From contig JAPLHV010000060.1 of NCBI GenBank assembly GCA_026389455.1, positions 1-33,577 of the forward strand: a DNA stretch of 33,577 nucleotides, in the 5' to 3' direction. The notes under the pieces were generated by a model. The model was given only the letters and a program-made list of their open reading frames with translations, had not been told where the DNA came from and did not search any database. The translations under genes were made by a program, and so were the position numbers. Positions 1 through 33,577 of this stretch are shown here, piece after piece; position 1 is the stretch's first letter, and each line of letters begins with the position of its first letter. This stretch comes from Coprothermobacterota bacterium (GTDB lineage Bacteria; Caldisericota; JANLFM01).

Positions 1-1956
1 CTCGCTGAAAATCCCCCCACTGATGGTGTAGTAAAGATGGCCGGCCAGCAGCGGCATCGGGAACTCCAGGAAGGCGTTGCGCAGATCCCCGCTCCAGGGC
101 CCGCTGGGGGAGATCGGGGCGCCGGTGAGGTAGTTGATGACAGTGCAACTCACCGTCTGAACATCCCCTGGCCGGGTCGACCAAGCGGTCTGTAAGGCGG
201 GAGTGGTGAGATTAGCATAGTTGGTTGGGCCGCCGATGACGGTGTTCGCATAGAATGGGAAAGAGTAGGGCAGCGGATTCCCTTTTGCATCTGGCGCGAC
301 TGCGTAGGCGAAGTTGAGCGCCTGTTCCCCGACGATGCGCACCAGGCGGTAGCCGGGCCAGGACCACATCTCGTTGAATTTCGGGTTCAGCATATTGGGA
401 GCGTCGTTGAACTCAGTGCAAGTGGTGTTGACGAACTTCACTTCCCCTCCGCCGGCGCTCCAGGGAATCGTCCCGTAAGAGTCTGAGTGTTCATGTCCGC
501 TGACCACCAAGGCCACTCGGTACTGCCGTAATAGCTTGATCAGAGCAAGACGCCCGGCGCCTTTCCCGCCGAAGCCAATGCCGAACATCGAGGCATCGTC
601 AAACATCATGCCGGACCCAGCGTCTCGCCAGGGATCGTGATGGATCGCCACCACGCGCATCTTGGCGCTCTGGTGAGCGATCAGGTCATCGCGCAGCCAA
701 GCCAACTGGCCGGTCAGGGCGCTCAATTGAATGGCATCTTCCCTCGCCTGCGACCAGCCGGTCTTGAAGGGATCCCCGCCTCCCAACAGTTGTCCTTGCC
801 ATTTACCGGGAGCTAGGGTCACGTTGGGGATAGCCCAGTGCAGATTGCGTTGAGAAGAACTCCAATCGTTACTGTTTACGGACAGGAAGTGAAAGTCCGG
901 CCCGTAGTCGAAGGAGAAATATTGAGGGCCGAAGAGGTTGCGCCAGGAATCCATGTAGTCCTCTTCAAGTTTGGTGTTGAAGAGGTTGTAGCGAGCATAG
1001 CTGTCATGGTTGCCAGGTGTAATAAAGACCGGCACATCCAGCTTCAAGGTCTCTTGGTAGAACCAATCCATTTCGAAGTAGGGCTCGTAGGCGAGTCCCC
1101 CGAAGATGGTGTTGCGATAGGCCGGAAACTCCGCATAGTTTTGTTTGTAAAGCCACTTCTGGGAGAAATCATAGTCCCCCGTGAAGACGCAGAAGTCCGG
1201 ATTGGTCAAATTCACCTGGGCGATGGCCTTGCTGTAGTAGGCCGCGCCGTAGCCATCCGCCTCGCTGTAGGCGGCGTGTCGGTAGTTCTTGTCTTGCGTG
1301 CTGGCGCCCGGGTATTTCGCCTCCGGCCCCCAAACGTGAATATCGGTCATCTGAACGAAGGTGTAGTCATCTTTGAACTGCGCCACCACGGAGACGGCGT
1401 GCGGCTGGGAGTCGAGCAACCAGACCCCGCCCTGGCGTTTACCGCTGATGCTCAGGTCATAAAGGTCTAAGGGCACATCAGCGGGAATGGTGACCTTCAC
1501 CAGGTAGATGCGGGCATTGGCGTTCCGCGCTTGCGCGTACTCCGGCCACTGGGCGCTGTACCCAACGGTGAACCCGTCGACACGCAGCGTCTTGGTCAGC
1601 GGATAGGCGCCATTGGAGGTTCGCAAGAAGGCAGTGAACTCTTGGTAGACCGGAAACGGCAGGCTCCAGTTCTGGTCGCGGGGATCGTATTCGACGGTCA
1701 ACTGGTCCCCGCAGCGGAGAATAGCCGGGTTGCCGAAGCTGGGGTAGATGACCATTTTGATGCGGTTGCGGTCGATTGGAATGGGCGCTCCATCAAGACT
1801 CCCGGCATCGACCGCCGCGCTTGCGTTATCGCTCGGCGCAACCGGCGCGGCTGCTGGAATCTGGGTCGCCGCGACAGCCCAGCCCGAGATGGGCAGAAGA
1901 CAAACGATGGCAAGGAACCCCGCCAGGATCCCCTGTCGAATCCGATTCTTGTTCAC
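1..1956 (-). CDS. Secreted metallophosphoesterase (3' end outside window)
   Basis: The reverse strand is open from a GTG at 1956 to the window edge, giving 652 codons without a stop; the C-terminus lies outside. The start is supported by an AGGAGG site 8 bases upstream. The N-terminus is a Sec signal peptide (basic NKNRIRQ, hydrophobic core, AVAA cleavage-like site near residue 30). A non-catalytic beta-rich region precedes a calcineurin-like phosphoesterase domain whose metal ligands are all visible: DIH (D205, H207), GD (D261), GNHD (315-318), the H439/H440 pair, and GHEH (487-490). Family knowledge says such enzymes hydrolyse phosphomono- or diesters with a dinuclear metal centre; the substrate cannot be told from sequence. 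An extended -10 (TGTTAGAAT, reverse strand 2029-2021) lies about 65 bases upstream. The identification of the domain is firm; the exact role is not. Confidence 0.9.
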   Translation of the reverse strand, partial: MNKNRIRQGILAGFLAIVCLLPISGWAVAATQIPAAAPVAPSDNASAAVDAGSLDGAPIPIDRNRIKMVIYPSFGNPAILRCGDQLTVEYDPRDQNWSLPFPVYQEFTAFLRTSNGAYPLTKTLRVDGFTVGYSAQWPEYAQARNANARIYLVKVTIPADVPLDLYDLSISGKRQGGVWLLDSQPHAVSVVAQFKDDYTFVQMTDIHVWGPEAKYPGASTQDKNYRHAAYSEADGYGAAYYSKAIAQVNLTNPDFCVFTGDYDFSQKWLYKQNYAEFPAYRNTIFGGLAYEPYFEMDWFYQETLKLDVPVFITPGNHDSYARYNLFNTKLEEDYMDSWRNLFGPQYFSFDYGPDFHFLSVNSNDWSSSQRNLHWAIPNVTLAPGKWQGQLLGGGDPFKTGWSQAREDAIQLSALTGQLAWLRDDLIAHQSAKMRVVAIHHDPWRDAGSGMMFDDASMFGIGFGGKGAGRLALIKLLRQYRVALVVSGHEHSDSYGTIPWSAGGGEVKFVNTTCTEFNDAPNMLNPKFNEMWSWPGYRLVRIVGEQALNFAYAVAPDAKGNPLPYSFPFYANTVIGGPTNYANLTTPALQTAWSTRPGDVQTVSCTVINYLTGAPISPSGPWSGDLRNAFLEFPMPLLAGHLYYTISGGIFSE

Positions 1957-2020
1957 CCGATTACCCTCCTAGCATTGAATTGAAGAGAGCCCGGCGTTCC
2001 GCCGGAGACCGCTCGAGCTT

Positions 2021-2029
2021 ATTCTAACA
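2021..2029 (-). promoter_or_regulatory. Possible extended -10 promoter of the phosphoesterase gene
   Basis: On the reverse strand this reads TGTTAGAAT, an extended -10 (TGn plus TAGAAT). No convincing -35 is present. It would give a leader of roughly 55-60 bases ahead of the GTG at 1956, which contains a CCGGCG/CGCCGG hairpin at 1991-2005. Confidence 0.3.
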
Positions 2030-2191
2030 GATGCAAAACCGGTTCCTCGATCGCTGCAATGGAATAACCTGCAAAAAAGGGGGGCGATGAACACCCACCG
2101 ATCGATGAGGAGCAACTCCTATCCGTTCGGCACCGGACAGCTACTGCACAGGCCAAAAGGACAAGCTAAAAAAAGACAGGAACAAACCCTT

Positions 2192-2213
2192 CAAAAGCGG
2201 AGTGCCTGCCGCT
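2192..2213 (-). terminator. Weak possible terminator after the 27-aa peptide gene
   Basis: Reading on the reverse strand, a 5-bp AGCGG/CCGCT stem with an 8-base loop is followed directly by TTTT. It lies 27 bases past the stop of the small hydrophobic peptide gene. The stem is short, so this is only suggestive. Confidence 0.25.
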
Positions 2214-2239
2214 CATTCTTATGGAGGGCTGGCCGAAGA

Positions 2240-2323
2240 TCAGGGGACGCGAATGGTGAACCAGGCCAGAATCGCGCTACAAATAGCCGCTAGAATCGAC
2301 ATTAGGAGCTCAACGATAGTCAT
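2240..2323 (-). CDS. 27-aa hydrophobic single-span membrane peptide
   Basis: A very short reverse-strand reading frame starts with ATG at 2323 and ends with TGA at 2242-2240. It is preceded by a near-perfect ribosome binding site, AAAGGAGG, 6 bases before the ATG, which is stronger than that of most genes here. The product starts MTIVELLMSILAAI, continues as one hydrophobic helix with one Cys and one Trp (about residues 3-24), and ends in a short basic tail, TIRVP. The pattern resembles type I toxin or holin-like peptides (short, 'MTxxE/xLL' start, single span), but no family is recognised. It lies alone between the phosphoesterase gene and a repeat cluster. The strong RBS plus uninterrupted amphipathic logic is the evidence; a chance frame cannot be excluded. 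Confidence 0.5.
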   Translation of the reverse strand: MTIVELLMSILAAICSAILAWFTIRVP

Positions 2324-2509
2324 CTCTTTCCTCCTTTCTTTTATTCCTCGAGTAATTAAACCACCAAACGACACTCAGGAGGAAGGCTTTGATCCCACTG
2401 TCCGCCCTACTTGATCCGATTTCTACTTTGAGGAGGAGATCATCCCTTCTCGATCTTGGACCAGAGGGCAAAGTCTGTCTTCGAAACAAGGTTCCGACTC
2501 CCCTCTTCC

Positions 2510-2571
2510 GGTTCTTTCTCAAACTGAGTTGGTAAGGCAATCTGAGAGTAAACAAGGTCTCTGGGATCATC
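2510..2571 (-). repeat. 62-bp repeat, left inverted copy flanking the lipoprotein gene
   Basis: Its reverse complement matches 3835-3896 at 58 of 62 positions, and its inner 43 bases match 14255-14297 at about 81%. The outer end is GGTTCTTTCTCAAACTGAG, the exact reverse complement of the other copy's end. Read in the same frame, the copies encode FTLRLPYQLSLRKN, FTLRLPYPLSLRKN and FALRLPFPLGMRKS. Confidence 0.85.
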
Positions 2572-2651
2572 AAGGCTGACGACAACAAGTCAACTTGCGG
2601 CAACTCGACAACCCCCTCTGTGCCAAGATAGACCCGAGACAGCCCGTGCGT

Positions 2652-2672
2652 GGGCGGGTTTGAAACCCGCCC
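2652..2672. repeat. Short palindrome, arms GGGCGGGTTT
   Basis: A perfect 10-bp inverted repeat around a single central G (arms 2652-2661 and 2663-2672). A second copy with a C centre lies at 33418-33438. The arm ends in TTT around the centre like the GGGGACAGATTT palindromes in this window. Confidence 0.85.
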
Positions 2673-2743
2673 CTACGTGAACCACTCCGGCGTAAACCAG
2701 ATCGGGGTCGATGAGACCTTAAAAACAAAAGAGCTTGACCATC

Positions 2744-2772
2744 CCTGGAACCGCGGCGCCCCAGTGCGGCAA
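2744..2772 (-). repeat. 'GCCGCACTGGGGCGCCGCGG' box, copy 1
   Basis: On the reverse strand it reads TTGCCGCACTGGGGCGCCGC followed by GGTTCCAGG. Related copies are at 3717-3744, 3801-3828, 18833-18860 (reverse) and partially at 22829-22848. In one frame it encodes LPHWGAAVPG. Confidence 0.8.
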
Positions 2773-2868
2773 ACCTGAGATCATTCCTAAGGTTAGCACT
2801 GTTCCTGGAACTGTCGCCTTTCCTGGGAGCGCAACACCCAAGAATGCCATGGGCGCCGCGATCCCAGA

Positions 2869-2993
2869 GCCGACAAGACTCTTTAAGATCATCATCACCA
2901 TTGATTAATGGGAAGCTTGACTAAACAGCCTGCGGCAGCAAGTCTTCTCCTGTCGCAGGCTGGTAGGATGCCCACTTGAAATGAAAAGGAACC
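2869..2993 (-). repeat. ~125-bp dispersed repeat, copy 1 (overlaps lipoprotein 3' end)
   Basis: This stretch matches 22723-22825 in the opposite orientation, and its 2993 end matches 33542-33577. Conserved blocks are GCCGACAAGACTCTTTAAGA, the GGGAAGCT block, and GCCCACTTGAAATGA with AAGGAAC. Copy 1 has about 22 extra bases that form an inverted pair, CAGCCTGCGGCAG / CTGTCGCAGGCTG. A fragment, AACAGCCTGCGGCAGCA, recurs near 33161. Confidence 0.8.
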
Positions 2994-3592
2994 CCTCTTC
3001 CTTGGTCAACCCTTGAGGTCACTTCCCCTGACGGAAGGGACGGTGGGTAGAGGGGGATGCGGCGAAACCAGCCGCGCAGGCGCACTGTTCGGTTAGGATC
3101 GGAGAGGGCGACCGCGGTCAACTGAAAGCTGCCGGTAAGAGTCTGATCGTCCCCCACTGATTCAATGCTCAATTCTCCCTCTAGCGCCCCGAAAGCTGTC
3201 CCCTGGGTGTAAAAGAGGGCGGTCACTTCACCGGCGCGGGGGCGACCCGGTTTGTCTGCAAAGGGGCTTAGGCGGATGACACCGGAAGCTAGATCCTTGG
3301 GAAAGTAGAGGGTCAGTCCATCCTCCGGCCCTTCCCCGCCGCCGCGCAGGAGGATCCCCAGCCAGGGGATCAGGTAGATCCGGCGCAAACCAGTCGGAGT
3401 GGCCGGCTCCTCGTCCCGCCCGCTCACTTCCAGTGAGATGCCTTCCCCGACGGCGCTGTAGAAGAAGGCGCCGGCTTCCGGCGAAGCAACCTGGCTGCTC
3501 GAGGGCTGACTGGCCTGGGGAAGCATACAGGAGGTCAGAAGACACACCAGGAGGCTGATACTGAGGAGGCAAAGCTTGCGGTTCACGTTCAT
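2921..3592 (-). CDS. Predicted lipoprotein of unknown function
   Basis: The start is taken at ATG 3592, which directly precedes a typical lipoprotein signal: basic NVNRK, a hydrophobic core, and the lipobox L19-T20-S21-C22. An upstream in-frame ATG exists but would bury the signal peptide. The product is 223 aa and predicted to be anchored to the outer face of the cytoplasmic membrane. After a Ser/Gln/Pro-rich spacer, the body is mostly beta-type sequence without a recognised family. The last ~23 codons (from VPFHFKW to the stop) lie wholly inside the dispersed repeat at 2869-2993, so the natural C-terminus was probably replaced when the repeat arrived. The gene stands alone between inverted 62-bp repeats (2510-2571 and 3835-3896). 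No convincing ribosome binding site is seen. Coding status is likely; function is unknown. Confidence 0.65.
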   Translation of the reverse strand: MNVNRKLCLLSISLLVCLLTSCMLPQASQPSSSQVASPEAGAFFYSAVGEGISLEVSGRDEEPATPTGLRRIYLIPWLGILLRGGGEGPEDGLTLYFPKDLASGVIRLSPFADKPGRPRAGEVTALFYTQGTAFGALEGELSIESVGDDQTLTGSFQLTAVALSDPNRTVRLRGWFRRIPLYPPSLPSGEVTSRVDQGRGVPFHFKWASYQPATGEDLLPQAV

Positions 3593-3716
3593 AGGGATAG
3601 TAGACACCAGATCCTCGATCCCCTCAAGCCGATCGCGCTGCTTACCCCCTCCCTCTGTCGAGTGTCGGCCCTGCGGCGCTATCATGAGCGGTTGGCTTCC
3701 GTCTTGTTACTGTAGA

Positions 3717-3744
3717 TGCCGCACTGGGGCGCCGCGGTCCCAGG
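3717..3744 (+). repeat. 'GCCGCACTGGGGCGCCGCGG' box, copy 2
   Basis: It is identical over 28 bases to the box at 3801-3828, 84 bases downstream, making a direct pair. Between them are degenerate 'GATCCCAGG / AATCCCAAGG / GGTCCCGATCCCAG' units. Confidence 0.85.
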
Positions 3745-3800
3745 AAAGCCGATGATCCCAGGAGCGGTCTCAATCCCAAGGATGGTCCCGATCCCAGATT

Positions 3801-3828
3801 TGCCGCACTGGGGCGCCGCGGTCCCAGG
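3801..3828 (+). repeat. 'GCCGCACTGGGGCGCCGCGG' box, copy 3
   Basis: Direct repeat of 3717-3744. It leads straight into the 62-bp repeat at 3835-3896, so the two modules form one composite unit. Confidence 0.85.
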
Positions 3829-3834
3829 AAAGCC

Positions 3835-3896
3835 GATGGTCCCAGAGACCATGTTTACCCTCAGATTGCCTTACCCACTCAGTTTGAGAAAGAACC
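3835..3896 (+). repeat. 62-bp repeat, right inverted copy flanking the lipoprotein gene
   Basis: Inverted partner of 2510-2571 with 4 differences. It ends CTCAGTTTGAGAAAGAACC and is followed directly by a half REP element (3897-3915). Confidence 0.85.
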
Positions 3897-3915
3897 AATA
3901 AATAAATCTGTCCCC
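3897..3915 (-). repeat. Half REP element, AAATAAATCTGTCCCC
   Basis: Contains AAATAAATCTGTCCCC, the same 16-mer (or its complement) found at 15784-15842, 24315-24330 and 24645-24660. No partner arm is seen nearby. Together with 3593-3896 it fills the gap ahead of the acetyltransferase gene; no gene is seen in that gap. Confidence 0.7.
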
Positions 3916-3974
3916 TTCATACCGTGCTATCATGGAAACGCTCAGATCGATCATAAGAAAAGGAGAGTGCAGAG

Positions 3975-4649
3975 ATGCTGCAGGATGAAGAAGTCCTTCA
4001 GGAAATGATGAACAAGGGGGTACACAATATCCTCCCCTCGCCGCAGACCCGCAGGCTGGTGGACCGCAGGCTGGTTTGGTCCGCCGTCGATGAGGAAATA
4101 TCGGGGGGGTTTCGCCTCCGTGACATGGACTGGGCCAGTCCCAGGGAGATCGAAGAAGTCGCCCGCCTGCACCGCGAAGCCTTCCCCGAGCTCTTCGGCA
4201 GCGTCTACGAAGACATCCTTTTCCCCAGCCGCTGGCCGCGCTGGGCCGAGCAATGGCGCATCTACCGGATCACCGAAGGGGAACAGCAGGCCGCCACTTG
4301 CTTCCTCACCCCCAGCGCGCAGAACATGGCCGTGGAGCTGTCGGTGCTGATCACCGACCCCGCCTTTCGCGGTCGCGGCATCGCCCGCCAATTCACCCGC
4401 GCCATAGACCGGCTGATCAGCGAGAGCGGGGCGGAATACGGCACTGTCCTTTGCGCTACCTTTCATATCGCCACGCAAAAGATCATCGAAGAGCTGGGTT
4501 TCGAGCGCATCGGCGAGTTGCGCGGGTACGTGCTGGCCAACGCCGGCCTGGGACGCTACGCCCGCGACAACGTGGTGATGTATGCCAAGATGTACAACGA
4601 GGCTTGGACGCTCTGCCCAAGCGAGGAACGGCTTACCAAGCCCGGTTAA
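3975..4649 (+). CDS. GNAT-family N-acetyltransferase
   Basis: The product is 224 aa. An AGGAG sits 10 bases before the ATG. The N-terminal ~45 residues precede a GNAT fold: the acetyl-CoA pyrophosphate-binding motif A is visible as LSVLITDPAFRGRGIARQF (R-G-R-G-I-A, around residues 132-138), followed by the later beta-strand region ATQKIIEELGFERIGELRG. Family knowledge: transfer of an acyl group from acyl-CoA to an amine. The substrate is not evident. The gene ends 46 bases before the amino acid decarboxylase on the same strand, so co-transcription is likely, and an amine produced by the decarboxylase is a conceivable substrate (inference only). An extended -10-like TGCTATCAT lies at 3925-3933, about 42 bases upstream. 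Confidence 0.85.
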   Translation: MLQDEEVLQEMMNKGVHNILPSPQTRRLVDRRLVWSAVDEEISGGFRLRDMDWASPREIEEVARLHREAFPELFGSVYEDILFPSRWPRWAEQWRIYRITEGEQQAATCFLTPSAQNMAVELSVLITDPAFRGRGIARQFTRAIDRLISESGAEYGTVLCATFHIATQKIIEELGFERIGELRGYVLANAGLGRYARDNVVMYAKMYNEAWTLCPSEERLTKPG

Positions 4650-4695
4650 CTGGTCTATCTCCAAAATCGAGAGTGGGAGGAAAGGAAGCGCGCCT

Positions 4696-6525
4696 GTGGA
4701 ACACAAAGCGGTAAACGCCCTCTTCCTGGGGCCCAAGTCGGAGAACTACCCCGTCTTCAAACAGATGCTCGGCTACATGATGGATGATTACGCCGAGTGG
4801 CGGCGCGGCTTTCACCCGGATGATCCACTCGTCATTACTCCTTCGGACCAAGAGGAAGAGGGCTTCCAAGCGACCGTGCGGGAGATGCGCCAGGTTTTGG
4901 TGGAGCTGGCCGGCTTGCTGCAGATGACCTCGGTGCCTTGGTTCTCCCCTCGCTACCTGGGGCACATGACTGCCGATACCTTGATGGCGGCCAACTTGGG
5001 TTATATGCTGGCCCTCCTCTACAACCAGAACAATGTCGCTTACGAGGGATCGCCGGGCACCACCGGCCTGGAGCTGGAGACAGGCCGCCAACTGGCGGCG
5101 ATGATGGGGTACGACCCAGCCCAGTCCTGGGGCCACCTCACCGCTGGGGGAACAATCGCCAACTACGAGGGGCTGTGGCTGGCGCGAAACCTGAAGTCGA
5201 TCCCCCACGCTTTGCGCCGGACAGTTCCCGAGTTGGTCGCAGGCCTAGATGATTGGGCGCTTTGGAACCTTTCTCCGGCAAGCATCCTGGATCTGTTGGA
5301 GCAAGCCAAGCAGATGGGCTGCTTCGAGCAGGTGCGCGCGCATTCAGTACGCGGCCAAGGGATCCCGGCAGGCGGGTTGGGCAAGGTGCTGGTTCCGCAG
5401 AGCAAGCACTATTCGTGGGTGAAAGCGATGGATTTGCTCGGCCTGGGCCAGGAGCGCCTCATTCAGATACCAGTGCAGGACGACTACCGCATGGACCTGG
5501 AATCGCTGCGGGTGACACTGGAGGCTCTATTGGAATCCCACACCCCCGTCTTGGCGGTGGTGGCGGTAGTCGGCACTACCGAAGAGGGTGCGGTAGATGG
5601 CGTGTACCGCATCGCCGACCTCCGCGATGAGTTTTCCAAGCGGGGCCTCTCCTTTTGGTTGCACATCGATGCTGCCTATGGCGGTTATGTGCGCAGCGCT
5701 TTCCTCGATGCGCAGGGCTCCTTCATGGATCTCCCCCAGATGCGGGAAGAGCTGCAGGAATCTCTCTCTGACTGGCCTTCAGACCACATCTACCAAGCCT
5801 ACCAGGCCATCTCCCGCTCTGACTCCATCACTGTTGATCCGCACAAACTGGGCTACATCCCCTACCCTGCCGGCGCCTTTCTGGCTCGCGACCGTCGCGT
5901 GGTAGAGCTGATCTCCTACTTCGCCGCCTATGTCTTCGAGGAAGCGGAGGATAACCCCCAACTATTGGGGAGCTACATCCTGGAAGGGTCTAAACCTGGG
6001 GCGGCAGCAGCGGCCGTCTGGGTCGCTCATCGCCTGGTGCCGCTGCACTGGGGGGGTTACGGCCGGCTGATCGGCTCATCTATCGGAGGCGCCCGGCAGT
6101 TTTATCGCTCACTGCTGGAGCAACCCCTCTTCTCCGCCAACGGCCGCAACTACTTGGTCTTGCCGCTGACTGAGCCCGACTTGAACATCGTCGTCTACGC
6201 CTTCAATGAGCAGGGCAACGCCGACCTGGAAGTGATGAACGCGCTCAACCAGCGAATCTGCGAACACGGCTTTCGCCCCACCGGCCCTCTCCTGTCCAGC
6301 GATTTCATCCTCTCCAAGACTTCACTGGAGCAGAAGGAGTACCGGGACACTCCGCTGGCTTTCCTGCGCCGTTTCGGCATCCCCGAGGAGGAATGGCGAC
6401 GGGTCGGCAGCGTCTTCGTACTGCGTTCCTGCGTAGTCACCCCCTTCCTGGCTCGCGGCGCTACTTTCGAGACCTACTGGGGGACCTTTCGCCAGAGCAT
6501 GACCAAAGCGCTGGAGACGCTGTAG
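4696..6525 (+). CDS. PLP-dependent aromatic amino acid decarboxylase (tyrosine decarboxylase-like)
   Basis: The GTG at 4696 is chosen because a GGAGGAAAGGA site lies about 8 bases upstream; an upstream in-frame ATG overlaps the acetyltransferase gene and lacks a site. The product is 609 aa, long for group II decarboxylases but like the bacterial tyrosine decarboxylases of about 620 aa. Typical segments are SPRYLGHMTADTLM (about residues 91-104), NNVAYEGSPGTTGLELE, LTAGGTIANYEG, HIDAAYGGYV (the Asp that pairs with the pyridine nitrogen), and ITVDPHKLGYIPY with the Schiff-base lysine K384. The enzyme should remove CO2 from an aromatic or related L-amino acid, giving an amine, in the cytoplasm. 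Tyrosine versus another substrate is not decided by the sequence. An amino acid ABC transporter follows, separated by 123 bases. Family assignment is firm; substrate is inferred. Confidence 0.85.
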   Translation: MEHKAVNALFLGPKSENYPVFKQMLGYMMDDYAEWRRGFHPDDPLVITPSDQEEEGFQATVREMRQVLVELAGLLQMTSVPWFSPRYLGHMTADTLMAANLGYMLALLYNQNNVAYEGSPGTTGLELETGRQLAAMMGYDPAQSWGHLTAGGTIANYEGLWLARNLKSIPHALRRTVPELVAGLDDWALWNLSPASILDLLEQAKQMGCFEQVRAHSVRGQGIPAGGLGKVLVPQSKHYSWVKAMDLLGLGQERLIQIPVQDDYRMDLESLRVTLEALLESHTPVLAVVAVVGTTEEGAVDGVYRIADLRDEFSKRGLSFWLHIDAAYGGYVRSAFLDAQGSFMDLPQMREELQESLSDWPSDHIYQAYQAISRSDSITVDPHKLGYIPYPAGAFLARDRRVVELISYFAAYVFEEAEDNPQLLGSYILEGSKPGAAAAAVWVAHRLVPLHWGGYGRLIGSSIGGARQFYRSLLEQPLFSANGRNYLVLPLTEPDLNIVVYAFNEQGNADLEVMNALNQRICEHGFRPTGPLLSSDFILSKTSLEQKEYRDTPLAFLRRFGIPEEEWRRVGSVFVLRSCVVTPFLARGATFETYWGTFRQSMTKALETL

Positions 6526-6606
6526 AAAGGGGATCCGGCGACCGCCCCCTTATCACGCGCGGTCAGTAGGGCCGACACATGCGTCGCCCCTACTATAGAG
6601 ACGGTA

Positions 6607-6615
6607 TGGTATACT
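6607..6615 (+). promoter_or_regulatory. Extended -10 promoter of the amino acid transporter
   Basis: TGGTATACT is a good extended -10 (TGn plus TATACT) 33 bases ahead of the ATG at 6649. No clear -35 is seen. The leader contains AAGGAG at 6636-6641. Confidence 0.4.
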
Positions 6616-6648
6616 TGCCCCGAAGAAGACATGGATAAGGAGAAATAA

Positions 6649-7489
6649 ATGATGAAACGTTTTGTAGCTTTCCTGTTGGTTCTGTCTATCGTGGTTGGCT
6701 TGGGCGCCTGCGCCCAACCCTCCACCCCTACTGCGACCCCCACCCCTACCAGCTCCCCCACCCCGACGCCATCCCCCAGTCCTACGCCATCCCCCACCCC
6801 TACCCCCAGCACCCTGCCGGCCAAGGTCGTCACCATCGGCACCGCCCCCGAGTACCCACCCATGGAGTACATCGACGATGTCGGGGCGATGGTCGGTTTC
6901 GACATCGACTGATTAACGAGCTGGGCAAGATCGCCGGCTACCAGATGAAGTGGGAGAAGGTGGCCTGGGACGGCATTTTCGCCTCGTTGAAAGCCAATAA
7001 AGTAGACCTCATCGCCTCCGCCGTGACTATTACCAGCGAGCGCGCCAACGAGATGGATTTCGTCGGCCCCTACATGCAGTCCGGCCAGGGGATCGTCATT
7101 CTGAAGACCACTACCTCCATCAAAGGCCCGGAGGATCTGAAGGGCAAGAAGGTCGGCGTGCAAAAGGGCACCACTGGCGATGAAGCCGCCACCGCCATGG
7201 AGGGTCTTACGTAGAACGGTACGAAGACATCCTGCTGGCTTTCAAAGATCTGGAGAACGGCCGCATCGATGCAGTCGTCAATGACGTCCCGGTGAACGCC
7301 TACCAGATCATGCGCTCCAACGCCAACCTGATCCAGATCGCCCAAAAGTTCACCACCGAGGACTACGGCTACGCCATCCGCAAGGGTGACAGCCAACTGA
7401 TGCTGGATTTCACCTTCGCCCTGCAAAAGGCCATGTCTGACGGCGCCTACCAGCGCGTCTACGAGAAGTGGTTCGGCATAACGCCCTAA
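6649..7489 (+). pseudogene. Amino acid ABC transporter substrate-binding lipoprotein, two frameshifts
   Basis: The frame begins at an ATG with AAGGAG upstream and encodes a lipoprotein signal ending L-G-A-C, a Pro/Thr/Ser-rich tether (about residues 25-55), then a type 3 solute-binding domain. The frame is broken twice: near 6909-6910, where GFDID should continue as LINELGKIAGYQ, and near 7209-7211, where MEGLT should continue as VERYEDILLAF. Each break is a one-base loss (frame 1 to 3 to 2). Restoring two bases gives about 280 aa, the normal length, including DLIASAVTITSERANEMDF, DLKGKKVGVQKGTTG, IDAVVNDVPVNAY and the C-terminal VYEKWFG. The protein should bind a polar amino acid outside the membrane for the adjacent permease and ATPase. 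Because the rest is well conserved, sequencing error is as likely as real decay. Confidence 0.8.
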
Positions 7490-7536
7490 AGACACGTCCA
7501 TCCGCCTGAAATAGTTCGAGACATAAAAAATAGTTA

Positions 7537-7574
7537 GGGACATAATGCATTTTAGGACAAGTGCATTATGTCCC
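7537..7574. repeat. Palindrome, arms GGGACATAATGCA
   Basis: Perfect 13-bp arms (7537-7549 and 7562-7574) around a 12-base loop, between the binding-protein and permease genes. Single arms of the same family (GGGACATAAT) occur at 13625-13634 and 22711-22720. In RNA it would form a strong hairpin that could lower downstream expression, a common role for intercistronic REP sequences. Confidence 0.8.
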
Positions 7575-7603
7575 GTCTTATTCACGGCTAGAAGGAGCCG
7601 CTC

Positions 7604-8260
7604 ATGGATTTCAATTTCAGCCTCTTTGTGAAGATCCTCCCCCAGCTCTGGCAGGGCTTCCTGATGACCCTGCTGCTCTCCGTGCTGGGGATGTTCTTTG
7701 CCACCATCATCGGGATGTTCGTGGGCATCGCCCGCCTCTCCAAATCGCGCTGGCTGACCATCCCCACCACCCTCTATGTGGAGATCGTGCGCGGCACACC
7801 CCTGATGCTGCAGATCCTGATCATCTACTACGCCCTGCCCTCCATCGGCATCAACCTGGATAAGATCCCGGCCGGGGTGTTCGCCCTGGCCTTCTGCTAC
7901 GGCGCCTACATCTCGGAGATCTTCCGCGCCGGCATTCAGAGCATTGAACGCGGCCAGGTGGAGGCAGCCCGCTCCATCGGCATGACCACCACTCAGGCGA
8001 TGCGCTACGTGATCCTGCCCCAGGCCATCCGCCGCATCCTGCCACCCTTGACCAACGACTTTGTAGCCATGTTGAAGGATTCTTCACTGGTCGCCATCAT
8101 CGCTCTCTTCGAACTGACCACCACCGCCCGCTACATCTCCACCTCCAGCGGCAATGTCTTCACTCCCTACATCGGCGCGGCCCTCTTCTACCTGCTGATC
8201 ACGATCCCCGTCTCGCGCCTGGTGGTCCTCCTCGAGAAAAAGTTGGGAGTGGGGCAATGA
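7604..8260 (+). CDS. Polar amino acid ABC transporter permease
   Basis: The 218-aa product has about five hydrophobic segments and the classic N-terminus of the His/Glu/Gln/Arg/opine permease family ([20 protein letters not shown]). [18 protein letters not shown] and the EAA loop [22 protein letters not shown] (about residues 122-143) mark the ATPase-docking site. It forms the membrane channel for amino acid uptake. The start has GAAGGAG 7 bases upstream. The stop overlaps the ATPase start by 4 bases (ATGA), so translation is coupled. Unlike the preceding binding-protein gene, it is intact. Confidence 0.93.
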
Positions 8261-8985
8261 GCGTCATCAAAGTAGAGAACCTGCACAAGAGGTTCGGCCG
8301 CCTGGAAGTTTTGAAGGGGGTCAACCTGGAAGTCCAGCAGCGCGAGGTAATCGTTTTGCTCGGCTCCTCGGGCTCCGGCAAGACCACCCTCTTGCGCTGT
8401 CTGAACCGGCTGGAGGAGCCGAACGCAGGCCGCATCGAGGTGTTGGGCCAGGTCGTCACGCACGAGAAGACCAATCTCAACCAGATCCGCCAGAAGATGA
8501 CCATGGTCTTCCAGTTGTTCCACCTCTTCCCCCACCTGACGGCATTGCAGAACCTCACCTTGGGGCCGCTGGTGGTGCAACGGAAGAGCCGCGAGGAGGC
8601 CGAGCGAATCGGCATGGAGCTGTTGACCAAAGTGGGTTTGGCCGACAAGCGCGACGCCTTTCCGCCCAAGCTCTCGGGGGGGCAGCAGCAGCGGGTCGGC
8701 ATCGCCCGCGCCTTGGCCATGCAACCCGAGATCATGCTTTTCGACGAGCCGACCTCGGCCTTGGACCCGGAATTCACCCGCGAGGTGCTGGATGTGATGA
8801 AGAAGCTGGCCCGTGAAGGAATGACCATGCTGGTCGCCACCCACGAGATGGGCTTCGCCCGGGAGGTGGCCTCGCGCGTTCTTTTCCTGGCCGACGGGGT
8901 GATCCTGGAGGAGGGAACCCCCGAGGAGATCTTCAAGAACGCCCAAACCGAGCGTTGCCGCACCTTCCTCAGCAAGATCCTGTGA
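8257..8985 (+). CDS. glnQ: Polar amino acid ABC transporter ATP-binding protein
   Basis: The 242-aa product has a full ABC ATPase set: Walker A GSSGSGKT (residues 36-43), Q-loop [13 protein letters not shown], signature LSGGQQQR, Walker [15 protein letters not shown], and switch histidine [11 protein letters not shown]. The TVLENLTLGP-like segment ([13 protein letters not shown]) and overall pattern place it in the GlnQ/HisP group. It hydrolyses ATP on the cytoplasmic side to drive uptake through the 7604-8260 permease. It overlaps that gene by 4 bases. The symbol names the family; glutamine itself is not proven as the substrate. Confidence 0.93.
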
Positions 8986-8992
8986 GCTGCCG

Positions 8993-9421
8993 ATGAGCCC
9001 CCTGCGCATGTTGCACAGCAGCAGCCCGGAGGAGACGCGCGCCGCCGGCTTCAAGCTGGCTGCCGACTTGAGCCCCGGCTCGGTGGTGGCTCTCTTCGGC
9101 CGCCTGGGCGCCGGCAAGACCGTCTTCGTGCAAGGATTGGCCAGCGGCCTGGGAATCCCCGAGGGATGGGCCAAAAGCCCCACCTTCACTTTGGTCCGGT
9201 TCTATCCCAGCGACCCGCCTTTCTTTCATATCGACCTCTACCGCATCGAGCGGCCGGCTGCCGAGGAACTGGGCTGGGAAGAGTGGGAAGAGGGAGTTGC
9301 CGCCATCGAGTGGGCGGAGAAGATGGAGGGCTTGCTGCCGCCCGGGACGGTGCGAGTGACACTCGAGGCGAGGGGAGAGAAGGAACGGGAGATCAAGATC
9401 GAGAGCGACGATGACGCCTAA
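8993..9421 (+). CDS. tsaE: tRNA t6A37 synthesis ATPase TsaE
   Basis: The 142-aa product shows the TsaE pattern: P-loop GRLGAGKT (residues 36-43), SPTFTLVRFY, FHIDLYRIERPAAEELGWEE, and AIEWAEKMEGLLP. Family knowledge: TsaE is a small ATPase that works with TsaB and TsaD to place threonylcarbamoyl on A37 of ANN-decoding tRNAs. It starts 7 bases after glnQ and overlaps tsaB by 11 bases, so it probably rides on the transporter transcript. Length is normal. tsaD is not in the window. Confidence 0.93.
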   Translation: MSPLRMLHSSSPEETRAAGFKLAADLSPGSVVALFGRLGAGKTVFVQGLASGLGIPEGWAKSPTFTLVRFYPSDPPFFHIDLYRIERPAAEELGWEEWEEGVAAIEWAEKMEGLLPPGTVRVTLEARGEKEREIKIESDDDA

Positions 9422-10100
9422 GAAGCCTTCCACCGGCCGCCTGCTGCTGGCCGTACACACCGCAACTCCTTACCAGGGAGTGGCTCTTCTGGAGGAGGGC
9501 GGCCTCCTGGGAGAGTCGCTCTGGTTGGCTGGGGAATCGGGGGGACTGCGACGCCCCTATTTGCCGATCCTGGCCGCTGAGGTAGAGGCTCTCCTCAAGC
9601 GACTCAGCGCCCAGTGGCGGGAGGTGGCCGCCATCGGCCTCTCGCACGGCCCCGGCTCTTTCACCGGAGTGCGCTCGGGGCTGGCTTTCGCCAAGGGACT
9701 GGGGTTCGCCTTGGGAGTCCCACTGGTGGCGGTTGGAACGCTAGAGGCGTTGGCTTGCCAGGTTGGTGAAGGGCTGGTGGTTCCGCTTCTGGATGCCCGC
9801 GGGGGCGAGCTCTATTGGGGCCTTTACCGCGTCGTCAAGGGCGCTGTTGAGACGATCATACCCTCGCAGGCGGCCACACCCGAGAAGATCTGCGAAACCT
9901 TGGCCGCATGCTCTGAGCCGGTTGCCCTGACCGGGGAACCGCTTGGCTGGATCCCCTTCGCTGGCTTCCATCGAGCGCCTCCCGATGCCTGGGTGCTGCG
10001 TCCGGGCAGCCTCGGCCGGCTGACCTGGGAAGGCTTTCGTAAAGGTGAAGGTCAGCCGGCGAGCCAGGTGCAGGCCCTCTACCTGCGCTCCCCTCTGTAA
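9411..10100 (+). CDS. tsaB: tRNA t6A37 synthesis protein TsaB
   Basis: The 229-aa product has the ASKHA-fold start LLAVHTATPYQGVALLEEG and the family hallmark GLSHGPGSFTGVRSGLAFAKGL (about residues 81-101), followed by VPLVAVGTLEALA and VPLLDARGGELYWGLYR. TsaB is the non-catalytic partner that dimerises with TsaD in the t6A complex. It overlaps tsaE by 11 bases, a common tsaE-tsaB arrangement. The first motif reads HTAT where DTST is usual, a mild divergence of the degenerate nucleotide site. Confidence 0.92.
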   Translation: MTPKKPSTGRLLLAVHTATPYQGVALLEEGGLLGESLWLAGESGGLRRPYLPILAAEVEALLKRLSAQWREVAAIGLSHGPGSFTGVRSGLAFAKGLGFALGVPLVAVGTLEALACQVGEGLVVPLLDARGGELYWGLYRVVKGAVETIIPSQAATPEKICETLAACSEPVALTGEPLGWIPFAGFHRAPPDAWVLRPGSLGRLTWEGFRKGEGQPASQVQALYLRSPL

Positions 10101-10129
10101 CCAGCGACATCAGGAAAGAAGAGCTGTAG

Positions 10130-10159
10130 TTGGGACAGCGGCCGATAAGACGATACAAT
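10130..10159 (+). promoter_or_regulatory. Possible sigma70 promoter of the peroxiredoxin gene
   Basis: TTGGGA (10130-10135), an 18-base spacer, then TACAAT (10154-10159). The predicted start point lies about 20 bases before the peroxiredoxin ATG, leaving room for its GAGGAGG site. Confidence 0.4.
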
Positions 10160-10185
10160 CAGGGAAACGAGTAGAGGAGGAAGGC

Positions 10186-10674
10186 ATGATTCAAGTTGGA
10201 GACGCGGCGCCGCTTTTCTGCCTCCCTGACCAGGAGGGCAAGGAAATTTGCCTGGATGAGTTCATCGGCCAATGGTTGGTTCTCTATTTCTATCCCAGAG
10301 ACAATACCAGCGGCTGCACCTTGGAAGCCATCGATTTCACCTCCCACCTGGAGAGATTCCACAGCCTGGGGGCAGAGGTGATCGGGATCAGCCCGGATTC
10401 GCCGGAGAGCCACAGCCGCTTCCGAGCAAAGCGCCAACTGAAGATCCACTTGCTCAGCGACCAGGAACATGCTGTCATTGCCGCCTACGGCGCCTGGGGG
10501 AAGAAGAAGCTGTACGGCAAAGAGTACGAGGGAGTGATCCGCAGCACTTTCCTCATCGACCCCAAGGGGAACCTTCGCGTGGCCTGGCCCGGGGTGAAGG
10601 TGAAAGGGCACGTGGAGGAAGCGCTGACCGCCTTGGCCCAGGAGTCGCACACCGACCATCCCCGCCGGCTGTAG
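10186..10674 (+). CDS. bcp: Thioredoxin-dependent peroxiredoxin, Bcp/PrxQ type
   Basis: The ATG at 10186 follows GAGGAGG by 6 bases; an in-frame ATG 47 codons upstream lies inside tsaB and is rejected. The 162-aa product has the Prx fold: LYFYPRDNTSGCTLEAIDF with peroxidatic Cys44, then VIGISPDSPESHSRF, LLSDQEHAVIAAYGAWG, KKLYGKEYEGVIRSTFLIDPKG. The enzyme reduces hydroperoxides in the cytoplasm. The second cysteine that many Bcp proteins carry five residues after the first is absent (Asp there), and no other Cys is visible, pointing to a 1-Cys-type mechanism with an external thiol. It follows tsaB by 85 bases with its own likely promoter. Confidence 0.92.
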   Translation: MIQVGDAAPLFCLPDQEGKEICLDEFIGQWLVLYFYPRDNTSGCTLEAIDFTSHLERFHSLGAEVIGISPDSPESHSRFRAKRQLKIHLLSDQEHAVIAAYGAWGKKKLYGKEYEGVIRSTFLIDPKGNLRVAWPGVKVKGHVEEALTALAQESHTDHPRRL

Positions 10675-10714
10675 GCACAGGTGCGTTGCTCAAGCAGTGA
10701 GATATAGCTGAAAA

Positions 10715-11143
10715 ATGGAATTAGTTGCCCTGCCGCAAGAGAAAGTCGAACAGATGGTCCGCTGCCTGGCTGCTCGCCAGGAGATCCTCTTCGCTTACCT
10801 GCACGGTTCTTCCCTTCGTTCCACCCAGCCGGGCGATGTGGATTTGGCTGTCTATTTGACCGAGCCGGCCTTTAACGCGCTCGACCAGGAACACCGCCTT
10901 ACCCTGGGTTTCGCCATCCCCCTGGAGATGACCATCGAGGAAGCGATCTCCTTCCCGGTCGATCTTCAGGTCTTGAATCGAGCGCCTCTCGCCTTTCGCT
11001 GCCGCGTCGCCGACGAGGGCGTGGTGCTGCTGGATCGGAACCCTGACTACCGGGAAGACTACGAGCTGCTGACCCGAAAAGAGTATTGGGAGTTCCGGCC
11101 CAAATTGGACGCCTATTTGCGGGAGGCTCTCGGGATCTCATGA
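10715..11143 (+). CDS. mntA: MntA-type nucleotidyltransferase antitoxin
   Basis: The 142-aa product is a minimal nucleotidyltransferase: YLHGSSLRSTQPGDVDLAVYL carries G31-S32 and the metal-binding D41-x-D43. Only 8 residues lie between GS and DxD, where 10 are usual, so the loop is shorter than in the typical GSX10DXD motif. Established knowledge of MntA/HepT pairs: the transferase adds AMP units to a tyrosine of the HEPN toxin and silences it. The gene overlaps hepT by 4 bases (ATGA), the normal antitoxin-first order. No strong ribosome site precedes the ATG. Confidence 0.85.
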   Translation: MELVALPQEKVEQMVRCLAARQEILFAYLHGSSLRSTQPGDVDLAVYLTEPAFNALDQEHRLTLGFAIPLEMTIEEAISFPVDLQVLNRAPLAFRCRVADEGVVLLDRNPDYREDYELLTRKEYWEFRPKLDAYLREALGIS

Positions 11144-11577
11144 GCCTCGATCGAGAACGTCTGACCAAGCTGACCGGCTCGCTTCGCGCCAGCATGCGCC
11201 TGTTGAAGGAGGTTGCCATCCTCCCGAAGGCGGAGTTCCTATCCGATGCCCACAAACAGAGCAGCGCCAAGTATAACTTTATAGCTGCCATCGAAGCGAT
11301 CATCGACCTCGCAGGCCACTGGGCGGCTCGCGCCGGGTTGCGCTCACCCAAGGACTATGCAGACACTTTCCAAGTTCTTTTCGAGGCTGGGTACCTTGGG
11401 GAGCCCTTGGCCGATGATTTAAAGAAGATGGCTCGTTTTCGCAACCGCCTGGTCCACCTTTATTGGGAGATCGACCCAGAGGAGATCTATCGTATCCTCG
11501 AGACCGAGATGAAAGATTTTGACCTCTTCCTGCAATGCGTGGCTTCTGTGGTGGAGGCCGAAAAAAAAGGCGGATAG
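11140..11577 (+). CDS. hepT: HepT-type HEPN ribonuclease toxin
   Basis: The start is the ATG at 11140, overlapping the antitoxin stop. The 145-aa helical product carries the intact HepT active site RNRLVHLY (R101-x4-H106-x-Y108) in the usual context ARFRNRLVHLYWEIDPEEIYRIL. The Tyr is the residue AMPylated by MntA in studied pairs. Predicted action is RNA cleavage in the cytoplasm, held in check by the preceding gene. The region ahead of R101 (FIAAIEAIIDLAGHWAA) fits the HepT dimer helices. A Gly/Lys tail ends the protein. Nothing suggests decay. Confidence 0.88.
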   Translation: MSLDRERLTKLTGSLRASMRLLKEVAILPKAEFLSDAHKQSSAKYNFIAAIEAIIDLAGHWAARAGLRSPKDYADTFQVLFEAGYLGEPLADDLKKMARFRNRLVHLYWEIDPEEIYRILETEMKDFDLFLQCVASVVEAEKKGG

Positions 11578-11803
11578 GATCAATCCCCTCGTTGTCCCTG
11601 CTTTCGGGGAGACAAGGGGCGCCTGGGGGCGACAGGTGCAGGCTCCATTGCGGAGCCAGGTTCCATAGGAAGTCGGTCGTGGACCAAGTCAGGAGGAGAA
11701 GGATCTGCGGGATCGCTTTTTTCCGATGAATATCTCTTGGAACTCGATTTTTCCCGGACGAGAGGGAGTACAATAACAGAAGTATGCAGAGGGATCTGCT
11801 GTC

Positions 11804-12697
11804 GTGAAATTGGTCTGCCTCGGCGACATCGCCTGGGATCTTCTTTTTAAACCCCAGGAGGCGCTTCGCTGGGGTTCGGATGTGCCCGGGCGGGCCGAAT
11901 TGCTCCCCGGTGGTTCAGCAGCCAATGTGGCTGTATGGGCTCGACGATTGGGCATCCAGGTGCGACTGGTGGGCAAGATCGGGGACGATTGGTTGGGGGG
12001 ATTAATGCGGCAACACCTGGCCGAGGAGGGTGTGGAGGATAGCCTTATGGTTGTCCCCGGCGCTCGCACAGCGCGCATCGGGGCGATTGTGAAAGCCGAT
12101 GGGGAGCGAGCCTTCATCATGGACAAAGAGCCTGCCCTCTCCTTTGGTCCGGAGGACTGCAAGGTTTCGATCCTGGAAGACGCCGACGTCTTCTTCTTCA
12201 CCGGCTATACCCTCTTCACCCGCTCCTCTTTGCATTTCGTCCTTCTTCTCCTGGAGGAAGCGCGCCGACGCAGTTTGCCCATCGCCTTCGACCCGGCCAG
12301 CTTTCATCTGATCGAGGGGTACGGCCCGGAGCGACTTTTGGCGGAAATCAGCCCCCTCGATTTCCTCCTGCTCAATGAACAAGAGGCGGAAGCTCTTCTT
12401 CCCGGCCTTGCGCCGGACAACCTGCTGCGCTTCGCCTCGTGCGTAGCTTTGAAACAGGGACAAGACGGCGCCGGCTATCTGGCGCCAGGGTGTTCACTCT
12501 CCCAACCGGCCTATCCGGCTGAGGTTGTGGACAGCACCGGCGCGGGCGATGCCTTCGACGCCGCTTTTTTGGTGGAAATGATGACCTCTTCAAACCCTCT
12601 GAAGGCACTACAACGGGGCAACCATTTGGGAGCCTTGGTGGTTGCCGCCTTGGGGGGTCAACCCTATCTCAACCTTGAAGGAGGAAACAGACCATGA
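11804..12697 (+). CDS. psuK: PfkB-family sugar kinase, probable pseudouridine kinase
   Basis: A GTG start with GAGGGA upstream gives 297 aa. PfkB signatures are clear: LLPGGSAANVAVWARRLG (about residues 36-53), LVGKIGDDWLGGLM, DPASFHLI, LLNEQEAEALL, and the C-terminal DSTGAGDAFDAAFL with catalytic D249 in GAGD. By itself the family phosphorylates several sugars and nucleosides. The 4-base overlap with psuG supports a role in phosphorylating pseudouridine to its 5'-phosphate, the step before PsuG. TACAAT at 11769-11774 may be its -10. The specific substrate is inferred from this neighbour. Confidence 0.82.
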   Translation: MKLVCLGDIAWDLLFKPQEALRWGSDVPGRAELLPGGSAANVAVWARRLGIQVRLVGKIGDDWLGGLMRQHLAEEGVEDSLMVVPGARTARIGAIVKADGERAFIMDKEPALSFGPEDCKVSILEDADVFFFTGYTLFTRSSLHFVLLLLEEARRRSLPIAFDPASFHLIEGYGPERLLAEISPLDFLLLNEQEAEALLPGLAPDNLLRFASCVALKQGQDGAGYLAPGCSLSQPAYPAEVVDSTGAGDAFDAAFLVEMMTSSNPLKALQRGNHLGALVVAALGGQPYLNLEGGNRP

Positions 12698-13605
12698 TAG
12701 AGATCCATGAGGAAGTTCGCCAAGCCCTGGCTCAGGGCAAGCCGGTGGTCTCACTGGAGACGGCCTTAGTGACCCACGGTTTGCCCTTCCCGCAAAACCT
12801 GGAGACAGCCGCCCTTCTTGAGCAGGCGGTCCGCAAGGAGGGCGCCGTCCCGGCGACCATCGGAGTGATGCGGGGTATCCTCAAAGTGGGGTTGACCTCG
12901 GCTGAATTGGAAGAGCTGGCCGGTTTGCAGGGGGAGAAAATCCAAGCTCGCAGTCTGGCCTTGGTGTTGGCCAAACAGCTCTCCGGAGGGACCACCGTCT
13001 CGGCCACGATCCGCATCGCTTGCCTGGCTGGGATCCGGGTGATGGCCACCGGCGGGATCGGCGGCGTACACCGGCAAGCGGAGATTACTTTCGACATCTC
13101 TGAGGATCTCACTGAACTCGCCAAGACTCCGATCTTGGTCGTGTCGGCGGGCGCCAAGGCGATCCTCGACCTGCCGCGAACAGTCGAACGGCTGGAGACC
13201 TTGGGCATCCTTACCCTGGGCTTCCGCACCGACGAGTTCCCGGCTTTCTACACGCGCCACTCCAGCCTGCGCATCCCCTCGGTCGACGTGGTCGAGGAGA
13301 TCGTGCCGGTGATGCATGCCACCTGGGACGAGCTGAAGCTGGAGACGGCCATCCTCATCGCCAACCCGCCGCCGCGGGCTAAAGAGCTGCCGGCAGCCAT
13401 GGTTGAGGAGCTGATCGCCAACGCGCTGGCCGCAGCCGAGGAAGCGCGGGTCCGCGGCAAGGATCTCACCCCCTTCCTCCTCAGCTACCTGGAGAAGGCC
13501 TCCAACGGCAAGACCGCCATCACCAACATCGCCTTGGCCGAGTCCAACGCGCGCTTGGCCGGAAAGATCGCCCGCGCCTACGCCACCTCCATGGGAAAAG
13601 CCTAA
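12694..13605 (+). CDS. psuG: Pseudouridine-5'-phosphate glycosidase
   Basis: The 303-aa product matches PsuG in length and motifs: VVSLETALVTHGLPFPQN with E22, GVMRGILKVGL, SGGTTVSATIRIA, VMATGGIGGVHRQAE, VVSAGAKAILDL with K155 (the Schiff-base lysine of the family), and GFRTDEFPAFYTRHS. The enzyme splits the C-C glycosidic bond of pseudouridine 5'-phosphate to uracil and ribose 5-phosphate. Its ATG overlaps the kinase stop (ATGATAG), so the two act as a pathway unit for modified-nucleoside salvage. The gene is intact. An accessory island follows. Confidence 0.95.
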   Translation: MIEIHEEVRQALAQGKPVVSLETALVTHGLPFPQNLETAALLEQAVRKEGAVPATIGVMRGILKVGLTSAELEELAGLQGEKIQARSLALVLAKQLSGGTTVSATIRIACLAGIRVMATGGIGGVHRQAEITFDISEDLTELAKTPILVVSAGAKAILDLPRTVERLETLGILTLGFRTDEFPAFYTRHSSLRIPSVDVVEEIVPVMHATWDELKLETAILIANPPPRAKELPAAMVEELIANALAAAEEARVRGKDLTPFLLSYLEKASNGKTAITNIALAESNARLAGKIARAYATSMGKA

Positions 13606-13661
13606 AGCAGATCCTAATTCATTGGGGACATAATACTTCTTAGCGGAGGGGCTTCCTCATA

Positions 13662-13898
13662 TCATCCTGAGGCAGCCCCTCTCATTATCCTGAGCGCCTT
13701 TTTGTCATCCTTAGCATTTTGTCATCCTTAGCATTTTGTCATCCTGAGCGTTTTGTCATCCTGAGCCCCTTGTCATCCTGAGCCCCTTGTCATCCTGAGC
13801 GTTTTGTCATCCTGAGCGTTTTGTCATCCTGAGCCCCTTGTCATCCTGAGCGTTTTGTCATCCTGAGCCCCTTGTCATCCTGAGCGAAGCGAAGGATC
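13662..13898 (+). repeat. 17-bp tandem repeat array (GTCATCCTGAGCnnnnT)
   Basis: Ten exact-period 17-base units run from 13704 to 13873, preceded by two irregular units (13662-13703). Three variants occur: A GTCATCCTTAGCATTTT, B GTCATCCTGAGCGTTTT, C GTCATCCTGAGCCCCTT, in the order A A B C C B B C B C. The array ends at 13874 with a full-length unit continuing GAAGCGAAGGATCTC, the familiar dispersed repeat seen in many Chloroflexota genomes. A diverged single copy lies at 33258-33282. There are no spacers, so it is not a CRISPR array. Confidence 0.9.
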
Positions 13899-14254
13899 TC
13901 GCTTTTAAGGAAAAAGAGGAAAAAGGGGATAGATTCATTTATTGCTATTGATAGTTACAGCTATCGGTGCGCCGATGCCCCCCAGGAAAAATGGCGCCTC
14001 TGGCGGTTGGAACGGTAGTCGGGGGAGCTAACTGAGCATGGTCCGCGAGCTCAGAAGAACCCGAAGCGGGCGAACAACGAGGGTGCAGCTCAAGACGCCA
14101 AAACTCTGTAGAAAAGACTCCCTCGGGGAAAGTCGACGAATACTTTGATGATGCCCTTGCCTTCATGGAACTCTATCCTTGTGATCCTCCGGGGGGACAA
14201 GTCGCAACGCTCTCTCGAATAAAGACGCCAGTCCATCCACGCAGTACACCTCTT

Positions 14255-14297
14255 TTTGCTCTCAGACTGCCTTTCCCACTCGGCATGAGAAAGAGCC
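14255..14297 (+). repeat. Diverged copy of the 62-bp repeat (inner 43 bases)
   Basis: Matches the inner part of 3835-3896 at 35 of 43 positions, ending ATGAGAAAGAGCC. The reading frame FALRLPFPLGMRKS is kept relative to the other copies (FTLRLPYPLSLRKN). Confidence 0.65.
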
Positions 14298-14439
14298 ATT
14301 CCTGGTAGGAGTTCCTTTGTTGTTGCGCTGCTCATAAGGGATAATTGGAGACAGCAACTGCTTACGAATGAGTGGTTGTCGCCAATTCAACAATAAGAGT
14401 AAAGCCGCGAAAGATGGATCGACCAAACATGGACAGTAA

Positions 14440-14613
14440 CCCCTGGAGCAAGCTGAGATCCTTCGCAAACAGGTCAATGATATAATCAAACAGAAACGCG
14501 CGGAATCATTGCGGAAGAAACTGGAGCAACTCATGAATGAAGGCGAGAAGATGGGGAGCCGCGTTGGTGCAGAGGCGGTTCAGAGAGACTGCCAGTCTGG
14601 AGCGCTGAAATAG
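14440..14613 (+). pseudogene. Possible gene remnant ending at the second MNT gene
   Basis: After a TAA at 14437 the frame is open for 57 codons to TAG 14611-14613, and its translation looks protein-like: a charged, helix-prone run (LEQAEILRKQVNDIIKQKRA, then LRKKLEQLMNEGEKMG). The first ATG is only at 14533, leaving 26 codons. The stop sits inside the ribosome site of the next gene, a typical operon layout. It may be the tail of a lost upstream partner of the nucleotidyltransferase gene. No family is recognised. Confidence 0.3.
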
Positions 14614-14621
14614 GAGGGATC

Positions 14622-14960
14622 ATGATCGAGAAAACCGATTCAATCACGGTCGCCAATCCCATATCGGAATCGGTACGTCGCTTGCGTGTCTGTTTACATG
14701 CGGAGCGAATCTACCTTTTCGGATCGCGCGCCCGTGACGAAGCGAATGAGGACAGCGATTACGACTTTCTCGTAGTGGTCCGCGATTCACCTCTGCCGCG
14801 CTACAAACGCGAGCAGCAAGCGTTCCGAGCCCTGTGCGGAATGGGAATCGCCAAGGACGTGTTGGTCCTCACCCGCGAGGAGTTTGACCGGGGGCTGGCC
14901 ATCGTTTCGTCGCTTCCCGCCACTGTTGTGCGTGAAGGGAGGTTGCTCTATGCCGGATGA
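14622..14960 (+). CDS. Minimal nucleotidyltransferase (MNT) of a second MNT-HEPN pair
   Basis: An AGGAGG site 4 bases ahead supports the ATG at 14622. The 112-aa product carries the canonical motif YLFGSRARDEANEDSDYDFLVVV: G34-S35, ten residues, then D46-x-D48, the metal-binding aspartates. It is distinct from the 10715 protein, which has a shorter loop. By analogy with MNT/HEPN modules it should transfer a nucleotide to, or otherwise control, the HEPN protein encoded next, with which it overlaps by 11 bases. Nothing is missing from the core fold. Confidence 0.85.
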   Translation: MIEKTDSITVANPISESVRRLRVCLHAERIYLFGSRARDEANEDSDYDFLVVVRDSPLPRYKREQQAFRALCGMGIAKDVLVLTREEFDRGLAIVSSLPATVVREGRLLYAG

Positions 14961-15360
14961 AAAACGGCAAGAAGTTCAAGCTTGGCTCCAGAAGGCCGAC
15001 AATGACTTGCGGAGCGCACAAGTTGACCTAGCCGCTGATCCGCCTTTGATCGAAGACGCTCTATTCCACTGCCAGCAGGCCGCGGAAAAGGCCATGAAAG
15101 CCTTCCTTACGGCGCACGATACCGCCTTCCGCAAGATTCATGACCTCGACGAACTGGCCTCGGCGTGTGAACAAATCGATGCATCCCTGAAGGAGACACT
15201 CGATCCCGCCCGGGATCTCACCATCTTTGCCTGGGCATTCCGCTATCCCGGTTCTGACGAAGCGCCACCGGAGGCCGAGGCGCACGATTCCCTGCTTCTG
15301 GCTCAAGCAACTGTGGATGCCATCCGGGAACGTCTGGGGCGCCTCATCTCAATCGGTTGA
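14950..15360 (+). CDS. HEPN-domain protein of the second MNT-HEPN pair
   Basis: The ATG at 14950 (MPDEKRQEVQAWLQKADND) gives 136 aa; an upstream in-frame start would lie inside the MNT gene. The helical pattern is that of the HEPN family: WLQKADNDLRSAQ, ALFHCQQAAEKAMKAFL, KIHDLDELA, FAWAFRYPG. The HepT-type RX4HxY motif is not visible, so RNase activity like that of the 11140 protein is doubtful, and it may represent the non-RNase branch of such pairs. The overlap with the MNT gene indicates joint expression. Confidence 0.8.
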   Translation: MPDEKRQEVQAWLQKADNDLRSAQVDLAADPPLIEDALFHCQQAAEKAMKAFLTAHDTAFRKIHDLDELASACEQIDASLKETLDPARDLTIFAWAFRYPGSDEAPPEAEAHDSLLLAQATVDAIRERLGRLISIG

Positions 15361-15370
15361 GGAAGAACTA

Positions 15371-15385
15371 GGGGTCACATCTTCA
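15371..15385 (-). repeat. GGGGTCACATCTTCA repeat arm
   Basis: Exact inverse of TGAAGATGTGACCCC at 15557-15571 and 15867-15881. It lies 11 bases after the HEPN stop. Confidence 0.75.
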
Positions 15386-15540
15386 GATGTCAGCAAATAT
15401 CTTTTTGACCACGCGCTCCAAGTGCGTAATATTTCTATTCTTTCGTTTCCACGGGACAAAACATGGTAAAAAGTGTCGAGGTGATCCATCCGAAGGGGTC
15501 TGCTCATCGCTTCATTATGCACACAAATATTCTGAAGTTA

Positions 15541-15575
15541 AGAAAATAATGACATATGAAGATGTGACCCCAAAG
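15541..15575 (+). repeat. 35-bp direct repeat, left copy (contains the XRE start codon)
   Basis: Matches 15851-15885 at 34 of 35 bases (T/G at the seventh position). It includes ATGACATATGAAGATGTGAC, so in both copies the same ATG and nine codons (MTYEDVTPK) are present. Confidence 0.85.
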
Positions 15576-15764
15576 GTTCCCAAAGGTTCCCTTAAAGTCT
15601 GGCGTGAATATAGAAAGTTCACCTTGGCAAGGCTGGCAAAGGCGTGCGGCGTGTCAATCCCGGCACTGTCCCAGATCGAAAACAGCAAGCGCACTCCCAG
15701 CGTTGATCTACTGGTTAAGCTCTCCAAGGCGCTCTGCTGTGACATGGAAGACCTGATCAGGTAA
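15549..15764 (+). CDS. XRE-family helix-turn-helix protein, truncated or hybrid N-terminus
   Basis: The frame gives 71 aa with a clear Cro/C1-type HTH: LKVWREYRKFTLARLAKACG, then VSIPALSQIENSKRTPSVDLLVKLSKAL (about residues 32-60). HTH proteins of this sort with a longer N-terminus are antitoxins of HigBA-like pairs. Here the first nine residues, MTYEDVTPK, come from the 35-bp direct repeat, and a 10-base tandem duplication (CCAAAGGTTC) follows, so the original N-terminus appears lost. No toxin gene lies beside it. It could be a working DNA-binding fragment or a decayed antitoxin. Confidence 0.6.
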   Translation: MTYEDVTPKVPKGSLKVWREYRKFTLARLAKACGVSIPALSQIENSKRTPSVDLLVKLSKALCCDMEDLIR

Positions 15765-15780
15765 AACAGGTTAAAGGGTT

Positions 15781-15845
15781 AAAGGGGACAGATTTATTTT
15801 TGAATAGAGGTTCCCTTGGTGTGAATAAATAAATCTGTCCCCTTT
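15781..15845. repeat. REP hairpin with GGGGACAGATTTATTT arms
   Basis: Perfect 19-bp arms AAAGGGGACAGATTTATTT (15781-15799) and their complement (15827-15845) around a 27-base loop. The right arm runs into TTTTT, so in RNA it could act as a terminator between the XRE gene and glyQ. Confidence 0.85.
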
Positions 15846-15850
15846 TTCAA

Positions 15851-15885
15851 AGAAAAGAATGACATATGAAGATGTGACCCCAAAG
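15851..15885 (+). repeat. 35-bp direct repeat, right copy
   Basis: Direct copy of 15541-15575. Its ATG opens a spurious frame into glyQ. With the left copy it brackets the XRE gene and the REP hairpin (310-base period). Confidence 0.85.
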
Positions 15886-15934
15886 TGTTTGACGCGGCAA
15901 CCCTTGCGGGGTAAGCTAAGGGGTCAAAAAAACG

Positions 15935-16792
15935 ATGTTCCTCCAGGATCTGATCTTAACTTTAGAACAGTATTGGGCGAGGCTGGGGTGCGTGATCGAG
16001 CAACCGTACGATATGGAAGTCGGGGCCGGCACGATGCATCCGGCCACCTTCTTTCGCGTGCTCGGCCCTCGCCCCTGGCGAACCGTCTACGTGCAACCCT
16101 CACGCCGCCCGGCTGACGGCCGTTTCGCCGAGAACCCCTACCGCCTCTTCCGCCACACTCAGTTGCAGGTGATCCTGAAACCTTCTCCGCCTGACGTGCA
16201 GGAGATCTATCTGGAATCCCTGCGGGCCATCGGCCTGGACTTACGCCAGCACGACATTCATTTCGAGGAGGACAACTGGGAGTCGCCTACCCTTGGCGCC
16301 TGGGGGACCGGTTGGCAAGTCACCCTGGACGGCCTGGAGATCACCCAGTTTACCTATTTCCAGCAGGCCGGCGGCTTCGATCTGAGGCCGATCGCCGCTG
16401 AGTTGACCTACGGCCTGGAGCGGCTGGCCATGTATCTTCAGGGGGTGGGCAACGTTTTCGACTTGGCCTGGAACGAGGAAACCCGGTATGGCGAGATCAG
16501 CCGCGACGCCGAGGTGGAGTCCTGCCGGTACGCCTTCCGAGTGGCCGAGACCTCCCGCCTCTGGCAGCTCTTCAGCCTCTACGAGGAGGAAGCCGGCAAT
16601 TGCCTGAAGGAGAAGCTGGTGCTGCCTTCTTATGAGTATGGCCTGAAGATGTCCCACACTTTCAACCTGCTTGATGCGCGGGGAGCGATCTCGGTCGCCC
16701 AGCGAATCGAGCTGATCGCCCGCATGCGCGAGGTGGTGCGGCAAAGCGCCCGCCTCTATCTGGAGAGAGAGAATGTCGGACCTGCTCTTTGA
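15935..16792 (+). CDS. glyQ: Glycyl-tRNA synthetase alpha subunit
   Basis: The 285-aa product is a textbook Gly[65 protein letters not shown] (class II motifs), [33 protein letters not shown], and [13 protein letters not shown]. It holds the glycine- and ATP-binding active site and pairs with GlyS. The ATG overlaps no other gene; AAGGGG lies 14 bases before it, a wide spacing. No T-box leader is visible upstream, where repeats occupy the space. It overlaps glyS by 20 bases. Confidence 0.97.
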
Positions 16793-18809
16793 GCTAGGCG
16801 TTGAGGAGATTCCGGCCCGTTTCCTGGCTGCTGCCACAACGGAACTGGCCCAGCGCGGAGAAAAAGCGCTGGAGGATGCCGGCTTCCACTTCAGCGACCT
16901 CACCGCTTGGTCCACCCCGCGCCGTCTGACCCTCTTCGCCAAGGAGCTGTGTTTCGACGAGTCCCGCGCCTACACCCATAAGAAGGGGCCTTCCGAGAAA
17001 GTCGCCTTCACCGCCGAGGGGCAGCCTACCCCAGCCCTGCTCGGCTTCCTGCGCAAAGAGGGGGCCACCCTCCAGCAAGCGCAGCGCGAGGACGGTTACA
17101 TCTATATCAATAAAAAGAGCGAGAAAACACCGGCCCAGCTTTTGGCCGAACTGCTTCCTTCGGTGATGACCGGCATCCCCTTCCCCAAGCTGATGCGCTG
17201 GGGGGAAGGCGATCTCCTCTATGTCCGGCCTGTCAGATGGGCGCTTTGCCTGTATGGAGAAGAGCTTATCCCCTTCAGCTTGCTGGGAGTCGAGACCGGC
17301 GTCATCAGCCAGGGTCATCGCTTCTTCGGCGGCCAGGTAACGATCGGGCATCCCGCGGAATACGCCGGGAAGCTGGAGGAGGCCTTCGTCCTGGTTGACC
17401 CGGCCGTACGCCGCACACGCTTGGAGCAAGAGAGCGCTCGATTGGCGGCCGAAGTGGGAGGTTCCCCCTACTGGGCGGAAGGATTGGCGGAAGAGCTGGT
17501 CCACCTGCTGGAGTACCCCACTGCTTTCCGCGGCCGCTTCGACTCCGGTTTCTTGGACTTGCCCCCCGAGGTGTTGACCACCGTCATGCGCCACCACCAA
17601 AAGCAAGTGCCGATACGCGACGAAGAGGGGCGCTTGTTGCCCTACTTCCTCTGTTTCCGCGACGGCCCTCCGTTCGGTGAGGAGATCGTTGTGCGGGGCA
17701 ACGAGCAGGCGCTTCAAGGCCGCCTGGAGGACGCTCGCCTCTTCTTCCGCCTGGACCAGGCCAAGCCATTGGCGGATCGAGTGGCTGATCTTAGTGGGAT
17801 CAAGTTCCACGAGAAGCTGGGCTCGATGGCTCAGAAGGCGAAACGCTTGGAGTTCCTGGCCGGCCGATTAGCGGCGCGCTTGCAGCTTCCCCCCGAGGAG
17901 CAGCGGCGGGCCAAGCGAGCGGCTCTCCTGGCAAAAGCTGACCTGACCACGGCCATGGTCGGCGAGTTGCCCGAGCTGCAAGGGATCATGGGGCGGGAAT
18001 ACGCAAGACTTGCCGGCGAGGAAGCGAACGTCTTCCAGGGAATCGCTGAGCACTATCAACCCCGCTCCTTGGGGGATGAGTTGCCCGCCACCTGGGCCGG
18101 TATCCTGGCCGGACTGGCTGACCGCTTGGACACCCTGGCCGCTTTCTTCGCTCTGAACATGGAGCCGAGCGGCTCGGCCGACCCCTTCGCCTTGCGTCGC
18201 GCCGCCCAGGGACTGTTGGCTATCCTGGTAGAGAAAGAGCTGCCTCTCTCCTTGGAAGAACTGGTCACGATGGGCGCCGAGGCCGTCTCCAAGCTGGCTC
18301 CTCTCTCCGCAGAGGGCAAGTCGCGGTTGCTAAGCTTCCTCACCGGCCGCCTGCGTTTTCTACTGGAGGAGCGCGGCGCCAGTTTCGAGGTGATCAGTTG
18401 CGCCATCGGGGCCAGCCCTCTCCTCCCGGCACAAGCCGCCACGAAAGCCGAACTGGTCCGCGCTCAGTTGGGCATGGAGGAGTTGATCGCTCTGGCTCTT
18501 TCCGCTAAAAGGATCAAGAATATCGGGAAGAGCGCCGGACCTTTCCGCCGGCACATCGTCGAACTGGGGATGGAGGAGGCGGAGGCTGCTCTGTACAGCG
18601 CGCTGCGTTGGGCTCAACGCGAGGACCGCAGCACCCCCCAAGCCTCTCTCGCCGTGCTCCTGGCGCTTACCCCACAGGTTAGCCAGTTCTTCGACCGGGT
18701 GTTGGTCATAGCCGAGGAGAAGGTGCGCCGGGAGAGCCGCCTCAGCCTGCTGGCCGAGCTAGGCGACCTCTACGGCGCCTTCGGCGACTTCTCGGCCCTA
18801 CCTTATTGA
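16773..18809 (+). CDS. glyS: Glycyl-tRNA synthetase beta subunit
   Basis: The 678-aa product begins [18 protein letters not shown], the family signature, continues with [26 protein letters not shown]-like segment [31 protein letters not shown], and [19 protein letters not shown], and has the HD-like region [20 protein letters not shown] with [27 protein letters not shown]. The C-terminal third is the anticodon-binding helical domain. It supplies tRNA recognition for the heterotetrameric enzyme. The start overlaps glyQ by 20 bases. Length is normal. Confidence 0.96.
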
Positions 18810-18832
18810 GGGTGGCATGAAAGAAACCTCTC

Positions 18833-18860
18833 CCTGGGGCCGCCGCGCCCCAGTGCGGCA
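18833..18860 (-). repeat. 'GCCGCACTGGGGCGC' box between glyS and ppdK
   Basis: On the reverse strand it reads TGCCGCACTGGGGCGCGGCG followed by GCCCCAGG, a variant of the box at 2744, 3717, 3801 and 22829. It lies in the 85-base glyS-ppdK gap. Confidence 0.7.
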
Positions 18861-18894
18861 TCAGAAGACCAATCAACAGTATGGAGGATCATTG

Positions 18895-21615
<2,721 letters not shown>

Positions 21616-21654
21616 GGGGGGTTCTTCTCCCCGAAAGAAGAGGTTCTAGCCCCA

Positions 21655-22698
21655 ATGCGGGTGAGAGAGCAGTTGGAGGAGTTGGAGAGTCAAACCCTCT
21701 CCCCCTTCGCCTCTTTCGCCCGCAGCAGCCGGGGTCGAGAAAGGACCGAGGAGGAATGCCCGGTTCGCACCGCCTACCAGCGTGACCGCGACCGGATCAT
21801 CCACTGCAAGGCCTTCCGCCGCCTGAAAGGGAAGACCCAGGTTTATCCCAACCCCACCGGGGACCACTACCGCACCCGCTTGACCCACACCCTGGAGGTC
21901 TCCCAGATCGCCCGCACCCTGGCCTGCGGCCTTCGCCTGAACGAGAATCTGGCCGAGGCTATCGCCCTGGGTCACGATTTGGGTCATACTCCCTTCGGCC
22001 ATGCTGGCGCCTTCGCCTTGGATGAGGCGATCCGTCAAGTCCTTCCGGAGCGCCACTTCCTCCACCAGGAACAGAGCCTGCGCGTGGTCGATCTGTTGGA
22101 AGGACTCCTTCAAGCCGACGGCAGTGAGCAGGTCGGGCTGAACCTGACTTGGGAAGTGCGTGACGGCATCCTCTACCACTCCAAGGGGGAGGATGATCTC
22201 GATCTGGCCGGCCCTTCCACCTTGGAAGGGCGTCTGGTCCGCCTCGCCGACCGCCTGGCCTGCCTTTCGCACGACACCGACGACGCGCTCCGGGCCGGTA
22301 CCCTGCAACCGGAAGATCTCCCCGATCGCCGGCTCTTCGGCTTCGGCGCCTCGCAATTGATCGATGTGGTGGTCCAAGACGTGATCGAGCGCAGCCGCGA
22401 CCAGGGTGACATCCTCCTGGGAGAGGAGCTGACCGCCAAGCTGGACGCCCTCAATGACTTCCTCTTCCGCCAGGTCTACCGCGACCCCATCGCCAAACGG
22501 GAGGAAAACCGAGCTGGCCGGATGGTGCAGCTCCTCTTCCGCTCCTACCTGGAGAATCCAGAACTGCTGGGCTTGGATCCATCCGAGGACTTGCCCACTC
22601 GCGAGCAGGCGGCGACAGACTACGTCGCCGGGATGACCGATCGCTTCGCCGCGCAGGCCTTCTCCGACCTCTTCTTGCCGGAACCGTGGGAGGGCTGA
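21655..22698 (+). CDS. dgt: dGTPase-like HD-domain triphosphohydrolase
   Basis: The 347-aa product has an RTAYQRDRDRIIHCKAFRRLKGKTQVY N-terminal segment and the HD metal site: RLTHTLEVSQIARTLA (first His), then ALGHDLGHTPFGHAGAFALD with the HD pair near residues 107-108, and later LADRLACLSHDTDDA. Family knowledge: hydrolysis of dGTP (or dNTPs) to the nucleoside and triphosphate. The usual GHAGE is GHAGA here, so one conserved Glu is missing; effect unknown. It follows ppdK by 39 bases; a dgt gene before dnaG-rpoD is a common arrangement. Confidence 0.92.
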   Translation: MRVREQLEELESQTLSPFASFARSSRGRERTEEECPVRTAYQRDRDRIIHCKAFRRLKGKTQVYPNPTGDHYRTRLTHTLEVSQIARTLACGLRLNENLAEAIALGHDLGHTPFGHAGAFALDEAIRQVLPERHFLHQEQSLRVVDLLEGLLQADGSEQVGLNLTWEVRDGILYHSKGEDDLDLAGPSTLEGRLVRLADRLACLSHDTDDALRAGTLQPEDLPDRRLFGFGASQLIDVVVQDVIERSRDQGDILLGEELTAKLDALNDFLFRQVYRDPIAKREENRAGRMVQLLFRSYLENPELLGLDPSEDLPTREQAATDYVAGMTDRFAAQAFSDLFLPEPWEG

Positions 22699-22722
22699 AG
22701 GGGGAATAATTGGGACATAATA

Positions 22723-22825
22723 GTTCCTTCTCATTTCAAGTGGGCGCCCTGCCAGCCTGCGTCAGCATGTCTCGCCCAGCTTCCCTGTGATCAAGTCGAT
22801 AATGGTCTTAAAGAGTCTTGTCGGC
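22723..22825 (+). repeat. ~103-bp dispersed repeat, copy 2
   Basis: Matches 2869-2993 in opposite orientation (lacking about 22 bases of the internal inverted pair), from GTTCCTTCTCATTTCAAGTG to GAGTCTTGTCGGC. It lies just behind dgt and is preceded by a GGGACATAAT half-repeat (22711-22720) and followed by a partial GCGCCGCGG box (22829-22848). No gene is seen between 22699 and 23009. Confidence 0.8.
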
Positions 22826-22866
22826 CCTGGAGCGCCGCGGTCCCAGGGATAGCGCCGGTCCCAGCG

Positions 22867-22903
22867 CCTAATGGGGACAGATTTGAAATCTGTCCCCATT
22901 AGG
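22867..22903. repeat. 37-bp palindrome with GGGGACAGATTT arms
   Basis: Perfect 18-bp arms (22867-22884 and 22886-22903) around a central G; core GGGGACAGATTT. The copy at 31992-32032 has 20-bp arms. One reading frame gives the peptide MGTDFKSVP, often seen in spurious protein entries. Confidence 0.9.
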
Positions 22904-22974
22904 AGTGCCGGAACCTTGGGAGGGCTGAAGGGGAACAGCTGTTCATCGTAACCTCTTATCATGAATTGTTTTCA

Positions 22975-23003
22975 TTGCTAATGAAGTCATTTGGCTGTAT
23001 TAT
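22975..23003 (+). promoter_or_regulatory. Sigma70 promoter placed for leaderless ATPase mRNA
   Basis: TTGCTA (22975-22980), spacer of exactly 17 bases, TATTAT (22998-23003). The -10 ends six bases before the ATG at 23010, so transcription should begin at or next to the start codon. No ribosome binding site is present. Confidence 0.6.
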
Positions 23004-23009
23004 TTCACT

Positions 23010-24335
23010 ATGAATGAAAACAACTGGCAAACCAAGTGGTCCAAGGAACAGATCAAGGCCATGCTCTTAGAGCAGTCCCAGGCATTTTGGAAACGGGATA
23101 CCGGCGTGGTTCGAGAGAAACTCCAGCAACTGCTGAAAGCGGCCGCATTGCCCCACGCGGTGATCATTTCCGGTCTGCGCCGAGTTGGAAAGTCAACCTT
23201 GTTGGCACAGATCGCCCATCATCTGGGAGAGAAGTCCTTTTACTACCTTAACTTTGAAGATGAGCGTTTCCTTGGTTTCCAGGCTGACGACGCGAATTCC
23301 CTTTTTCAGGCGCTGGTAGAAATATTCGGGGAGAAAACTGTCTTCATGATCGATGAAATCCAGAACGTCGTCGGCTGGGAACACTTCGTCCGCCGCTTTA
23401 TGGACATGGGGTTCAAGTTCTACATCACCGGCTCCAACGCCTCGTTGCTCAGCGATGAATTGGGAAGCCGATTGACTGGGCGTTACTTGCCCGTCGAGTT
23501 GCTGCCGTTTTCCTTTAACGAGTTTCTCACGTTCAAGGGATATGAGGCGCCCGATCTCAATCGCTTGACCACGGCTGATCAATCACTCCTGCAGCGCCGA
23601 TTGGACGAATACCTCGTGCAGGGCGGCATTCCCGAACCGGTCAAGTATCCCGATCTTCCGTTGCACCGAGTGCTCTACGACGACATTTTGTACCGTGACA
23701 TTGCTGCGCGCCATCACATCGAGGATCTACGGACGTTGAAAGAACTGGCCTTCTGCCTGATCAGCAACCCGGGGGGCAAGATCTCTTTCAATAAACTAAA
23801 AAGACAACTTATGCTGGGCAGCGTCAACACAGTGAAGAACTATATCGCTTACTTGGAAGCCGGTTGGCTGCTATTTGCCATCAACGTCTATGATTACTCC
23901 GTAAAGCGGCAGCAGATTGCTCCGAAAAAGATCTACGCCATAGACACAGGTCTGGTCCGCACCGTGGGATTTGCTTTCTCCCCCAATCGCGGCAGATTGC
24001 TAGAGAATCTTGTTTTCCTTGCCTTGCGGCGCCAGGGACGGGATATCTACTATCTTACCCTTAAAAACGGCTATGAGGTAGATTTTTATCTACCCCAGGC
24101 GGGTCTGTTGATCCAGGTCGCTCAAAATTTGCATCAGGAGCAGACAAGGGAAAGGGAAATCAGGGCGTTGACGACAGCCATGTCGTCCTTGAACTTGCAG
24201 GAGGGGTTGATTCTAACAGAAAATGGAGAAGATTCCCTTCAGTCAGGCAATATGACCATTCATGTACAACCAATAGCCTCGTGGCTGCTAAAGGAAATTG
24301 GGGTGAACCAAAAAGGGGACAGATTTATTTATTGA
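23010..24335 (+). CDS. AAA ATPase with C-terminal DUF4143 domain
   Basis: The 441-aa product has Walker A GLRRVGKST (residues 55-63), Walker B VFMIDEIQNVVGWE, sensor GSNASLLSDELGSRLTGRY, and the spacer LLPFSFNEFL typical of the AAA_14/DUF4143 family. The C-terminal domain has LENLVFLALRRQGRDIYYL and YEVDFYLPQAGLLIQVAQN, a nuclease-fold-like pattern. Function in this family is uncertain; members are often mobile or accessory. It interrupts the usual dgt-dnaG order and has AT-richer codon use than its neighbours, which suggests transfer. Its last residues, KGDRFIY, and its stop are encoded by a REP arm (24315-24335). It appears leaderless. Confidence 0.88.
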   Translation: MNENNWQTKWSKEQIKAMLLEQSQAFWKRDTGVVREKLQQLLKAAALPHAVIISGLRRVGKSTLLAQIAHHLGEKSFYYLNFEDERFLGFQADDANSLFQALVEIFGEKTVFMIDEIQNVVGWEHFVRRFMDMGFKFYITGSNASLLSDELGSRLTGRYLPVELLPFSFNEFLTFKGYEAPDLNRLTTADQSLLQRRLDEYLVQGGIPEPVKYPDLPLHRVLYDDILYRDIAARHHIEDLRTLKELAFCLISNPGGKISFNKLKRQLMLGSVNTVKNYIAYLEAGWLLFAINVYDYSVKRQQIAPKKIYAIDTGLVRTVGFAFSPNRGRLLENLVFLALRRQGRDIYYLTLKNGYEVDFYLPQAGLLIQVAQNLHQEQTREREIRALTTAMSSLNLQEGLILTENGEDSLQSGNMTIHVQPIASWLLKEIGVNQKGDRFIY

Positions 24336-24660
24336 GAACAAGCAAGCCGTTTTCCTCGCGGATCCCGCCGGCTGCCGATGGTTCAGCTATGGTGTAAAGA
24401 TCGGCAACCGTAAAGGAGAATGGCTGGATGATAATTCCTGCACCCTTGCCTTGCCGACAGCGCGAAAAAACAAGCGGAGAGCTATGCAGCTTGGAAATAA
24501 GAAACCATTGTGGCGGGAGAATGGGAGCTGATCCGACTATCGCTCCAACGGGGACAGTTGACTGGCAGCCTGTCAATGAACGCCATAATGGAGCTCCCAC
24601 TTTGTGGAGGAAATCGAAAAGAAAACCGAAAGACGGGTGTGGGAAAATAAATCTGTCCCC
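24315..24660. mobile_element. 346-bp MITE-like element with 16-bp terminal inverted repeats
   Basis: The left end is GGGGACAGATTTATTT (24315-24330); the right end is its exact complement AAATAAATCTGTCCCC (24645-24660). The interior has no convincing gene; a 92-codon reverse frame (24600-24325) ends inside the left terminus and is unrecognised. No target-site duplication is apparent. The element fills the gap between the ATPase and dnaG. A REP pair that drifted apart or an IS-derived remnant are alternatives. Confidence 0.55.
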
Positions 24661-24711
24661 TCATTCTTGCGGCTGTCTCCTCCATCAAAATTCCTGTATC
24701 CTTCCCATGGG

Positions 24712-26559
24712 ATGGATGATTTTCTACAAAAGCTGAAGACTCAAGTCGACATTCTGGAATTGGTCTCGGGCTACGTTCCCTTGCGGCGCACGGGAAAGAA
24801 CTACGTTGGGTTGTGCCCCTTCCACCAGGAGAAGACCCCCTCCTTCACCGTCTCGCCGGAGAACAACATCTTTTATTGTTTTGGTTGTCAGGCCGGCGGC
24901 GATGCCTTGACCTTCCTGATGAAGGTAGAGAGTATCACCTTCCCGGAGTCGGTGGCCCTCTTGGCCGAGAAGCTGGGGTTGCCTCTGCCCGAACGACTGG
25001 GAGGCGGTGAGCGCAAGGAACGGAAGGAGTTCTTCTGGACGCTCTACGAGGAGGCCACAGCCTTCTACGAGCGGATGCTGGAGGCGCCGGAGGGCAAGGC
25101 TGCACGCGATTATCTCGCCCGGCGCGGCGTAGACGCCCTCACTTGGCGCCGTTTCCGCCTCGGTTTCGCCCCGGAGGGGAATCGCCTGGCGACCCAGTTG
25201 TCGGCCCAAGCCCCTCTCCCCCAGTTGGTTCAGTTGAGCTTGGCCAGCGAGCGAGGAGGTGGCAGCGACCTCTTCCGCAACCGCCTGATCTTCCCGATCA
25301 TGGACCTTCGTGGGCGGCCGATCGCCTTCGGGGGACGGGCTCTAGACGAGCAAAACCAACCGAAGTACCTGAACTCGGGAGCGACCCCCCTCTTCGAGAA
25401 AGGCCAGTCCCTCTACGCGCTGCACTTGGCCCGGCGAACGGCAGCCGAGCGGCGCGCGCTGGTAGTGGTGGAAGGGTACATGGATGCCATCTCGGCACAC
25501 CAGCACGGCTTCACCAACACCGTCGCCTCCCTCGGCACCTCCCTTACCGCGGATCAGGCCCACCTGCTCAGCCGCTTCACCCAGCGGATCTACCTGGCCT
25601 ACGATATCGACGCGGCCGGGATCAATGCTACCCTGCGCGCACTCGACCTGCTCCGCCCGCAGGGAATCGAGGTGCGAGTACCCTCGATGGCCGGCTACAA
25701 GGATCCGGACAGCCTGCTCCGGGCACAGGGGGCAGAGGCGTTCTCGCGCGCTCTGATCGACTATTTGCCCGGGGAGGAATTCATCTACCGCCAGATTGCC
25801 CAGCGACACAACTGGCAGGTAGAGGAAGAGAAAGCGCGCGCCATCCGAGAAATCCTGGCCCAGTTGGTAGCCCGCTTGCCTTCCGCTTTAGAGAAAGAGA
25901 AGTTCCTGAAGCGGCTGGCCTTGGAGTCGGGTTGGGGGGAGGAAGTCCTGGTCAACGAACTGAATCGCCTCAGCGCGACGACCCCCACTCGGGGAGGCCG
26001 GCGCCGTGGGGCAGTTTCCCTGGAGGATCTGCGGCGCGCCGAGCGTACATTGCCGGTGCTGGAGGTGCGCCTGCTGCATCTGATCCTGCAACAGCCGACC
26101 TTGTTAGCCGAAAGCGGTCTCGACAGCCTGCGACAAGATGACAGCCTGCGGGAGGACAGCCTGCCAAGCGAGCTTGAGGCGCTGGGGTCGCTGAAGGCGC
26201 CTTTGGAAGATTTCCAGAACCCTATTTGCCGCAGCCTGCTGGCTGCTTGCCAGGAAGCCTTCCAGGGTGGAAGCTGGCCTCCGACCTTCTCTCCGGAGGA
26301 TCCTGCCGCCCCCCTTGCAGCCCGCCTCTTGATCGAACCGCTGAATGTTCCGGACATACACCTGGAAGCCCGCCTATGCCTGGAACGATTAAGCCTGGAG
26401 AAGATTTCCCGCCAACTCCATCGTCTAAAAGAGGAAATCTCCATCTTGGAGAAATCCGGCCCTAGCGAGCCTCTGCTCCTCAAACTACAGCAATACCAAG
26501 CCCTCTGCCGATTGAAAGAGAAAGGGGCGCCAACGATGGATGGAAGAAAGAGGGCTTGA
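24712..26559 (+). CDS. dnaG: DNA primase
   Basis: The start is ATG 24712 (MDDFLQKLKTQVDILELVSG); a longer in-frame opening reads through the repeat end. The 615-aa product has the CHC2 zinc finger (C35, H38, C56, C59 in LCPFHQEKTPSF and FYCFGCQAGG), the catalytic core (FRNRLIFPIMDLRGRPIAFGGRALD), and the Toprim motifs VVVEGYMDAI and YDIDAAG. A C-terminal helicase-interaction region follows. It makes RNA primers at the replication fork. Clear ribosome sites are absent before the start. It precedes rpoD by 44 bases, the classic macromolecular-synthesis order. Confidence 0.95.
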   Translation: MDDFLQKLKTQVDILELVSGYVPLRRTGKNYVGLCPFHQEKTPSFTVSPENNIFYCFGCQAGGDALTFLMKVESITFPESVALLAEKLGLPLPERLGGGERKERKEFFWTLYEEATAFYERMLEAPEGKAARDYLARRGVDALTWRRFRLGFAPEGNRLATQLSAQAPLPQLVQLSLASERGGGSDLFRNRLIFPIMDLRGRPIAFGGRALDEQNQPKYLNSGATPLFEKGQSLYALHLARRTAAERRALVVVEGYMDAISAHQHGFTNTVASLGTSLTADQAHLLSRFTQRIYLAYDIDAAGINATLRALDLLRPQGIEVRVPSMAGYKDPDSLLRAQGAEAFSRALIDYLPGEEFIYRQIAQRHNWQVEEEKARAIREILAQLVARLPSALEKEKFLKRLALESGWGEEVLVNELNRLSATTPTRGGRRRGAVSLEDLRRAERTLPVLEVRLLHLILQQPTLLAESGLDSLRQDDSLREDSLPSELEALGSLKAPLEDFQNPICRSLLAACQEAFQGGSWPPTFSPEDPAAPLAARLLIEPLNVPDIHLEARLCLERLSLEKISRQLHRLKEEISILEKSGPSEPLLLKLQQYQALCRLKEKGAPTMDGRKRA

Positions 26560-26595
26560 CATCGGTTAAATAATGCGAGATAGGCAACCTATCAT
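26556..26595 (+). promoter_or_regulatory. Possible rpoD promoter with overlapping inverted repeat
   Basis: A consensus TTGACA (26556-26561) overlaps the dnaG stop codon. Seventeen bases later lies GATAGG, a poor -10, which is half of the inverted repeat GATAGG-CAA-CCTATC (26579-26593). The overlap of a dyad with the -10 is what an operator would look like; this is inference. Confidence 0.35.
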
Positions 26596-26603
26596 CTCTA
26601 GGA

Positions 26604-27995
26604 TTGGAGCCTTTTGAAAAAGAGCGAACCTTGACCACAGCGAAGAAAAAGAAGAAGACAACGACGGATAGTGTTACGGAGACCTCTCCTGTGATGGACC
26701 CTGTTCCCCTGATTGAGCTGGAACCCGTGATTGAACTAGAGCCAGTGGTGGAGCTTGAGCCTTTGATTGAGCTTGAGCCCGTGATTGAGCTTGAGCCTTT
26801 GAAAGCGGAGGACATTTCGGTGATCAATGACGAAATCGTCATTCCGGTTGCCGGCTCGCCTCTCCAGGAGGCGCCGATGAGTCTCGTCGAAGCGCCACCC
26901 GACCTTCTACCGGCTACTGCGGCTACTAACGAGATTCAGAGCAAAATCGACCACAAGTCGGTGGTTGATTTGTTGGACCGCGGTAAGAAGCAAGGATCTC
27001 TCTCCTACAAAGAGATCATGGACGCGCTGCAAAAAATCCCAATGACCCCTGAACAAATCGATGAGATGTACCAGGATATGGCCATTCAGGGGATCCTCAT
27101 CCAAGAAAGCCACGTCATCGAGCCGCCCGAGGAGGAGCTGAAGGACGAATACCTGCTGGCCGGGGTGGATGTGGATGATCCGGTCCGCTTGTACCTAAAA
27201 GAGATCGGCAAGGTTCCACTTTTGAAGCAGGTGCAAGAGGTGTCTCTGGCCAAACTGATCGAGATCGGCGACATGGATGCCAAGAAAGACCTCATCAAAG
27301 CCAACTTGCGTTTGGTCGTCTCGATCGCCAAGAAATACGTCGGTCGCGGCCTGCTCTTCCTCGACCTGATCCAAGAAGGCAACCTGGGCTTGATCCGGGC
27401 GGCCGAGAAATTCGATTACAACCGCGGTTTCAAGTTCTCTACCTATGCCACCTGGTGGATCCGTCAGGCCATCACCCGCGCGCTGGCCGATCAAGCCCGC
27501 ACCATCCGCGTGCCGGTGCACATGGTGGAGACCATCAACAAGCTGGTGAAATGCTCTCGTTCTCTGATGCAGCGCTTCGGCCGCGAGCCCACCGAAGAGG
27601 AAATCGCCACCGAGCTGGGCACCACCAAAGAAAAAGTGCGGGAGATTCAGAAAGCGGCGCAGGAGCCGGTTTCGCTGGAAGTGCCGATCGGCGAGGAGGA
27701 AGATTCCCACCTCGGCGACTTCGTCGAGGACAAGAAGATTACCCCGCCCTCTGACGCTGCCTTCCAGAGCCTCTTGCGGGACCAAGTACAGAACATCCTG
27801 GGCACCCTCACCTACCGCGAGAAGAAGGTTCTGATCCTCCGTTTCGGCTTGGAGGACGGGCACCCCCGCACCCTGGAGGAGGTCGGGCACAGTTTCGGCG
27901 TGACCCGCGAGCGGATCCGCCAGATCGAAGCCAAGGCCTTGCGCAAGCTGAAACATCCCTCCCGATCGCGCAAGCTGAAGGATTTTCTAGACTAG
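26604..27995 (+). CDS. rpoD: Primary RNA polymerase sigma factor (sigma70/SigA)
   Basis: A TTG at 26604 gives 463 aa; another TTG at 26631 is possible, so the start is uncertain. All core regions are present: 1.1-like [20 protein letters not shown], 2.1-2.4 [38 protein letters not shown] and [20 protein letters not shown], region 3 [15 protein letters not shown], and 4.2 [27 protein letters not shown]. It directs transcription of housekeeping genes. The N-terminus is unusual: a Lys-rich start followed by about five tandem IELEPV-type hexapeptides (residues 36-66). Placement after dnaG is conserved in many bacteria. Confidence 0.95.
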
Positions 27996-28008
27996 AAAGA
28001 GGAGAAAG

Positions 28009-28251
28009 ATGGCCGAGTATTGCAATTCCTGCGGGATGCCTCTACAGAATCCCGATGTCCGGGGACCAGCGAAGGACTATTGTAAGTACTGCACCGACGA
28101 GTCGGGCGATCTTCTGCCCCGCGAGCAGGTCCAGCGAGGGATCGCCGAGTGGCTGCGGGGTTGGCAGCCGGAGGTCGATGAGATCCAAGCATTGGCCCGT
28201 GCCGCTTCCTACATGCAAGCGATGCCCGCCTGGGTGGAGACGGCCAACTAG
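28009..28251 (+). CDS. Small zinc-ribbon protein (Zn_ribbon_2-like)
   Basis: The 80-aa product starts MAEYCNSCGMPLQNPD and has a second pair in DYCKYCTDESGDLL, giving a four-Cys zinc ribbon (C5, C8, C25, C28) of the putative-zinc-ribbon family. The C-terminal half is helical (VQRGIAEWLRGWQPEVDEIQALARAASYMQ). AGAGGAG lies 6 bases upstream, 13 bases behind rpoD, so it is likely in the same transcript. Function unknown. The frame stays open after its TAG stop into the radical SAM gene. Confidence 0.82.
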   Translation: MAEYCNSCGMPLQNPDVRGPAKDYCKYCTDESGDLLPREQVQRGIAEWLRGWQPEVDEIQALARAASYMQAMPAWVETAN

Positions 28252-28404
28252 CTGAGGCCCGATCCCTCTCCATCCGGCACTCTCTTTCCAACCCCCCTCT
28301 CGTTTCCGGAAGAAGGGGCGTGTAGTTTTGTAGACTCGATTCATCCCATTCCCATCCGGCCCGTCACGGCCCACTCCCTTCTCAATCGAAGCGGCATCCC
28401 CGGC

Positions 28405-29160
28405 TTGGACTACACTATCAACCCCTATGTCGGTTGCACCCATGCCTGTCTCTATTGTTACGCCGATTTCATGCAGCGCTTCACCGGACACAGCGAGCCG
28501 TGGGGGTCTTTCCTGGACGCCAAGACGAACGCTCCGGCGATATTGGCCCGACAACTGCGCCGGGTGAAGGAGGGGCGGGTGATCCTCTCCTCGGTGACTG
28601 ATCCCTATCAGCTCGCTGAGAGCAGCTTCGGCCTGACCCGCGCCTGCCTCCTGCTCTTGCGTGAGAGCCCTTTGGCAGTCTCCATCCTGACCAAGTCGCC
28701 GCTGGTGGTGCGCGACCTGGACCTTTTGCGCACTATGCCCCACCTGGAAGTCGGAATCAGCCTCTCTACCTTGGATCCTGCTCTAGCCCGCCTCTTTGAT
28801 GGTGCAGCCCCCTCCCCCAAGGAGCGACTGAGAGCGCTGGCCGCCCTGTCGGCAGCCGGCATCCGCACCTGGCTCTTCCTCTCGCCTTGTCTCCCCGGCA
28901 TCTCGGATGGGGAAGACGCGCTGGGCGAAGTCCTTAGGAGGGCGCAGGAAGCGGGCGCCAGCGAGGTTCTGGTCGATACCCTGCAGCTCTACCCGCGTCC
29001 TTGGGGAAGATTGAAACCGGTCCTCGGCCGGCGCCACCCGCATCTCCTTCCGCTCTGGGAAGAGTACAGGAACCACAAGCCGGCTTTCGCCCAAGCCCTC
29101 CGTCATCGCTTGACCGATCTCGCTGGCCGATTCTCCCTTACTGTGCGCTGCGTTTTCTAA
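28405..29160 (+). CDS. Radical SAM protein, spore photoproduct lyase-like (start uncertain)
   Basis: From a TTG at 28405 the product is 251 aa with the 4Fe-4S motif C11-THA-C15-LY-C18 in INPYVGCTHACLYCYADFMQRF. ILSSVTDPYQLAESSFGLTRACL and VGISLSTLDPALARLFDG are typical of the SplB-like, 'Rv2578c-type' radical SAM branch. Conserved residues (IRPVTAHSLLNRSGIPG) lie upstream of the TTG in the same open frame, so the real start is probably earlier. That frame has no ATG, GTG or TTG back to the zinc-ribbon stop at 28251; ATT codons at 28339 or 28348 are candidates. Substrate unknown. Confidence 0.8.
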   Translation: MDYTINPYVGCTHACLYCYADFMQRFTGHSEPWGSFLDAKTNAPAILARQLRRVKEGRVILSSVTDPYQLAESSFGLTRACLLLLRESPLAVSILTKSPLVVRDLDLLRTMPHLEVGISLSTLDPALARLFDGAAPSPKERLRALAALSAAGIRTWLFLSPCLPGISDGEDALGEVLRRAQEAGASEVLVDTLQLYPRPWGRLKPVLGRRHPHLLPLWEEYRNHKPAFAQALRHRLTDLAGRFSLTVRCVF

Positions 29161-29231
29161 GGGCGTTGGTTCCGCTTCTCGGGGCTATCGGGTAGAATTA
29201 GGGCAGACGGTCTGTTATCGACCGGAGGTCT

Positions 29232-31973
29232 ATGCTGATGCGCTTGCGAGAGAAGACTCTATTGATCATCGGAGGAACCATTCTCGTCGGAGTGGTTCTG
29301 TTTCTCCTTTTGTCGCCCAACCTCCTCCTTGATGGTTTCTCCCGTCTGGAACAGGCCAACGCCCAAGCGAGCGTGGAACGAGCCTTGCGCGCTTTGGAGA
29401 ACGAACGGGAAGGCCTGGACCAAATCACTCACGATTGGGCCTCCTGGGACGACACCTACCTTTTCGCCCAGGATCAGAACACGCGGTTCGTCCAAGACAA
29501 CCTGGCCGATGCCACCTTTGAACGCCTGGATCTGGGCTTGGCGCTCTTCCTCTCCCCCAGCAGCGAGCTGCTCTACGGGCAGCTCTACCAAAGTGAGACG
29601 AATCTGCACCAGAGCTTCCCCCCGGACCTGGTAGAGGCCATCCGTGCGACTCCCCTGATCAAGCAGGTCGAGGAAAACGGCAGCCACAGCGGTTACCTCG
29701 ACTGGCAAGGTCAACCCTGGCTGCTGGCCGCCCGCCCGATCCTGACCAGCCTGGAGCAGGGTTCCCCGCGCGGTTTCCTGGTCTTCGGCCGCCCCCTCGA
29801 CAGCGCTCACCTGCAGCGCCTGGCCGACCAGACCCAGCTCAACCTCACCCTCCAGGTTCCCTCCGGGAGGATCGAAGGGAGACCTGCCCCCTCCACCGTT
29901 ACCGGGAGCGTTCCCCCCACCATTGCCATCGAGATTCTACCTGATTCCATCCGGGGGATCGGTCAACTGCGCGATCTGTTGGAACAACCGAGCCTTTCCT
30001 TGCAGGTGGAGCTGCCGCGAACCGCCCTCGAGCAGGGGAAGGGAAGCCAAACTGTCGTGATTGCAGCCCTGATCGCCTTTGGGATCCTCTTGGCAGCGGT
30101 CCTGGCCTGGCTGCTGACCCGCAACGTAATCAATCCTGTCGCTCGCCTCAGCCGCAGCGTTCATGCGCTGGGACAGTCCGGCTCGCTGGACATCCGCATT
30201 CAACCCACTCGAGCGAGCGCCGAACTGTCTTCCCTGGCCGGAGAGATCAACGGTATGCTGGATGCTGTGCAGACTGCCCAAGATATGCGACAGGAAGAAG
30301 AGACACGCTACCATGCCGTCATCGAGCAGATTGCAGACTGCATCCTGCTGGTCGATCCTGCCACCAAACGCCTCTTGGAGGGAAACCGGGCTTTCTGGAA
30401 GCTGATCGGAGGAGAGGAGGATCCTCCAGCGTGGATCACGCTCTACGAGATCCTGCCGCTGGAAGTGAGCGCGATAGATGGGCTGGTCGGCCAAGTTCTG
30501 TCTAGGCGCAGCGCTTTCTTAGCCGAACAGTCCTTCCGGCGATTGGACGGTTGCCAAGTGGAGGTGGAAGTGTCGGTCAGCCTTCTCCAAATGGGCGGTC
30601 AGGAAGTCCTCTGCCTGGTGGCTCGCGACCTGACGCCGCGCAAGGAGGCCGCCGCGCGCATTGCACAGATGACCTTCTTCGATCTCCTCACCGGGTTGCC
30701 CAATCGCCTCCAACTGCGCGAGCGGCTAGGCCGTTCGATCGAGGCGGCACGACAAGCGCAGACTTACTTGGCGCTGCTGGTGGTGGACTTGGACTACTTC
30801 CGCAACGTCAATGAGACCCTCGGCCACCAGGCCGGGGACCGCCTGCTGACGCAAGTTGCCGAGCGTTTGCAACAGCAGTTGGGGGAGGGAGAGCCGGCAC
30901 GCTTGGGAGGCGACACCTTCTCCGTGCTCTTGCCCAATTTGGCTAGCCCGGCCGAAGCGATGAAGGCAGCCGAAGGAGTGCAAGAGATCCTGCGCGCGCC
31001 GTTCTCCCTGAACAGCGAGGAGCTGGCCATTACCTCTTCCATCGGCATCGCCCTCTTTCCCAACGACGCAGCCGATCCGGAGACCCTGCTTAAGTATGCA
31101 GACTCCGCTCTCCACCAAGCGAAGGCTCAGGGACGCAACCGTAATCAATTCTTCCGTCCGGCCATGAACCTGGAGGTGACCCAATTCGTCGAGTTGCGCA
31201 ACCAATTGTTGCATGCTATCGAGCGGGAAGAGCTGTCCATCCACTACCAGCCCCAAGCCGACCGTCAGGGCCGCTTGGCCGGGGCGGAAGCCCTGTTGCG
31301 CTGGCAGCACCCCACCCTGGGGCAGATCTCGCCGGAGCGCTTCATCCCGCTGGCGGAAGAGACCGGCTTAATCGTCCCCATCGGCGAGTGGGTGCTGCAA
31401 ACGGTAGCCTCGCAGATCCGCCGCTGGCAACGCGAAGGCCGCAACCCGGTGCGCATCTCCGTCAACCTCTCGGCCCGCCAATTGCAACAACCGCAGATCC
31501 TTCTGGAGCAAGTCTCGCAAGCCTTGAAGCGCAGTGGTTTAGATGGCAGCGCGATGGGCCTGGAGATCACCGAAAGCCTGGCTTTGCGCGACCTGGAGGT
31601 GAACCTGCGGACGCTGGGCGAGCTGCGGGCGATGGGCTTGGCCCTCTCCCTCGATGACTTCGGCACCGGCTACTCTGCCTTCAGCTACCTGCCTCGTTTT
31701 CCCATTGCCGCTATCAAGATCGATCGCTCTTTCATCTCTCCCAAGGATGGGGAAACCCCTAACCCAGCCCTCCTGGCTGGGATGGTGCAGATCGCCCACG
31801 GCCTCAACCTGATTATCATCGCCGAAGGAGTAGAGAAACCGGAACAGTTGCAGGCACTCTTGGCGATGGGTTGCGATGGTTTCCAGGGGATGCTCCTAAG
31901 CCCGCCGCTGCCGGTCGATCAATTCGGCCAACTGCTGCGCCAGGGCGGCTGCTGGCCAGGCTTCAAAGCCTGA
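29232..31973 (+). CDS. Membrane CHASE4-HAMP-PAS-GGDEF-EAL cyclic-di-GMP protein
   Basis: The 913-aa product has a transmembrane segment (about residues 8-30), an extracytoplasmic CHASE4 sensor (EGLDQITHDWASWDDTYLF), a second span near 273-298, HAMP, PAS (about 358-470), GGDEF and EAL domains. The GGDEF signature is G559-G-D-T-F, with Thr for the catalytic Glu and no RxxD inhibitory site upstream, so cyclase activity is doubtful. The EAL domain is complete: E686-A-L, ISVNLSAR, LEITES, LDDFGTGYS, IIAEGVE, GFQGMLLSPPLP. It probably hydrolyses c-di-GMP, with the GGDTF domain as regulator. GGAGG is 3 bases from the first ATG and 9 from the second (29238), which may be the true start. Confidence 0.93.
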   Translation: MLMRLREKTLLIIGGTILVGVVLFLLLSPNLLLDGFSRLEQANAQASVERALRALENEREGLDQITHDWASWDDTYLFAQDQNTRFVQDNLADATFERLDLGLALFLSPSSELLYGQLYQSETNLHQSFPPDLVEAIRATPLIKQVEENGSHSGYLDWQGQPWLLAARPILTSLEQGSPRGFLVFGRPLDSAHLQRLADQTQLNLTLQVPSGRIEGRPAPSTVTGSVPPTIAIEILPDSIRGIGQLRDLLEQPSLSLQVELPRTALEQGKGSQTVVIAALIAFGILLAAVLAWLLTRNVINPVARLSRSVHALGQSGSLDIRIQPTRASAELSSLAGEINGMLDAVQTAQDMRQEEETRYHAVIEQIADCILLVDPATKRLLEGNRAFWKLIGGEEDPPAWITLYEILPLEVSAIDGLVGQVLSRRSAFLAEQSFRRLDGCQVEVEVSVSLLQMGGQEVLCLVARDLTPRKEAAARIAQMTFFDLLTGLPNRLQLRERLGRSIEAARQAQTYLALLVVDLDYFRNVNETLGHQAGDRLLTQVAERLQQQLGEGEPARLGGDTFSVLLPNLASPAEAMKAAEGVQEILRAPFSLNSEELAITSSIGIALFPNDAADPETLLKYADSALHQAKAQGRNRNQFFRPAMNLEVTQFVELRNQLLHAIEREELSIHYQPQADRQGRLAGAEALLRWQHPTLGQISPERFIPLAEETGLIVPIGEWVLQTVASQIRRWQREGRNPVRISVNLSARQLQQPQILLEQVSQALKRSGLDGSAMGLEITESLALRDLEVNLRTLGELRAMGLALSLDDFGTGYSAFSYLPRFPIAAIKIDRSFISPKDGETPNPALLAGMVQIAHGLNLIIIAEGVEKPEQLQALLAMGCDGFQGMLLSPPLPVDQFGQLLRQGGCWPGFKA

Positions 31974-31991
31974 GCTCGTCGCCCGCCTCTG

Positions 31992-32032
31992 GCAATAATG
32001 GGGACAGATTTGAAATCTGTCCCCATTATTGC
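31992..32032. repeat. 41-bp perfect palindrome with GGGGACAGATTT core (bidirectional terminator candidate)
   Basis: Perfect 20-bp arms around a central G, between two convergent genes. It contains the stop codon of the hydrolase gene (reverse strand 32028-32026). Its core equals that of 22867-22903. In RNA from either side it would form a long stable hairpin and may end or protect both messages. Confidence 0.9.
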
Positions 32033-32958
32033 AAACCACACTCCTGAAGGAACGCCTCCACCTGGGCGCGATAGGCGGCCTCGTCCTTCCAAAACGATTG
32101 CGCGTGCCCTGCCCCGGGCGCCAGGTAGAGCCGCTTCGCTCCCTGTTTGGCGCTGAACAACTGCACGCTGTGAGCGGGTGGTATGAAATCGTCCTCCCGG
32201 CCGTGGATAAAAAGCACGGGAGCCTGCACTCGCCCGATGCTGCGCAGGGGAGAGGCCTGACGGAACCACATCCCCAACACTAGGCGGCTCTCAAGGCTGG
32301 CTACAAAGTAGAAGGGGAAGGCCGGGAGGTTATAGTCGCGGCGCAAGCGCAAGACGAAGAGGGCGGGGAGGTCGGCGTAGGAGCAGTCGGCGATACAAAA
32401 GGCGAGCCGGGAGTCCAAGGCGGCATACTGCAGGGCCACCGCCGCTCCCAGCGACTCGCCGTGTACGCCGATCTTTCCTTCCGGCGGGAGACGAGTGCGC
32501 GCCCAATCCGCCCAAGCCAACAGATCATGTTTCTCGTAATAGCCAAAGGTGGTATTGCGGCCTCCGGACTGCCCGTGGTGGCGATGATCAACCAAGAGGA
32601 CATTCCAGCCGCGCGGCCGAAAGAGAGTCAAGTACCGAGCGGCGAAGGTTAAGTCGCAGCCGATGCCGTGGCAGAGGATCACCGTCACCTGAGCGCCATT
32701 CATCGGCAGGTAGAGACCGTGCAGGGGGTAGCCGAAGGGAGAGAGGATGGTCGCTTCCTCCTGGCCGAACTGGGTGAAGGCTTCTCGTAACGCGCGTCGC
32801 GCCGGATCCTTGCTCTCCGCGAAATCCTCCGGCTTGAACTTGCGCGGGTGGGTGGCGGTATAGGCCAACCAAGCGCCGGCCAGGGCGATCCCGGCGGCAA
32901 CCCCCAATAGGCTGTGTCCCAAGACGCGTCGCAGCAAATCGGATCGAGTCAATCTCAC
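32026..32958 (-). CDS. Membrane-anchored alpha/beta hydrolase
   Basis: The reverse-strand frame gives 310 aa from GTG 32958; a TTG six bases further (32952) is better spaced from the AAAGGAGGA site and may be the true start. An N-terminal membrane segment (about residues 13-33) is followed by an alpha/beta hydrolase of the family with CHGIGCDLTF (oxyanion region), VDHRHHGQSGG, nucleophile S169 in GVHGESLGAA, acid D256/D257 in GREDDFIPP, and H285 in GAGHAQSF. It should hydrolyse an ester, amide or peptide bond; the substrate is unknown. TACAAT at 32988-32983 (reverse) may be its -10. The stop codon lies within a palindromic repeat. Confidence 0.9.
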   Translation of the reverse strand: MRLTRSDLLRRVLGHSLLGVAAGIALAGAWLAYTATHPRKFKPEDFAESKDPARRALREAFTQFGQEEATILSPFGYPLHGLYLPMNGAQVTVILCHGIGCDLTFAARYLTLFRPRGWNVLLVDHRHHGQSGGRNTTFGYYEKHDLLAWADWARTRLPPEGKIGVHGESLGAAVALQYAALDSRLAFCIADCSYADLPALFVLRLRRDYNLPAFPFYFVASLESRLVLGMWFRQASPLRSIGRVQAPVLFIHGREDDFIPPAHSVQLFSAKQGAKRLYLAPGAGHAQSFWKDEAAYRAQVEAFLQECGLQ

Positions 32959-32982
32959 TCCTCCTTTTAGATGCTTTTCCCC

Positions 32983-32993
32983 ATTGTACTCCC
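32983..32993 (-). promoter_or_regulatory. Possible -10 region GGGAGTACAAT of the hydrolase gene
   Basis: On the reverse strand GGGAGTACAAT lies 25 bases ahead of the hydrolase start. The same 11 bases occur at 11764-11774, 29 bases before the psuK-like gene. Neither has a good -35. Confidence 0.3.
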
Positions 32994-33257
32994 AAACTCG
33001 GGGCCAGGTTCGAAGTCGTCTGGGTCAGGCATTACTTTCCAGCTTTCCATCTTGCCAGCAGCCTGTTGCCCAACTCTCCTCTTCCTCCTGTCTCACGCCG
33101 TATCTTGCCCTCCTTCTCCCCACCGTTTCCTCCCTAACCTGGTCCGCAGCTTTCGTCAAAACAGCCTGCGGCAGCATGTACTGGATGACATGTGGTCAGC
33201 TCTTTGGGGATACGACCTCGGGGGAAGGGGAGGAGGCTCAAGTTGACAAGGAAGGTT

Positions 33258-33282
33258 GTCATGCTGAGCGCCGGCGAAGCAT
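33258..33282 (+). repeat. Single copy of the GTCATnCTGAGCG dispersed repeat
   Basis: GTCATGCTGAGCG followed by CCGGCGAAGCAT, a variant of the full-length unit that closes the 17-bp array at 13874. Confidence 0.7.
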
Positions 33283-33417
33283 TTGGCCTGTGGCTTCTGG
33301 CATGAAGGACCAACTGAGGCCCTTCCTTGCTGCGGTTGCCCTGGAGGGAAGCATTGCCTTGGAGATTTGCGCCGTCCAGGACAACCGCCTCCAGCTTGAC
33401 CAAGCCAACTTTGGTAG

Positions 33418-33438
33418 GGGCGGGTTTCAAACCCGCCC
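33418..33438. repeat. Short palindrome, arms GGGCGGGTTT, copy 2
   Basis: Perfect 10-bp arms around a central C (33428); second copy of 2652-2672. Confidence 0.85.
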
Positions 33439-33541
33439 TATGACATGGGGGTCTCCTGGGAAAAGTTCTTGGAAAGACCTCGTGCGTCCGCCGATGGGAA
33501 AACTGTGCCTGCCTTGGCGCCTGGTCGGAGAAGATACTCTA

Positions 33542-33577
33542 GGTTCCTTCTCATTTCAAGTAGGCATCCTACCAGCC
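33542..33577 (+). repeat. Dispersed repeat, copy 3 (cut by window edge)
   Basis: Begins GGTTCCTTCTCATTTCAAGT and continues GGCATCCTACCAGCC, matching the 2993 end of copy 1 and the 22723 end of copy 2. The rest lies outside the window. Confidence 0.8.

What the first reader, a model, noticed from the sequence alone, without database searches (positions are those of the whole stretch)
2240..2323. Hidden 27-aa membrane peptide with a near-perfect ribosome binding site
A tiny reverse-strand frame codes for a single hydrophobic helix with a basic tail and has AAAGGAGG at ideal spacing. It resembles type I toxin or holin-like peptides in shape, yet matches no family I recognise. It lies next to a repeat cluster. 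A weak hairpin plus TTTT follows it.
Basis: partly seen in the sequence, partly recalled or inferred. Interest (0 to 1): 0.55.

Follow-up and report, generated by a model that had tools for sequence, protein, structure and literature searches.

The report
Orphan 27-residue putative membrane peptide
A very short reading frame with a strong ribosome-binding site could make a tiny membrane-spanning peptide in an uncultured bacterium, but no relative of it was found, so it is at best a candidate small membrane protein and may be chance.

Summary
The frame is real: window 2323-2240, minus strand, MTIVELLMSILAAICSAILAWFTIRVP*, with AAAGGAGG at 2337-2330, six bases before ATG. Two details fail: there is no basic tail (one Arg, one Glu), and the hairpin-plus-T does not pass a terminator scan on that strand. 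Such a hydrophobic frame with a site of at least 7 matched bases appears once in 18.8 Mb of shuffled own-genome DNA, about 0.002 per window; the cut-offs were chosen afterwards and shuffles understate the real background. No significant homologue was found in its own genome, 385 other genomes, phage or plasmid records, Pfam, NCBIfam, PHROGs, PADLOC or PDB. The one family genome with the flanking phosphoesterase has an IS110-type transposase upstream. Type I toxin hallmarks are mostly missing: no Hol_Tox match over cut-off, no convincing antisense promoter, ordinary overall folding. One lead remains: a perfect 8-nt complement upstream that could mask the ribosome site. Best reading: an orphan small ORF, perhaps translated into a single-pass membrane peptide.

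The parts
2240..2323 (-). 27-codon ORF, MTIVELLMSILAAICSAILAWFTIRVP*, single predicted hydrophobic helix
   Evidence: translation; hydropathy; single match in own genome
2330..2337 (-). Shine-Dalgarno-like AAAGGAGG, 6-nt spacer to ATG
   Evidence: sequence; rarity with a hydrophobic ORF
2377..2384 (-). TTCCTCCT, perfect 8-nt complement of AGGAGGAA (2335-2328), 41 nt upstream: possible hairpin that would mask the ribosome-binding site
   Evidence: found; in 6 of 6 constructs GGAGG is paired with it at probability 0.75-0.97, in the construct (2170-2400) about 0.04; such a complement arises in 16 of 5000 shuffles
2196..2213 (-). weak hairpin (5-bp stem, 8-nt loop) followed by TTT; not a convincing terminator
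   Evidence: sequence; listed only for the plus strand; 33-nt piece folds at -7.8 kcal/mol
2082..2096 (-). second weak terminator-like hairpin before CCCTTTTTTG, between peptide and phosphoesterase
   Evidence: 8 sites in 1900-4000 against 2.9 +/- 1.5 in shuffles
1..1956 (-). downstream gene on the same strand: metallophosphoesterase (3' end outside the window), GTG start, AGGAGG upstream
   Evidence: translation; PF00149 E 3.3e-13; 84% identical over residues 1-387 in related genome G003
2507..2995 (.). dispersed repeat block on the peptide's upstream side
3678..3923 (.). partly inverted partner of the dispersed repeat, ending with the AAATAAATCTGTCCCC motif (3900-3915)

Best explanation
An orphan small ORF in an intergenic region of an uncultured bacterium (probably Coprothermobacterota), probably translated into a 27-residue single-pass membrane peptide. 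Shown: frame, ribosome-binding site, hydrophobicity, single copy in this draft genome. Inferred: it is transcribed from the intergenic DNA and translated from AAAGGAGG; the product inserts after translation into the cytoplasmic membrane, as the equally long E. coli YohP does through SRP and SecYEG or YidC; it then acts, if at all, by side-on contact with a larger membrane protein or by mildly perturbing the membrane. Translation may be held low by a hairpin between the site and an 8-nt complement upstream (predicted only). Its restriction to one genome suggests a young or fast-changing gene.
For: Frame and ribosome-binding site read directly. The combination occurs once in 18.76 Mb of shuffled DNA at 7 matched bases and hydropathy 2.4. 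Clear sites also stand before some other starts printed (12694 AAGGAGG, GNAT AAAAGGAG, phosphoesterase AGGAGG), not before most. The frames that overlap or neighbour it, 2310-2603 and six others, have no Pfam match. No listed repeat match covers it. Post-translational insertion of a 27-residue membrane protein is documented for YohP (PMC7549839, abstract and passages).
Against: No homologue: only itself in its own genome; nothing below E 0.17 in 100 other genomes; nothing below E 0.05 in 385 others (best 0.056, inside a 514-residue frame; the sets overlap); no match in phage or plasmid records at E<=10 (no positive control run). G003 has no match to it and a transposase where it would lie. The one minus-strand promoter-like site, 2593-2566, 9 of 12, is what chance gives (1 found, 0.8 expected). 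Strict chance frames still come at 0.14 per genome in shuffles, and real DNA exceeds shuffles. No selection test is possible with one sequence.
Confidence: 0.5

Rival explanations
1. Chance: a short untranslated or non-functional frame in intergenic DNA that happens to carry a purine-rich GGAGG and a hydrophobic run.
For: No conservation where tested. Looser frames of this sort are expected: 2.5 per genome at 6 matched bases and hydropathy 2.0 in shuffles, and real DNA exceeds shuffles at every cut-off tried. Overall folding energy is ordinary.
Against: At the observed values (8 bases, 2.4) shuffles give 0 in 18.76 Mb; ATG with full AAAGGAGG at 6-nt spacing is close to ideal.
Confidence: 0.33
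2. Type I toxin: the peptide depolarises or permeabilises the cell's own membrane and is held down by a masked ribosome-binding site and an antisense RNA read from the plus strand.
For: Size and single hydrophobic helix fit the general description (PMC8309996 and PMC11264685, passages). A perfect 8-nt complement of the ribosome site lies at 2384-2377 (16 of 5000 shuffles have one in the 60 nt upstream); in 6 of 6 constructs GGAGG is paired with it at probability 0.75-0.97, leaving 0.6-4.1% unpaired; masking of this kind is recalled for some type I toxin messages. A poor plus-strand promoter-like site (8 of 12) starts at 2145.
Against: No C-terminal basic residues; no Hol_Tox match over cut-off in 61 genomes and none at E<=1 in the own genome; no Pfam family at E<=10. 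No plus-strand promoter-like site. The degree of masking is only borderline: 11 to 33 of 150 shuffled-flank controls are as masked in the six constructs, and 56% of 300 in the construct 2170-2400, where the complement takes only about 4%. Folding z-scores between -1.3 and +1.5. Single copy.
Confidence: 0.12
3. Truncated first helix of a larger membrane protein, for instance of the 88-residue small membrane protein of genus g9 in the same phylum, left as a remnant.
For: Residues 3-19 align with its N-terminal helix at 53% identity; 0 of 5000 shuffled peptides score as high.
Against: That pair was picked from a search in which its E-value was 0.18-0.38 per genome, so the shuffle count is biased. 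The 88-residue protein has strong matches (E<1e-30) in 9 of 61 genomes, all g9, none in the window's family; the own genome's best hit is elsewhere at E 0.10. No clear remnant of its other helices was found in the window (next best E 6.7).
Confidence: 0.03
4. Translational leader or attenuator peptide for the downstream phosphoesterase.
For: Same strand, 283 bases between its stop and the phosphoesterase start.
Against: In G003 an IS110-type transposase lies in the place of the region; two weak hairpins in the gap; no codon run of the attenuator kind by eye; no Rfam match at E<=5 in 1-5000.
Confidence: 0.02

Closest known systems
E. coli YohP-type small membrane proteins (27 residues, single helix)
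   Same: length, single hydrophobic helix, no soluble domain
   Different: sequences not compared; YohP is shown to be expressed and inserted (PMC7549839, abstract and passages), this peptide is only predicted
Hol_Tox / TxpA-like type I toxins (PF16935)
   Same: short hydrophobic peptide; N-terminal look M-[ST]-x-x-E-x-L-M recalled, from no call
   Different: no match in the own genome at E<=1 and none over cut-off in 61 genomes; no charged tail; no antisense RNA shown
88-residue membrane protein conserved in genus g9 of the same phylum (loci L002-L004, L008, L136-L141)
   Same: 15-17 residues of the first helix, 47-53% identical
   Different: three times longer, no strong match in the window's family, resemblance not significant in the search
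De novo hydrophobic small proteins selected from random libraries (PMC10065794, abstract and outline seen)
   Same: hydrophobic, at most 50 residues, no natural homologue
   Different: those have a selected activity; here none is known

Membership tests
Type I toxin (membrane-associated) | under 60 residues with a hydrophobic helix | tested here: met
   27 aa, best 18-residue hydropathy 2.44; definition from PMC11264685 and PMC8309996 passages
Type I toxin (membrane-associated) | antisense or trans small RNA that pairs with the message | tested here: inconclusive
   no plus-strand promoter-like site, only 8-of-12 sites at 2145 and 2317; no Rfam match in 1-5000; no RNA data available
Type I toxin (membrane-associated) | positive charges at the C-terminus (usual, not universal) | tested here: not met
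   one Arg, one Glu in all
Type I toxin (membrane-associated) | ribosome-binding site masked in the message (recalled, not universal) | tested here: inconclusive
   GGAGG 0.6-4.1% unpaired in six constructs but 11-33 of 150 shuffled controls as low; 17% in another construct, 56% of 300 controls as low
Type I toxin (membrane-associated) | toxic when overproduced | not testable with these tools
   needs an expression assay
Hol_Tox (PF16935) | match over the curated cut-off of 23.3 bits | tested here: not met
   hmmscan no family at E<=10; genome search 0 of 61 over cut-off, none in own genome at E<=1; control over cut-off in 2 of 14
Small single-pass membrane protein | short ORF with one hydrophobic helix and a usable ribosome-binding site | tested here: met
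Small single-pass membrane protein | conserved frame or detected product | tested here: not met
   no significant homologue; product not testable here

The most novel reading that the evidence does not exclude
A newly born, lineage-specific membrane peptide gene, arisen in intergenic DNA next to a large repeat cluster of a Coprothermobacterota bacterium, kept silent by a hairpin over its ribosome-binding site and acting, when released, as a membrane-disturbing toxin or membrane-protein modulator of a kind not described before in that phylum.
Probability: 0.1. Interest if true: 0.45.

Novelty: new member of a known kind. Interest (0 to 1): 0.18.

Why it matters
If translated, it is one more orphan membrane micro-protein, in a sparsely studied phylum, that standard gene calling would likely pass over. 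That bears on how many such peptides genomes hold and how they arise, but a single unconserved candidate changes little by itself.

Tried and rejected
Type I toxin with antisense RNA: looked for promoters on both strands, mRNA structure and toxin families. Kept as a minor rival. On re-checking I found that I had dismissed the upstream complement TTCCTCCT (2384-2377) from one construct only (about 4% of the pairing). In six further constructs GGAGG pairs with it at probability 0.75-0.97, while the overall masking stays borderline against shuffles (11, 16, 16, 27, 31 and 33 of 150). I raised the toxin rival from 0.10 to 0.12 for this, lowered chance from 0.35 to 0.33, and trimmed the remnant and leader rivals by 0.01 each.

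Resemblance to the g9 88-residue protein: 0 of 5000 shuffles reached the score, but the pair was selected by a search with per-genome E 0.18-0.38 and the protein has no strong match in the window's family. Rejected as homology.

DNA matches near the ribosome-binding site in G051, G019 and G018 are short purine tracts; the frames after the AAAGGAGG sites seen there (one in L016, one in L020) are not this peptide, and those genomes have no peptide match.

Synteny: the GNAT gene has no match in any of 4 family genomes (no positive control); the decarboxylase is in 1 of 4, on another contig with other neighbours. Upstream of the distant phosphoesterase relatives L053 and L055 (same strand, 1200 bases) the hydrophobic frames listed have no GGAGG site.

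Full report
What is there. On the minus strand, 2323-2240, an ATG-started frame of 27 codons reads MTIVELLMSILAAICSAILAWFTIRVP and ends in TGA. AAAGGAGG lies at 2337-2330, six bases from the ATG. The frame is open upstream to a GTG at 2374 (44 codons), but that start has no ribosome-binding site and its extra KERRKE is the site itself read as codons. The hairpin downstream has a 5-bp stem and an 8-nt loop; the terminator scan lists it for the plus strand only, and the region has more such sites than shuffles (8 found, 2.9 +/- 1.5).

Where it is. The genome search places the window in a 2.63-Mb draft genome, 89% complete, 263 contigs. A same-family genome, G003, has a 3,691-base contig that appears to be the one listed in genome contigs as a Coprothermobacterota bacterium from Lac Pavin (same length, same 84% match at 2530-3690). 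I take the host to be Coprothermobacterota; this is an inference. The peptide lies between a metallophosphoesterase (1956 leftward, PF00149 E 3.3e-13) and a frame at 2921-3685 with no Pfam family over cut-off that looks like a lipoprotein by eye. Its stop is 283 bases from the phosphoesterase start, on the same strand. Seven frames overlapping or near it have no Pfam match (2310-2603, six).

Is it more than chance? I compared the window plus 40 stretches of the same genome (468,922 bases, about 18% of the assembly; 20 of the 40 were chosen for carrying copies of the neighbouring repeats, so the sample is not random) with 40 dinucleotide-preserving shuffles of it (18,756,880 bases). Frames of 18-60 codons with at least 7 matched site bases at suitable spacing and hydropathy of at least 2.4: one real (this one), one shuffled, that is 0.0018 per window or 0.14 per genome. 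At 8 matched bases the shuffles hold none at hydropathy 2.0 or more and two at 1.6 or more. At 6 bases and 2.0 they give 2.5 per genome. An earlier run on 186,959 bases is similar.

Is it conserved? Own genome: only itself. 101 genomes including its own: 11 with a match at E<=1, the ten others at E 0.18-0.72. 386 genomes including its own: one other at E<=0.1 (0.056, inside a 514-residue frame). The two sets overlap. Phages and plasmids: no match at E<=10. Viral contigs: no exact match to three patterns. Pfam, NCBIfam, PADLOC, PDB: none at E<=10; PHROGs: one unknown family at E 0.26. A 27-residue hydrophobic query is a weak probe and I ran no positive control for it. Of 4 relatives in the family, 1 has the phosphoesterase (G003, 84% over 387 residues). 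There, DNA similarity stops about 75 bases upstream of the gene (window 1930-2030), and a 401-residue IS110-type transposase (PF01548 E 3.5e-39, PF02371 E 1.2e-25) occupies the upstream DNA. This is one comparison disrupted by a transposon, so absence there says little about age.

Is it a type I toxin? Size and shape fit; definitions come from passages of PMC8309996 and PMC11264685. PF16935 Hol_Tox reaches cut-off in 0 of 61 genomes and has no match at E<=1 in the own genome, while the control is over cut-off in 2 of 14 genomes. Plus-strand promoter candidates are poor (none; 8 of 12 at 2145 and 2317). Folding energies are ordinary (eight z-scores from -1.3 to +1.5). The ribosome-binding site is predicted mostly paired. 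In the construct 2170-2400 GGAGG is 17% unpaired, held mainly by CTCCT inside the frame, and 56% of 300 shuffled-flank controls are at or below that. In six other constructs (3' ends 2082, 2190 or 2240; 5' ends 2385-2450) it is 0.6-4.1% unpaired and pairs at probability 0.75-0.97 with TTCCTCCT at 2384-2377, a perfect complement of AGGAGGAA that arises in 16 of 5000 local shuffles; 11 to 33 of 150 controls are as masked. So a masking hairpin is possible and depends on where the transcript begins and ends. The toxin reading has shape and this hairpin for it, and lacks a basic tail, a family match and an antisense RNA.

Closest sequence. Residues 3-19 resemble the first helix of an 88-residue membrane protein of genus g9 in the same phylum (47-53% identity). 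No shuffled peptide of 5000 scored as high, but the pair came out of a search at E 0.18-0.38. The longer protein has strong matches in 9 of 61 genomes, all g9, and none in the window's family. I treat it as convergence of hydrophobic sequence.

The neighbourhood. Eight Y1-type transposase matches (PF01797) are in the genome, and three (C22, C50, C153) lie beside places in the capped motif list, as REP-associated tyrosine transposases do beside their repeats (recalled; papers seen in a listing only). Apart from the self-match, no listed repeat match starts below window 2506, so the peptide is next to the repeats and not part of them.

Verdict. About one chance in two that the peptide is made as a small membrane protein with an unknown partner, about one in three that it is a chance frame, and about one in eight that it is a type I toxin. 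Ordinary until expression or strain-level conservation is shown. A literature search for Coprothermobacterota with toxin-antitoxin gave one paper, seen in the listing only.

Noticed in passing
window 2507-2995 and 3678-3923: Large dispersed repeat family: 212 matches in the own genome for window 1960-3970; the two window blocks are partly inverted copies of each other.
   Followed up: partly
window 3900-3915 (also 15784-15799, 15827-15842, 24315-24330, 24645-24660): Motif AAATAAATCTGTCCCC occurs 184 times (85 forward, 99 reverse, up to one mismatch) in the genome, 0 for the reversed control; it lies beside three of eight Y1 transposase matches (C22, C50, C153), which looks like a REP/RAYT-type system.
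   Followed up: partly
window 2921-2995: The last codons of the frame 2921-3685 (ending LLPQAV) lie in a repeat hairpin (2926-2962). Frames with a similar CCRRLF stretch are listed in L076 (G003) in and near the decarboxylase, so the repeat may reach into or end genes.
   Followed up: no
window 13700-13885: Tandem array of a 17-bp unit TTTTGTCATCCTGAGCC, about 11 copies; similar words occur in L024 (G003) at about 860-930.
   Followed up: no
L002-L004, L008, L136-L141: An 88-residue membrane protein conserved in genus g9 of the phylum (strong matches in 9 of 61 genomes), without a strong match in the window's family.
   Followed up: partly
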